This document shows, piece by piece, positions 1 through 48,787 of a stretch of 48,787 bases of DNA. Source of the DNA: Pegethrix bostrychoides GSE-TBD4-15B (lineage in GTDB: Bacteria > Cyanobacteriota > Cyanobacteriia > Elainellales > Elainellaceae); NCBI GenBank assembly GCA_019359155.1, contig JAHHHV010000020.1, positions 1-48,787 on the forward strand. The letters run 5' to 3'. The translations under genes were made by a program, and so were the position numbers. The notes under the pieces were generated by a model that ran no database searches, was not told the origin of the DNA, and worked only from the letters and a program-made list of their open reading frames with translations. How positions within the stretch are numbered: the stretch's first letter is position 1; every line of letters starts with the position of its first letter.

Positions 1-36
1 ATGAGCTTGAAAGGCTTGGGTTTCTTCAGGAGTCAT
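1..36 (-). CDS. Possible 5' end of an unidentified gene running off the window
   Basis: An ATG reads leftward out of the window for 12 codons (MTPEETQAFQAH) without a stop. An in-frame stop lies four codons upstream of the ATG. The only Shine-Dalgarno-like sequence (aaggag) lies about 30 bases upstream, too far to be decisive. The fragment is too short to identify. Because the neighbouring reductase breaks off within 110 bases, a mobile-element transposase is a reasonable guess, but nothing in 12 residues proves it. Confidence 0.3.
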   Translation of the reverse strand, partial: MTPEETQAFQAH

Positions 37-106
37 GACGAGCAGTAGTTACAGCCTGTTTATTCTCCTTGATCTAGCAAAATATATTGCTAAGTATTAT
101 TACTCA

Positions 107-643
107 TTACCCTAATGGGATGCTCCCTACTTCTGCACCTAAGGCTTTGGCAATTTGAACCGCAAATGTACCCACGCCACCTGACGCTCCGTTAATTAAA
201 ACTTTCTGTCCAGCCTTGAGTTTGCCTTGATCTCGTAAAGCTTGCAGAGCAGTCATTCCCGCCAGCGGCACCACCGCTGCCTCTAGATGACTCATGTTCG
301 TAGGTTTGTGAGTCGCTATCCTTGCTGAAACCGCCGCATACTCAGCATAGGCTCCGCCTGTCGCTTGATCCAGCCGCGCATAAACCATATCACCCGGCTT
401 AAAGCGGGTTACATCATCGCCCACTTCGATTACTTCTCCTGACAGGTCAAACCCTAAAATGATCGGAAATTTGCTGCCCGTCAAAAGCTTTAGCATTCCT
501 TTGCGGATTTTCCAGTCAATTGGATTAACGCTGGTAGCATGAACTTTAACCAACATCTGATCAGGCTTGATCGACGGCTTTTCAACCTCTCCATAGTGCA
601 AAGCATCAGCGGAGCCATAGTGATTAATTACAGTAGCTTTCAC
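107..643 (-). pseudogene. Quinone/zinc-type alcohol dehydrogenase family reductase, 3'-truncated
   Basis: Encodes the first half of an NADPH-dependent quinone oxidoreductase (medium-chain dehydrogenase/reductase superfamily). Visible are the GroES-like catalytic domain (VHATSVNPIDWKIRKG, LGFDLSGEV) and the start of the Rossmann fold with its nucleotide-binding loop (GASGGVG). The frame then reads six unrelated residues and stops, giving about 178 aa where intact relatives have roughly 310-340. The cofactor-binding domain is therefore incomplete and the product is unlikely to be active. I take the GTG at 643 as start: agaggt lies seven bases upstream and the protein then begins VKATVINHYG like its relatives. 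An ATG at 667 would add eight atypical residues. The break point is at about 110-125, next to sequence unrelated to the family. Confidence 0.8.
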
Positions 644-823
644 AATTTTACCTCTTTCATATTTCATATCCTAATTTGATACGATGTCCGTCCTGACTCA
701 TCTTATACAGAAATTAATGGCGCTTTTCGGGTTCATACAAGTTCCCTCTAAAGTATTCACAGTCCAGGTATTTCGACGCTCTCAAGCGCTATTCGTAGGT
801 AGAGTTGCAGGAACAAACCATGG

Positions 824-855
824 GTGCTGCTGGTGGTACGCAACCCCAGCAGCAC
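824..855 (-). terminator. Hairpin downstream of the manganese catalase gene
   Basis: A perfect 10-bp inverted repeat (gtgctgctgg / ccagcagcac) with a 12-base loop sits 20 bases after the catalase stop. No T-tract follows, so it may be a factor-independent terminator with a weak tail or an mRNA-stabilising 3' hairpin. Confidence 0.5.
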
Positions 856-875
856 GTCGCGAACGAACCTAAAGT

Positions 876-1730
876 TTACTGCTTAGGCGTGGAGTAAAGC
901 TTAGGATTGGGAATTGGAGCCTCTGGCATATCACTCTGCGGCTCTGGATTTTCCAAATATTTAAATTCGCCTTTACCATCAGGTGCTGGCCCCTTGGCCC
1001 ATCGCCCCTGCTGACTTTCGGTTCCTTCTGATAGGTTCCAGAACGTGTAGGACGCATCTTGCTTTTCCTGCGACTGAGGGAATCGGCTAGGAACCGGCAA
1101 GCTTTCTAATCCATCAGCCTTGAGTTCTTCGATGGCCGCCAACCACTGGTTTTGGTGCATGGTATCACGGGCAATCATATAGCTCAACGTATCTTTCACG
1201 CCTGGATCAGTTGACATCTCATATAGGCGTACAGCCTGTAGACGACCCTGGGCTTCAGCCTGCACGTTTGAGAAAAAGTCAGCCATCAGGTTTCCAGAGG
1301 CCACGATATAGTTACCGTTCCAGGGATACCCCACGCTGTCAGCAGGCAGCGCACCGCCCCCGCTCACCACCCCATGCTTAGGGTTCATGCTTGCCATAAT
1401 GATGTCTTCAGTGTTCATGCCGCCCATCACCCCTTCAACGATAGGATCTAGAGCAGATTTTTCTTGAACATCTGAGGGAGCTTTGTCAACTAAATGAGCA
1501 ATCAGATTGGCCAGCATTTCAACGTGACCAATTTCCTCAGTACCAATGTCCATCATCATGTCTTTGTACTTGGCAGGACCACGGCAGTTCCAGCCCTGAA
1601 ATAGGTACTGCATCATCACAGACATTTCGCCAAAGGGGCCGCCAATTAGCTCTTGCAGCTGTTTGGCATAAACTGGATCCGGCTTTTCCGGTTTAGTGAA
1701 ATATTGCAGACGTTTCTTGTGGTAAAACAT
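876..1730 (-). CDS. Manganese catalase (dimanganese, non-haem)
   Basis: Disproportionates hydrogen peroxide to water and oxygen with a di-manganese centre; cytosolic oxidative-stress enzyme. The 284-residue protein is full length for the family (about 265-300). The metal ligands known from the Lactobacillus and Thermus enzymes can be placed: Glu35 (GGPFGEMSV), Glu66 and His69 (GTEEIGHVEM), Glu159 (NVQAEAQGRLQ) and His192 (RDTMHQNQW). The C-terminal third is the usual proline- and glycine-rich arm that wraps the neighbouring subunit (GTESQQGRWAKGPAPDGKG). The ATG is preceded by aaggaa at good spacing. Transcribed alone; a hairpin follows. The divergent rhodanese gene shares its upstream region. 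Confidence 0.95.
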   Translation of the reverse strand: MFYHKKRLQYFTKPEKPDPVYAKQLQELIGGPFGEMSVMMQYLFQGWNCRGPAKYKDMMMDIGTEEIGHVEMLANLIAHLVDKAPSDVQEKSALDPIVEGVMGGMNTEDIIMASMNPKHGVVSGGGALPADSVGYPWNGNYIVASGNLMADFFSNVQAEAQGRLQAVRLYEMSTDPGVKDTLSYMIARDTMHQNQWLAAIEELKADGLESLPVPSRFPQSQEKQDASYTFWNLSEGTESQQGRWAKGPAPDGKGEFKYLENPEPQSDMPEAPIPNPKLYSTPKQ

Positions 1731-2165
1731 GGAAATTTCCTTGTGAGTAGCATAGTCGAAACAATCAATTTTTGCTTTGACTTAACGCTTATGTTCACGA
1801 TATAAAAACAGTTCCTCATCTCTCAAAAGTTTAATCAGGCGGCGTTTTCAGCAATCTACTTCTGGGGCTATAGGTTAGCTGATACTGTAGGCTGATACTG
1901 GTAGTTTGAAGCATCGTTGCTCAGCATGATTCACCAAATTGAATCTCACTACAGAGCCATGCAGCAGCAAAATCGCTCAGAGAGCTGAGTCTTGGCTTTA
2001 AGCTTTGATCACAGATATAGCTACAGCTATGCTCCAAGACAGATTCCCAGCTTTTTGAAGCTTTTCTCAGATTTTTCTCACTCTTCAGCATGAGGAGCAG
2101 AACACAATATGCGACTACAGTGCAAACTGTAGACAAATAGTTCGATCTAATCGGAGGTCATCATT
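1731..2165. other. Divergent intergenic region between catalase and rhodanese genes
   Basis: Must hold the promoters of both flanking genes. I see an imperfect tandem repeat (gctgatactgtag / gctgatactggtag) at 1878-1904 and a short dyad, atagct-ac-agctat, at 2017-2030 that could be an operator. A 71-codon minus-strand frame here has no ribosome-binding site or recognisable content and I do not call it. Nothing else is recognisable. Confidence 0.4.
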
Positions 2166-2648
2166 ATGGAAAACCTAGAAGATGCCATTGTAGCTGCAAA
2201 AGATCAGCTTCCCAACGTCACGCCTATGCCTCCTGCCTTCCAAACTGAGGCCAGTGCTTTTGAATTAAAGTCACGTCTTCAGTGGGGCGAACCCGGCCTG
2301 ACAATTCTCGATGTTCGCAGTCACGATCTATTTAACGAATCCCGGATTCAGGGCGCAATGAATATGCCCGTGGATCAGCTTCCTGGCATGGCGGAATCCA
2401 GTCTACAGCCTCAGCGCGATATCTACGTCTATGGGGGTAGCGAAGCAGAGACGACGCAGGCTGTGAATCTGCTGCGGGAAGCTGGATTCCGGCGGGTCGC
2501 GCATCTACGGGGCGGCATCCAAGCTTGGCAAGAAGTCGAGGGTCAGGTCGAAGGCGTAATTGAAGTACCTGAGCCAGGGGAATATAACGTGATGGCTCGC
2601 ATGGCAGCCTTTGGCCGCGAGAAATCAAAAGAGAAAAGCGTTAACTAA
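2166..2648 (+). CDS. Rhodanese-fold protein lacking the catalytic cysteine
   Basis: A single rhodanese domain spans residues about 27-125: the CH2A-like LTILDVRSHDLFNESRIQGA motif, then the strand DIYVY. The loop that follows should carry the sulfur-accepting cysteine (C-x-x-G-x-R-S type), but here it reads GGSEAETTQ with no cysteine. It therefore cannot act as a thiosulfate sulfurtransferase and is more likely a binding or regulatory module. Such cysteine-less single-domain rhodaneses occur in cyanobacteria. An N-terminal helix of about 26 residues and a charged C-terminal tail flank the domain. The ATG has a strong ribosome-binding site (ggaggt, eight bases upstream). Confidence 0.85.
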   Translation: MENLEDAIVAAKDQLPNVTPMPPAFQTEASAFELKSRLQWGEPGLTILDVRSHDLFNESRIQGAMNMPVDQLPGMAESSLQPQRDIYVYGGSEAETTQAVNLLREAGFRRVAHLRGGIQAWQEVEGQVEGVIEVPEPGEYNVMARMAAFGREKSKEKSVN

Positions 2649-2771
2649 TTGGCGGTTAGGTATGGCCTTGGAACGAGGCAATAGATAGGTCGTACCTACT
2701 CTGTCACCTACTCTACAGACTCACATCAGCAGCTATCTCAACAGTTATCTGACAACAAAAGGAATGGAGCT

Positions 2772-3140
2772 ATGAACAGTTTAATTGCTGCATTTAAAGA
2801 CGCATTCAGTCAGTTACGCAAAACCTATTTAGATCAGGTTATGGCGACTGTACTGGCGGGCTGTTTGCTGTTAACAACAGGCGTAAATGCTGCCCCTAGC
2901 TCGCAGGAGCTAGGCAAGGCCGTGCGCCAGCGGGTTGAGCAGACAGACCAAACGGAGCGACCCAAAACAACAGGAGATTTTCTCAACGAAGCGCGGGGTG
3001 ACGTGCCACTGGACGTGCGGGTTGAGAACATCACGCGAGACTCCATTGAAGCATTCAAAAAATTGGGCGAAGAATATACGCCTGATCTAGGGCAAGCCGC
3101 TCGCGATCTCAAGGATGAGGCAGGCAGCATTACCAAGTAG
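2772..3140 (+). CDS. Small secreted or membrane-anchored hypothetical protein
   Basis: I do not recognise a named family. The 122-residue product has a charged N-terminus, one hydrophobic segment at about residues 24-41 (ATVLAGCLLLTTGVNAA) resembling a signal peptide or anchor with an AxA-like cleavage site, and a polar helical C-terminal part (SIEAFKKLGEEYTPDLGQAA). Similar small proteins are common in cyanobacteria, some annotated as cold- or stress-induced, but that function is not shown here. The start is supported by aggaatggag just upstream. An intrinsic terminator follows within 40 bases, so the gene is transcribed alone or with the rhodanese gene 120 bases upstream. Confidence 0.7.
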   Translation: MNSLIAAFKDAFSQLRKTYLDQVMATVLAGCLLLTTGVNAAPSSQELGKAVRQRVEQTDQTERPKTTGDFLNEARGDVPLDVRVENITRDSIEAFKKLGEEYTPDLGQAARDLKDEAGSITK

Positions 3141-3176
3141 CTAGCGGTAATCTGCCTTCAATAACTCGTATCGATG

Positions 3177-3205
3177 GCGCGAACAGCTTTTGTTTGCGCT
3201 TTTTT
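3177..3205 (+). terminator. Rho-independent terminator
   Basis: An 8-bp stem gcgcgaac / gtttgcgc (one G-U pair) with a 7-base loop is followed by six T. It ends transcription of the small hypothetical gene 37 bases upstream. Confidence 0.75.
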
Positions 3206-3228
3206 GCTTATGATTAGCAAAAAGCTAA

Positions 3229-3990
3229 TTGGACAGACCTGTGATTGATCTCAGTGAAAAAGTTGTGCTGGTAACCGGCAGCTCGCAGGGCATTGGGGCG
3301 GCAATCGCACTGACGCTAGCGCAGGCTGGGGCGCGGGTCATCTTGCACTATGGACAGAGTCAAGACAAAGCTGCTGAGATAGCTCAGCAGACCAATGGAT
3401 ATTTAGTGCAGGCCGACTTGAGCCAGCCTGGAGCCGCTCAAATCCTCTGGCAAAAAGCGCAGGCTTGGCAAGGCAACATTGATGTGATTGTGAACAATGC
3501 GGCGATCATGCCAGCGGCTGGCGTAGAAGACGAGTGGGAAGTCTGGACAGCCACTTGGCAGACTACCTTGCAGGTCAATTTAGTTGCCGTAGCCGATCTC
3601 TGCCGTTGTGCAATCAGCCATTTTCAAAGCCGTCAGGGCGGCACTATTATCAACATTGCCAGCCGCGCGGCGTTTCGAGGCGACGGGCCAGAGTATATGC
3701 ACTACGCAGCTTCCAAAGGTGGCGTAATCAGCTTAACTCGCTCCATTGCTCGCAGCTTTGCCTCAGATCAGATTCTGGCCTATGCGGTTGCGCCGGGATT
3801 CGTCTTAACCGAACGCACTGCCGCTGTTATGCAAGAAAAAGGCGCAGACTCTGTGACAAGCGATATTCCGATGGGGCAGCCTGTGCCACCGCAAGAAGTA
3901 GCCAATATAGTAGCTTTTTTAGCTTCTGGACTCGCGCCTCACGCCACAGGCAGCACCTTTGATATCAACGGCGCTTCATACCTGCGCTGA
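3229..3990 (+). CDS. Short-chain dehydrogenase/reductase (3-oxoacyl-ACP reductase-like)
   Basis: Classical SDR enzyme, probably an NAD(P)H-dependent ketoreductase or alcohol dehydrogenase; the substrate cannot be told from sequence. Numbered from the TTG start, the cofactor loop TGSSQGIG is at residues 16-23, NNAA at 89-92, and the catalytic set is Ser145, Tyr159 and Lys163 in YAASKGG. Length (253 aa) is normal, and the C-terminal G-x-x-x-D-I-N-G region is intact. The start is uncertain: TTG at 3229 and GTG at 3241 (MIDLSEKVVLVTG) are both possible and neither has a good ribosome-binding site. A strong terminator follows, so it is monocistronic. Confidence 0.9.
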   Translation: MDRPVIDLSEKVVLVTGSSQGIGAAIALTLAQAGARVILHYGQSQDKAAEIAQQTNGYLVQADLSQPGAAQILWQKAQAWQGNIDVIVNNAAIMPAAGVEDEWEVWTATWQTTLQVNLVAVADLCRCAISHFQSRQGGTIINIASRAAFRGDGPEYMHYAASKGGVISLTRSIARSFASDQILAYAVAPGFVLTERTAAVMQEKGADSVTSDIPMGQPVPPQEVANIVAFLASGLAPHATGSTFDINGASYLR

Positions 3991-4066
3991 TTTAGCGCAC
4001 AGCTGCATGTAAAACTGCATAGCATCGCTGGGTACCTAGCTATGAACCTTTAGGCAGACATCGCAG

Positions 4067-4110
4067 TGGCGAAAGCTGGAATGTCTTAGCGCTCCCTTTC
4101 GCCATTTTTT
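4067..4110 (+). terminator. Rho-independent terminator after the SDR gene
   Basis: A perfect 9-bp stem (tggcgaaag / ctttcgcca) with a 20-base loop is followed directly by six T. Confidence 0.8.
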
Positions 4111-4187
4111 ACGAAATCCTGGCTGCGGCAGTTGAAGCACCGTACAGGAGACCAGGGCAACTCACTCACACTCATTGGGCAAAGATT

Positions 4188-4865
4188 ATGAACAGCATCT
4201 ATGGCGCTCGTCACAGCCTTCGATTTCCAGGGCTGATTCAGGGGGCAGCAGTCGCACTTTTCAGCCTGACTGCGCCAGCACTATCCATCGAGTCTCCGGC
4301 CAGCAGTTCAGCCAGCAGCCCCGCCGAAATTAGCAGCGAAGCCTGCCTAGATGCGGTCTATCAAGCTAACCAGGCCGATCAAACGCCTGACGCTGCTGTT
4401 GAGATCTGTCAGCAGGCCATTGATCAGTCTCAGGCCGCAGACAATCGCTGGCTAGAAGCCTACAGTCGCGGCAATTTAGGCAGTCTCTACTTGCAGCAGT
4501 CTGAGCCACAGCAGGCAATTCCACAGTTTGAACAGGTGCTGGCATTGGCGCAGCAAATTGCGGATCCGGCGCTTGAAGTCAAAGCGCTTGTGGCGCTCGG
4601 TGCAGCCGTCGCCCAGCTTCAGCAGCCCCAGGCTGCCCTAGAGTTTTATCAGCAAGCGCTCACCGTAGCTGAAGCCGCCGACCCAACTAGCCGTTCGATT
4701 GTGCTCTACAACCAAGGGCTGATGTATGACAGGCTTGGTCAAACTCAGCAGGCAGTCACGGCCTATCAACAGGCCGAACAGCTAGCCACGGCCAGCGGCG
4801 ATATTATTCTAGCGGGCTATGCAGCTCAGAAGCTGGCGGCAGCACCCCTGGGAGCCTTGCCCTAG
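4188..4865 (+). CDS. Secreted tetratricopeptide-repeat protein
   Basis: A 225-residue protein with an N-terminal hydrophobic segment (residues about 15-33, AAVALFSLTAPALS) that looks like a signal peptide, a Ser/Ala-rich linker, then about three to four TPR units covering residues 53-205. The repeats show the usual small and aromatic positions, for example NLGSLYLQQSEPQQAIPQFE and YNQGLMYDRLGQTQQAVTAY. TPR solenoids mediate protein-protein contacts; partners are unknown. Glutamine is very abundant. The gene stands alone, and its 3' end overlaps on the opposite strand the decayed histidine phosphatase remnant. Confidence 0.85.
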   Translation: MNSIYGARHSLRFPGLIQGAAVALFSLTAPALSIESPASSSASSPAEISSEACLDAVYQANQADQTPDAAVEICQQAIDQSQAADNRWLEAYSRGNLGSLYLQQSEPQQAIPQFEQVLALAQQIADPALEVKALVALGAAVAQLQQPQAALEFYQQALTVAEAADPTSRSIVLYNQGLMYDRLGQTQQAVTAYQQAEQLATASGDIILAGYAAQKLAAAPLGALP

Positions 4866-5055
4866 AGCACTGCTGAGTGCTAAAGCTGACCCGGTTCAGG
4901 CAGCAGGTTTGCCACGATTTCAAAGTCCCCTGCCCGTCAGGTTTCAGAATATAGGCAACCCCCTTTTGGGCATGACGGAAGTACATCACGTAGCCGCCCG
5001 ACTTGAGAGCGCTCAGCAAAGCTGCTACGCCTGTCCAGACTTTTAATTCTACTCT
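4804..5055 (-). pseudogene. Decayed N-terminal fragment of a histidine phosphatase family protein
   Basis: One minus-strand frame reads VWTGVAALLSALKSGGYVMY followed directly by FRHAQKG. This is the start of a histidine phosphatase (phosphoglycerate mutase-like) domain with the catalytic R-H-A/G motif near 4977-4969. A weakly matching stretch (LNRVSFSTQQCSRA) corresponds to the usual Q-R-x-L-S-x-x-G region. Then similarity ends and the frame runs into the TPR gene on the other strand and stops. There is no proper start codon: an in-frame TGA lies just upstream at 5056, no signal peptide is present, and the second half of the domain is missing. I read it as a gene relic. Confidence 0.55.
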
Positions 5056-5202
5056 TCACGGTAATTACCTCTTGAGCCAGATTGCTCGTGAGGATGACAA
5101 GGCGTTGCCTACCGATTGCAGCAACGCTTTTATCAGCTTTTAGCTTAAAAGTAAAGATTTGCATTAAATTAATGAGATTAGGATGGGGCATGACACGCTA
5201 AT

Positions 5203-5228
5203 TAGATACTGGCACTAGATACTGGCAG
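5203..5228. repeat. 13-bp tandem duplication
   Basis: Two copies of tagatactggca[c/g] in direct tandem, 27 bases upstream of the hydroxylase start, within its promoter or leader region. Confidence 0.8.
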
Positions 5229-5254
5229 TTTCATGTTGAGAGGTGAGAGCTGTT

Positions 5255-5920
5255 GTGATTCTATGTATTGAGAAGATTTTGCCGCCTGCCGATCTAGAGA
5301 TAGTGCTCTCAAAGCTAGAGACGGCTGAATTTATCGACGGCAAAGTGACTGCGGGCTGGCACGCTCGTCTGGTCAAGCAGAATACCCAACTCCCCAAATC
5401 CCCTGCGCTGACCGCTATCCGGGAGATGATTAGCGTCGCCCTTCAGCGTCATGCTTTGTTCCAGATGGCTGTGCACCCCAAGCTGATTCGCCCAGTCACC
5501 GTCAGCCGCTACCAAGTTGGCATGGCTTACGGAAGTCACGTTGACAATGCCGTCATGCATGATCCTGTGATGCGCTCAGATATCTCGATGACGCTGTTTT
5601 TGAGCGACCCAGCCACCTATGAAGGCGGAGAGCTGATCATCGAAAGTAGCCAGGGAGAGACATCTTTTAAGCTACCCGCTGGAGCGGCGGTCATCTATCC
5701 TTCTTCAAGCATCCACCGGGTCGAGGAAGTCACTCAGGGCTTGCGTTTGGCCGCAGTCACCTGGATTCAGAGCTGGGTGCGCGATCCCAGTCAGCGAGAG
5801 ATCTTGTTTGATCTCGATACAGTCCGTCAAACGCTATTTGAGACTTCTGGCAAAACGCCTGCCTTCGATTTGATTGCCAAGAGCCATGCCAATCTGCTGC
5901 GTCAGTGGCTGGAGTTTTGA
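5255..5920 (+). CDS. piuC: PKHD-type Fe(II)/2-oxoglutarate hydroxylase, PiuC/YbiX family
   Basis: Fe(II)- and 2-oxoglutarate-dependent dioxygenase of the PKHD group, often found beside iron-uptake genes; the natural substrate is not established. Numbered from the GTG at 5243, the iron ligands are His99 and Asp101 (YGSHVDNAV) and His158 (SSIHRVEEV), and the 2-oxoglutarate arginine is Arg168 (GLRLAAV). The length is normal. Two GTG starts are possible, at 5243 and 5255. I prefer 5255 because agaggtgag ends seven bases before it and the protein then begins close to the family start (MILCIEKILPPADLE). The gene lies about 130 bases upstream of futA in the same direction, which fits iron metabolism. 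Confidence 0.9.
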   Translation: MILCIEKILPPADLEIVLSKLETAEFIDGKVTAGWHARLVKQNTQLPKSPALTAIREMISVALQRHALFQMAVHPKLIRPVTVSRYQVGMAYGSHVDNAVMHDPVMRSDISMTLFLSDPATYEGGELIIESSQGETSFKLPAGAAVIYPSSSIHRVEEVTQGLRLAAVTWIQSWVRDPSQREILFDLDTVRQTLFETSGKTPAFDLIAKSHANLLRQWLEF

Positions 5921-6004
5921 GGCCATGGCCTGATGGCAATAGTCGAGAAACTCGATAAAAATTTGCGGTCACTCTGGCGCGATTTGCGTTGCCGTCCAGT
6001 TTAA

Positions 6005-6019
6005 TGATATAGATTATCA
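6005..6019. promoter_or_regulatory. Fur box upstream of futA
   Basis: The sequence TGATATA-G-ATTATCA matches the 7-1-7 Fur consensus TGATAAT-N-ATTATCA at 12 of 14 arm positions, with a perfect right arm. It ends 29 bases before the futA ATG, where a repressor would block transcription initiation. Inference: futA is derepressed under iron limitation. Confidence 0.75.
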
Positions 6020-6048
6020 ATAGAACTGAAATCTAAGATAGACCCACC

Positions 6049-7092
6049 ATGAGTAAGATGAGTCGCCGCACCTTTATCGGTGCTGCTAGCGCTGCTGTTG
6101 CAGTTGGAGTCGGCGGAATTGGACGTGCCCAGAGCGGTGGCCAAGTCGTTAACCTGTACTCGGCGCGTCACTATGACGCAGACAGCGAAATCTATCAGGC
6201 CTTCGCTGACGAAACCGGAATTCGGGTGAATCTGATTGAAGCTGAGGCCGATCCGCTGATTGAGCGGATCAACAGCGAGGGAGTCAATAGCCCTGCTGAC
6301 GTGCTGGTGACGGTAGATGCAGGGCGGCTGTGGCGAGCGGAGCAAGCGGGACTGTTTGCGCCTGCCAATTCCACATTGCTCAGCACAGCCATTCCCGCAA
6401 ATCTGCGCCATCCGGACGGGCTATGGTTTGGCTTTTCTAAGCGGGCGCGGGTGATTATGTATGACAAATCTAAGGTCAACCCATCTCAGCTTTCCACCTA
6501 CGAAGATCTGGCCGATCCGAAATGGCGCGGTCAGGTTTTGGTGCGTTCCTCAACCAATATCTACAATCAGTCGCTAGTCGGCTCTATTTTGGCAGCGAAC
6601 GGCGAGCCAACAACCGAAAGCTGGGCAGAAGGTCTGGTGGCCAATTTTGCTCGTCCGCCGGAAGGGAACGACACCGCGCAAATTCAAGCCTGTGCATCTG
6701 GCCTGGGCAGTCTGGCAATTGTCAACACCTACTATCTGATGCGGATGGCCTCCTCAGATAAGCCAGAAGATCGGGCGGTGGCTGAGAAAATTGGCGTATT
6801 CTTCCCGAATCAGCGAGATCGCGGGACGCATGTGAATATCAGCGGCGGCGGCTTGGTCAAGACAGCTCCCAACAGAGAAAACGCGATTAAATTCCTGGAG
6901 TTTTTAGCCAGCCCTCGCGCTCAGGAGATTTTTGCGAAGAGCAATTACGAATATCCTGTGGTGTCGGGTGTGCCCGTCGCGCCAGTTCTGGCGAGCTACG
7001 GGTCGTTCAAAGAAGACTCGCTGAATGCTGCCGTGTTTGGTAGAAACGGCGAGGAGGCGCTGCAAATTGCCGATCGCGCTGGCTGGAAATAG
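6049..7092 (+). CDS. futA: Ferric iron ABC transporter, periplasmic iron-binding protein FutA
   Basis: Captures Fe(III) in the periplasm and delivers it to the FutB permease. A twin-arginine signal ([16 protein letters not shown]) at residues 5-20 suggests Tat export of a folded protein. The iron-ligand set known from Synechocystis FutA is present: His41-Tyr42 (YSARHYDAD), Tyr172 (STNIYNQS) and Tyr228-Tyr229 (VNTYYLMR). The 347-residue length is normal. A second ATG at 6058 begins directly at the twin-arginine motif and could be the start. A Fur box lies just upstream and a long hairpin just downstream, so the gene is probably a single transcript separate from futB and futC, as in other cyanobacteria. 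Confidence 0.95.
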
Positions 7093-7102
7093 GATGAGCT
7101 TG

Positions 7103-7148
7103 AGGTCTTGCGCGGGTCGAGCTATCCACTTGACAGAGCGCAAGACCT
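7103..7148 (+). terminator. Hairpin terminator after futA
   Basis: A perfect 11-bp inverted repeat (aggtcttgcgc / gcgcaagacct) with a 24-base loop starts 10 bases after the futA stop. It is followed only by a short A/T-rich run, so termination may be partial. Confidence 0.6.
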
Positions 7149-7234
7149 ATTTGAAACGATGATTTCGCTAATATTGAGTGAATGATTGAATGATTTTAGA
7201 AACAGCGATTTATGTTGTGTCTCAACTAGATTGA

Positions 7235-7732
7235 TCACGGCTTGACGCTGCCGTCGGGCATCAGCGCATCTTTGAGAATGGCTCCCTGCAAATTGGCTTT
7301 TTCCAGCTTTGCAGCGCTCAAATCTGCACCCGTTAAGTCGGCGCTGCTCAAATCTGCGCCCGTCAGGTCTGCACCTCTGAGATAAGCGCCCTGCAAGTTG
7401 GCATTCTGTAGATTCGCGCCTTGCAGATTAGACAAGCTCATCCCGGCTTTGCTCAAATTGGCCTTGCTGAGATTGGCTCCGCTCAAATTAACGCTGTCTA
7501 GCAGCCCGCCGCTCAAATCGGACTGACTCAAGTTGGCGTTGCTCAAATCCGAGCCATTGAGCTGCGCCTGCTGCAAATCTGTTTGGCTGAGGTCGCTGCC
7601 TTTTAGGTCGCAGCTAACGCATTTTTTGTCTTGGATGGCCTGCTGACGCGGCTCTGGTTTAGCGCAGCTTGCCAGCATTAGCAGTAAGACTACACCAAAC
7701 CGTAATTTAACGCTGTTTTTGATCATATTCAT
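7235..7732 (-). CDS. Pentapeptide-repeat lipoprotein coupled to futB
   Basis: A lipoprotein signal with lipobox LASC (cysteine 23) is followed by a Cys-x-x-Cys pair (KKCVSC) and about 20 pentapeptide repeats of the A(D/N)Lxx type (residues about 43-160, e.g. ADLTGADLSSADLTGADLS), predicted to fold as a right-handed quadrilateral beta-helix. Its ATG overlaps the futB stop by one base (TAATG), so translation is probably coupled and the protein probably accompanies the iron permease. Function is unknown. Exposure outside the cytoplasmic membrane, a possible structural or metal-related role of the cysteines, and iron-dependent expression are inferences from context. Confidence 0.85.
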   Translation of the reverse strand: MNMIKNSVKLRFGVVLLLMLASCAKPEPRQQAIQDKKCVSCDLKGSDLSQTDLQQAQLNGSDLSNANLSQSDLSGGLLDSVNLSGANLSKANLSKAGMSLSNLQGANLQNANLQGAYLRGADLTGADLSSADLTGADLSAAKLEKANLQGAILKDALMPDGSVKP

Positions 7733-9411
7733 TAGTTATTCTCCTCTGTTCTAGTACGAGAAATCTGGCGGCTGAGCAGGATCACGGGAATAATCCCAAC
7801 TGCCACAATCGCCAAGGCGGGCGCGGCAGCTTCCCCCAAACGCTCATCGGAGGCCAGCCGATAAACTTCTACAGCCAGCGTGTCAAAGTTAAACGGACGC
7901 ATAATTAGCGTGGCGGGCAGCTCTTTCATCACGTCCACAAACACCAAAATCGCGGCTGTGAGTAAACCGCTGCTGATTAACGGCGCGTGAATTTTGAGCA
8001 GGGTGCGGGTGGAACTACAGCCCAGCGAACGAGCCGCCTCATCCAGATTTGGCTTAATCCGGCTGAGGCTCGATTCTACCGTATTGTGCGACACCGCCAA
8101 AAACCGAACGAGATAGGCAAAAACCAGCGCCGTAATCGTACCGCTGAGCAGGAGTCCGGTCGAAATGCCAAAGCTAGAGCGCATCCCGGCATCGAGCGCG
8201 TTGTCAATCGCGCCGAGCGGAAACAAAATCCCCACCGCAATCACCGCACCGGGCACGGCATAGCCAACCGAGGCCGTTCTGACTGCAAGCTGCATCGCCA
8301 AACTGGGGCGCAATCGCAGGCCGTAGGCCATCACAACGGCAATGCTCACCGCCACCCCAGCAGCGACCGTCGCCAAGATCAAGCTGTGGCGCGATAGCTC
8401 CCAAAACCGCTGGCTGAAGCTCTGCGTCACGTCAGCTGTCGCCATCATCAGCAAGCGCCCCGCCGGAATCAGAAAGCCGAGCACAATTGGCAGCAGGCAG
8501 CAGAGGCAGGCTAAACTCGCTCTCCAGCCGCGCAGCTCAAACGCCGCCGCCCGCTGATAGCGTCCGGTCTGGTAATATTGCGTTTGCCGCCGCGACCCGC
8601 GCTCCAGCCCCAGCAACAGCAGCACAAACAGCAGCAGCACCGCTGAAAGCTGCGAGGCCGCAATTCGCTCGCCCATGCCAAACCAAGTCCGGTAGATGCC
8701 GACGCTAAAGGTATTCACGGCAAAATACTGCACGGTGCCGAAGTCATTCAGCGTTTCCATGAGCACCAGCGCCAGTCCGGCCACGATTGCCGGTCGAGCC
8801 AACGGCAGCGCCACTCGCCCAAAGCTCTTCCAGGGATTGCAGCCCAGCGAGCGGCTAGCTTCCAGGGTACAGACCGACTGCTCTAGAAACGCCACACGCG
8901 CCAGCAGATAGATGTAGGGATAGAGCACCAGGCTAATCACGACAATCGCTCCACCCATCGAGCGAATCGCCGGAAACCAGTAGTCGTTGACGCTGCTCCA
9001 GCCAAAGATCAATCTCAGCCTCGTCTGGACTGGCCCGTAGAACTCCAATAGCTCGGTGTAGACATAGGCCAGAATATAGGCGGGCGCGGCCAACGGCAGC
9101 AGTAGTCCCCACTCAAACAGCGGCTGTCCTGGAAATCGGCAGGCCGTCACCAGCCAAGCTGTGCCCACGCCAATTACGGCGCTGCAAAGCCCAACTCCCA
9201 GCATCAGCCCCAGTGAGCTAGCCACATAGTCTGGCAGCACCGTGGTCAGCAAATGCTGCCAAACCGCTCCAGAATCGACAAAGACGCTGCTGAACACCAC
9301 CAAAATTGGGGCCAGGATGAGTAGAGCAATCGCCAGCACCAGCAGCGTCCAGCTATCGATAGCAACTTGGCGGGGGAACAAGCGAAAGCGTCGAGCGTTA
9401 AAACCAGTCAT
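7732..9411 (-). CDS. futB: Ferric iron ABC transporter permease FutB
   Basis: Inner-membrane permease of the Fut/Sfu type, 559 residues, with two fused binding-protein-dependent permease domains (about 12 membrane segments). Each half has its EAA loop that docks on the ATPase: residues 184-203 (EASRSLGCNPWKSFGRVALP) and 458-477 (EAARSLGCSSTRTLLKIHAP). It transports Fe(III) delivered by FutA using ATP hydrolysis by FutC. The ATG at 9411 has no clear Shine-Dalgarno sequence. The gene is divergent from futC, with a Fur-like site between them, and its stop overlaps the start of the pentapeptide lipoprotein gene. Confidence 0.95.
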   Translation of the reverse strand: MTGFNARRFRLFPRQVAIDSWTLLVLAIALLILAPILVVFSSVFVDSGAVWQHLLTTVLPDYVASSLGLMLGVGLCSAVIGVGTAWLVTACRFPGQPLFEWGLLLPLAAPAYILAYVYTELLEFYGPVQTRLRLIFGWSSVNDYWFPAIRSMGGAIVVISLVLYPYIYLLARVAFLEQSVCTLEASRSLGCNPWKSFGRVALPLARPAIVAGLALVLMETLNDFGTVQYFAVNTFSVGIYRTWFGMGERIAASQLSAVLLLFVLLLLGLERGSRRQTQYYQTGRYQRAAAFELRGWRASLACLCCLLPIVLGFLIPAGRLLMMATADVTQSFSQRFWELSRHSLILATVAAGVAVSIAVVMAYGLRLRPSLAMQLAVRTASVGYAVPGAVIAVGILFPLGAIDNALDAGMRSSFGISTGLLLSGTITALVFAYLVRFLAVSHNTVESSLSRIKPNLDEAARSLGCSSTRTLLKIHAPLISSGLLTAAILVFVDVMKELPATLIMRPFNFDTLAVEVYRLASDERLGEAAAPALAIVAVGIIPVILLSRQISRTRTEENN

Positions 9412-9458
9412 CGGAGCAGGGGGTGAATTGGCGTAGAATCATTCAATCTTATTCTTAA

Positions 9459-9473
9459 TGAGAACTATTTGCA
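9459..9473. promoter_or_regulatory. Fur-like site between futB and futC
   Basis: TGAGAAC-T-ATTTGCA matches the 7-1-7 Fur consensus at 10 of 14 arm positions and overlaps a further partial dyad, ttcttaatgagaa, to the left. Its position in the divergent promoter region, 48 bases from futB and 90 from futC, would allow co-regulation of both. Weaker than the site at futA. Confidence 0.5.
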
Positions 9474-9563
9474 GTGTGCTTTAGACTATATAAAAATAAA
9501 AGCTACAAAAAAAGCTACAACCTGTAAAAGCAACTCCCAGCCACCGCTTAACCACCCAATTCC

Positions 9564-10634
9564 ATGCCTTCCCCAATTCTTCAGCTCAACCAGGTCACCC
9601 GTCAGTTTTCGCGGCTAGCTCAGCCTGCGGTCTGTGCAGTCTCCTGTTCGTTGCAGTCAGGCGATTTGCTGGCACTGCTGGGGCCGTCCGGCTGCGGCAA
9701 GACTACGCTGCTGCGGCTGATTGCCGGATTTGAGCAGCCGCAAGATGGCAGCATCGAGATTGCCGAACGGCAAGTGGCGGGGGATGGTGTTTGGGTGCCG
9801 CCAGAGCAGCGGGGCGTGGGCATGGTATTCCAAGACTACGCGCTGTTTCCGCATCTCACCGTGCGCCAAAACGTGATGTTTGGTCTTAATGACCGCCTAG
9901 AGCGGGGCAAGCTAGAGCGGAGCAAGCTAGAGCGGAGCAAGCGGCTGAAAGAGGTGCTGGCGCTGGTGCGGCTAGAAGGACTCGAAGATCGCTTTCCACA
10001 TCAGCTTTCGGGCGGGCAGCAGCAGCGGGTGGCGCTGGCACGGGCGTTGGCTCCGAGTTCGGCGCTGATTTTGCTGGACGAGCCGCTGAGTAATCTCGAC
10101 TTACAGGTGCGGCTGCGGCTGCGCCAAGAGCTGCGCCAAATCTTGAAGGCGGCAGGCGCATCTGCCATTTTTGTAACGCATGACCAGGAAGAAGCGCTGT
10201 CGATTGCCGATCAGGTGGCAGTGATGTGTCAGGGTCGCCTGGAGCAAGTTGGCACCCCCGAACAGCTCTATCAGCGTCCGGCCTCGCGGTTTGTGGCTGA
10301 GTTTGTGACGCAGGCGAACCTGATTGCGGCAGAGCGCCGGGGCGAATTCTGGCAAACCGAACTTGGCGACATTCCTGTCACGCAGACTGAATCAGCCAAC
10401 TGCAATCAGGCCGACCTGCTGGTGCGTCAAGAAAATCTGATTCTGAGTACCGATGCCAGCAGCCCGATTGTGATTCGAGACCGCCAGTTCTTGGGGCGCG
10501 AATATTGCTACAGCCTCGAACTGCCCAGCGGTCAAAGCCTGCAAGCGCGCAGCCCCATCGGCACCCACTTAGCTGTGGGGACATTTGTACAGGTGGCAGT
10601 TGCCGCGCCCCAACTCCAGCTCTATCCGCGCTAG
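9564..10634 (+). CDS. futC: Ferric iron ABC transporter ATPase FutC
   Basis: Cytoplasmic ATPase that powers FutB. Motifs in order: Walker A GPSGCGKT (40-47), Q-loop Gln90, signature LSGGQ (148-152), Walker B LILLDE (168-173), D-loop SNLD (176-179) and H-loop His206. A C-terminal regulatory beta-domain (TOBE-like) follows from about 250. The length, 356 aa, is normal. Odd feature: residues 112-126 are three tandem LER[G/S]K pentapeptides encoded by a 15-bp triplication in the helical subdomain, which should be absent from most relatives. It is divergent from futB. The next gene converges 20 bases downstream. Confidence 0.95.
   Translation: MPSPILQLNQVTRQFSRLAQPAVCAVSCSLQSGDLLALLGPSGCGKTTLLRLIAGFEQPQDGSIEIAERQVAGDGVWVPPEQRGVGMVFQDYALFPHLTVRQNVMFGLNDRLERGKLERSKLERSKRLKEVLALVRLEGLEDRFPHQLSGGQQQRVALARALAPSSALILLDEPLSNLDLQVRLRLRQELRQILKAAGASAIFVTHDQEEALSIADQVAVMCQGRLEQVGTPEQLYQRPASRFVAEFVTQANLIAAERRGEFWQTELGDIPVTQTESANCNQADLLVRQENLILSTDASSPIVIRDRQFLGREYCYSLELPSGQSLQARSPIGTHLAVGTFVQVAVAAPQLQLYPR
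9897..9941. repeat. 15-bp in-frame triplication inside futC
   Basis: Three tandem units of ctagagcgg[g/a]gcaag encode LERGK-LERSK-LERSK. Frame is kept, adding highly charged helix between the Q-loop and the signature motif. Confidence 0.9.
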
Positions 10635-10654
10635 CCCCAGGCGCTCAGCCATCG

Positions 10655-11806
10655 CTAGACGGGCGGCAAGCTCTGCCACCAGATCAAGACCGTGCCCGTC
10701 TGATCAGCGGTCGGCACAAAATTGAGGTAGCCAATCCAGGCTTTCTGGCTGACTTCATAGAGGCTACCGCCGCCATAGCTGCCCAGCTCAGATAGCCCAA
10801 ACTGATTGTTTTGCAGAGTATTGCTGAAGCTGTTCACCAGTTGATCGGGGGCGACACCGGGCACCAGACGCATCTGGCTAATTTCAGGACGAGCCTGAGT
10901 TCCTGACACAAACAGGCTGGGATACGGCAGCTGAGCGGTATTGGCCGGACTGCCAACGGGCGTGAGCAGGGAGGCTAGCTTGGCTTCAACGGCATCAACC
11001 TGCTGCAAGTCGCTGAGCAGAATCGGTTCGGCAGAGAGCAGGTAAACCGTGGAGCCGACTCCAGCCGACAGGACGCTGAGATAGCGGGTCGCGCCATCTT
11101 GAGCGATCAGTCGATAGATCTTCTGCCCCGTGTCCTCCAAATCGCTCTGCTCATCCACCTGATAGCCCTGAGCCGTCATTTGCTCAACCAGCGTCTGGGC
11201 CGCATTCCGAAACGGAGTGCCGTCATCAATTTGCCGACAGCTGCTTGAGCCAAAACAGCCCGCCGTCGCCCCGGCCAAGTCCGGAAAATCTGCGAACGGC
11301 ACGTCGAGATTGGCGGCAGGCAAGGTGGCGGCAGGCGGCGCAGAAGCGGGCGGCGCAGGAGCAGGCGGCGCGGGCGCAGGACGGACGGAGGCCGGAGGCG
11401 CTGTCTGGGTTTGCTGAGGGAGCTTGGGCGGCGCTGCCTGAAGCGCGGCAGGTCGAGGGGAAGGCAGTTTTTGGGGAGCTTGGGGCGTTGCTTGGGGCGT
11501 TACTTGGGGCGTTGCTTGGGGGCTAGGGCTGGGCAGTTGGGTAAGACGGGTTTCAATGTCGGTATCAGCTGGATCGGGCGAGGCAGTCTCAGGTTCGTAC
11601 TTGAACTGAGGCAGGGGCAAAAACAGCACCAGCATATGCAGTCCAACCGCTAAGAGCAGCGCTGGGTGAAGCAGCCATCGCAAGGGGAATTTGCGCGGCT
11701 TATGCGTTTGACTCAACGGTTCGTTTAGCACAGGGTTGAAATAGCCTATTGCATTTTTCTTGCAGGAGTGGCCTTCTGAGAGTAGCTTATTCTCGCATGA
11801 TTGCAA
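10655..11806 (-). CDS. TonB-like single-pass, proline-rich protein
   Basis: Layout resembles TonB: one N-terminal membrane anchor (about residues 44-66, WLLHPALLLAVGLHMLVLFL), a long Pro/Ala/Gln-rich periplasmic linker (about 85-165, built from short TPQ- and APP-type repeats), and a folded C-terminal domain of roughly 200 residues with two cysteines (CFGSSSC). I do not recognise the C-terminal domain as a canonical TonB domain, so TonB-like is a description of architecture only. Its place beside the iron genes would suit energy transduction to outer-membrane receptors. The start is uncertain: TTG at 11806 opens the frame, but a GTG 25 codons later is equally possible. Neither has a clear ribosome-binding site. 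Confidence 0.75.
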   Translation of the reverse strand: MQSCENKLLSEGHSCKKNAIGYFNPVLNEPLSQTHKPRKFPLRWLLHPALLLAVGLHMLVLFLPLPQFKYEPETASPDPADTDIETRLTQLPSPSPQATPQVTPQATPQAPQKLPSPRPAALQAAPPKLPQQTQTAPPASVRPAPAPPAPAPPASAPPAATLPAANLDVPFADFPDLAGATAGCFGSSSCRQIDDGTPFRNAAQTLVEQMTAQGYQVDEQSDLEDTGQKIYRLIAQDGATRYLSVLSAGVGSTVYLLSAEPILLSDLQQVDAVEAKLASLLTPVGSPANTAQLPYPSLFVSGTQARPEISQMRLVPGVAPDQLVNSFSNTLQNNQFGLSELGSYGGGSLYEVSQKAWIGYLNFVPTADQTGTVLIWWQSLPPV

Positions 11807-11922
11807 ACCCCAGAAATTGCCGCAGCTTCAGTCCCAGCCACTGCCACTCCGCTAGCTTGCAGCAAATGCACGGCAAAAAAAGAGGCGCCAGCCCAGCGCA
11901 GATGAGCTAAGCGCATCAAGAA

Positions 11923-11948
11923 TCAAGCCGACCAGTCAAGCCGACCAG
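11923..11948. repeat. 13-bp tandem duplication abutting a stop codon
   Basis: Two perfect copies of tcaagccgaccag lie immediately downstream (minus strand) of the aspartoacylase stop codon. Confidence 0.85.
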
Positions 11949-12836
11949 CTAACCCAACAGGCTAACCTGCTGCCTGCGCGTCAGGCAAAGAGCAATGCCT
12001 TTTTCGTAGTAGGCGGCTTCGTTAATGAACACGGGATAGAGGGTTTCGCCTGCATAGGGAATTGTGATGCCGTCAAAGGTGAGAAACAGCGGATCTCCAG
12101 CCTGTAGCGGCTGGTAGTCGCGGGACTGGAGCGCTGGGTGAATCATGGCCGCTAGCTCTCCCTGCTCAGTTTTGGGGTAGTCGAGGATTGCGGTGCATTC
12201 GTAGAGTGTCAGGCTGTCCGGCACAGGCAGCGTTTGACGGCAATTCTGGGCTTCGAGATAGTCGAGGATGCTGTAAACTAACGCCTGCGTCTGTTCAAAT
12301 AGAGCAGCATCCAGCACGCCCTGGGCAATTGGCCCCACTTCGACGGCACAGCCCAACTCACTCATAGAGCGCAGAAATGCCTTTTGGCTATCCATCCAGG
12401 AGTAGATCTGGACGGCTGGGTGAATCGCACTCAGATAGGCTGCTAGATGGAGGTTGAACGGATGGCGATTCGTCAGGATGATGGTCAGCCCCATGTTTGA
12501 GGTGGTGCTGTGTAAATCAACAATAAAATCGGCCTTCTGAGCGCCGCTGCCGAGCTGCTGATAGATTGCTTTAGCCTGACTGTCTTCGTAGCTCACAGCC
12601 TCAGCATCTTGCAAATTATCGAGCGAAAAGCAGCGGTTTAGATCGCGCTCGACGTAGCGCTGACCAGCAGCAAAGGCCAGCGGATTGGCGAGCAGCACCG
12701 TTGTCTCGAAGCTGGAGCGCTGTACGAGCTGCGGCGCTGCGGCAAACTTCTTGACTAGGTAGGCTCCGATGAGTTCGTTGCCATGCGTCCCACCCACAAC
12801 TGCCGCTCGCCGGATCTGTAGCTCAGGATTTTGCAC
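11949..12836 (-). CDS. Aspartoacylase / acyl-amino acid deacylase
   Basis: Zinc carboxypeptidase-like amidohydrolase of the AspA/AstE family, which cleaves N-acetyl-aspartate or related N-acyl amino acids. Zinc ligands His18 and Glu21 (GGTHGNE) and His109 (VDLHSTTSN) are present, as are the substrate-binding ERDLNRCF motif (63-70) and the catalytic Glu166 (CAVEVGP). The length, 295 aa, is full. Translation starts at a GTG; no other start fits the conserved N-terminus (IRRAAVVGGTHGNE). The physiological substrate in cyanobacteria is not known from sequence. A 13-bp tandem repeat directly follows the stop. Confidence 0.92.
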   Translation of the reverse strand: MQNPELQIRRAAVVGGTHGNELIGAYLVKKFAAAPQLVQRSSFETTVLLANPLAFAAGQRYVERDLNRCFSLDNLQDAEAVSYEDSQAKAIYQQLGSGAQKADFIVDLHSTTSNMGLTIILTNRHPFNLHLAAYLSAIHPAVQIYSWMDSQKAFLRSMSELGCAVEVGPIAQGVLDAALFEQTQALVYSILDYLEAQNCRQTLPVPDSLTLYECTAILDYPKTEQGELAAMIHPALQSRDYQPLQAGDPLFLTFDGITIPYAGETLYPVFINEAAYYEKGIALCLTRRQQVSLLG

Positions 12837-12896
12837 TTTAATTTTCCGGGCTTTTATGTTCTAGGCTTAAGTTTTTAAGCACATCTGCTGCATGAC

Positions 12897-13403
12897 TCAA
12901 AGTTCAGCGTTGCGCTCCAGCTCTAAAATAGTTTGGAGCTTGGTCTGGGACTGCTGAGCGTTGGTTTTCACCTCGTTGAAAGAGGCTTTGGTTTCGGCAT
13001 AGCTAATCAACAGCCGCGACTTTTTCTTCAGGTCGCCGACCTGTTCTTCACTTAGATCGACAGCCGGGTCAAAAATGGCCTCTAGATCCTTGAGCACAGA
13101 TTTTGCCTCCTGCCGATCTTGCTCTAGCTTGACGCGCATTACACCAAAGCTGACAATGGCCTGCACCAGCGTCTTCACCTCTTCGACGGTGTTGTTTGGC
13201 TCATGGGTCAAGGCTGGCACCTGCTCGGTGACGACAATCAGATCGTCATGTCCCGCCCCGTCGGCTAGCTTGGTTCGCAAGTCCTCGTCTTCGTTGACCT
13301 TATCAATCAGCTGGTCGAGCGCCTGCTGACGCTGCTTGCGGGAGTCACGACCTGGCACCTCTAGAATAATTTCGGGAGCCTGTTTTAATGCGTAAGAAAC
13401 CAT
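12897..13403 (-). CDS. Conserved hypothetical, coiled-coil protein
   Basis: I do not recognise a named family. The 168-residue protein is soluble, with no signal peptide or membrane segment. It has a basic N-terminal helix (RDSRKQRQQALDQLIDKV), a central segment with a hydrophobic core (TVEEVKTLVQAIVSFGVMRV) and a long amphipathic C-terminal half likely to form coiled coil (residues about 90-165). The ATG lies 10 bases after agagg. The upstream 90 bases contain degenerate AACTGTAATT-type repeats that could be regulatory. It is probably transcribed before aspartoacylase, 60 bases apart. Confidence 0.65.
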   Translation of the reverse strand: MVSYALKQAPEIILEVPGRDSRKQRQQALDQLIDKVNEDEDLRTKLADGAGHDDLIVVTEQVPALTHEPNNTVEEVKTLVQAIVSFGVMRVKLEQDRQEAKSVLKDLEAIFDPAVDLSEEQVGDLKKKSRLLISYAETKASFNEVKTNAQQSQTKLQTILELERNAEL

Positions 13404-13420
13404 AAAAATTCTGCCTCTGA

Positions 13421-13490
13421 GCTAGAGCTAGACTGGGATTTAGCTAGACTGTAATTTAGACTGCGATGAAACTGTAATTAAACTGTGATC
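13421..13490. repeat. Degenerate direct repeats in the upstream region of the coiled-coil gene
   Basis: Four to five imperfect copies of an (a)gactgtaattt-like unit spaced 11-16 bases apart (e.g. tagactgggattt, tagactgtaattt, aaactgtaatta, aaactgtgatcc). They may be decayed tandem duplications or binding-site repeats. Confidence 0.6.
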
Positions 13491-13558
13491 CAGTGAGATT
13501 GCAACCAAGGCATAAATTATACGCTTTATCTCAGCGTCCCGGCTCAAATGCTTGAATC

Positions 13559-13945
13559 TCAGGTAAGCGGCACAGGCAACACAGCAACTAGACCCGACCT
13601 GAGCGCGGCAGGGCGCTGCTTATACGGAACGTTGCCTGTCTCTTGAGACATATACTGCTGGCTAAACTGCTGCAATTCTGGCACGGATTGCGATCTCAGC
13701 TCACTGAAGATAAACGTTAGCTTCTGGGCAGCGGCAAAAGCGACCACGCAAGAGCGACTGCAAACCCCCATGCAGCGAACGGGCTGGATCTGAATCTGCG
13801 GCTCAGCTGCAAGGCTCTCACTAAGCTGATTGAACAGATGCTGACCGTCGCTCAGATCAGCACTAGCAGAACCATTACTGGATATATTTCCAGAGCCAGC
13901 AGGCAGACGGCAAAGTGTACAGACAAACAGTGTATGTTGCATCAT
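13559..13945 (-). CDS. DUF1636 (COG5469-like) putative metal-binding protein under B12 control
   Basis: A small 128-residue protein with a thioredoxin-like ferredoxin layout: an N-terminal FVCTLCR pair of cysteines and a second pair in RCMGVCSRSC (three cysteines), then LTFIFSELRSQSVPELQQF and a C-terminal YKQRPAALRSGLVAVLPVP block, all characteristic of DUF1636. The family is repeatedly linked to cobalamin genes. Here the leader contains a cobalamin riboswitch on the same strand, which supports a role in cobalt or B12 handling (inference). Two consecutive ATGs start the frame; no strong ribosome-binding site is visible. Confidence 0.85.
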   Translation of the reverse strand: MMQHTLFVCTLCRLPAGSGNISSNGSASADLSDGQHLFNQLSESLAAEPQIQIQPVRCMGVCSRSCVVAFAAAQKLTFIFSELRSQSVPELQQFSQQYMSQETGNVPYKQRPAALRSGLVAVLPVPLT

Positions 13946-14000
13946 GGTTACGAGAATTTAATTATTTTAAGCTCAACTTGTCAACGCACGAGACATCGAA

Positions 14001-14132
14001 TCAAGTCTCACGAAGTCTCATCAAGCGGTAGTAGCTGAGCCTGCTGTGAAACGAGCAGAAGCACTTCAGCTCCAACCAGTTGAAACTAGCCAAAATCGAC
14101 CAAAACCAGCCCAAAAATCCAGGCATTTTCAT
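14001..14132 (-). CDS. Possible 43-codon leader peptide between riboswitch and DUF1636 gene
   Basis: Directly after the conserved hairpin whose loop holds gaggt, an ATG opens a 43-codon frame rich in Trp and Phe (MKMPGFLGWFWSILASFNWL). It ends 55 bases before the DUF1636 start. Spacing of gaggt to the first ATG is four bases, and ten to the in-frame second ATG. It could be a translated leader read out by the riboswitch, or chance. The equivalent region of the second riboswitch does not encode a similar peptide, which lowers my confidence. Confidence 0.2.
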   Translation of the reverse strand: MKMPGFLGWFWSILASFNWLELKCFCSFHSRLSYYRLMRLRET

Positions 14133-14147
14133 CCGTACCTCGCAGAT
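14131..14147 (-). promoter_or_regulatory. Conserved hairpin with GAGGT loop downstream of cobalamin riboswitch 1
   Basis: On the minus strand, atctg-cgaggta-cggat forms a 5-bp stem with one G-U pair. The same element with a G-C to A-U type change (atctg-cgaggta-cagat) follows the second cobalamin riboswitch at 30019-30035. The variable base keeps pairing, so the structure is probably selected. It may present or sequester a Shine-Dalgarno sequence, or be the riboswitch's downstream hairpin. Confidence 0.55.
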
Positions 14148-14164
14148 GTGCAACAGCTAAAACA

Positions 14165-14310
14165 GCGCTAAGCGCAATCGGCGGGCATTCTGACTCAGAG
14201 TGATTGGCCAAAGCCTCATACTCAACACAGCTGCGGGACAGCGCCGGACTCACACCGGACTTTCCCCTTTACATCTGATGGCTGATTCCACCAGAACCGA
14301 CTAGCGCTAC
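14165..14310 (-). promoter_or_regulatory. Cobalamin riboswitch upstream of the DUF1636 gene
   Basis: Minus-strand leader RNA containing, in order, tctggtggaatcag, the ggggaaagtccggtgtgag core, tccggcgctgtcccgcagct and the B12 box agtcagaatgcccgcc (14195-14180). Terminal pairing can form between agtcgg near 14300 and ccgatt near 14175. The order and spacing match class I cobalamin riboswitches. The aptamer is about 220 bases upstream of the DUF1636 start, so adenosylcobalamin probably represses that gene. Confidence 0.92.
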
Positions 14311-14362
14311 GATAGCACAATTGAGTTTTACTCTAAGTTAATCCACTAGATGAGGCGACCTG

Positions 14363-15283
14363 ATGTTTTTACCGCCTGGATTTCACGAACGCTCTATCAC
14401 AACTTCGTTGGGCAAGATGGTTTACTACACTGCTCAGGGCGAGCCTTGGGAGAGTCCAGCAGCAGCTTCGCAGGAAACGCTGGTGTTTCTGCACGGGTTT
14501 GGGGGCGGATCTTCGGCCTATGAATGGTCAAAAGTCTATCCAGCACTCGCCGCTGAGTATCAGATTCTGGCACCGGACTTAATTGGCTGGGGCCGCTCTG
14601 AGCATCCGGCGCGCAGCTATCAGGCTGAGGACTATATCGGCATCATCACAGAATTTATGGAGCAAACCTGTAGCAAAGCTACGACGGTGATTGCTTCGGC
14701 GCTGACGGCAGCCTTCACGATTCGAGCCGCCATCAACCGACCGGAGCTATTTAAGTCGCTGATTCTGACGACCGCCGCCGGACTAGCCGAGTTTGGCCAA
14801 GACTACCGACGCAGCGGCTTTGCTCAATTTGCCCAGTCTGTGAACGTACCGTTTCTAAATCAGCTGCTGTACGGTGCGGGAGTTGCCAACAGCCTGGGCG
14901 TACGGGGCTTTTTGGAGCAGCGCCAGTTTGCCCAAGCAGATCGGGTCTACCCTGAGATTGTCGAGGCGTATGTTCAGTCGGCTCAGCAGAAAAACGCTGA
15001 ATATGCGGCGCTGTCTTTTGTGCGCGGCGATCTATGTTTTGATCTATCGCAATATATTACGCAGCTCACGGTTCCAACTGCCCTGATTTGGGGCAAAGGA
15101 TCTGAGTTTACCAGTCCAGAAATCGGGCGGCGGCTGATGGAGATGAACCCGCAGGCAATTCGCTGCTTTTATCAGCTAGACGAGTTTGGATTTACGCCAC
15201 AGCTAGAAATGCCTGCGGTAACGCTGGGGCTAATTCGCAAGTTTTTGCCAATGCTCGAAAAGCAGGTTGTAGTTAATCCGTAG
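14363..15283 (+). CDS. Alpha/beta-hydrolase fold protein with degraded catalytic triad
   Basis: The fold is clear: oxyanion-loop motif FLHGFGGGSSAYEW (42-55), PDLIGWGRSEHP (71-82) and the strand WGKGSEFTSP near residue 245. The nucleophile elbow, normally G-x-S-x-G, reads IASAL with Ser112 kept but both glycines lost. The acid position in the WGKGSEF loop lacks the usual Asp, and the G-H-x-P histidine motif is replaced by GFTPQ. Activity is therefore doubtful. Related proteins with the same altered elbow are, to my knowledge, common in cyanobacteria, so this may be a conserved non-hydrolytic role. The ATG is preceded by gaggcgacctg. Divergent from the riboswitch transcript. Confidence 0.85.
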   Translation: MFLPPGFHERSITTSLGKMVYYTAQGEPWESPAAASQETLVFLHGFGGGSSAYEWSKVYPALAAEYQILAPDLIGWGRSEHPARSYQAEDYIGIITEFMEQTCSKATTVIASALTAAFTIRAAINRPELFKSLILTTAAGLAEFGQDYRRSGFAQFAQSVNVPFLNQLLYGAGVANSLGVRGFLEQRQFAQADRVYPEIVEAYVQSAQQKNAEYAALSFVRGDLCFDLSQYITQLTVPTALIWGKGSEFTSPEIGRRLMEMNPQAIRCFYQLDEFGFTPQLEMPAVTLGLIRKFLPMLEKQVVVNP

Positions 15284-15314
15284 AACTTGGCTAAACTTGG
15301 CTCTGAACTTGGCT
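15284..15314. repeat. Three copies of aacttggct after a stop codon
   Basis: aacttggct occurs at 15284, 15294 and 15306, directly after the hydrolase stop and running up to the stop of the converging GH13 gene. Confidence 0.8.
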
Positions 15315-16971
15315 ATGGGTTGTGCAATAGGCAGTCGCTGCCAATGCGAAACCAGCGATAGCCATAGCCACTCAGCGCAATTTCGCTAGCCGTATCTTGA
15401 ACTAGTTCGTAGGCTTGATCCTCAAATACTTCGGTGAGCGGTTGCGGCTGCGCTTGGGACTCAAGCGAAAATTTAAGCGAAATGGAGCAGGCTGTTTTGG
15501 AGAGATTATGTACTGCTATAACGCTGCCTCTTTTTCCCTGGCAGCAGTGAGCCAATACGCTCGGATGATTGGTTTCGATAATTTGCCAGGTTCCCCAGCC
15601 AAATTCTGGGCATTCTTTACGCATCCGAATCGCGCGCTCCATCCAGTTCAGCAGCGAGTCTGGGTTACGACGTTGATTGATTACATTGAGATGCTGATAG
15701 TCAAACGGCGCTTGGGTAATTACAGGCCGAACTAGTGGTTGAGAGGCAGCGGAGAAGCCAGCATTTTCTGCTGCCGACCACTGCATTGGCGTTCGCGTCG
15801 CATTACGCTCTGCCAGCGAGAGATCTTCGCCCATGCCAATCTCTTCGCCATAAAACAGCACAGGCGTTCCGGGCAGCGTGAACATTAAACTATAGGCCAG
15901 CCGAACTCGCCGAGAGTCACCTTGAACCATTGGGGGAAACCGGCGACGAATGCCACGATCATAGATCCACATATCTTCTTCAGGCGCAAACTGAACGCGA
16001 ACCTCTGCCTGCTCAGCATCGCTCAGCTTATCCAGCGATAGCTCGTCATGATTGCGAATAAAATGCGCCCACTGTCCCGTTTCAGGAATTGCGGGGGAGG
16101 CGGTTAGTCCAGCAATGATTGGCGCAGCTTGTTCTCGCACAAAGGCCAGCATCATCTGCTGGTTAACGACAAAGTTAAATAGCATCTGCATCTTGTCGCC
16201 ATCGCCAAAATAATCAGGCACTTTGTCCATCGTCACGTTCGCTTCGGCCAAGAGGATTGCATCACCGCGCCGCCAAGATAGGAAGCTGCGGATTTCCTTC
16301 AGGTAGAGATAGGGATCTTTAACGTGAGCATCTTCTTCGATCCCCCTCAACTCAATCAAAAACGGTACAGCATCAATGCGGAATCCAGAGATTCCTAACT
16401 CAAGCCAGAACCCCATAATCTTGCAGATCTCTTCACGGACTGCGAGATTGGCAATATTTAGATCTGCCTGATGCTCATAAAATCGATGAAAATAGTAAGC
16501 TTTGGCCTCTTCGCTGTAGGTCCAAGTGCTTTCCTGTACGCCCGGGAAGATGATTCCCTCTTCGGCATCTGCTGGTTTTGTTTCTGACCAGACATAGTAG
16601 TCGCGGTACTGAGAGTGCCTGTCTTTGCAAGCCGCTTGGAACCAGGGATGATCAATAGACGTATGATTTACTACTAAGTCGATAATCACCCGCATTCCGC
16701 GGTCGTTGGCCTGTCGCGCAAACTCAACAAAATCACCCAGCGTCCCCAATCGCGGGTCAACACTGTAGTAGTCGGTGATATCGTAGCCGTTATCGCGATT
16801 GGGCGTGGGGTAGAACGGCATGAGCCAGATGCAGGTGATCCCCAAGCCAGCAATATAGTCTAGCCGCCGCGTGAGTCCTTCAAAGTCGCCAACGCCGTCA
16901 CCATTGGAGTCCATGTAGGTTTCGACATCCAGACAGTAGATGACAGCGTTCTTATACCATAGGTTCAGCAT
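15313..16971 (-). CDS. GH13 alpha-glucosidase / trehalose synthase-like enzyme
   Basis: Glycoside hydrolase family 13 enzyme acting on alpha-glucosides; closest in style to trehalose synthases and oligo-glucosidases (WYKNAVIYCLDVETYMDSNG, then DGVGDFEGL). From the ATG at 16971 the protein has 552 residues. Nucleophile Asp200 (GFRIDAVPF), acid/base Glu243 (ILLAEANV) and transition-state Asp309 (FIRNHDE) are present, as is VVNHTS of region I. Specificity cannot be settled by eye. The frame opens 36 codons earlier at a TTG inside the neighbouring gene, but the family start is MLNLWYKNA, leaving a 61-base gap. Likely an operon with the upstream gene. Confidence 0.9.
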   Translation of the reverse strand: MLNLWYKNAVIYCLDVETYMDSNGDGVGDFEGLTRRLDYIAGLGITCIWLMPFYPTPNRDNGYDITDYYSVDPRLGTLGDFVEFARQANDRGMRVIIDLVVNHTSIDHPWFQAACKDRHSQYRDYYVWSETKPADAEEGIIFPGVQESTWTYSEEAKAYYFHRFYEHQADLNIANLAVREEICKIMGFWLELGISGFRIDAVPFLIELRGIEEDAHVKDPYLYLKEIRSFLSWRRGDAILLAEANVTMDKVPDYFGDGDKMQMLFNFVVNQQMMLAFVREQAAPIIAGLTASPAIPETGQWAHFIRNHDELSLDKLSDAEQAEVRVQFAPEEDMWIYDRGIRRRFPPMVQGDSRRVRLAYSLMFTLPGTPVLFYGEEIGMGEDLSLAERNATRTPMQWSAAENAGFSAASQPLVRPVITQAPFDYQHLNVINQRRNPDSLLNWMERAIRMRKECPEFGWGTWQIIETNHPSVLAHCCQGKRGSVIAVHNLSKTACSISLKFSLESQAQPQPLTEVFEDQAYELVQDTASEIALSGYGYRWFRIGSDCLLHNP

Positions 16972-17032
16972 GTTCTCACGCAGATAATTGAATAGGCCAG
17001 CAATCGGTTCGTTATCCCTCGCTAGGAATCGG

Positions 17033-17548
17033 CTAGGCGTTGGTCGGCTCGCTATAGCCCTGTAGGTTCTCAGGTTCAAACTGGCGCAGGATCGAGGTGG
17101 CGCGGTGCGTTAGTTCTTCACTTCCCTTAACTACAAGCAAGTACTTGCCTGCATTTAGTCGGTTACGGTAGGGCAGAGCGTCTCCGCTGCCTGCTGTTAG
17201 CCCCACACCGCCGCCAACTAGATATGCACCTAGTCCGCCGGATGCAGCCCCTAGCAGTCCTCCAATGATGTGGTTGCCGACGGGTGGAATTGCCGCTGAA
17301 ATCTCAATGCCGCTGAGCAGGTTGAACGCAAATCCTGCCGCAAAGCCAAATGGCACAGTCCAGTAGGCTAAATCAGCTGCACCTCTGCGAGCCTGCTGAT
17401 TTGGATCAATTAGTCCATATTCATCAGCACTCTTGTAGCCACTACCCAGAATGTCAATCTGACTATCTGCCAAGCCTGCCTGTTCTAGAGCTGAGTAGGC
17501 TGCTTCAGCCTGAACTCGATTTGATAAGACTGCAATCAAATAATTCAT
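17033..17548 (-). CDS. Conserved cyanobacterial protein with glycine-zipper membrane segment
   Basis: A 171-residue protein. The N-terminal part (MNYLIAVLSNRVQAEAAYSA) looks like a small alpha/beta ACT-like module as in general stress protein 17M. Two glycine-rich hydrophobic stretches follow (FGFAAGFAFNLLSG, and about 97-117, GLLGAASGGLGAYLVGGGVG) of glycine-zipper type, then a conserved YRNRLNAGKYLLVVKG motif. No enzymatic motif is visible. The family is familiar in cyanobacteria but uncharacterised; a stress or membrane-associated role is a guess. The start has aaggt nine bases upstream. It probably forms an operon with the GH13 gene 61 bases downstream. Confidence 0.75.
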   Translation of the reverse strand: MNYLIAVLSNRVQAEAAYSALEQAGLADSQIDILGSGYKSADEYGLIDPNQQARRGAADLAYWTVPFGFAAGFAFNLLSGIEISAAIPPVGNHIIGGLLGAASGGLGAYLVGGGVGLTAGSGDALPYRNRLNAGKYLLVVKGSEELTHRATSILRQFEPENLQGYSEPTNA

Positions 17549-17956
17549 AGTAGTTTTACCTTATTCTTGGCTTTATCTGATTCGCGGCCACTTAATTCTC
17601 GGCTGATATGATTTAATTCAACTCACAGGTATCAACGAAGTTAATTGCGGATATTGCAAAAAGATAAAAATCAGAATGCCTTGAGCTGTCGCCAATCAAA
17701 GCCGCCGAACTATCGTCTGAGTTGATCCCTTAAATCAGCATAACGCTCCCATCCATACAATACGAAATCGACTGCTAGAATCACCTCTACCCAAAGCATG
17801 AGACTGAAGCTGCCAGCGCTATATGTAAATCATGCAAATCTCAGCTCTGGATCGCTGACTGCATCTGACTATATCTAAAGCGAGATACGGGTTGAATCAA
17901 TGCTCTGTTAGGATGCAAAAAATTAAGATGCAAAAAATCTGGAGAAAAAGAGAAAC
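17549..17956. other. Divergent intergenic region
   Basis: Should contain promoters for the glycine-zipper gene and the stress-protein gene. Visible is a 15-base-period tandem duplication (ggatgcaaaaaat / agatgcaaaaaat) at 17911-17939, just before the ribosome-binding region of the rightward gene. No other element recognised. Confidence 0.4.
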
Positions 17957-18472
17957 ATGACGACTACTGTAGATCATGCTGCACATGAAGCAAGCTTGCA
18001 AAAGCTGCGGGAAATGGTTAAGGAAATAGACTTCTGTATGCTGACAACCGTTAGAGCTGATGGTGGCCTGCATAGCCGCCCTATGTCGGTCAACGGTGAA
18101 ATTGAGCAGAACGGCGACCTTTGGTTCTTTACCTATGCTGATTCTCCAAAAGTCGCAGAAGTAGACCATGTAGAGCAGGTTAACGTTAGCTTTTCTGCAC
18201 CTGGAAAGCAGCAGTATATTTCGATGTCGGGCAAGGCGCATCTTGTGCGAGATCGAGCTAAAATGCAGCAGCTTTGGAAGCCCGAACTAAAAGCTTGGTT
18301 TCCGAAAGAGCTAGATGAACCCGAAATCGCCTTGCTGAAAGTATCAGTTGAAACCGCTGAATACTGGGATTCGCCAGCGGGCTGGGTCGCCAAAACGCTG
18401 GGCTTCGTCAAGGCAGCTGCAACAGGCGAGCAGGCAAGCAGCGGCGAAAACGAGAAGCTTAACCTGAAGTGA
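17957..18472 (+). CDS. Pyridoxamine 5'-phosphate oxidase-like FMN-binding stress protein
   Basis: Split-barrel flavin-binding fold of the general stress protein 26 group (171 aa). Recognisable segments are CMLTTVRADGGLHSRPM at residues about 28-44, DLWFFTYADSPKVAEV and VNVSFSAPGKQQYISMSGKA. Proteins of this group bind FMN or related cofactors and are induced by stress; the reaction is usually unknown. The ATG follows ggagaaaaagag. The C-terminal tail is low complexity (TGEQASSGENEK). Monocistronic. Confidence 0.88.
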   Translation: MTTTVDHAAHEASLQKLREMVKEIDFCMLTTVRADGGLHSRPMSVNGEIEQNGDLWFFTYADSPKVAEVDHVEQVNVSFSAPGKQQYISMSGKAHLVRDRAKMQQLWKPELKAWFPKELDEPEIALLKVSVETAEYWDSPAGWVAKTLGFVKAAATGEQASSGENEKLNLK

Positions 18473-18497
18473 GCGAAAGTCCAATTTATTCATAAAT

Positions 18498-19526
18498 CTA
18501 CGGCCAAATCTGCCCTTGAACCTGCTCTAAACTCAGGGCAACCGCCTCCATATGATAGAAAAAGCTCAGGAAGCGACGCAGTTCGACGGGCGAACTAGCC
18601 AGCTGCATTTGAAGCTGATCGAGTCGGGCACTGGCGCTGACCAACAGCGGCTTTAGCTCAACTGCAATATTGGCATTGGGCTGTGGCACTGCCTCAGACA
18701 TGACTTGCAGCTTCAGCATTGTGGCATCTGCTAGCTGATCTAGCTCTGCTAATCGAAGCTGCGGCTCCGCAGATCCCGCTTGAGCGATCTGATCCATAGC
18801 CTGGACATGATCCCAAATCTGGTGCAGCGTCATGTCCCAACTCGCAGCCAGCCGCAGCATCTGGTGTTGTTCCAGCAGGGCCTCTTGCCAGAGCGGTTCA
18901 ATATGGCGAATCAGTTTCACAATTCGGATATTGCAATCTATCGCAGCGAGTGCTTGGTAGTCTCCGACAAGATAGCCTTGAATGCTCAGATAGTAAAACT
19001 GACGCAGTTCCAGCAGCATTTGGCACAGATCTTGGCGCAGGCTGGCTTTGGCTTGAGAAGGCCAGAGCAGGTCATCGACTAAGTTACCAACAATGATGCC
19101 GATTGACAGGGCGACAAACTGACTGGCTGCGACTCTCCAAGGCTGGTCGTTACTATGGAGCGTCAGAGAGATGGCCGCCACATATCCAGCGGCTCCCTTG
19201 ATTCCCGGCAAGCCTAGCCAATGACTGACAAATACCGCGCCGCTAACCGACAGAAACAGCGCGGTTACGGAACCGCCTAGCAGCTGATAGCATCCAGCTC
19301 CAATCAAAGTGCCAATCAGCGTCCCCTTGATTCGATTGAGGCTGGTTTGAATGGTCGAGCCGCGTGTCTGCCCCATCACTAAGACAGGAGCAATCGAGGC
19401 GGAAAATGCGTAGCCTAAGTTGAGAAATTGCACCAGCAACGTAGCTACGCTGGATGCTATCCCCAGCTTTAGCGCCACCTTTCCCCAAGCCTGTAGCTCT
19501 GGTCTCAGCGGTATCTTTAGCGACAT
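18498..19526 (-). CDS. FUSC / aromatic acid exporter family membrane protein
   Basis: The N-terminal half has about five to six membrane segments with the family pattern (LKLGIASSVATLLVQFLNLG, then SASIAPVLVMGQTRGSTIQT and RIKGTLIGTLIGAG); the C-terminal half is a cytoplasmic helical domain. This is the FUSC/ArAE (DUF939-like) layout linked to export of aromatic acids or to unknown substrates. I use the ATG at 19526 (MSLKIPLRPELQAWGKVALK), 10 bases after the upstream gene stops. A start at 19586 would overlap that gene by 50 bases and adds 20 residues. Co-transcribed with the small membrane protein upstream. Confidence 0.85.
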   Translation of the reverse strand: MSLKIPLRPELQAWGKVALKLGIASSVATLLVQFLNLGYAFSASIAPVLVMGQTRGSTIQTSLNRIKGTLIGTLIGAGCYQLLGGSVTALFLSVSGAVFVSHWLGLPGIKGAAGYVAAISLTLHSNDQPWRVAASQFVALSIGIIVGNLVDDLLWPSQAKASLRQDLCQMLLELRQFYYLSIQGYLVGDYQALAAIDCNIRIVKLIRHIEPLWQEALLEQHQMLRLAASWDMTLHQIWDHVQAMDQIAQAGSAEPQLRLAELDQLADATMLKLQVMSEAVPQPNANIAVELKPLLVSASARLDQLQMQLASSPVELRRFLSFFYHMEAVALSLEQVQGQIWP

Positions 19527-19536
19527 TCTATTCAGG

Positions 19537-19773
19537 CTAGTAGCCGAACTTTTGCCAGAGACTCTGAGCAAATCGAGTTGCGTCATTCAGCAGCTCAGCG
19601 GGCGTGATGCCAAAGACAAACTGCACCACGATTGCCACAATTGCCAGCGTGATGATCGAACCAATCACTGTCCGCAGAATCCGAAACAGAAAGCTGAAAA
19701 TTACCATTGAGGTGACCAGTGCCGCTACCAGCAGCAGCCAGTCTGAAGCTTTATCAAGCGAGATTCCGTCCAT
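19537..19773 (-). CDS. Small two-segment membrane protein
   Basis: A 78-residue protein with two hydrophobic segments (about 12-31, DWLLLVAALVTSMVIFSFLF, and 36-54, VIGSIITLAIVAIVVQFVFG), ending in a short amphipathic helix (PAELLNDATRFAQSLWQKFG). I do not recognise the family beyond being a conserved-looking cyanobacterial small protein. Tight spacing to the FUSC gene suggests an operon and perhaps a joint role in the membrane. Confidence 0.7.
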   Translation of the reverse strand: MDGISLDKASDWLLLVAALVTSMVIFSFLFRILRTVIGSIITLAIVAIVVQFVFGITPAELLNDATRFAQSLWQKFGY

Positions 19774-19843
19774 TTGTATAATTCCAGTTTAGGGAGGTGG
19801 TATTGAGAGTTGATTGAGAGCTGTAAGTGAGGATTGACGTGAG

Positions 19844-19870
19844 CCTGCTGAACTGAACCTGCTGAACTGA
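19844..19870. repeat. 14-bp-period tandem duplication
   Basis: Two copies of cctgctgaactga (19844-19856 and 19858-19870), downstream of pxcA and upstream of the small membrane gene on the minus strand. Confidence 0.85.
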
Positions 19871-19902
19871 GCCAGCGTTCTTAGAATAGCGCTGAAGCCC
19901 GT

Positions 19903-21480
19903 TCAAGTGTTCATCCGCTCGTAAATGGCAGACGTAGAAGGGGAATAGCGCGTTAGATAGGTGAAGATCCAGAACTTGATGCAGGAATCAATAATTACCG
20001 GCACGGTTGCAATAAAGGTCTTGATTGCCGCTTGATTTTCGGGTAGGCCAAAATGCTGCGCCAAGCTCTCTAGGATTACGTCCCAGCCTTCAGCCGAGTG
20101 AAAGCCGACGAACATATCGGTGACCAAAATAAACAAAAAGACTTTGCTAGCATCGTTGAGGCTGAGGAAGGCGCGGTTCGAGAATCCTTGAATTGCCGAG
20201 ACTCGATTCCGGTTGAAGACCACCAGCCCCAGAAAAGTTAGGAGCGCAACGCTGTCAGCAATCACGTTTCGCAGTCCGTATAGCTGTTTGCGCCTTGCCT
20301 CTTTCCACAGCTCAAGCGCCTTCTCTTGCAGCGCCTGCTGTTCTAGATCGGCCTGCACGTCGATCCAGCCAGAGCCAACGACTAGACTGCTGAATTGACC
20401 GGGCTGCATACTCAGCATATCTTTGAGCATTGCGGCTGAGTTCCTTCCAAAGATCGCCTTAGCAATCACCTCTTCAGATTCAGAAGATTCTTGTGGAGAT
20501 TTCTCCTGCTCTTCTTCAATCACAGCTTTCGCCAGCAGTCGCTTGATCTCCAGCTCTTCTCGGTAGTCTTTAAATTCTTCTAGGAACTCCTGTTCCACTT
20601 CCCGGCTCAGCTCAACTTTTGAAGGATTGCGGTCAAAGTATCTCCCGAAAACTGGCCCTAGAATCAGATGCTTAGTGACGGTCTGCACCAGTAGCGGCAC
20701 CAGCAGCAGAATCAGCAGCCAGCGCACTGCCATTCGGTTTTGCGAGCGCCGCACCCGCAGCTCCTGAATCACTTCCTGCTCATACTGCGGGGTGAACTCT
20801 TTACTAATCGTCTTTGCGCCTCCAAACAGTCGCATACTGCTAGGCGCTCTTGATTTAACCGACTTGGACTGACTGACCACAGTTTTAATGGGGCGAGCTG
20901 CATCAGGCTGTGTCGGCGAGGCTGGGGCGGGCACCAACTCCACTTTTGTCGAGGTCGTTTCCTGCTCTGAGCCTAAGCCAGCTCCGGCTGGATTGATGAT
21001 TGCATTTAGATTGGACGATGGAAGCTGACTATCTTGAACCTGACTGGTTTCAGGCGGCAGCGATCCAAACAGGCTTTCAATCTGGCGATACTTGCTGACC
21101 ACCGACTCGATAAAGGCGAGCTTTTCGATGACAGCCTGTTCGGGTTGCAGTGACTCAGGTGGTACTGACTCAGGCGGTATTGATCCAGGCGGCAGCCCCG
21201 GATCTCGTGAGTCATGCAGCGCCTCCTGGTTGACCAAAAAACCTGAGAGCCGAAACTTGAACAAGCTAGAGCGAATCCGCAGCAGCTCTCGATCCAGCTG
21301 GGTGCGAAAATAGTCGGTGACCGTTTTGCCGACTTCGGGCTGCACCATAATCGGCTGACTGCCAAAATGCTGCTCCTCGATTGCTTTAATGGTCAGCGCC
21401 CCTTGATAGGCTGTTTCCAGTGAATCTAGGGCGGATTGACCAATCCAGCGGTTAACTTGACTCAGGCTCCAGGGTTTCAT
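19903..21480 (-). CDS. pxcA: Proton extrusion protein PxcA (CemA-like)
   Basis: Homologue of plastid CemA and cyanobacterial PxcA, needed for light-induced sodium-dependent proton extrusion at the cytoplasmic membrane. The C-terminal half carries the CemA domain: an acidic region (VEQEFLEEFKDYREELEIKR) between membrane segments, first segment WLLILLLVPLLVQTVTKHLI, and the ending FIATVPVIIDSCIKFWIFTY. The N-terminal half (FRTQLDRELLRIRSSLFKFR) is the PxcA-specific cytosolic part. At 525 residues it is longer than typical (about 420-470), mainly because of a low-complexity linker at residues about 96-200 that includes a PPES repeat from a 15-bp triplication at 21151-21195. Confidence 0.93.
   Translation of the reverse strand: MKPWSLSQVNRWIGQSALDSLETAYQGALTIKAIEEQHFGSQPIMVQPEVGKTVTDYFRTQLDRELLRIRSSLFKFRLSGFLVNQEALHDSRDPGLPPGSIPPESVPPESLQPEQAVIEKLAFIESVVSKYRQIESLFGSLPPETSQVQDSQLPSSNLNAIINPAGAGLGSEQETTSTKVELVPAPASPTQPDAARPIKTVVSQSKSVKSRAPSSMRLFGGAKTISKEFTPQYEQEVIQELRVRRSQNRMAVRWLLILLLVPLLVQTVTKHLILGPVFGRYFDRNPSKVELSREVEQEFLEEFKDYREELEIKRLLAKAVIEEEQEKSPQESSESEEVIAKAIFGRNSAAMLKDMLSMQPGQFSSLVVGSGWIDVQADLEQQALQEKALELWKEARRKQLYGLRNVIADSVALLTFLGLVVFNRNRVSAIQGFSNRAFLSLNDASKVFLFILVTDMFVGFHSAEGWDVILESLAQHFGLPENQAAIKTFIATVPVIIDSCIKFWIFTYLTRYSPSTSAIYERMNT
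21151..21195. repeat. 15-bp in-frame triplication inside pxcA
   Basis: Three tandem units of tga[c/t][t/c]cagg[t/c]gg[t/c]a-type sequence encode PPGSI-PPESV-PPESL in the variable linker. Confidence 0.85.
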
Positions 21481-21757
21481 AACCGTGTCGTGTTGCGGGT
21501 AAGGCGTAAGGGGATGAGAGCTTTTACATTGTGGCTCTGGGGCTTGGGCATTTGGGGCTTGAGCGAAAGCACCTCAGGCAGTCCGGCAGAGTCATCCGCA
21601 GTAAACAAGATTTTCAGGTAAACTGCTGTCAAAGAAATCACCTAATGTCAATCTGCTCAAACTACCGTATTCATGGCATTTTGTCGAAACTGTTCTAGCA
21701 AGACGATTCTATTGGGATCATTGAGGCTGCACCCAGATTAGCCTATAGCATTCAGGC

Positions 21758-23263
21758 TTAATTCTTCAAGCTGGGCTGCTCCAGTGCGTCTGCGCTCAGC
21801 GGTTCAAACTGGAGCAGCCCATAAACATCTGCATTGTCAGCGGGCTGAGCCTGAGCGTGAGAGGCTAGATTTTGCCGAAATGTTGGTAAATCAAGCGCGA
21901 GCACCTCAGCAGCAGGCTCAATGTAGAGCGCACCTCCCTTGCCCTGTCCGGCTTGAGTCGCTATTGCCTGATTCTCCTCAAACTGGACATCTTGCAGCAC
22001 CAAATACCCAGAGCGGATATAGACTGCGCCGCCGCTGGCGTTGGCGGCGAGTCTGCTGCCCGCCAGCCGCATCTGTCCCTGACTGCCGGGATAGCCCAGA
22101 TTGCTGCCAAAGCTGCCCTCACCGCCTGCCCCGCCTGCTCCACCTACTCCACCCGCCGCGCTCAGCGACTGCGCCTTGCCGCCCTTGCCGCCGTTGCCCG
22201 CGTTGCCAATGCCGCCAAAGCCGCTGCCGCCGCTAAAAACCGCCGTGCCAATCCCGCCCTGGTCGTCCCAGACGTTGAGGTTCCGAAACAGGCCAATCCC
22301 GCCATCGCCGCCGTCGCCGCCGTCGCCACCATCACCCCCATCTTGGCCTCCTTCGCCGCCCTCGCCGCCGTTGCCTGCATTGCCAAGGCCGCCGATGCCA
22401 CCGCCACCTGCGAAGGCAATGCTGCCGATGCCGCCAATGCCGATGCCGCTCACGCCAGCCACTGCGCCCCGATTGGCTCGATAGCGCGTCTGGCTGCTGT
22501 CAATCTGCACCCCGTCGGCTTCCAGGTCGAGCTGATCCAGGCTTGGAAAACTGATACCGTTGATGCCGACGATGCCGCCCCGGTTGACATCAAAATTGGT
22601 TTTGTCGGCCTGAATTCGGGCTTGCAGATCCTGCCCGCTGCGCTGCGGCTGCTCTGGCAGCGTGCCGCCAACCGCCCGATTATGCTGAAACCGCAGATGC
22701 TCTAGTCTGACTTGACCGCCGTTGATCAGCAGTCCTGCTCCCTCAGCCGCTCCCTCAGCTGCCCCCTCAGCCTCAGCGGTGCCCAGAGCCAAGCCGTCGG
22801 TAATGACTAGGTGTTGCAGCGTGACGTGACCGCGCTCAATGGTGAGGATGCGATGGGCATTTTCGCCGCTGATGCTGCTGCCCGTTGGAGCACCCGCCAA
22901 GGTTATATCGCTACTCAGGCTGGGCAGACTGCTGCGGAGCCGAATCGGCTGCTGAATTTGTCCCAAATCGATTAGGTTAGCATTCGGGTTGAGGTTGGCT
23001 TGTTCAATCGCCCAGCGCAACGAGCCTTCGCCCGCATCTGCCGCAGTCGTGACCTGGATGACCTGCTGCTGCTGAGGCTGCTGCTTGGGCTGAGCTGCCA
23101 GTGGGGCGGCAGTCGCAGGCGGGCTAGCGATTACTAAACAGACCGCGAAACAGACCGCTAAGCAAACTGCTAAATACCCTGCTAAATGCACTGCCAACTC
23201 AGCCCTCAAACAGCCGATGACTCGGCGGAACAGCGGCTCTGACAATCTAGAATGCTGCGCCAT
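21758..23263 (-). CDS. Secreted glycine-rich beta-helix protein
   Basis: A 501-residue exported protein. A hydrophobic signal region made of AVCLAVCFAVCLV-type repeats (residues about 24-52) is followed by the opening typical of polymorphic-membrane-protein/beta-helix adhesins (VTTAADAGEGSLRWAIEQAN) and strands such as ILTIERGHVTLQHLVITDG. The centre (about 255-390) is strikingly glycine-rich, with GGDGGDGGDGGDGGIGLF and GGIGNAGNGGKGGK runs resembling PGRS sequences, then more beta-helix coils (GGAVYIRSGYLVLQDVQFEE). No autotransporter barrel is visible. Likely surface-exposed or released; function unknown. Antisense frames across the glycine-rich part are artefacts. Confidence 0.8.
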   Translation of the reverse strand: MAQHSRLSEPLFRRVIGCLRAELAVHLAGYLAVCLAVCFAVCLVIASPPATAAPLAAQPKQQPQQQQVIQVTTAADAGEGSLRWAIEQANLNPNANLIDLGQIQQPIRLRSSLPSLSSDITLAGAPTGSSISGENAHRILTIERGHVTLQHLVITDGLALGTAEAEGAAEGAAEGAGLLINGGQVRLEHLRFQHNRAVGGTLPEQPQRSGQDLQARIQADKTNFDVNRGGIVGINGISFPSLDQLDLEADGVQIDSSQTRYRANRGAVAGVSGIGIGGIGSIAFAGGGGIGGLGNAGNGGEGGEGGQDGGDGGDGGDGGDGGIGLFRNLNVWDDQGGIGTAVFSGGSGFGGIGNAGNGGKGGKAQSLSAAGGVGGAGGAGGEGSFGSNLGYPGSQGQMRLAGSRLAANASGGAVYIRSGYLVLQDVQFEENQAIATQAGQGKGGALYIEPAAEVLALDLPTFRQNLASHAQAQPADNADVYGLLQFEPLSADALEQPSLKN

Positions 23264-23360
23264 TTGTAACGATGCTGTTTAAAGCTCTCAAGCAACCAAA
23301 ATAGTGTCATTAAAGCAGATTGTCTCTCAAAAAAGATATAGCTTGACGGAGATTCTGCCG

Positions 23361-23414
23361 TCTTGGTTTTCTGCCTTGGTTTTCTGCCTTGGTTTTCTGC
23401 CTTAGTTTTTCTGC
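23361..23414. repeat. 13-bp tandem repeat, about four copies
   Basis: cttggttttctgc occurs three times perfectly and once with two changes, directly in tandem, 21 bases downstream (minus strand) of the MFS stop. The period of 13 bases excludes a coding origin. Confidence 0.95.
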
Positions 23415-23434
23415 ATCGGTGGCTGAGCTGCGAG

Positions 23435-24793
23435 CTAGGCCAGCGGTTCGGCCTTGGGCTGTTCGTTGAGGATGTGCGACGGTAAGAATTCTGGTTGCAG
23501 GCGCTCAAAGAGCCAGAGCAGACCTATACAGCCCGCAGCGCTCGCCGCGATCCCTAGCCAGAAGAGATGTGCCCAAGCTGCCGACTGATCCATCGCCCAG
23601 CCGCCCAGAATCGGGCCAATGAAATAGCCAACTGTCCAGGCCTGCGAGCTGACAGCCATATAGGAGCCGCGCAGCGATTCGGGTGCGAGATCGGAGACAA
23701 TCGCCACTGAAAACGGCTTGTAGGCCACCGAAGCTACCGACAGCAAGCAGAGTCCTAGAATTGCCCAAGCAAACTGAGCGCTGGCAAAACTACCTGCCGC
23801 CCAGAGCAAACAGAATCCTGCTGCCCAGAGCAGAATCGCCCCCATTAAAACGCGAGTCCGCCGAAACTGTCCCAGCGCCTGCGCCAGCGGCAGCTGCACA
23901 ACTGCTCCCAGACCGACATAGCACCAGGTAAAAAGATTGGCCGTACTGCCAAGCGAAACACCAGGCAGCTCATCTGCACCCGCGACATAGTTGGTGAAAT
24001 AGAGCGGAATGGTGCTGGTGACAAGCGCCACGTAGGTTGCGTAGAAAATATTGGCTCCCACAAACAGCAGCAGCGCCCGGTCTTGCAGCGCCACCCAAAA
24101 GCCGCGCTTAGCTCCCAGTTCGCTAAGCTGATCAGATTGCTCAGGCGCAGATTGCTTAGGCTCAACTCCTGGCTCAACTCCTGGTTCAGCTGCTGGTTCA
24201 GCTCTTGGGGGCGCTGGCATTGCCCGCCAAATTAAAATCGCAAACAGCCCAAAAACCAGGCCGCAAAAGCCGAAAACCTGCTGCGGGGTCTCTTCCACCA
24301 GCGCCAGCACCAAACCGCCCCCCAAGACGCCAATTCCCACGCCCAAATACTCCATCACGCCCATCAGCGCAAAAGCCTGCGGACGCTCTGCGGGAGTTGC
24401 GGCATCCATGACCGCTGCGCTGGAAGCCGTCCAGTAAAAGCCGAGGCTGATACCCAGCAGCAGGCTAGCGCAGGTGAGCGTCAGCAGACTGTCGCTGATG
24501 ATCAAAATTAGCGTCACCAAAATGCCCAGCACAGCCGAAATTTCCAGCGCGCTCTTGCGGCCAAACCGAGAGTCAGCAATTGCGCCCCCCAGAAAATGCC
24601 CCAGGATTTCGGTGACAGCAGATAGCCCAACGCTCAAGCCAACTGAGGTCGCAGATAACCCCACTTGGTTCACAAACAAGATCGGAATATAAAAATTAAT
24701 CAGCCCGTAGCCGACCTGACAGAGCAATCGCCCTGCCGCCTGCACCCAGACCTGTGGATTCAGGGCGCGCAAAGTCATGACTAGCTCATCCAT
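23435..24793 (-). CDS. Major facilitator superfamily transporter
   Basis: A 452-residue, 12-segment MFS permease with the motif A equivalent GGAIADSRFGRKSAL after segment 2 and a second copy-like region in the C-terminal half. The substrate is not predictable; the layout resembles drug or sugar-phosphate exporters. The central cytoplasmic loop carries tandem AEPGVEPGVEP repeats from a 12-bp unit (24161-24208). Its ATG lies inside the 3' end of the upstream ABM gene (8-base overlap, ATGGATGA), so translation is coupled and the two products probably function together. A start six codons in (MTLRALNPQ) is also possible. Confidence 0.88.
   Translation of the reverse strand: MDELVMTLRALNPQVWVQAAGRLLCQVGYGLINFYIPILFVNQVGLSATSVGLSVGLSAVTEILGHFLGGAIADSRFGRKSALEISAVLGILVTLILIISDSLLTLTCASLLLGISLGFYWTASSAAVMDAATPAERPQAFALMGVMEYLGVGIGVLGGGLVLALVEETPQQVFGFCGLVFGLFAILIWRAMPAPPRAEPAAEPGVEPGVEPKQSAPEQSDQLSELGAKRGFWVALQDRALLLFVGANIFYATYVALVTSTIPLYFTNYVAGADELPGVSLGSTANLFTWCYVGLGAVVQLPLAQALGQFRRTRVLMGAILLWAAGFCLLWAAGSFASAQFAWAILGLCLLSVASVAYKPFSVAIVSDLAPESLRGSYMAVSSQAWTVGYFIGPILGGWAMDQSAAWAHLFWLGIAASAAGCIGLLWLFERLQPEFLPSHILNEQPKAEPLA
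24161..24208. repeat. 12-bp in-frame tandem repeat in the MFS central loop
   Basis: Four units, ctcaactcctgg twice and then ttcagctgctgg and ttcagctcttgg, encode the EPAAEPGVEPGVEP loop on the minus strand. Confidence 0.9.
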
Positions 24794-25469
24794 TGGCTTT
24801 CACGGCCTGATGAAAAATAAACACCATCACGCCAAACGCCGCAATCAGGATGGCTGTGCCCAGCAGATTGGTGCGTCGAGACTGGTTTTGATAGACGGGA
24901 TAGAGCCAGAAGCTAAACAGATTCGTGATCTGAGGCATGACGAGATAGGTCAAGGCCGACGAGGTAATTAAATTATTCACCAGCATAGCGCTGGCTGGCG
25001 GCCAGTTTGTCATGAAGCCAAGGGTTGAAAACAAAATCATCTGGGTCATCACCAATGGATAGAGTCCCAAAACGACCGATAGCACCTGCTTCCACCTGGC
25101 CGGCCCTAAGCCTATCTGTTCACCTTTCTGCTGAGAAAACCAGCCTTCTAGACCTGTTGTGAACGATTTATATTTGTAGTCTATAAAAATATCCTGGCCT
25201 GACTCCAGCATCTCTAGTCGCTGTTTCGAGGCGAGCCAATCCTTGAGATGATTAACAGTATCAAAATGTATGATTGAATACTTTTTAATTACATCATCTA
25301 CGCATTCTAGCGGCGGACAGCTATCCACTCGTAAAAAGCCTGACTGCTGTTCTACAGTTCGCATCATCACCTTATACCAGCGGTTAAAAGAATCCATCTT
25401 TGCGGCTGGTACGATATGTTCTAAAACCAGGCTAGAATAAAATACCGAATCGTCAATTTGGGCAGGCAT
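24786..25469 (-). CDS. ABM-domain protein with C-terminal membrane segments
   Basis: The N-terminal part (residues about 8-100, SLVLEHIVPAAKMDSFNRWY and SGFLRVDSCPP) is an antibiotic-biosynthesis-monooxygenase-like ferredoxin fold. The C-terminal half has three membrane segments (VLSVVLGLYPLVMTQMILFS, then LITSSALTYLVMPQITNLFS and LGTAILIAAFGVMVFIFHQA). This fusion is the COG3224 type, whose function is not established. Overlap with the MFS gene argues for a joint role, perhaps handling a small molecule that the MFS protein transports (inference). Confidence 0.85.
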   Translation of the reverse strand: MPAQIDDSVFYSSLVLEHIVPAAKMDSFNRWYKVMMRTVEQQSGFLRVDSCPPLECVDDVIKKYSIIHFDTVNHLKDWLASKQRLEMLESGQDIFIDYKYKSFTTGLEGWFSQQKGEQIGLGPARWKQVLSVVLGLYPLVMTQMILFSTLGFMTNWPPASAMLVNNLITSSALTYLVMPQITNLFSFWLYPVYQNQSRRTNLLGTAILIAAFGVMVFIFHQAVKANG

Positions 25470-25482
25470 AGCACTAGATTCT

Positions 25483-25512
25483 GGTGGTGAGCATTTGGGT
25501 GGTGAGCATCTG
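25483..25512. repeat. 15-bp tandem duplication
   Basis: ggtggtgagcatttg followed directly by ggtggtgagcatctg, just upstream of the ABM gene start. Confidence 0.85.
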
Positions 25513-25636
25513 GGGCATGAGCCAATCAGCTGAATTCAAAGTCCCCTGCATTCTACCCATAATTTTCCTGTGAGCTTGTCTCAAATTTGACCCAAATCAG
25601 CTCCAAATCAGCCTAGATATCCGCAGCGATTTGCCT

Positions 25637-26056
25637 ATGTCGATGCCACCCTTAGCCAACTCCAATCCAGACTTTGAAACTGACGCAATCCTTGACGGCA
25701 TGCTTGACGACTTCGGGGCTGAACCGATGGCGCTCCGCAATTTGAATCGACGTTTGGGCATTATCGACCACAAATGTTCGGCGCTGCTAGAACTCTCCTC
25801 GGTGGTGCTGGCGCTGAACATTATTCCAGCCGTCAGCGGTAACTTGACGCCAGTTGGCAGCCTGCTGAGCGCGGTGATTTCGGTGGCGTTTTTGATTAGC
25901 AGCCTGCTGTCGCTGTTTGTGCTCTGGGTAGACTGGAATGCGGACGAGCAGACGCTGCAATTTCGGACTCGCATCTACCGCATCTGCATCTTTTTGACCG
26001 CGATTGGCCTAACTGCAATTGCGGCACTGATGTTGACCTCGCTCAAATTCGTCTAG
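25637..26056 (+). CDS. Small three-segment membrane protein
   Basis: About 139 residues. A soluble N-terminal part (about 1-45) is followed by ALRNLNRRLGIIDHKCSALL and three hydrophobic segments (ELSSVVLALNIIPAV, LLSAVISVAFLISSLLSLFV, ICIFLTAIGLTAIAALML). I do not recognise a family with confidence. The layout, a short helix with D-x-K before closely spaced membrane helices, vaguely recalls small effector membrane modules of nucleotide-signalling systems, but no sensor gene is nearby. The ATG at 25637 is preferred over the TTG at 25631. No clear ribosome-binding site. Confidence 0.65.
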   Translation: MSMPPLANSNPDFETDAILDGMLDDFGAEPMALRNLNRRLGIIDHKCSALLELSSVVLALNIIPAVSGNLTPVGSLLSAVISVAFLISSLLSLFVLWVDWNADEQTLQFRTRIYRICIFLTAIGLTAIAALMLTSLKFV

Positions 26057-26243
26057 CTGTCATTGAACTGCACTTAAGACAGGCTCGGCAATCTGCCTCT
26101 AGACAGGTGCCAGGAAGAGACATATTATTGATACTGTAATCTAAGGCACAGAAAAAGATTCGTACATGTAGACAACTTCACTTGTCTGTATGGTGACAGG
26201 TTTAGAAGTGCCTCCTGCAATTCCAATTGAGGAGGTATAATCC

Positions 26244-26495
26244 ATGTTTTCTTTTAACCCCGACCATGGCACGACTGCCCAACGGCTCTACTGTGAGCTA
26301 GAGCAGCTTCCCCCTTCTGCCATCTCAAATCCCTCATCTTTCAACTTTGGCTTGGGCTTCGCCTGGAAGCTGCTGCTGCAAGCGCTAGTCGAAGAGTTAG
26401 TCGAAGAGCAGCAGGTTGAGTATCTAGAGCGCTGTTTAACCGCAGACGCAGACGCGACAAATGGACTCAAGCGGTTCCTGACGCTGATTGCCTAG
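26244..26495 (+). CDS. Small hypothetical protein with strong ribosome-binding site
   Basis: An 83-codon frame whose ATG is preceded by gaggaggt at ideal spacing, strong evidence that it is translated. The product has no signal or membrane segment; its middle forms an acidic helix (LLLQALVEELVEEQQVEYLE) containing a LVEE duplication from a 12-bp repeat (26386-26409). No family recognised. It stands alone with about 190 bases of upstream leader. Confidence 0.6.
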   Translation: MFSFNPDHGTTAQRLYCELEQLPPSAISNPSSFNFGLGFAWKLLLQALVEELVEEQQVEYLERCLTADADATNGLKRFLTLIA

Positions 26496-26657
26496 GCGAA
26501 GCATTGCATAAGCGAAGCTTGCTTGAGCAGATTTCAGAGCGGAGGAAACCTGCTATCAGCTGCTCCTATGCTCTGCTACTCTGCTGTTGATGAGTCAGTC
26601 GGCTCTCTTTGTCTAGAATGAAAGCAGTACAATGCCGGACTTTTGGCTCAACCTGCA

Positions 26658-27128
26658 ATGACGACTCAGATTTCACCTGCCGAATCGCCAACCTGGCAGA
26701 TCAAGTTGCTCTATGACGGAGCCTGTCCCCTCTGCCTACGAGAGGTTAAGTTCTTGACGCGACGCGACGCGGGTCGAGGTCGGGTCGCTTTCGTCGATGT
26801 CGCCGCTCCAGACTATGAGCCTGAAGCCAACGGCGGCATCGATTTTGAAACCGCGATGGGGCGCATCCACGCCATTTTGCCAGACGGCACAATTCTTAAA
26901 AACGTCGAGGTCTTTCGCCAAATCTACGAAATCTTAGATATGGGCTGGATCTATGCCGTCACCAAGCTGCCTGTGATTGGCGCAGTGGCAAATGCGCTCT
27001 ACGGCTTTTGGGCAGATCGCAGGCTGTGGTTCACCCGTCGCCCTGATTTGGCAACGCTAGTAGCTGCTCGGCAGATGCAGGATGGCTGCGCTGTGGCCGG
27101 ACGCTGCCGACTGGAAGAAAATCTGTAA
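26658..27128 (+). CDS. DCC-family thiol-disulfide oxidoreductase (DUF393)
   Basis: Carries the defining D-x-x-C-P-L-C motif, KLLYDGACPLCLREVKFL, with Cys23 and Cys26 counted from the ATG at 26658, and the later conserved stretch YAVTKLPVIGAVANALYGFW. DCC proteins are thought to be thiol-disulfide oxidoreductases; partners unknown. Further cysteines are near the C-terminus (DGCAVAGRC). A TTG at 26643 could extend the protein by five residues. Neither start has a convincing ribosome-binding site. Confidence 0.88.
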   Translation: MTTQISPAESPTWQIKLLYDGACPLCLREVKFLTRRDAGRGRVAFVDVAAPDYEPEANGGIDFETAMGRIHAILPDGTILKNVEVFRQIYEILDMGWIYAVTKLPVIGAVANALYGFWADRRLWFTRRPDLATLVAARQMQDGCAVAGRCRLEENL

Positions 27129-27276
27129 ATCAGCTTGTCTAGCTTGGCGGTTCTGCGATTGACAGCTATGTCTGAGGATAGAAGTCTAGATAAAATTAGC
27201 AAAAAGCTAGACTGGGCTAAGCCTAGTCTAACTTCAGTAAATTTTGGTTTGCAGATTTTGGCCTACAAATTCTGGC

Positions 27277-28092
27277 CTACAAATTCTGGTTTAGAGATTT
27301 CACCTGAGTCGCCAAGCCCAGTGCCCGCAACAGCCGCACCATCAGCCAGACCCCGTCAATTTCCCACCAGCGCGAGCCAAACTGAGCGGAATTGGGAAAG
27401 GCATGATGATTGTTGTGCCAGCCTTCGCCAAAGGTGAGCAGCGACACCCACCAGCAGTTGGTCGAACGGTTGGGATTATTGTGGCTGCGGTAGCCGAAAT
27501 TATGGCAAACGCTGTTGACAAAGCAGGTGGAATGAAAGCCGACAAACAGCCGCGCAAAAATCCCCCAGACCAAGAACGGCATCCCACCCAAGGCATAGAG
27601 CAAAATGGCCAGCCCAATCTGCATCTCCAGGTAATAGCGATGGCAGAAATTGTAAACCGGATCGCTGGCAATATCTTTGGTGTAGCGGCCTAGCTCAGCG
27701 CTGTTGGGCACTTCATGCATCAGCCAGCTAATGTGACACCACCAAAATCCCTGCGTTGAGTCATGCGGATCACCCGACTGGTCGGTATGCAAATGGTGCA
27801 GACGATGGTAACCGACCCAGCCCTTAACGCCCCCCTGACAGGCCAGCGTCCCGCAAACAATCAGGCTGTATTCGAGCCATTTCGGCACTTTGAAGGTGCG
27901 ATGGGCTGCCAGTCGATGAAACCCTAGCGAGACACCCAAGCCGATGGTCAGACAATGCAGCAGCAGCGCCACCGCCACCGCCGACCAGCTAAAGTAAATT
28001 GGTAAAAACACCAGCAAAGCAGCCAGATGTAGCCCCAGCGTGAACAGAATCACCGGCCAGCGGGGCAGAGGTGAAGCAGAGTGTGAAGTCAT
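27277..28092 (-). CDS. desC: Acyl-lipid/acyl-CoA delta-9-type fatty acid desaturase
   Basis: Membrane di-iron desaturase that introduces a double bond in acyl chains, most likely at position 9. All three histidine boxes are present: HRLAAH (59-64), HRLHH (96-100, followed by LHTD) and HNNHH (226-230), with four hydrophobic segments in the expected positions. Its 271 residues match cyanobacterial DesC. Whether it acts on sn-1 or sn-2 chains cannot be seen. It lies 62 bases downstream of the unknown gene of the cobW operon and may be read through from it, though an own promoter is possible. Confidence 0.9.
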   Translation of the reverse strand: MTSHSASPLPRWPVILFTLGLHLAALLVFLPIYFSWSAVAVALLLHCLTIGLGVSLGFHRLAAHRTFKVPKWLEYSLIVCGTLACQGGVKGWVGYHRLHHLHTDQSGDPHDSTQGFWWCHISWLMHEVPNSAELGRYTKDIASDPVYNFCHRYYLEMQIGLAILLYALGGMPFLVWGIFARLFVGFHSTCFVNSVCHNFGYRSHNNPNRSTNCWWVSLLTFGEGWHNNHHAFPNSAQFGSRWWEIDGVWLMVRLLRALGLATQVKSLNQNL

Positions 28093-28154
28093 GAATTAGT
28101 CTTGGCCTTTCTCTAGAATTTATGCAGAATTGATCTGAAACAGACGCGAAACTG

Positions 28155-28664
28155 TTAGTCCGACTGCTGATCGGAACGTGAGGGTAAACAGGACGCGAAT
28201 TCATCCCAACGGTAGCGCACTTGTTTATAGCAGTCACGGGGCCAAATGGCTAGATCTTGCAGCAAACTCAGGTTGAATTCGCCGTTACCATAGACTAGCA
28301 AAAGCAGCGACCGCTCTGGATCGTAGGTGGATATAGCCTCTAGCAAGTCGGGCAGCAGGGCGAGCTGAATCTGATCGGCTAGTCTGGGCAAATCTGCGTG
28401 ATTTGCATCAGCCAGGAAATCAGCCAAATGGCCCTGTGACACCTGAGATTCTGGCACAAAGCGTAGCTCAAGCGACGCACTATTCACCGTCCAGTCCATG
28501 GGCTCTGGCAGAGGAGCCGTGAGCTGACAGAGTACGAGTCCGCGCCCTAGCTCCAGATAGCCATTCCAAGCACTATAGCCAATGGCCAGCAGATTATGGT
28601 GAATCAGCTGGGTCTGCCAGTCGCGAGGGGGCTGAATCAAATTGTCAATCCAGATGGGCCTCAT
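28155..28664 (-). CDS. Unknown protein translationally coupled to cobW
   Basis: A 169-residue soluble protein without recognisable motifs. Its ATG overlaps the cobW stop (ATGA), so it is certainly co-translated with cobW and falls under the same cobalamin riboswitch. Features are a Trp-rich N-terminus (MRPIWIDNLIQPPRDWQ), a strand-rich middle (LELGRGLVLCQLTA) and the C-terminal CYKQVRYRWDEFASCL. A role in cobalt or B12 metabolism, or as a CobW partner, is inference from context only. Confidence 0.75.
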   Translation of the reverse strand: MRPIWIDNLIQPPRDWQTQLIHHNLLAIGYSAWNGYLELGRGLVLCQLTAPLPEPMDWTVNSASLELRFVPESQVSQGHLADFLADANHADLPRLADQIQLALLPDLLEAISTYDPERSLLLLVYGNGEFNLSLLQDLAIWPRDCYKQVRYRWDEFASCLPSRSDQQSD

Positions 28665-29758
28665 CGTGCTCCTGCACCCGCAGTCGCCGCACCCAGAATG
28701 CTAGACTCCATCTGGGCTTGATCGAGCTGATGACCAATCAAGACCAGTCGGGTTTGCTTTAGCTCTGCGGCTGACCAAGGGCGATCGTAAAACGAGTCGA
28801 ACCGCTGCCCCACGCCTTGCAGCACCAGCCGCATTGCCTTACCGGGCACGGCCACAAACCCCTTGACGCGATAGATTTCCTGTTGCTGCACCAGCAGTTT
28901 GAGCAGCCCAATTAGCCTCTCAGGTTCAAACATCTGCTCGGTGATAATTTGAACGGCGTTGATATCGTCATCGTGATCATGTTCGGCTTCATGATCGTGA
29001 TGACTGGGGCGACTATCAAGATGATCTTCAACGGCGGCGTTGAAGCCGAGCAGCACGTCTGGATGGACAGCGCCTTGGTGGCAGGAGAGAATCTTCACGC
29101 CGTCTGTCACCTGCTGCTGAAGCCAGGTTTGGACTTTGGTTTGGCTGGCGGCATCGAGCTGGTCTACTTTAGTGAGCAATACCAGATCCGCACAGGCTAG
29201 CTGATCCTCAAACAGCTCTTCAATTGGAGTTTCATGCTCTAGACTCTCGTCCGCCTGCCGCTGGGCTTCGAGGGCTGCAAGATCGCCCACTACCTGTCCA
29301 GCCGCCAGCGCTTCTCCATCGACTACGGTGATCACGCCGTCTACGGTGGCAGCATTGCGGATTTCTGGCCAGCGAAATGCCTGTACCAGCGGCTTTGGCA
29401 GGGCGAGGCCAGAAGTTTCAATCAAGATGCAGTCGAGCTGGTCGCGTCGCGTCAGCAGTTCCTGCATGGTCGGCAAAAATTCTTCCTGCACGGTGCAGCA
29501 GAGACAGCCATTGGTGAGTTCGACAATGTTGCTATTGAAGTTGGAGGTGAAGTTGGAGGCAGCGCTATCCTCAGCGCCCGCTTCATCATCGCAAACCTGA
29601 CAGGCCCGTAGCAAATCGCCATCAATGCCAATCTCTCCAAATTCGTTGACCAAAACCGCGATCCGACGGCCCTGATTATTTTGCAGCAAATGGCGCAATA
29701 CCGTTGTCTTGCCTGCCCCCAGAAAGCCTGTAACTACCGTAACTGGAATTTTATGCAT
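28661..29758 (-). CDS. cobW: CobW-family GTP-dependent metallochaperone
   Basis: G3E P-loop GTPase: Walker A GFLGAGKTT (11-19), the CxCC metal site in ELTNGCLCCTV (Cys85, 87, 88), a switch ETSGLALPKP, and NKxD-equivalent TKVD. A histidine/aspartate-rich stretch (SHHDHEAEHDHDDD) before the C-terminal domain is typical of metal-delivering members. The family covers cobalt, zinc and iron chaperones; the riboswitch upstream argues for cobalt delivery to cobalamin. I start at ATG 29758 because MHKIPVTVVTG is the family N-terminus. A GTG at 29869 would add 37 unconserved residues. The stop overlaps the next gene (ATGA). Confidence 0.92.
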   Translation of the reverse strand: MHKIPVTVVTGFLGAGKTTVLRHLLQNNQGRRIAVLVNEFGEIGIDGDLLRACQVCDDEAGAEDSAASNFTSNFNSNIVELTNGCLCCTVQEEFLPTMQELLTRRDQLDCILIETSGLALPKPLVQAFRWPEIRNAATVDGVITVVDGEALAAGQVVGDLAALEAQRQADESLEHETPIEELFEDQLACADLVLLTKVDQLDAASQTKVQTWLQQQVTDGVKILSCHQGAVHPDVLLGFNAAVEDHLDSRPSHHDHEAEHDHDDDINAVQIITEQMFEPERLIGLLKLLVQQQEIYRVKGFVAVPGKAMRLVLQGVGQRFDSFYDRPWSAAELKQTRLVLIGHQLDQAQMESSILGAATAGAGAR

Positions 29759-30079
29759 AGAATATTGTGAATTTAACGAGTGCAACGAAGAGTGCAGTGA
29801 ACTAGCGCCAGTAGGCACAGCAAAGCCTACTACAGCATGTGCGGGAATTAGCTCCTGTCCATCGCTCACTACCTAGACTTAACCAGAGAGACGTCCCAGA
29901 GCTGTTCAGGAGCATTGTTTTAGTTCTGTCGAGCACATTGAGCAAGCTTTCCTCTGAGCTTGATCCTGGGCTTGATCCTGGGCTGAATCCTAAAGCTGAC
30001 CACAAGTCTGTATCTCAAATCTGTACCTCGCAGATATTACAGTGTGAACTGAGAGCGCGCTTGGCGCATCAATCGGCAG
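29759..30079 (-). other. cobW leader between riboswitch and start codon
   Basis: Long leader of about 320 bases. It contains the conserved 17-base hairpin (30019-30035) and a tandem 12-bp duplication (gcttgatcctgg, 29958-29981). No convincing short gene; an in-frame GTG at 29869 is an alternative cobW start. Confidence 0.5.
30019..30035 (-). promoter_or_regulatory. Conserved hairpin with GAGGT loop downstream of cobalamin riboswitch 2
   Basis: atctg-cgaggta-cagat, a perfect 5-bp stem with a seven-base loop identical to that of the hairpin following riboswitch 1 (14131-14147); only one stem base differs and pairing is preserved. Confidence 0.55.
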
Positions 30080-30242
30080 GCATTTGGCGGGCATTCTGAC
30101 TTGAAGCTTGAGTGCTGAAGCAGACCAAAATCGCTTTGCCTTGACAACTCTACCTTCACTACAGCTGCGGGACAGCGCCGGATTTTCACCGAACTTTCCC
30201 CGTTTCCTCCAACGGCTGTTCCCCGTTGGAACCAATTGCTGG
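30080..30242 (-). promoter_or_regulatory. Cobalamin riboswitch upstream of cobW
   Basis: Minus-strand RNA with ggggaaagttcggtgaaaa, tccggcgctgtcccgcagct and the B12 box agtcagaatgcccgcc (30101-30086, identical to riboswitch 1). A side hairpin ccaacgggga / ccgttgg lies near the 5' end, and pairing of gcaattgg with ccaaatgc can close the element. Expected to shut off cobW and the coupled gene when adenosylcobalamin is plentiful. Confidence 0.92.
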
Positions 30243-30506
30243 AATCACTACATCCCGAAATCACTATATCACTGAAGCCGAGGACTGAGCGGCAAACTGA
30301 AAGCCCGGTAATTTATCTTAAAGCTCTGGTGATCTCCAAAAAAGCGACAGGTTCTCAGCCTGTAATACGTTCAGGCTGGCTGTTTGTTGCAGCTGGCCTA
30401 AATCTGCTTGACCGACTTGCAGATTATTCAAATCCAGCAATCCGATGTAAAGTTTAGGTGTTTCAGTCTGTAATGAAATCTTTGAAAGGTGTGGAGAGTG
30501 TTTGGA

Positions 30507-32549
30507 ATGGTCAATACATCTTGGGAGCGATTGCTGTTTGGCTTATGGGCAGTCTGCGGCACAAGCCTGGTTTGCCTGCCGACGCTAGCTGCTCCTGATC
30601 CAGCAGTCAGCGGTGACCGGCCAGAACTGCCAGCCTCAAGCCACTCAGCCTCAGATTTGGGTCAGCCAGCTCCTCTCTTCAGCCGTTCAGACTTTCACCC
30701 AGCCGAGAACATTGCTGAGCCAGCAGCCCCTAGCCCATTACCGACGCTCACAGCATCACCCCTCCCAGAACTGAGCCAGCTCGCGCAGTCGGCTAGTCAC
30801 GCACCCGATGCACCCGATGCACCCGATGCAAGGGTGCGCGCGACATCTCCTAACGCGATATCTCCTGATCTATCCACTCCTGATCTATCCACTGACCTGA
30901 TTCCGCCCCTCGTTCCGACAGCCGCCGAGCGAGACAGCCTGCCGCACTCCAGCCGCACCATGTCGCAGGTAACCTCTGCTTCAGAGCTAGCCGACGTGCA
31001 GCCCACCGACTGGGCTTATCGGGCGGTGCAGTCGCTCGTCGAGCGCTATGGCTGCATTGTAGGCTACCCAGACGGCACCTTTAAGGGGCAGCGTGCCCTA
31101 AGCCGATTTGAATTTGCGGCGGGCTTAAACGCCTGTCTCGATCGGATCAGCGAGCTGATTGCGGCCAGCACGGAAAGCTTGGCGACAACAGAAGATTTGG
31201 CCGCGATTTCGCGCCTGCAAGATGAATTTGCGACGGAGATCGCCCTGATGCGCGGCAGGCTAGATGGATTAGAGGCCCGACTCGCCGAAATTGATGCCAA
31301 CCAGTTTTCCACCACCACCATCCTCAGAGGCAGCGCCGTGTTTTCCGTCGCAGATGTGTTTGGGGACGGCGACCAAAATCAGACCGTGTTTCAGCACCGC
31401 CAAAACCTCAGCCTGATCACCAGCTTTACGGGGCAAGATGTCCTGCTGCTCAGCCTCTATGCGGGCAATGCACCGCTGGGCAGCCTGGATGCAGATCCGC
31501 CCTATACCGGCACGTTTGACCTAGCGGGGACAGAACTCAGCGCGAATATTGGCGGTGCTGATCGCAGCATCAAGGCTTCTACCTCAGAGGGGACGCTCTC
31601 CTCGGCCTTTGCCGGACAGACGGGAGACGCGCTGCAAGCGCTGACGCTGGGCTATAGCTTCCCGGTGGGTGACTCGGTTAGCGTTGCGCTAGCTCATTCG
31701 CTGGCTCCGTTTCAGCTTTACGCTCCCACGCTCAACCCATATCTTGACGATCAGGAAGGCGGCACGGGCGCAATCAGTATTTTTGGGGAATATAACCCCA
31801 TCTATGCGCTGGCAGGTGGCGGCACGGGTATTATCGTCAACTTTACGCCGTTTGGCGATACCGTGAAGCTGACGGCGGGCTATCTGGCCGACGGACTGGC
31901 AGTGGGCGATCCGAGTCCAGGGTCAGGCTTGTTTAATGGCGGCTACGGGGCACTGGGGCAGCTGACGGTGAACATCAGCAAAAACTTTTCGATTGCCGGG
32001 GTTTATGTCAACGAATATTCGCCCTCGGGTCGGTTTGGCTTTAACTACAACGGGCTGGGCGTGACGGGTACGGCAGTTGCCAATACGCTGGGCGGTCAGG
32101 ATATTTTTAACAGTCGGATTGCCGGACAGCAGATTGCCGCCCTCGATCCGTCGCCTGTGGTCACCAATGCCTACGGCGCGCAGTTTAACTGGCAGCCCAG
32201 CTCACGATTTTCGATTAGCGGCTGGTTTAGCACTTTTTATTCACGGCTAATTGGCAAAGGCGATGGCAATATCCTCACCTATGCGCTCACCTTTGCATTC
32301 CCAGATTTGGGTCGTCAGGGTAATCTGCTGGGGCTTGTGGTGGGAGCTGAACCCTACTTAACCGCAGTGGGCGGCGATCCGCAAGACTTTGATGTGGATG
32401 TGCCGCTGCATATTGAAGCCTTCTATCGCTATCGGATCAACGACAATATTTTTGTCACGCCGGGTGTGATCTGGCTGACGGCTCCTAACCAGAGCAACGA
32501 CAATCCAGATTCGATCCTGGCAACGCTCCGTACCACTTTCTTGTTTTGA
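30507..32549 (+). CDS. SLH-domain OprB-type outer-membrane porin (iron uptake porin)
   Basis: A 680-residue outer-membrane protein: signal peptide (about 9-29, LLFGLWAVCGTSLVCLPTLA), a Ser/Pro/Ala-rich spacer with DAPDAPDA and PDLST repeats, an SLH domain at 159-213 (ADVQPTDWAYRAVQSLVERY) that anchors to peptidoglycan-linked polymer, a coiled-coil stretch (ISRLQDEFATEIALMRGRLD), and an OprB-like beta-barrel ending in the aromatic residue FLF. In cyanobacteria this family includes porins implicated in inorganic ion and iron passage. The ATG at 30507 has ggagag nine bases upstream; a GTG at 30489 is less likely. Confidence 0.92.
   Translation: MVNTSWERLLFGLWAVCGTSLVCLPTLAAPDPAVSGDRPELPASSHSASDLGQPAPLFSRSDFHPAENIAEPAAPSPLPTLTASPLPELSQLAQSASHAPDAPDAPDARVRATSPNAISPDLSTPDLSTDLIPPLVPTAAERDSLPHSSRTMSQVTSASELADVQPTDWAYRAVQSLVERYGCIVGYPDGTFKGQRALSRFEFAAGLNACLDRISELIAASTESLATTEDLAAISRLQDEFATEIALMRGRLDGLEARLAEIDANQFSTTTILRGSAVFSVADVFGDGDQNQTVFQHRQNLSLITSFTGQDVLLLSLYAGNAPLGSLDADPPYTGTFDLAGTELSANIGGADRSIKASTSEGTLSSAFAGQTGDALQALTLGYSFPVGDSVSVALAHSLAPFQLYAPTLNPYLDDQEGGTGAISIFGEYNPIYALAGGGTGIIVNFTPFGDTVKLTAGYLADGLAVGDPSPGSGLFNGGYGALGQLTVNISKNFSIAGVYVNEYSPSGRFGFNYNGLGVTGTAVANTLGGQDIFNSRIAGQQIAALDPSPVVTNAYGAQFNWQPSSRFSISGWFSTFYSRLIGKGDGNILTYALTFAFPDLGRQGNLLGLVVGAEPYLTAVGGDPQDFDVDVPLHIEAFYRYRINDNIFVTPGVIWLTAPNQSNDNPDSILATLRTTFLF
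30801..30892. repeat. Two in-frame tandem repeats in the porin spacer
   Basis: A 9-bp unit gcacccgat three times (30801-30827) and a 15-bp unit tcctgatctatccac twice (30863-30892), encoding APD and PDLST repeats. Confidence 0.9.
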
Positions 32550-32585
32550 TCTTTTAATCTTATCGCTCACATCAGGAGTAGTCTC

Positions 32586-34238
32586 TTGGCGACCTTGCAA
32601 ATCACTAGCTTCCCAGCCCAGGTTGGCGTTGAAGAATATCTCAGCATCAGCGGCACGGCTCAAGACTTGGCGAGACAGCCGCTGACGCTGGTGATTGACA
32701 ATCAGTATCGGATGGGCGCGGGCGCGGTGCCAGACAACGGTCTTTGGAGCTTCCGGTTCCGGTTTACTAGCTCAGGGCGGCGCAGCCTCGCGGTGCTGGC
32801 GACTGATGACAGAGGTCAGACGGTTTCTAGCCAGACGATTGTGATTTCGGTCGTCAATGCTTCCCTGCCGCTGCTCCAGGTTACCTCCTATCCCTATCAG
32901 GTACAGCAGGCGGAAGCCTGCATCATCAACGGCATTGCCAGAGAGCTAGATGGCCGACCGCTGACGCTGACGGTTGACGATCGCTATCAGTCGTCGGTGG
33001 GCAATATCCCGGCGGGCGGCAGCTGGAGCATTCGGTTTCGATTCAACAGCACTGGCAGCCGCAAGCTGGTGTTTTCGGCCACGAACGCTCAGGGCAGCCT
33101 GTTCAGTAGCCCACCGATCACAATGCTGGTGCTCGATGATTTGCCGCCCAACCTGACGATTGTTGCACCGCCGCAGGTGGCAGTCCGTCAGGAATTTTCA
33201 ATTTCGGGAACGGCAGACGGCGTGATTGGTCAACCCGTGACGCTGACGATTGACAATCAGCTTCGCGCCAACGCCGGAACTGTCGCGGCCAACGGCACCT
33301 GGCAGACGCAGTTTCAGTTTTTGCAGGCTGGCAGTCGGCGCTTGACGGCTTCGCTGGAGAGTCTCGCTAGTCCAGTCCGCAGCGAAACGCTCACCATCGC
33401 CGTTGTCGCCGCTTCGCCCCGCCTCACAATTACGCCGCCGACGCAGCCCATCTATGCAGGCAGCGGCTTTGTGCTGGCGGGCGGTGCCAAAAATTTTGCA
33501 GATGGCGAACAGCTGGTGCTGCGCGTCGACGGTCAGTATATTTTGGCTCGGCCTATCGTTCAAAATCAGCGCTGGCAGGCAGCCCTCTTTTTTAATCAGG
33601 CTGGCAAACGCCGGGTAGAGCTAATTTCTTCAGATCAAGAGCAGGAGGAAATTCAGCTGACCGTGCTGCCCACGCCGTCAGCACTAAAACTCTTTGCGCG
33701 GTCAATCTGGACGCCAACGCTCACGCCTGAGGGTATTCCAGATCTGCTCAACCCAAAGCGAATCACGCTGCACCATACGGTGATCGCCAATCTCTCGACG
33801 AGCGCCACACAGCAGCAGGAAATTCAGCGGATGCGAACCGTTTTGAATATTCATCTCAACAGCAGCGGCTATTCAGATATTGGCTATCACTATATCGTTA
33901 TGCCGAGCGGTCGGGTCTATGAAGCACGCTCTAGCCGAAAACGCGGCGCACATGATTTGGTAAACGACGGAATTGGCGTTGCAGTAGACGGTGATTTTCA
34001 AGGTTCGCTGCGGATTGGTGTACAGCAGTATGATGCGGTCGTAGAAACCTGCATTATGCTCTGCAAGCGGATGGGAATCACCGATCCGATCACGCCCGTC
34101 AGCACAACGACGGCTGACTTTGGCACCCGACAGCTCTCGCGGATCTGCGGCCACCAAGATCGAGTCGCCACAGGCTGTCCCGGCACGGTTTACAGTCGGC
34201 TTTCCGAGATCCGGCGGGATGTGAAGCAGGAGCTATAG
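32586..34238 (+). CDS. N-acetylmuramoyl-L-alanine amidase with four Ig-like modules, no signal peptide
   Basis: Residues about 1-92, 93-185, 186-275 and 276-362 are four diverged copies of an Ig-like beta-sandwich module (shared cores LTLVIDNQYRMGAG, LTLTVDDRYQSSVG, VTLTIDNQLRANAG, LVLRVDGQYILA). Residues about 375-550 form a PGRP/Amidase_2 domain with zinc ligands His396 (TLHHTV), His523 and Cys531 (CGHQDRVATGCPG) and Tyr435 (GYHYIV). It would cleave the lactyl-peptide bond of peptidoglycan. Translation starts at a TTG preceded by caggag. No export signal is visible, which is odd for such an enzyme. It lies 36 bases after the porin gene and may share its transcript. Confidence 0.9.
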   Translation: MATLQITSFPAQVGVEEYLSISGTAQDLARQPLTLVIDNQYRMGAGAVPDNGLWSFRFRFTSSGRRSLAVLATDDRGQTVSSQTIVISVVNASLPLLQVTSYPYQVQQAEACIINGIARELDGRPLTLTVDDRYQSSVGNIPAGGSWSIRFRFNSTGSRKLVFSATNAQGSLFSSPPITMLVLDDLPPNLTIVAPPQVAVRQEFSISGTADGVIGQPVTLTIDNQLRANAGTVAANGTWQTQFQFLQAGSRRLTASLESLASPVRSETLTIAVVAASPRLTITPPTQPIYAGSGFVLAGGAKNFADGEQLVLRVDGQYILARPIVQNQRWQAALFFNQAGKRRVELISSDQEQEEIQLTVLPTPSALKLFARSIWTPTLTPEGIPDLLNPKRITLHHTVIANLSTSATQQQEIQRMRTVLNIHLNSSGYSDIGYHYIVMPSGRVYEARSSRKRGAHDLVNDGIGVAVDGDFQGSLRIGVQQYDAVVETCIMLCKRMGITDPITPVSTTTADFGTRQLSRICGHQDRVATGCPGTVYSRLSEIRRDVKQEL

Positions 34239-34288
34239 TACAGATGTAGCGGCTATAGTTGTAGAGATATTCTCCCCCCCGCTCAACA

Positions 34289-35800
34289 ATGAAGCTGCGT
34301 CTGACCAGGCTGATTTGGCTAGGACTCTGTATCTTGACTGCCGTTTTGATCAGCGCCATGCCAATCAGCGCCGTCAATCGCTCTATTCTTAGCCCGATTC
34401 TTAGCTCTATTGACAGCTCTCTTGCCAGCAGCAAAGCGCTTTTTCAAATCGCGTTGCTGCGCCCCAAGCAGGAACCTCTACCTACGACCGTTCGAGATCC
34501 TGCGGCCTATGGATCTGGCATCAGTCGAACTTTGAGGATGCTCTCTAGCAGCACGCCTGTCTCTGCCAACACCGTCCGCATTCTGTTCTACGGTCAGTCT
34601 ATTACTGGGCAAGACTGGTGGCTGGAGCTAGTGCAGCGACTCAGGGCGCAGTTTCCTGATGCTCATCTAGTCGTCGAGAACCGGGCGATTGGGGGGTTTG
34701 CCAGTCCCTTACTCGTTCGCACTGCCGAGCAAGATCTATATCCCTTCTATCCAGATCTCGTGATCTTTCACGTCTATGGCGACGAGCAAAACTACGAAGC
34801 CATTATTGCCAATCTGCGTCGCCGCACGACGGCAGAGATTGTGCTGGCCTCAGATCATGTGACTTGGCTGCCCAGCTTCAGCGCTGCGGATGATCCAGAA
34901 CAGCTCAGAGTCTACGAGTGGTTCAATCAGCATACTGCATGGCTGGAAACTATCGCCCAGCAGTACGGCTGCGAGCTGGTTGATATTCGCACGGCTTGGG
35001 AGCAACATCTCAAAGCTCAGCGTCTCTCTCCCCAGGATCTGCTGCGCGATCAGGTTCACCTCAACGCTGAGGGCAATCACCTGATGGCTACGCTCATGGC
35101 CAGCCATTTGCTACATCCGGCAGCGGCTCAAAACAGCCAAATTGATCAGCGCGTGAGCGACTACCCAGGCTCCGAGCTGAACTGGCAGCAGGGTCATCTC
35201 TCGCTGGAGTTTACGGGCAATCGTGTGGCGCTGGTGGCCACGCCACTGCCAGCCGACTTAATCCACAGCTCAACCATTTTGATTGACGGTCAGCCGCCTT
35301 CCCAATTCCCCGAACTCTATGCCCTCACCCGTGCGAGCAGCGCGCCTGGAGTTGGCTGGCCGAGCCTCCTACAGATTCGCTCTGCGAGTCCGCTGCTGCT
35401 GGAAGACTGGCAGCTAACGATTCGGCAGGTGAGTGCCAAAATGGATCAATTTCAGTTTGACCTCTCTGGGTCGCAGACTGGATTTGACGGCAGTGGTGAC
35501 AGCCAGCATCCATTCATTTCCAATTCACAGCGCATCCTGATTCAGCCGCAAGACTGGTGGCTAGAGCAGTCCTATCTGTTCACCCAGCAGCCTGTGCCTC
35601 TAGGCTTTCAGATTCGCTGGCGCGTGGAGCCGCTCTTTACAGATCTCTACAGGTCGCCTGCTATCCCGACGCGCACAGGTGCATCGATCGACCTGCTGGC
35701 ACAAAATTTGAGCAACGGTCAACATCGGCTGGAAATTATCTCTAAGAGCGGTGAGGCAATCCCCATCGAGACAATTCGAGTTTATCATCCGCTGCCTTAG
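34289..35800 (+). CDS. Secreted SGNH/GDSL-family hydrolase
   Basis: A 503-residue protein with an N-terminal signal or anchor (residues about 8-28, LIWLGLCILTAVLISAMPIS). The SGNH domain spans about 95-275: nucleophile Ser104 in ILFYGQSIT, block II Gly136 (RAIGGFAS), a block III variant HVYGDEQN, and the Asp254/His257 pair in RDQVHLNAEG. The C-terminal part (about 290-500) is beta-rich with no recognised family and could bind carbohydrate. Likely a periplasmic esterase or acetyl-esterase of envelope polysaccharide. Follows the amidase gene by 50 bases. Confidence 0.85.
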   Translation: MKLRLTRLIWLGLCILTAVLISAMPISAVNRSILSPILSSIDSSLASSKALFQIALLRPKQEPLPTTVRDPAAYGSGISRTLRMLSSSTPVSANTVRILFYGQSITGQDWWLELVQRLRAQFPDAHLVVENRAIGGFASPLLVRTAEQDLYPFYPDLVIFHVYGDEQNYEAIIANLRRRTTAEIVLASDHVTWLPSFSAADDPEQLRVYEWFNQHTAWLETIAQQYGCELVDIRTAWEQHLKAQRLSPQDLLRDQVHLNAEGNHLMATLMASHLLHPAAAQNSQIDQRVSDYPGSELNWQQGHLSLEFTGNRVALVATPLPADLIHSSTILIDGQPPSQFPELYALTRASSAPGVGWPSLLQIRSASPLLLEDWQLTIRQVSAKMDQFQFDLSGSQTGFDGSGDSQHPFISNSQRILIQPQDWWLEQSYLFTQQPVPLGFQIRWRVEPLFTDLYRSPAIPTRTGASIDLLAQNLSNGQHRLEIISKSGEAIPIETIRVYHPLP

Positions 35801-35929
35801 CTGACCCTGGACCCTAGCCGACTGCATATGCTGAAAAATCCTGCTGCTATGCAATAGCGTCACCTGAAGGAACCTGCAATTGCAGCCTTAGGTTTGACTG
35901 AACTTCAGGTTTAGCATCAGGAGAACGAT

Positions 35930-36652
35930 ATGGCAGACCGAAGACCGGGCGGCGCGTTATCGACCCGTCCACTTCATTTTATTTGGCTCTGTGACTGTTC
36001 GGGTTCCATGGCCGTAGACGGTAAAATTCAGTCTTTGAATAACGCTATTCAGCAGGCGCTGCCGCTGATGCGGAAAGCCGCAGAAGACAATCCCAATGCC
36101 CAAGTGCTGGTGCGGGCGCTGCGATTTTCTGACGGGGCGCAGTGGCATGTCTCACAGCCCACGCCCGTCGAGCAGTTTCACTGGACAGATCTCCATGCAG
36201 ACGGCGTGACCGACATGGGTAAAGCGCTGTCGATGGTGGCTGAGCAGATGCAGATTCCGCCAATGAGCGACCGAGCGCTGCCGCCCGTTTTGGTCATGAT
36301 TACCGACGGTCAGCCAACCGATGACTTCAACAGAGGGCTGCGTGAGCTGATGGCTCAGCCTTGGGGCAAAAAGGCGGTGCGGATTGCAATTGCAGTCGGT
36401 CAACAGGCAGACTACGAGATTCTGCAAAAGTTTATTGGCAATATTGAGCTGAAGCCGCTATCGGCCAATAATCCAGATGCGCTAGTGAATCGAATTAAGT
36501 GGGTTTCGACTGCCGTGTTGAAGGCAGCTTCTGCCCCCGCGAGTCAGGCGCAGCGGCTGGACGACGGGCAGCGAGATAGCGCTAGCAACGTGCCGATCCC
36601 AGCAGTGCCGCCAGAGAAGACGGCAATCGACCCTGTGAACGATGTTTGGTAG
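35930..36652 (+). CDS. TerY-like von Willebrand factor A domain protein
   Basis: A 240-residue cytoplasmic protein with one vWA domain and an intact MIDAS metal site: DCSGSM (Asp22, Ser24, Ser26), the Thr in DGVTDMGKAL and the Asp in MITDGQPTDD. It is closest in style to TerY/YegL, the vWA member of the TerY-P triad together with a PP2C phosphatase and a kinase, both present in this locus. Probable role: metal-dependent scaffold for phospho-signalling. The C-terminal 40 residues are a disordered tail. The ATG follows aggaga. A 16-bp tandem duplication overlaps its stop codon. Confidence 0.9.
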   Translation: MADRRPGGALSTRPLHFIWLCDCSGSMAVDGKIQSLNNAIQQALPLMRKAAEDNPNAQVLVRALRFSDGAQWHVSQPTPVEQFHWTDLHADGVTDMGKALSMVAEQMQIPPMSDRALPPVLVMITDGQPTDDFNRGLRELMAQPWGKKAVRIAIAVGQQADYEILQKFIGNIELKPLSANNPDALVNRIKWVSTAVLKAASAPASQAQRLDDGQRDSASNVPIPAVPPEKTAIDPVNDVW

Positions 36653-36668
36653 GAACGATGTTTGGTAG
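36637..36668. repeat. 16-bp tandem duplication spanning the vWA stop codon
   Basis: gaacgatgtttggtag occurs twice in tandem. The first copy contains the stop of the vWA gene; the second copy makes a non-coding spacer just before the ggaggg that serves the PP2C gene. Confidence 0.95.
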
Positions 36669-36682
36669 GAGGGCAAGCAACC

Positions 36683-37888
36683 ATGGTTCAGCTTTCGAGA
36701 ATTCAGCCTATGCAGCAGCATGATGCCGAGTGGCACTGTGTCGGTCAGACTAGCCGGGGTGCATCGCATCAGCGCCACCAGACGCCAAATCAAGATGCCA
36801 TTCGCTGGTTTCCTGGCTATCCCAAACTGGGCAGAGGCACTCCGCTGATTTTGGCAGTTTCAGACGGGCATGGCAGCCCCAAAAGTTTTCGCAGCGATCT
36901 GGGTGCGCAGTTTGCCGTGCGGCTCGCTGAAAAAATTCTGAAGGAAGCTTTGGCAATTCCGCAGCTTCAGTCTTCAGAAATACAGACTGCTGATTTCGAC
37001 GCGCTGTTAGAGCCGCTCCAGCTACCCCAGCGTTTGGTGCGAACTTGGAGTGAGGTCGTGAGTCGGCACTGGCAGCAACATCCAGTCACGTCAGCGGAAT
37101 GGGCTGAGCTGGCTAAGCAGCAGGTTTCTCGACAGGCAATTGAGACAGATCCGGCAGTGGTCTATGGGGCAACGCTGCTGGTCGTAGCGGTGACAGACTG
37201 GTTTATCTTATATATGCAGCTGGGAGACGGCGATATTCTAGCAGTAGATAGTCAGGGTGAAGTATCACGTCCGTTGCGGCGTGACGATAGACTGATTGCC
37301 AATGAGACAACATCACTCTGCACATCTGAAGGCTGGAGAGAATTCCAGATAAAGCTTGTGCCGCTCGCGCAGCAGTCGCCGGAGCTAATTTTGGTAGCAA
37401 CTGACGGCTACGCCAACTCATATCCGACTGAGGCAGAGTTTATCAAAATTGGGCCAGACTACCTCAACCTGATTCAACAGCAGCAGCTCGCGCACGTAGT
37501 TGAACATTTGCCAGAATTTTTAGCGGAAACTTCGCGTGAAGGCAGCGGTGATGATATTACGATTGGTCTAATTTACCGCAGCTCACAGCCAACTGCTCCA
37601 GTCCAGCCGCCTGAAAAACCCGAAAAATCTGAGGAGCCTGAGAAACCCGAAATGCGCCGATCTAACGCCTTAGGACTGACAACGCTAGCGCTAACTCTGC
37701 TGAGCTTTGGCTGTAACGGCTGGCTGTGGAATCACTGGAAACAAACCAACAGCAAGCTCATAGAGCTACAAAAAACAGTTGAGGCGCTTCAGCCAAAGCC
37801 CAGCGAATTTAATCAGAATCAGCCTGCGGAGAATCAGCCTGCGGAGAATCAGCCATCACCAACATCTGTCTATAGAGATGAACGATGA
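36683..37888 (+). CDS. PP2C-family protein phosphatase with C-terminal membrane anchor
   Basis: Metal-dependent Ser/Thr phosphatase. Recognisable are NQDA (36-39), the metal-binding VSDGHG (59-64), LQLGDGDILAV-type and LVATDGYANS strands, and the late GSGDDITIGLI motif with two aspartates. After the catalytic domain come a Pro/Glu/Lys linker (PPEKPEKSEEPEKPE), one membrane segment (LGLTTLALTLLSFGCNGWLW) and a short coiled coil ending in NQPAENQPAENQ (15-bp duplication at 37816-37845). It is thus membrane-tethered with its catalytic domain inside. Start: ATG 36683, preceded by ggaggg. Its end overlaps the next gene (ATGA). Likely opposes the kinase encoded at 43718-45040. Confidence 0.9.
   Translation: MVQLSRIQPMQQHDAEWHCVGQTSRGASHQRHQTPNQDAIRWFPGYPKLGRGTPLILAVSDGHGSPKSFRSDLGAQFAVRLAEKILKEALAIPQLQSSEIQTADFDALLEPLQLPQRLVRTWSEVVSRHWQQHPVTSAEWAELAKQQVSRQAIETDPAVVYGATLLVVAVTDWFILYMQLGDGDILAVDSQGEVSRPLRRDDRLIANETTSLCTSEGWREFQIKLVPLAQQSPELILVATDGYANSYPTEAEFIKIGPDYLNLIQQQQLAHVVEHLPEFLAETSREGSGDDITIGLIYRSSQPTAPVQPPEKPEKSEEPEKPEMRRSNALGLTTLALTLLSFGCNGWLWNHWKQTNSKLIELQKTVEALQPKPSEFNQNQPAENQPAENQPSPTSVYRDER
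37816..37845. repeat. 15-bp in-frame duplication near the PP2C C-terminus
   Basis: gaatcagcctgcgga twice in tandem, encoding ENQPA repeats. Confidence 0.9.
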
Positions 37889-38934
37889 ACAATCTACCCC
37901 GACAGCAGCTCTGTACATTAGTAGCTCGCTATGGCAAAACAATCTGCGATGATCCCTATCGCTGTAAGGGCCTGCTGCATGACTTTTGCGGCCAGTTTAA
38001 GGGAGAGATTTCTGTGCTGATGAGCGCGCTGGAAGAAGGTGTCACCCAGGCGCTCTCTGTGCCGCAAAACCCGATAGCCGCCAGAATGCAGCTAGAGCGT
38101 CAAATTCACCGATTGCAGGAAGAGCGGGGTCTGGCGGAAGATGCGGCTCGCTGGGCTGTGGAGTCTTGGGCAATCGCGCTGGGTATTGATATCGGCACAG
38201 AAGAAACGCTGAGAACGGCACCTGCTCATACGGCCTTGGATGCTGCTGCGACTGCTTCGACGGTGGCTTCGACGGTGGCTTCGACGGTGGCTTCCGCTCA
38301 GCCGCCGCGATCAGCTGGCGCAAATTCTGCTGCGCTAAATCCTGCCTCGACGGCTCGCCCCTGGCTCTGGGTGGGGGTTGCGAGTCTTGCCGTACTGGGA
38401 ATTGCCTCAAGCTTTGTGACCGAACCTGATGTACCAGAGCCTACGCCAGTCGCTGCCTCTGCACCTTCTCTGCCTTCTCCTGTGCCTCTGCCCCAGCTCA
38501 GGCCTGAATTGGTCTGTCAAGAGCCACAGCCAGCGACCCTGCCGCAAAAGCCCGACTTTGCATATCCTAACGGCAGCAAATTCTATGGTGAATTGAAGGG
38601 CAACGGAACTCCGGCAGATGGTCGAGCAACTATTTTGTTTCCAAACGGCAATCGGTATGACGGAGAATTTCAAAACGGCCAGCGCAACGGCTGTGGCACA
38701 TTCAAATACTCAGGATTTGGAGTCTATATGGGTGAATTTGAGAACGATAAGCTGAGCGGCATCGGAGAGCTGAAGCTACAAAACGGCAACCGCTATCGAG
38801 GTAATTTCAGTCAAAACAAATGTCAAGGAGAGGGCGTATTCCTCTATGCCGACGGTCGTGCGGTAACTGGCAGCTGGAACGCAGGTAACTACAGGGGTTC
38901 CGCAGATGGCTCACCCTCCTGCAATTCGCTGTAG
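37885..38934 (+). CDS. MORN-repeat membrane protein with novel N-terminal domain
   Basis: A 349-residue protein in three parts. Residues 1-100 form an uncharacterised helical domain (PRQQLCTLVARYGKTICDDP ... AARWAVESWAIALG) that recurs in the RDD protein at 42742. A linker with TVAS repeats (12-bp unit three times, 38254-38289) leads to one membrane segment (159-178, PWLWVGVASLAVLGIASSFV). The outer part, 222-340, holds about five MORN repeats (YPNGSKFYGELKGNG, FPNGNRYDGEFQNGQRNGCG, LQNGNRYRGNFSQNKCQGEG). Expected topology: helical domain inside, MORN sheet outside. Its ATG overlaps the PP2C stop, so the two are translationally coupled. Confidence 0.85.
   Translation: MNNLPRQQLCTLVARYGKTICDDPYRCKGLLHDFCGQFKGEISVLMSALEEGVTQALSVPQNPIAARMQLERQIHRLQEERGLAEDAARWAVESWAIALGIDIGTEETLRTAPAHTALDAAATASTVASTVASTVASAQPPRSAGANSAALNPASTARPWLWVGVASLAVLGIASSFVTEPDVPEPTPVAASAPSLPSPVPLPQLRPELVCQEPQPATLPQKPDFAYPNGSKFYGELKGNGTPADGRATILFPNGNRYDGEFQNGQRNGCGTFKYSGFGVYMGEFENDKLSGIGELKLQNGNRYRGNFSQNKCQGEGVFLYADGRAVTGSWNAGNYRGSADGSPSCNSL
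38254..38289. repeat. 12-bp in-frame triplication in the MORN gene linker
   Basis: gcttcgacggtg three times, encoding the STVA repeat. Confidence 0.92.
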
Positions 38935-38963
38935 CTAATTGATCATCTAGAAACGCTACCTGC

Positions 38964-39027
38964 TTGGCTGACAAGCCTGAGTTTAGCCCGGTTGAATCGG
39001 GGATTCAATCAGCCGCTTGTCAGTCAA
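38964..39027 (+). other. Nested intercistronic hairpin
   Basis: An outer 13-bp stem (ttggctgacaagc / gcttgtcagtcaa, one G-U pair) encloses an inner perfect 7-bp stem (ttgaatc / gattcaa) with a three-base loop. It starts 30 bases after the MORN gene stop and ends 87 bases before the proline-rich gene. There is no T-tract, so I expect RNA processing, stabilisation or attenuation rather than simple termination. Confidence 0.55.
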
Positions 39028-39114
39028 CCAGGTCTAGCTTCTAAGAATTTTACTGAGAAGCTAGATCGAGCACGGTTACAACTAGATAGTTTTACACCTA
39101 ATAAGGAGTTGCAA

Positions 39115-39468
39115 ATGAATCGGAAATTCTTTCCCGCCAAGCTGCTATTTGTGCCGGCGACGACGCTATTGCTCACGGGTCTTAGCATCATGCCAGCCCA
39201 GCTCTTGCAGTCTGCGCTAGCCCAGCCAGTCACGCCAGCAACGCCCGGCCCTGCATCTGTTACGCCTCTACCTGTTACTCCTGCGCCTGTTACTCCTGCA
39301 CCCGTTGAGCCTGCGGCTGTTACTCCTGCACCTGTTGAGCCTGCGCCCAACGTCATCTCCGAGCCAGTAACACCAAATCCTGGTAGTGGCAGTGGCGGCA
39401 CTGTTGTCACTGATCCCGAATTGCAGCAGCCTACAACAATTCCAGCCGCCTATCCGGTGAGATGGTAG
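39115..39468 (+). CDS. Small secreted proline-rich protein
   Basis: The ATG at 39115 has an excellent ribosome-binding site (aaggag, seven bases before). The 117-residue product has a signal peptide (residues about 8-37, ending LQSALAQ) and then a low-complexity, mostly PVTPAP/PVEPA-type repeat region with a glycine-serine patch, and no folded domain. It could be a flexible cell-wall-spanning or surface peptide. An upstream TTG at 38992 opens the same frame but lies in the nested hairpin and is unlikely. It sits between the MORN and L,D-transpeptidase genes, flanked by hairpins on both sides. Confidence 0.75.
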   Translation: MNRKFFPAKLLFVPATTLLLTGLSIMPAQLLQSALAQPVTPATPGPASVTPLPVTPAPVTPAPVEPAAVTPAPVEPAPNVISEPVTPNPGSGSGGTVVTDPELQQPTTIPAAYPVRW

Positions 39469-39496
39469 GCCAGTTTTAGCGCTCTAACCTGCTAAT

Positions 39497-39545
39497 CTTC
39501 CCCTGTTTCTAGTGACCATTTAGCAGCAGGGGAAGCTAATCCAAA
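39497..39545 (+). terminator. Intercistronic hairpin after the proline-rich gene
   Basis: Perfect 9-bp inverted repeat cttcccctg / caggggaag with a long loop, 28 bases after the stop. No T-tract; possible weak terminator or mRNA processing site. Confidence 0.4.
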
Positions 39546-39602
39546 CGGCTTCTCCAGATCACTGGTGCGTTCTCTGTCTAATTCTGGCCTTAGTTTAAGC
39601 CT

Positions 39603-40175
39603 ATGTCTCGCTCACAGATCCGGCTAGCGTTGTTGACCAGTCTTGTCCTGATCGGGCTTCAGTCAAGTCTGATCATTCAGACAGCGGCGGCTCTGCCTGA
39701 GATTACGCCCAAGATTACGACCAGAATTACGCCTGATCTGCCTAACCTGCGGCCTAGCTGGCCCGAACCCGCAGTGCGGCTCTTGTTGAAGCTGAGCGAG
39801 CGGCGGGTTTATCTCTACCAGGGTGAGCAACTGCTGGCCGACTATCCGGTGGCGGTGGGTAAACCGCACTGGGAAACCCCGACGGGTAATTTCCAAGTGA
39901 TGGTGATGCAGGAACATCCAGCTTGGCAAACCCCCTCTTTTGTACCTGCTTCAGAGCAAGGTATTGTGCCCGCAGGAGATGCCAATAATCCAATGGGTGA
40001 ACGACTCATTTTATTTTGGACAGATGGCAAAGATTATATTGGCTTTCACGGCACAAATCAGCCAGATTTGATTGGTCAAGCCGTTTCGCATGGCTGTGTG
40101 CGAATGCGAAATCAAGATATCCGCAAACTATACGAATCGGTTTCAATCGGTACGCCTGTTGTTGTAGAGCCTTAA
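39603..40175 (+). CDS. L,D-transpeptidase (YkuD family), exported
   Basis: Peptidoglycan cross-linking or lipoprotein-linking enzyme. The 190-residue protein has a signal peptide (about 7-30, LALLTSLVLIGLQSSLIIQT). Its YkuD domain carries the conserved strand RRVYLYQGEQLLADYPVAVG, a conserved histidine in GFHGTN (149) and the catalytic motif SHGCVRM with His163 and Cys165. It is a single-domain, short form. Only three bases separate it from the FHA gene, so it belongs to the same operon and may be an output enzyme of the signalling locus (inference). Confidence 0.93.
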   Translation: MSRSQIRLALLTSLVLIGLQSSLIIQTAAALPEITPKITTRITPDLPNLRPSWPEPAVRLLLKLSERRVYLYQGEQLLADYPVAVGKPHWETPTGNFQVMVMQEHPAWQTPSFVPASEQGIVPAGDANNPMGERLILFWTDGKDYIGFHGTNQPDLIGQAVSHGCVRMRNQDIRKLYESVSIGTPVVVEP

Positions 40176-40178
40176 GAT

Positions 40179-41150
40179 ATGACCGTACAACCTCGATATT
40201 CAGCACAGCTCAAAGCCCATGCCTTGCAGCCCGCCTGTCATAATTTAGCCACCCACAGATCAACCGTGATTGGCCGAGATCCAGACTGCCAGATTGCGCT
40301 TGATGCCGAGCAGTATCAGGATATTTCGCGTCGCCATGCTGAAATTCATCCGCCCACCGGCCAGTCTCTCAGCTGGCAGATCTGCGATTTGGGCAGCGTC
40401 AACGGCACATACCTCAACGGGCAGCGCCTCCAAAACTGTCAGGTACTGCAAAATGGCGACCGAATTTTGCTGGGCGCAACCGGCGTAGATCTGCTGTTTG
40501 AGTGCCGCCCCGCTCAGCCGACAGCAGGCGAATCGCTGGCTGCAACGGTCTATGACGGTGCGCCGCCCAGAGCTAATTCTGGAATGGCCCATTCTGCACC
40601 CGCTCAGACCGGAACAGCGCCCTGGAAGGTGATTTGCTGGGTCTTGGCCGCACTGTTTGGCCTGACGCTGCTTAATTCAATTCAGTCTCGGCCGTCTCAG
40701 AGAGCGGCAAATGACAATCCGCCTGTCTCACAAGCCTCGCCAGATGCTTCACCGCCTGCCCCGCCTGCCTCGCCTGCGCCTGCCTCGCCTGCCTCACCAA
40801 GCGCCCCGCCTGCCAGTGCCGGATCGGGCTTAGATGCGATGAAGCCTTATTTTGAGCTAGGTGAGCCTGAGGTGAAGGAGAATGCCACGATCCGCGACGT
40901 AGCGACAGGCAAGACGGTCAAAGCCGATGTTTTGGTGATGGAAGTCACGGCCAAATCTAGTTTTAGCCATCGTGACGTGCAGTTTGTGGCTCGTTTTTTG
41001 GATGCTGAAGGTCAAGAGATCAGTCCGCCCAGTGAAGTATTTTACGATCCGCTGCCGGAGCGCTGGAGAGCTGGCACCGAGAGTCAAGCTGTTTTTGCAC
41101 TGCCTGACAATCGACAAGGTATTCAGAACATTGTCGTTACGTCTGTTTAG
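40179..41150 (+). CDS. FHA-domain single-pass membrane protein
   Basis: Residues about 8-110 form a forkhead-associated domain with all phosphothreonine-binding landmarks: Arg33 (VIGRDPDCQI), Ser50 and His53 (ISRRHAEI), Asn75-Gly76 (GSVNGTYLN). A membrane segment follows at about 148-168 (WKVICWVLAALFGLTLLNSI), then a Pro/Ala/Ser spacer made of short repeats and a C-terminal beta-rich domain (about 220-323; KPYFELGEPEVKENATIRDV) without recognised family. It probably reads phosphothreonine marks inside and contacts periplasmic partners outside. Cotranscribed with the L,D-transpeptidase gene, three bases upstream. Confidence 0.9.
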   Translation: MTVQPRYSAQLKAHALQPACHNLATHRSTVIGRDPDCQIALDAEQYQDISRRHAEIHPPTGQSLSWQICDLGSVNGTYLNGQRLQNCQVLQNGDRILLGATGVDLLFECRPAQPTAGESLAATVYDGAPPRANSGMAHSAPAQTGTAPWKVICWVLAALFGLTLLNSIQSRPSQRAANDNPPVSQASPDASPPAPPASPAPASPASPSAPPASAGSGLDAMKPYFELGEPEVKENATIRDVATGKTVKADVLVMEVTAKSSFSHRDVQFVARFLDAEGQEISPPSEVFYDPLPERWRAGTESQAVFALPDNRQGIQNIVVTSV

Positions 41151-41189
41151 CAGATTTTCATCATACGTTCTAACATATTCTTCAATCTC

Positions 41190-42695
41190 ATGAATCTATC
41201 TCCACAACCCAGCCTGCGACAGATTTCGGTCAGCCCCAACGGTCAGGCAATTTGGCATCAGCTCTCAGGTGATCGGCCAACCGTAATTGGCTCAGATCCA
41301 AATGGACAGATTGTTTTAGATGCCCAGCAATATCCCGGCGTGTCACGTCAGCATGTAGAGATTCGAGCAGTGCAGGCTCCGAACGGCCAAATGAGCTGGC
41401 AAATTCGCGATTTGGGTAGCACAAATGGCACCTGCATTAACCGCCAGCCCCTACAGGGAACGCAAATTCTCCAGCCCGGTGACTCAATTCAGGTTGGCAA
41501 GCGCGGTCTAGAGTTTCAGTTTGAAAATCGCGTCAAGTTGCCCCAACTATCCCAAAAGTCACCTCAGCCCACGCAGATTGCCCAGCCTGCCCCGGCCACT
41601 CCGCTCCCCCCAACCCTTTACCGTCCCGCCGCCCCGACTCTAGCTCCCCAGCCTCCAGCTCCCCAGCCTCCAGCCCGCCCCGGAACCAATCGCGTTCCAG
41701 CCCGTGCTCCCCTAGCCGATGATGAGCTACGGCTGAGTCAAATGCTGCCAATTATGGGAGCCAAGCAGGATCTGCTCAAAAAAGGATTCTTGATCCCAGG
41801 CGTGATCACGATTTTGCTGGTAGCGGGTTTATTTGCCAGCAACGGTAGGCCAGTGCTGTTTAACGGTCTGCTCAGCCTTTATCTTGGCGTAGCCGCCTAT
41901 TATTTTATCTATCGACTCAGCGGTAAACCCAAGCCTTGGTGGCTGCTATTTGGCTCAGCGCTGATGACGATGCTAATCCTTAAAAGTCCAATCCTAGACC
42001 TGTTCATGTTTGTATTCCGCAAGCTGCTGCCCGGTGGAATTGAGCAAACTGATTTTATGACGGCTCTGATTGGCAATTTTTTTGGAGCAGGCATGATGGA
42101 AGAGTTGCTGAAGGTGCTGCCAGTATTTTTGGCGCTCTGGATTGGACGGCAGCTCCGCTCACCTGCTGCAGAGCGATTGGGAGTCTGGGAGCCGCTAGAT
42201 GGCATCTTGATTGCGACGGCTTCGGCAGTTGGCTTCACGCTGTTAGAAACAATGGGGCAATATGTGCCCGGTGCAGTAGAAACCGTTTCAGAGGCAGCAG
42301 GGCGTGGTGCAGGAGAGCTGTTAGGGCTACAGCTCTTGATTCCTCGGATTTTGGGATCGGTGGCTGGACATTTGGCCTACAGCGGCTACTTTGGCTATTT
42401 TATTGGCCTCAGCGTCTTAAAGCCCTCTAAGCGCTGGACAATTCTGACCATTGGCTACATTACCTCAGCCGCACTGCATGCCTTCTGGAATGCCTCTGGC
42501 GAACTGGGAGAGCTGGTAGCGACCGTCCTGGGCGCGAGTGACTGGCTACAGCAGCTCGTGGGGGTTGGCGTGACGACGTTGATAGGTTCAGTAGCCTATT
42601 TATTTTTGATGGCGGCCATCCTGAAAGCGCGGCAGCTTTCGCCCAATCGCTCCCAGAATTTTGCAACGCAGGTGAATTTTTCGAGACTGCCATAG
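41190..42695 (+). CDS. FHA domain fused to PrsW-like intramembrane metalloprotease
   Basis: A 501-residue fusion. An N-terminal FHA domain (about 8-113) keeps Ser52, His55 and Asn79 (VSRQHVEI, GSTNGTCIN), but the phosphate-binding arginine is replaced by Ser35 (VIGSDPNGQ). A Pro-rich repeat linker (120-175) leads to eight or so membrane segments with PrsW-type motifs: the glutamate pair in MMEELLKV (304-305), Glu353 in FTLLETMGQ, His394 (GHLAYSGYFGYF) and His430 (ALHAFWN). PrsW proteases cleave membrane-bound anti-sigma factors or similar. Here proteolysis could be gated by phosphoproteins. Member of the same-strand locus. Confidence 0.88.
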   Translation: MNLSPQPSLRQISVSPNGQAIWHQLSGDRPTVIGSDPNGQIVLDAQQYPGVSRQHVEIRAVQAPNGQMSWQIRDLGSTNGTCINRQPLQGTQILQPGDSIQVGKRGLEFQFENRVKLPQLSQKSPQPTQIAQPAPATPLPPTLYRPAAPTLAPQPPAPQPPARPGTNRVPARAPLADDELRLSQMLPIMGAKQDLLKKGFLIPGVITILLVAGLFASNGRPVLFNGLLSLYLGVAAYYFIYRLSGKPKPWWLLFGSALMTMLILKSPILDLFMFVFRKLLPGGIEQTDFMTALIGNFFGAGMMEELLKVLPVFLALWIGRQLRSPAAERLGVWEPLDGILIATASAVGFTLLETMGQYVPGAVETVSEAAGRGAGELLGLQLLIPRILGSVAGHLAYSGYFGYFIGLSVLKPSKRWTILTIGYITSAALHAFWNASGELGELVATVLGASDWLQQLVGVGVTTLIGSVAYLFLMAAILKARQLSPNRSQNFATQVNFSRLP

Positions 42696-42741
42696 AGAAC
42701 TTAGCGTGCTAATTTGATATGCTCATTTAAGGTAAGCCAAG

Positions 42742-43692
42742 ATGAACAGTATGATGAACGATATACCTCGCCAAAAGCTACGCGAGATTATTTCGCAGCA
42801 AGGCACTGCCGTCTGTGAGCAGCCGCATCGCTTAAAAGCACTCCTGCATGACCAGTGCGGCGCTTATCGTAAAGAAATTGCGGTGCTGATTACAGCGCTA
42901 GAAGCACGAATTCCCCAAGATCTGCTCTCCTCACAAAACAGCCTGCCTGCGGGTCTGCTGCTGGCACGTCTGATTAAACGCCTTCAGGATAATTTTGGTC
43001 TGTCGAGCGATGCGGCTCACTGGGCAGTCGAATCTTGGGCGCTAGCGCTGGGAACGATTGCGTCAGCTAGTTCACCGTCAGATCAAATCAGGCCGAGCCA
43101 AGAGCAGCCCCGATCCCGGCAGTCAAACGAGCTGCAAGCAACGGTGATTACGCCATCTGCTACGCAGGTTCAGCCTGTTGGTAATCCAGCTCGCTCGCCA
43201 GATCACCTATCAGATCACCTATCAGATCACCTGCCAAATCATCTGCTGCCTGCCGCCTATGCCAGCTTTGGCTCACGCACTGCCGCTTTGCTAATTGACG
43301 GAGTGATTCTCTATATTTTAGGGTTTCTCAGCGGATTTCTACTGGCAGTTTTCTACGCTCTGCTGACTGAAAGCACTGAAGGAGTGGAGCCGCTGGCCTA
43401 TCTACTTGGCATCGTGCTCAACTGGCTCTATTTTGCGCTGCAAGAGAGTTCTGTTAAGCAAGCGACGATAGGTAAACGCGCCATGAATATCTACGTTACC
43501 GATCTCAACGGCAGTCGGCTGTCTCTTAGCCAAGCCACGAGCCGTCATTTTAGCAAAATTCTCTCTGCTGTTCTCTGTATTGGATTTATCATGGCAGCCT
43601 TCACGCAGAGGAAGCAGGCACTGCATGATCTCATCGCAAAGACATTGGTGGTTCAATGCCGTTCGCACTCCAGCGTTTCCAGTCAGTTCTAA
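42742..43692 (+). CDS. RDD-family membrane protein with novel N-terminal domain
   Basis: A 316-residue protein. Residues 7-104 repeat the uncharacterised helical domain of the MORN protein (PRQKLREIISQQGTAVCEQP ... AAHWAVESWALALG). A linker with SDHLSDHL repeats (12-bp unit, 43201-43236) leads to an RDD domain (about 168-312) with three membrane segments and its signature residues (GSRTAALLIDGVI, TIGKRAMNIYV, ALHDLIAKT). RDD proteins are poorly understood; some are ion or small-molecule transporters. The kinase gene starts 25 bases downstream, implying one transcript. Confidence 0.87.
   Translation: MNSMMNDIPRQKLREIISQQGTAVCEQPHRLKALLHDQCGAYRKEIAVLITALEARIPQDLLSSQNSLPAGLLLARLIKRLQDNFGLSSDAAHWAVESWALALGTIASASSPSDQIRPSQEQPRSRQSNELQATVITPSATQVQPVGNPARSPDHLSDHLSDHLPNHLLPAAYASFGSRTAALLIDGVILYILGFLSGFLLAVFYALLTESTEGVEPLAYLLGIVLNWLYFALQESSVKQATIGKRAMNIYVTDLNGSRLSLSQATSRHFSKILSAVLCIGFIMAAFTQRKQALHDLIAKTLVVQCRSHSSVSSQF
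43201..43236. repeat. 12-bp in-frame tandem repeat in the RDD gene linker
   Basis: gatcacctatca twice, then gatcacctgcca, encoding DHLS repeats. Confidence 0.92.
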
Positions 43693-43717
43693 GCAATCTA
43701 TTTCAGCTTCTCGACCT

Positions 43718-45040
43718 ATGAATGAACTTTTGCAACCGGGGCAAACCGTCTACACGCAGTTTTCGCATCTGCCCTGCTTGGTAGAGCAATGTCTCGGCAG
43801 TGGCGGACAGGGTGAAGTTTATCAGGCCAGTCTAGGCGGGCAGTCTGTGGCGCTGAAGTGGTATTTTCCGCATTACCAGATCCATGATCCAGGACTGCGA
43901 ACCAGGCTGGAAGAGGCGATTAAAACAGGCTTTCCCAGCGAGCGATTTCTCTGGCCGCTAGAGCTAGTACTCTCGCCTGATTTGGACGGATTCGGCTATG
44001 TGATGCCGCTGCGTCACGCTGGTTCTGTTGGGATTGTGGCGCTGATGAAAGGGCAGGTTTCGCCGTCGTTTCGGGCACTGGCAACGGCAGGATTTGAGCT
44101 GGCCGACAGTTTTTTTCAGCTCCATGCGCGCGGATTTTGCTATCGCGATATTTCGTTTGGCAACATTTTTTTTGAGCCAGAAACTGGCCATATCTTAATC
44201 TGCGATAACGATAACGTGGGGATTAATAATGCCGAGCTGACTGGCGTGTTGGGTACGCCTCGGTTCATGGCTCCAGAAATTGTGCGCGGCGCAGCCAAGC
44301 CCAGTACCCAGACCGATCTGTTTTCACTGGCGGTGCTGTTGTTTTACCTGTTTTTGGTGCATCATCCGCTAGAAGGGCAGCAGGAGGCCGAAATCCGCTG
44401 TTTTGATCTGCCCGCCATGACTCGCATCTATGGCACAGATGCCACCTTTATTTTTGATCCAGACAACACAGCTAATCGTCCGATTCCTGGCTATCAAGAC
44501 AATCCTCTCATCTTCTGGCCAATTTATCCAGAGTTTTTACGCGATCTGTTCATCAAATCATTCACCAGCGGCATCCATAACCCGACCAATGGCCGGATTC
44601 AGGAAACCGAATGGCGTTCGGCGATGGTGCGCCTCCGCGACGCGATCTTCTACTGTGCTAGCTGTGGAGCTGAGAATTTCTACGATCCTCAGTCTGCCTC
44701 AACCACCTGCTGGGACTGCCAAGCTCAGCTGCATCTACCGCCCAGCCTGCATCTGCCTCAAGCGGTCGTGATGCTCAACCACAACACGCATCTCTATCCC
44801 CATCATCTAGATGCTCATCAGCGCTATAACTTTTCGCAGCCAGCAGCCAGCGTGGTGCAAAATCCGGCGCATCCGCAGATCTGGGGGCTTAAAAACTGCT
44901 CAGATCAGATTTGGGCCATCACGACAGCCGAGGGGATGCTCAGAGAGGTTGCACCGGGGCGCAGTATTACCATCGCGGTCGGCACTAAAATTAACTTCGG
45001 CAAGCAGACGGGCGAAATCCGGCTGAGCAATCGGCTATAG
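43718..45040 (+). CDS. Atypical protein kinase with C-terminal zinc ribbon (YegI/TerY-P type)
   Basis: A 440-residue soluble kinase-fold protein from ATG 43718. The glycine loop is GSGGQG (27-32), the ATP lysine Lys47 (ALKWYF), and the catalytic loop YRDISFGN with Asp144 and Asn149, where a Tyr replaces the His of HRD. The DFG position reads CDNDN (Asp163/165), and the APE motif is intact (FMAPEIV). After the lobe comes a CxxC-x14-CxxC zinc ribbon (Cys313, 316, 331, 334) and a small beta domain (about 385-440). This composition fits the kinase of TerY-P systems. The frame is open 46 codons further upstream, inside the RDD gene, but the sequence there is that gene's shadow. Confidence 0.88.
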   Translation: MNELLQPGQTVYTQFSHLPCLVEQCLGSGGQGEVYQASLGGQSVALKWYFPHYQIHDPGLRTRLEEAIKTGFPSERFLWPLELVLSPDLDGFGYVMPLRHAGSVGIVALMKGQVSPSFRALATAGFELADSFFQLHARGFCYRDISFGNIFFEPETGHILICDNDNVGINNAELTGVLGTPRFMAPEIVRGAAKPSTQTDLFSLAVLLFYLFLVHHPLEGQQEAEIRCFDLPAMTRIYGTDATFIFDPDNTANRPIPGYQDNPLIFWPIYPEFLRDLFIKSFTSGIHNPTNGRIQETEWRSAMVRLRDAIFYCASCGAENFYDPQSASTTCWDCQAQLHLPPSLHLPQAVVMLNHNTHLYPHHLDAHQRYNFSQPAASVVQNPAHPQIWGLKNCSDQIWAITTAEGMLREVAPGRSITIAVGTKINFGKQTGEIRLSNRL

Positions 45041-45065
45041 CCCGTTGCCAATAGCCCGTTGCCAA
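45038..45065. repeat. 14-bp tandem duplication starting at the kinase stop codon
   Basis: tagcccgttgccaa twice in tandem. The first copy begins with the TAG stop of the kinase gene. Confidence 0.95.
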
Positions 45066-45111
45066 TCAAGGCGATTTGAAAGCAGCCCCATCTGTGATTA
45101 AAATATGGAGT

Positions 45112-46740
45112 ATGCTAAGACTCAGTGAAATCAAGCTGCCGCTAGATCACTCGGACGACGACCTGCGGGCGGCCATTCTCAAAAAGCTGCAAATCTCGTC
45201 CGCAGATCTGCGGGACTATACCATCTTTAAGCGCAGCCACGATGCCCGCAAGCGCGGTGAGATTGCCCTAGTCTATATTTTGGATGTTGAGGTGGCGCAA
45301 GCCGCCCAGCTGCTCCAGCGATTTAGAAAAGATCCGCATGTGGTCGTCACGCCGGATATGAGCTATCACTGCGTGGCGCAAGCGCCCAGCGGCCTGAATG
45401 TCCGCCCGATTGTGATTGGCACAGGGCCTTGCGGCATGTTTGCGGGGCTGATGCTGGCACGCATGGGATTTCGCCCAATTTTGCTAGAGCGCGGCAAGTC
45501 AGTCCGGGAGCGCACGGCGGACACCTTTGGCTTCTGGCGCCAAAAAACCGCGTTTAATCCGGAATCCAACGCCCAGTTTGGCGAAGGCGGCGCGGGTACG
45601 TTTTCAGACGGCAAGCTTTACAGCCAGGTGAGTGACCCCAAATACTATGGGCGCAAGGTGCTGAACGAGCTGGTGAATGCAGGCGCTTCGCCAGAAATCC
45701 TCTACGTCAACAAGCCGCATATTGGCACGTTTAAGCTAGTGGGCGTGGTGGAGAAAATGCGCGCCACGATTGAGTCTTTGGGTGGCGAGATCCGGTTTCA
45801 GAGTCGGGTCGTCGATCTAGAAATTGAGCAGGGGCAGGTGCGAGGCGTGAGGCTGGAAACAGGTGAGCAGATTACCAGCGATCATGTCGTGCTGGCGGTG
45901 GGGCATAGCGCTCGAGATACCTTTGAGATGCTGCTGGATCGCGGCGTGTATATTGAGCCAAAACCGTTTTCGATTGGCTTTCGGATCGAGCATCCGCAGC
46001 ATTTGATTGACCAGGCGCGGTTTGGCGCACAGGCCGGACATCGGATTTTGGGCGCAGCTGACTACAAGCTGGTGCATCATGCTCAAAACGGGCGCTCGGT
46101 CTATAGCTTCTGCATGTGTCCGGGCGGGCTTGTGGTAGCGGCTACCTCAGAGCTAGGTCGCGTCGTCACCAACGGCATGAGTCAATATTCTCGCAATGAG
46201 CGCAACGCCAACAGCGGCATCGTCGTTGGGATCACGCCTGACGACTATCCAGGCGGCCCACTAGCGGGCGTTGATTTTCAACGTCAGCTTGAGGCACGTG
46301 CCTTTGAGCTGGGAGGCCATAACTACGCAGCTCCAGCACAGCTCGTGGGAGACTTCATCGCCAACCGTCCGTCTCAGGCCTGCGGTGCGGTGCGTCCGTC
46401 CTATGAACCCGGCGTGAAGCTGGGCGACCTCAGCTCTAGCCTGCCCGACTATGCAATTGCCGCAATCCGCGAGGCGCTGCCTGCTTTCGATCGCAAAATT
46501 AAGGGATTTGCCATGGCGGACGCAGTGCTGACGGGCGTGGAAACTCGCACCTCCTCGCCGATTCGGATCAAGCGCCGCGAGGACGGCCAGAGCGTCAATA
46601 TTAACGGTCTCTATCCGGCAGGGGAAGGCGCGGGCTATGCGGGCGGCATTCTCTCCGCAGGCATTGACGGCATTAAAGTGGCTGAAGCGGTCGCCCGCAA
46701 GATCCTGCATTCTGCTGAAGTGGAGCGCAGCGTAGTCTAG
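45112..46740 (+). CDS. FAD-dependent dehydrogenase (COG2509-like)
   Basis: A 542-residue flavoprotein. An N-terminal domain of about 95 residues (LRLSEIKLPLDHSDDDLRAA) typical of the group precedes the FAD-binding Rossmann motif VIGTGPCGMFAG (101-112), the GEGGAGTFSDGKLYSQV segment and C-terminal GEGAGYAGGILSAGIDG, which contacts the flavin. The family is described only as predicted FAD-dependent dehydrogenases; substrate unknown. The ATG at 45112 has ggag close upstream and matches the family start; the frame opens 12 codons earlier at a TTG. It follows the kinase by about 70 bases, including a tandem duplication, and is probably not part of the signalling locus. Confidence 0.9.
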   Translation: MLRLSEIKLPLDHSDDDLRAAILKKLQISSADLRDYTIFKRSHDARKRGEIALVYILDVEVAQAAQLLQRFRKDPHVVVTPDMSYHCVAQAPSGLNVRPIVIGTGPCGMFAGLMLARMGFRPILLERGKSVRERTADTFGFWRQKTAFNPESNAQFGEGGAGTFSDGKLYSQVSDPKYYGRKVLNELVNAGASPEILYVNKPHIGTFKLVGVVEKMRATIESLGGEIRFQSRVVDLEIEQGQVRGVRLETGEQITSDHVVLAVGHSARDTFEMLLDRGVYIEPKPFSIGFRIEHPQHLIDQARFGAQAGHRILGAADYKLVHHAQNGRSVYSFCMCPGGLVVAATSELGRVVTNGMSQYSRNERNANSGIVVGITPDDYPGGPLAGVDFQRQLEARAFELGGHNYAAPAQLVGDFIANRPSQACGAVRPSYEPGVKLGDLSSSLPDYAIAAIREALPAFDRKIKGFAMADAVLTGVETRTSSPIRIKRREDGQSVNINGLYPAGEGAGYAGGILSAGIDGIKVAEAVARKILHSAEVERSVV

Positions 46741-46807
46741 CCAAAACCATAGATGCGATGCAGCGCTACAATTTAGTGGCCGAATGTTGCGGAAGCCAAA
46801 TCAGCTC

Positions 46808-47506
46808 ATGCTCCAACTTTACTACTGGACGACACCCAACGGACACAAGGTAACGATCTGCCTTGAAGAACTGGGACTGCCCTACGAGATCCTACCGATC
46901 AATATTGGCAAAGGGGAACAGTTTCAGCCAGAGTTTTTGAAAATTGCGCCCAACAACCGCATCCCGGCTTTGGTTGATCCAGAGCCAGCTGATGGTGCTG
47001 CGCCGATCTCAATTTTTGAGTCGGGAGCCATTCTGCTCTACCTGGCAGAAAAAACTGGGCAATTGATTCCAGCCGATGCGCGAGGCCGAGCAGACGTACT
47101 GCAATGGCTGTTTTGGCAGATGGGCGGACTAGGGCCGATGGCTGGCCAAAACCACCATTTCACACAGTACGCGCCCGAACAAATCCCCTATGCCATTAAC
47201 CGCTACGTGAACGAAACAGGCCGACTCTACGCAGTGCTCAACCAGCAGCTCGCCGAACGCGCATTTATAGCGGGCGAATACTCAATTGCTGATATTGCCA
47301 GCTACCCCTGGATTGTGCCGCACGAACGGCAGAGGCAAAATCTGGAAGATTTCCCGCATCTGCGGCGGTGGTTTGAGGCGATTCAGGCCAGACCCGCAAC
47401 CGTTCGCGCCTACGAAAAAGCCGCAGCCTTCACAGGACAGACCGTTAGCCCTGAGCAGTCTCGCGATCTGCTGTTCAATCAATCGGCTGGCACAGTTCAG
47501 CGCTAG
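46808..47506 (+). CDS. Glutathione S-transferase, Nu-class-like (YghU/YfcG)
   Basis: 232 residues from ATG 46808. The thioredoxin-fold N-terminal domain carries the TTPNGHKVT active-site stretch typical of Nu-class enzymes, cis-proline NNRIPALVDP, and the glutathione-binding ESGAILLYLAEKTG. The helical C-terminal domain includes FIAGEYSIADIASYPW. Nu-class members are disulfide reductases using glutathione. The frame opens at TTG 46784, but the ATG fits the family start. It lies 67 bases after the dehydrogenase gene. Confidence 0.92.
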   Translation: MLQLYYWTTPNGHKVTICLEELGLPYEILPINIGKGEQFQPEFLKIAPNNRIPALVDPEPADGAAPISIFESGAILLYLAEKTGQLIPADARGRADVLQWLFWQMGGLGPMAGQNHHFTQYAPEQIPYAINRYVNETGRLYAVLNQQLAERAFIAGEYSIADIASYPWIVPHERQRQNLEDFPHLRRWFEAIQARPATVRAYEKAAAFTGQTVSPEQSRDLLFNQSAGTVQR

Positions 47507-47546
47507 CCAATTCAGCAGAGGTCAATTAGACTCGAAGGCCAATCCG

Positions 47547-47918
47547 ATGCCCCAGCGCAACCGCTCAGAGCAGCTGATGCAGCAGCTCCAAACCTGGCCA
47601 GATGCCGAACTAAGCGAGCTAGTCGCCATGCTTCAGGGACTGCTAGAAGCACGCCAGTCTGCTGCTGCGACTGCTGTGACTGCCGAGACTGCACCAGCGA
47701 CAGGTGTTGCAGCTCACCCAGCTGACGACCCGCAACTCGGCGGCTTACCACCGTTGGGGAAGCATGGCGGGCGCGGCCATATTGAGCTGAAGCTAATTCC
47801 CGATGCCAAGACGGGGAAAACCTACGGCCCTTACCGCTATCTGCGATATTGGGGGATGACGCGCACAGGCCGCATGGGGCTAAAAAGCCTGTATCTGGGT
47901 AAGGCAGAGCCGCCCTAG
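47547..47918 (+). CDS. Small protein with DUF6788-like C-terminal motif
   Basis: 123 residues from ATG 47547. An N-terminal helix (EQLMQQLQTWPDAELSELVA), an Ala/Thr-rich spacer with TAVTAETAPAT repeats and a compact C-terminal motif (GRGHIELKLIPDAKTGKTYG, then PYRYLRYW and SLYLGK). That C-terminal motif, with Y-G-P-Y-x-Y-x-R and a final Y-L-G, resembles short DUF6788-type domains found in cyanobacteria, sometimes beside mobile or DNA-related genes; no function is known. The longer open frame back to 47286 overlaps the GST gene and is not used. Confidence 0.65.
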   Translation: MPQRNRSEQLMQQLQTWPDAELSELVAMLQGLLEARQSAAATAVTAETAPATGVAAHPADDPQLGGLPPLGKHGGRGHIELKLIPDAKTGKTYGPYRYLRYWGMTRTGRMGLKSLYLGKAEPP

Positions 47919-47946
47919 ATCAATTCCATCCAGCGTTGATCTAGGG
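47913..47946. terminator. Perfect hairpin embracing the stop codon, probable bidirectional terminator
   Basis: An 11-bp perfect inverted repeat (ccctagatcaa / ttgatctaggg) with a 12-base loop includes the stop codon of the DUF6788-like gene and lies between two converging genes. No long T-tract, so stem stability must do the work. Confidence 0.6.
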
Positions 47947-47978
47947 TAAGTGCGATGCGGGTATTCTCGAGCAGATAG

Positions 47979-48665
47979 TCAATCGGCAGCTACTATAGGC
48001 TGCTCTATAGTCGACTGCCGATCCAGCTTGTGATACTGATTAACAACCGTAGAGCGGAACTGCTCCCCTGTACCTTTAATCGTTTCAAGCCCTCGGTGCC
48101 AAGCCCACTCAGACAAAGCGAGCAGACAGCCGACCTGATCGCTGAGGGAGATTTGATAGCCAAAGATTGCTTGTAAATAAAGTTTCCACTTCAGCAAGCC
48201 CGTAGTGGAAGCGACAAGGCTTGCCCGCTTGACGTTGGGGTCGTACCACTTGAGGCGAGAAACCTTGTCAGTCTGAGAACGACAGAAACATTTGCCGTGA
48301 TCTCGGCGCTGGAACAGATATTCTTCCACATAGCCGACATCTCCTTGCAGCACCATTTCTGCCAGGAAATTGCGGTCTGAGCCAGCGTAGTTGCCATGCA
48401 TATGAGTCTTGGCAATGCAGCTTGCCCGCATCACGCCAAAAAATTCGCTGAAGTAACCTGCCCAAAGAATCCGACGGAAGCGATCACAAACGGACGAACT
48501 CTTGAGCCGCAACTGATCGTCATAGGTGCCAATCTGCTGACCTTCCTCATCAATCACCTGCGACCGGGAGTGAACAATCACAATCTCTGGATGCTGGTCT
48601 AAGAGTTCAATACAGTTGCGGAGATAGTCCGGCTCCAGCACATCATCATGCGCCACCCACTTATT
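47979..48665 (-). pseudogene. Glycosyltransferase family 2 gene, 5'-truncated
   Basis: From residue KWVAHDDVLEPDYLRNCIEL onward (48662 leftward) this is the second part of a GT-A fold family 2 glycosyltransferase, with the metal-binding HDD, VIVHSRSQVIDEEGQQIGTY and a long C-terminal region. The nucleotide-binding first 80-100 residues that should precede KWVAHDD are absent. Instead the open frame continues into 28 unrelated hydrophobic codons back to a GTG at 48749. The break at about 48665 coincides with sequence that starts a rightward frame at 48721, so the gene was probably cut by an insertion or rearrangement. Confidence 0.75.
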
Positions 48666-48720
48666 AACCCGGCAATAGAAGAGAAGGCATACTATAAATA
48701 GAAGTAATAGGGCGTGAAAT

Positions 48721-48787
48721 ATGGAGAACCAGGATGCTCGTGACCTCACTCAAGCCGTCCAACAATTTCTGCGGCAGCAAGCGATTC
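48721..48787 (+). CDS. Possible 5' end of an unidentified gene leaving the window
   Basis: An ATG with agggcgtgaaat upstream reads MENQDARDLTQAVQQFLRQQ and two more codons to the window edge. The composition looks like a genuine helical N-terminus. Its position on sequence that replaces the start of the glycosyltransferase makes a transposase or other mobile-element gene plausible, but 22 residues cannot identify it. Confidence 0.4.
   Translation, partial: MENQDARDLTQAVQQFLRQQAI

Follow-up and report, generated by a model that had tools for sequence, protein, structure and literature searches.

The window analysed here is a 48,787-nucleotide stretch of Pegethrix bostrychoides GSE-TBD4-15B (GenBank assembly GCA_019359155.1, contig JAHHHV010000020.1), in which all nine open reading frames attributed to one locus by a preliminary description are present on the forward strand between positions 35930 and 45040. 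Pfam supports the earlier domain calls (vWA, PP2C, MORN, YkuD, FHA, FHA-PrsW, RDD and kinase) in eight of the nine genes and assigns no family to the remaining small proline-rich ORF. The features are listed below, with TPA (TerY-P-associated) the name given here to a domain common to the MORN and RDD proteins.

35930..36652, + strand: TerY-like vWA protein, 240 aa (Pfam VWA, 8.7e-8; MIDAS DxSxS intact)
36662..37888, + strand: PP2C phosphatase, 408 aa (Pfam PP2C_2, 3.6e-40; catalytic motifs intact)
37885..38934, + strand: TPA-TM-MORN protein, 349 aa (Pfam MORN, 6.1e-13; TM from hydropathy window)
37885..38187, + strand: TPA domain copy 1, N-terminus of the MORN protein (9.2e-29 against copy 2; profile match 1e-37)
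39115..39468, + strand: small Pro-rich ORF, probably secreted (ORF; no Pfam family)
39603..40175, + strand: YkuD L,D-transpeptidase, 190 aa (Pfam YkuD, 7.5e-28; motif SHGCVR; membership by adjacency only)
40179..41150, + strand: FHA-TM protein, 323 aa (Pfam FHA, 2.2e-20; FHA motif intact)
41190..42695, + strand: FHA-PrsW intramembrane protease (Pfam FHA, 1.9e-15, and PrsW, 1.1e-34; GS for GR in FHA)
42742..43692, + strand: TPA-RDD membrane protein, 316 aa (Pfam RDD, 8.1e-26; TPA domain)
42754..43053, + strand: TPA domain copy 2, N-terminus of the RDD protein (profile match; AlphaFold2 pLDDT 95.4)
43718..45040, + strand: TerY-P-type Ser/Thr kinase, 440 aa (Pfam Pkinase, 4.9e-17; zinc ribbon at 313-334; FHA-like C-terminus at ~342-440)

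The three junctions singled out previously are correct: PP2C and MORN overlap by ATGA at 37885, YkuD and FHA-TM are separated by 3 bp at 40176, and RDD and kinase by 25 bp at 43693; the vWA-PP2C spacing is 9 bp. The Pro-rich ORF, for which the ATG at 39115 behind AAGGAG is a better start than the TTG at 38992, is flanked by gaps of 181 bp and 134 bp (the latter before YkuD), so the cluster falls into two compact blocks (vWA, PP2C and MORN; YkuD through kinase) and is not an unbroken chain; the tight or overlapping junctions once described throughout hold within these blocks and fail at the Pro-rich ORF. Six genes lie between PP2C and the kinase, which is downstream on the same strand. In a genome of the same genus (G004) synteny is kept up to the amidase gene (window position 34238) and broken before the GDSL gene, and no clean empty site is shown in this genome, which is 77% complete and has the downstream genes on other contigs. 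The FAD gene on the flank is an ordinary one, located elsewhere in related genomes.

The motifs of the three signalling proteins are present: DCSGS in the vWA protein, DGHG and GDD in PP2C, and K47, YRD, DND and APE in the kinase, whose zinc ribbon, as described earlier, is a CxxC-CxxC (Cys4) at residues 313-334. Within an alignment of 24 kinase sequences (A4), C313, C316, C331 and C334 are invariant and the window kinase is 50-62% identical to the 23 others, all from other TPA loci. These comparisons support the original assignment of vWA, PP2C and kinase-zinc ribbon to a TerY-P triad. The kinase structure model (pLDDT 93) places a beta domain after the zinc ribbon, and this C-terminal region (~342-440) aligned with FHA by hhalign at a probability of 38 with a small FHA profile and 88 with a larger one, which suggests an FHA-like domain; Foldseek with the whole kinase model returned kinases only among the 50 matches listed, a result that carries no information on the C-terminal domain. 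Neither this domain nor TPA figured in the preliminary description. Pfam detected no PASTA domain in the nine genes (E≤1), nor the McrB/McrC-type GTPase and HEPN domains of CoCoNuT Type II/III-A, either there (E≤1) or, at E≤1e-5, in 10 further large window ORFs.

FHA domains that read phosphothreonine carry GR, SxxH and NG motif residues. All three are found in the FHA-TM protein (GR, SRRH and NG), and the FHA of FHA-PrsW keeps SRQH and NG with GS in place of GR; GR stands at that position in the core FHA-PrsW paralogue (G000:C16) and in five other copies. Because the usual arginine is missing, the FHA of the window FHA-PrsW may not read phosphothreonine, so the proposal that both proteins are phosphothreonine readers fits the motif of FHA-TM and is weakened for FHA-PrsW. 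The window FHA-PrsW is the second paralogue in the genome; it has the catalytic motif EELLK and the Pfam PrsW-protease domain, and scores 18 bits with the NCBIfam equivalog NF033739 (PrsW), below the curated cutoff of 225. FHA-PrsW homologues are widespread (91/145 genomes of the class) and, in the loci fetched, lie elsewhere. For FHA-TM, none of the matches listed from the 145 class genomes, its own gene apart, extends past residue 150 at E≤1e-10. Neither single-sequence profiles in 99 loci nor phmmer in 86 turned up a YkuD-like gene; a place in the system for YkuD, by adjacency only, is unsupported, as is one for the Pro-rich ORF.

The TPA domain comprises about 100 residues at the N-terminus of the MORN and RDD proteins, the only two genes carrying it in this genome, and the two copies are identical at 50 of 101 columns, with a serine in the WAVESW motif that is nearly invariant among TPA domains. 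Copy 2 is predicted by AlphaFold2 as seven helices (pLDDT 95.4). No convincing match was obtained in Pfam, NCBIfam, PHROGs or PDB; Foldseek comparison of the model with known folds gave none at E≤0.001 (best 2.5), and the best structural comparison with VIA had a Z of 5.3, in the range common for helical proteins. Nor did text searches on TerY-P triads and their neighbourhoods bring up a paper on a TPA-like domain. TPA is apparently uncatalogued; that no known fold matched does not make its fold new. Its partner modules include LRR, FGE-type (FGE/lectin-like), WD40, beta-helix, ankyrin and MORN, and among 131 domain matches (some from loci that occur twice) it shares a protein with a triad domain in two, PP2C in L123 and vWA in L125, and with the kinase in none. 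The nearest relative of a TPA copy lies in the same locus for 35 of the 66 copies of multi-copy loci (shuffle mean 1.0, maximum 7), and the two window copies are not among these 35. A crude motif scan beside TPA-FGE genes for the reverse transcriptase of a diversity-generating retroelement found nothing.

A domain-only genome scan, with a profile partly seeded from triad loci, gave 78 TPA loci in at least 11 phyla (the best 80 of 99 confirmed matches). Among these best 80 of 99, a triad gene is present in 51/78 loci and all three in 38/78; once four loci that recover seed sequences are set aside the figures are 49/74 and 37/74, and where at least 5 kb is available on both sides all three genes occur in 17 of 31 loci. 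TPA loci with a triad gene come from at least nine phyla. Across the 51 triad-bearing loci, 82 of 83 TPA genes share their strand with the closest triad gene, and the median distance is 49 bp. TPA and kinase genes adjoin in 36 places (22 TPA-kinase, 14 kinase-TPA), a TPA gene directly follows PP2C in 28, and one locus (L049) holds five TPA copies. A TPA-TM-MORN gene after KIN-vWA-PP2C recurs in three Methylococcales loci (L125, L127 and L129; MORN of L127 confirmed by Pfam).

No triad gene was nearby in 27/78 TPA loci (again the best 80 of 99 matches). When 25 genomes with no triad gene at their TPA locus were tested, 18 gave a kinase match and seven none at the cutoff; the 18 include L117, with a kinase fragment on the TPA contig, and six with a triad gene known from another locus, and excluding these seven genomes leaves 11/18. 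The kinase background is 15/338 Cyanobacteriia and 0/174 other genomes in the class of G351. Among the 338 Cyanobacteriia, TPA occurs in 13 genomes and the kinase in 15, and in all six that have both a TPA gene adjoins the kinase gene (Fisher 3.7e-6 by genome and 0.012 by genus, the former overstating independence because four of the six belong to one genus). The kinase was not found in 7/13 of these TPA genomes; the class searches scored 14 candidates per genome for TPA and five for the kinase, so misses are possible. Triads without TPA were seen in eight genomes of another cyanobacterial family (f2) and on a Prevotella plasmid (L050). By single-sequence tblastn (E≤1e-3), TPA matched none of 50,697 phage records and one plasmid record; spread of TPA by phage or plasmid was considered and rejected.

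Other loci bear on the proposed links to FHA proteins and the envelope. In family f2, FHA genes lie near the triad kinase in 7/7 loci fetched, and in six of the seven FHA is fused to a class A penicillin-binding protein (FHA-PBP). A separate locus, L199, strings together PP2C, ZnR-kinase-RDD, RDD, kinase-FHA, ZnR-vWA and FHA-PrsW, an arrangement present in all three genomes that yielded a full-length kinase-RDD gene (L207 and L208 by similarity). These settings support the suggested triad-FHA link as a recurring one in cyanobacteria; counted against it, FHA genes were found at 12/53 kinase loci, seven of them family f2, and in three of the other five they are on the opposite strand and at least 4 kb away. 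The envelope link likewise gains from FHA-PBP and finds no comparative backing in YkuD. As one conserved set the nine genes did not hold up, since neither the TPA loci nor the class searches contain another locus with all of them, and single-sequence profiles found no gene like the window PrsW, RDD or YkuD in the 99 loci; a combination of vWA, PP2C, kinase-Zn ribbon, FHA-PrsW and RDD occurs in the separate L199-type locus.

From gene content, motifs and TPA linkage we give a probability of roughly 0.5 to the reading that the locus is a subtype of the TerY-P triad acting as a modular phospho-signalling platform, in which TPA would dock interchangeable proteins and the FHA proteins are possible readers. 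The broader proposal, at slightly under even odds and so held tentatively, is that TPA is an undescribed adaptor turning the triad into a plug-in platform in at least nine phyla, with host-specific arms and cyanobacterial FHA-linked outputs. TPA probably docks swappable sensor or membrane proteins onto the triad; here two docked membrane proteins, a MORN arm and an RDD bundle, would hold the complex at the membrane, and a phosphorylation state there would be under the control of kinase and phosphatase. In the direction of signalling we envisage, FHA-TM, its motif intact, would bind a putative phosphorylated partner, and FHA-PrsW, recruited more weakly or constitutively, would cleave a putative membrane substrate. 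Across hosts, LRR, FGE/lectin-like, WD40, beta-helix, ankyrin, MORN and RDD arms would then sit on one conserved phospho-switch, the candidate output being an intramembrane protease in the window and, in f2 genomes, a peptidoglycan synthase. Counted against the platform reading are the rarity of TPA fusions to triad proteins, triads without TPA and TPA loci without triad genes, as well as the six-gene distance of the kinase from vWA-PP2C, the arginine missing from FHA-PrsW, the window TPA copies not being closest relatives and the absence of the full set elsewhere.

The same parts might instead form a conflict or anti-phage system, the triad relaying an alarm, TPA proteins (LRR, WD40, FGE/lectin-like, ankyrin) sensing invaders and the membrane and PrsW components executing killing or dormancy. 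TerY-P triads occur alongside restriction systems of Type IV, and modules related to them have been reported as stand-alone defence (PMC11090510); the patchy distribution of TPA and kinase (four genomes of the same genus lack TPA, two being <92% complete), a plasmid carrying a triad with five TPA genes and the recognition-type partner modules would all suit such a role. We nevertheless consider it unlikely: by Pfam none of the nine genes has a nuclease, toxin, TIR or STAND domain; PADLOC matches of the kinase fall in the kinase domain of other families, the vWA protein matches TerY weakly (2.4e-5, 22 bits) and the RDD protein matches PD-T4-6 in its RDD part; TPA had no match in the 50,697 phage records at E≤1e-3; and the neighbours (MORN, RDD, YkuD and, in other loci, FHA-PBP) suggest an envelope role.

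TPA could also act on the kinase as a regulator, such as an inhibitor that phosphorylation releases, or be its substrate, as the 36 places where TPA and kinase genes adjoin and the nearly invariant serine of WAVESW would allow; the 28 places where a TPA gene comes directly after PP2C and the widely varied partner modules, which fit an adaptor, make this improbable. A little more doubtful still is a linear cascade of all nine genes, from kinase and phosphatase through FHA readers and PrsW cleavage to wall remodelling by the L,D-transpeptidase: YkuD lies 3 bp from an FHA gene and the FHA-PBP genes adjoining f2 triads make a wall output plausible, but the 134-bp gap precedes YkuD, no YkuD-like gene turned up in the 99 loci (profile) or 86 loci (phmmer), the whole set recurs in none of the loci searched and the FHA of FHA-PrsW is altered. 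The ordinary, elsewhere-placed FAD gene on the flank might suggest a chance gathering of unrelated genes. The TPA-triad linkage across phyla and the FHA genes at f2 triads make this very unlikely where the vWA, PP2C, MORN, RDD and kinase genes are concerned.

TerY-P triads are widespread; on the platform reading TPA would mark likely triad partners and so point, in any genome, to possible inputs and to partners in the membrane. In E. coli, YegL is the vWA member alongside YegI and PphC-YegK, and we know of no TPA, FHA, PrsW or RDD genes at the YegI/PphC locus. The mycobacterial cluster runs PknA/PknB-PstP-FHA-RodA-PbpA; it too brings kinase, PP2C and FHA proteins together, and the f2 FHA-PBP is reminiscent of it, but its kinase is a PASTA receptor, whereas a zinc-ribbon kinase, vWA, TPA and PrsW are found here. 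The triad (vWA, PP2C, kinase-zinc ribbon), which PMC11090510 credits to Anantharaman et al. 2012, has the same three proteins and domains as the window, and the window kinase is close to triad kinases elsewhere; the window differs in the six genes separating its kinase from vWA-PP2C and in the added TPA proteins, FHA-TM, FHA-PrsW and RDD. YegI autophosphorylates and is dephosphorylated by PphC (PMC13232886), a pairing of kinase and matching PP2C phosphatase shared with the window, but YegI is itself membrane-bound, whereas the membrane parts of the window are separate proteins. FHA-PrsW signalling peptidases, noted in PMC3482391, have the same fusion; the window protein is a second paralogue inside a triad locus, with an altered FHA motif. 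FHA-PrsW here and FHA-PBP in family f2 offer an entry point to how phosphorylation may control the envelope of cyanobacteria. Like the effector-associated domains (EADs) of eLife 2020, PMC7159879, TPA is small, non-enzymatic, predicted to be helical, repeated in neighbouring genes (two window copies, five in L049) and fused to varied modules; unlike them it has as a rule no copy on the core proteins, its core is the TerY-P triad and its partners are mostly repeat or recognition domains. If docking is true, the TPA platform would parallel, with a kinase at its core, the adaptor-domain logic that has been proposed for systems with EADs or death folds.

Nine open reading frames, all on the forward strand, occupy positions 35930-45040 of the window, which corresponds to contig C20 in a cyanobacterial genome of 5.7 Mb. 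A search of Pfam assigned eight of them to vWA, PP2C, MORN, YkuD, FHA, FHA-PrsW, RDD and kinase families, bearing out the preliminary description of nine same-strand genes with named domains, while the search returned no family for the remaining, proline-rich ORF. Enzyme motifs of the cluster proteins are intact. The junctions, described at first as tight throughout, measure −4 to 46 bp, except for gaps of 181 and 134 bp on either side of the proline-rich ORF. Genes referred to below are:

37885, + strand: MORN gene
40179-41150, + strand: FHA-TM gene
41190-42695, + strand: FHA-PrsW gene
42742, + strand: RDD gene
43718-45040, + strand: kinase gene with zinc ribbon (ZnR)

Upstream of the cluster, an SLH-OprB porin gene and an Amidase_2 gene (30489-34238) lie in a stretch syntenic with the same-genus genome G004 (78% DNA identity), synteny stopping just before a GDSL gene. 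The last 128 bases (48660-48787) are a repeat at the contig end, 99% identical to C88:108-235 of the same genome.

The MORN and RDD proteins share an N-terminal domain of ~100 residues (50 of 101 aligned columns identical, E 9.2e-29), which we name TPA (TerY-P-associated) and of which no further copies were found in this genome. When 74 members were compared with Pfam, no family matched more than three (best E 0.003, among the best 25 of 43 families); NCBIfam and PHROGs gave single-member matches only (E 0.007-0.01) and the best PDB sequence hit had an E-value of 0.15. AlphaFold2, supplied with the 74 sequences, predicted seven helices (pLDDT 95.4), for which Foldseek returned nothing at E ≤ 0.001. 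The domain begins within 40 residues of the protein start in 123/131 matches. One copy (G038:C4:51658-51941), split in two pieces with an in-frame stop in one stretch, is possibly decayed.

Searching genome contigs with a ten-sequence TPA profile yielded 78 loci, from the best 80 of 99 confirmed matches: 34 in Pseudomonadota, 17 in Chloroflexota, six in Cyanobacteriota, five in Armatimonadota, four in Acidobacteriota, three in Verrucomicrobiota, one in each of five other phyla and four with no phylum assigned. To find genes of the TerY-P triad (vWA, PP2C and kinase), profiles were built up from three window sequences, the C-terminus of the kinase, the vWA protein and PP2C. At least one triad gene was present in 51/78 loci, spanning nine named phyla, and all three in 38/78; four of the 78 re-find profile seeds (L094, L121, L126, L132), two of these with a triad gene. 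Where at least 5 kb was available on both sides (n = 31), 17 loci held all three triad genes and the other 14 none. Within the 51 loci, the TPA gene and its nearest triad gene lie on the same strand in 82 of 83 cases, at a median distance of 49 bp.

For the 27 loci at which no triad gene was seen, 25 genomes were tested, L111 and L131 coming from the same genomes as L102 and L125. Of these 25, 18 gave a kinase match at E ≤ 1e-30, or 11 once L117 (whose match is a fragment lying on the TPA contig) and a further six genomes already possessing a triad gene at another locus are set aside; the background was 15/338 Cyanobacteriia (one weak and partial) and 0/174 other genomes in the class of G351. 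On an unannotated Methylomonas plasmid (CP157007.1; L049:12001-19430), the triad is followed by five consecutive TPA genes, in two of which TPA is C-terminal, behind segments that we take to resemble ClpN and ClpX zinc-finger domains. A Prevotella plasmid triad (L050) has no TPA.

Among the same 338 Cyanobacteriia, TPA occurs in 13 genomes and both TPA and kinase in six (G000, G132, G156, G216, G270, G288), with adjoining genes in all six. Fisher's test of the association gives p = 3.7e-6 by genome and p = 0.012 by genus, the latter being fairer because four of the six belong to one genus. Against a strict link stand eight genomes of family f2 with kinase and no TPA, and seven TPA genomes without kinase at the cutoff used, one of which (G117) encodes vWA and PP2C close to TPA, on the other strand.

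According to Pfam, full-length TPA proteins (n = 110) carry LRR_4 (20), FGE-sulfatase (19), Lcl_C (12), WD40 (8), right-handed beta helix (8) and other domains, while single proteins carry ankyrin (L078), MORN (L127), vWA (L125) or SH3 (L122). As these partners, among the best 25 of 123 families, are mostly recognition or repeat modules, TPA proteins are more probably arms for input or scaffolding than toxins. A TPA-TM-MORN gene like that of the window comes after kinase-vWA-PP2C at three loci of Methylococcales (L125, L127, L129).

The window kinase is 50-62% identical to 23 kinases of other loci, with K47, D144, N149, D163 and the four cysteines invariant. In a tree of 48 kinases (12 of 45 inner forks weak) it falls among kinases from cyanobacteria and Chloroflexota, at 98/93 support. 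Its last ~100 residues (44741-45037), predicted to be mostly beta strands, matched an 80-row FHA profile with probability 88 (E 3e-6, a single-comparison value, as in all these profile comparisons), against ≤0.6 for five control profiles and 38 for an earlier profile of few FHA sequences. Because an FHA profile search matched none of the kinases, the C-terminus of TerY-P kinases of this subtype is at best an FHA-like beta domain, not a proven phospho-reader.

Homologues of FHA-PrsW occur in 91/145 genomes of the class (E ≤ 1e-20), and in many of them the FHA part likewise gives a match a short way upstream of PrsW, in the same frame. The window gene is a second paralogue; two copies were also found in G107 and G132. 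This genome's core paralogue (on G000:C16; neighbourhood L148:1142-7776) is flanked on one side by a 220-aa gene, a CHAT-FHA gene and a PP2C gene with a zinc-ribbon-like N-terminus, and on the other by what we take to be a peptide deformylase gene. CHAT-FHA adjoins FHA-PrsW in 4/13 further loci (L190, L193, L194, L195), and neighbours in L149, L150, L158 and L159 are alike in size and N-terminal sequence; the complete set is not present in every relative. Both FHA proteins had been proposed as phosphothreonine readers: FHA-TM keeps the full motif, but in the window FHA-PrsW the GR found in the core copy, in the copies of four relatives and in the second G132 copy is replaced by GS, making its phosphothreonine binding doubtful.

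The extra FHA-PrsW of G132 belongs to a contiguous run (L199:292-8029) of PP2C, ZnR-kinase-RDD, RDD, kinase-FHA, ZnR-vWA and FHA-PrsW genes, repeated in G216 and G288 (L207, L208). Here, in three genomes of one genus, the domains of the window have come together independently, with kinase-RDD and kinase-FHA fused directly; the kinase-RDD gene was found full-length in 3/338 genomes. In the small-genomed family f2, which we infer to be picocyanobacterial, all seven triad loci fetched (from eight genomes) have FHA genes, compared with FHA within the examined sequence at 12/53 kinase loci overall. Six (L183-L188; e.g. L183:11210-13549) have a 224-289-aa FHA gene preceding the kinase and a divergent gene whose product joins FHA to a class A penicillin-binding protein (PBP), identified by Pfam in L183 and by similarity in the other five; in L182 an FHA-ABC transporter gene lies ~5 kb off, beyond other genes. 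The FHA-PBP arrangement suggests phospho-control of peptidoglycan synthesis.

Upon the observed gene content, enzyme motifs, shared domain and linkage a mechanism can be sketched, in which TPA would dock membrane arms onto the triad, FHA-TM would read the phospho-state and PrsW would cleave a membrane substrate; YkuD, from its adjacency and the FHA-PBP parallel, may be an envelope output. The parts of the literature covered here describe TerY-P triads (PMC11090510), the YegI-PphC kinase-phosphatase pair (PMC13232886), FHA-PrsW fusions as proposed signalling peptidases (PMC3482391) and, in actinobacterial GTPase systems, a kinase-ZnR-beta domain/PP2C/vWA set, together with the concept of effector-associated domains (EADs) (PMC7159879). 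Those parts of the four papers make no mention of the TPA domain, the founding 2012 paper lying outside this coverage. TPA lacks one defining feature of an EAD, a copy on the core proteins, and is therefore not filed as one, although it may work like one.
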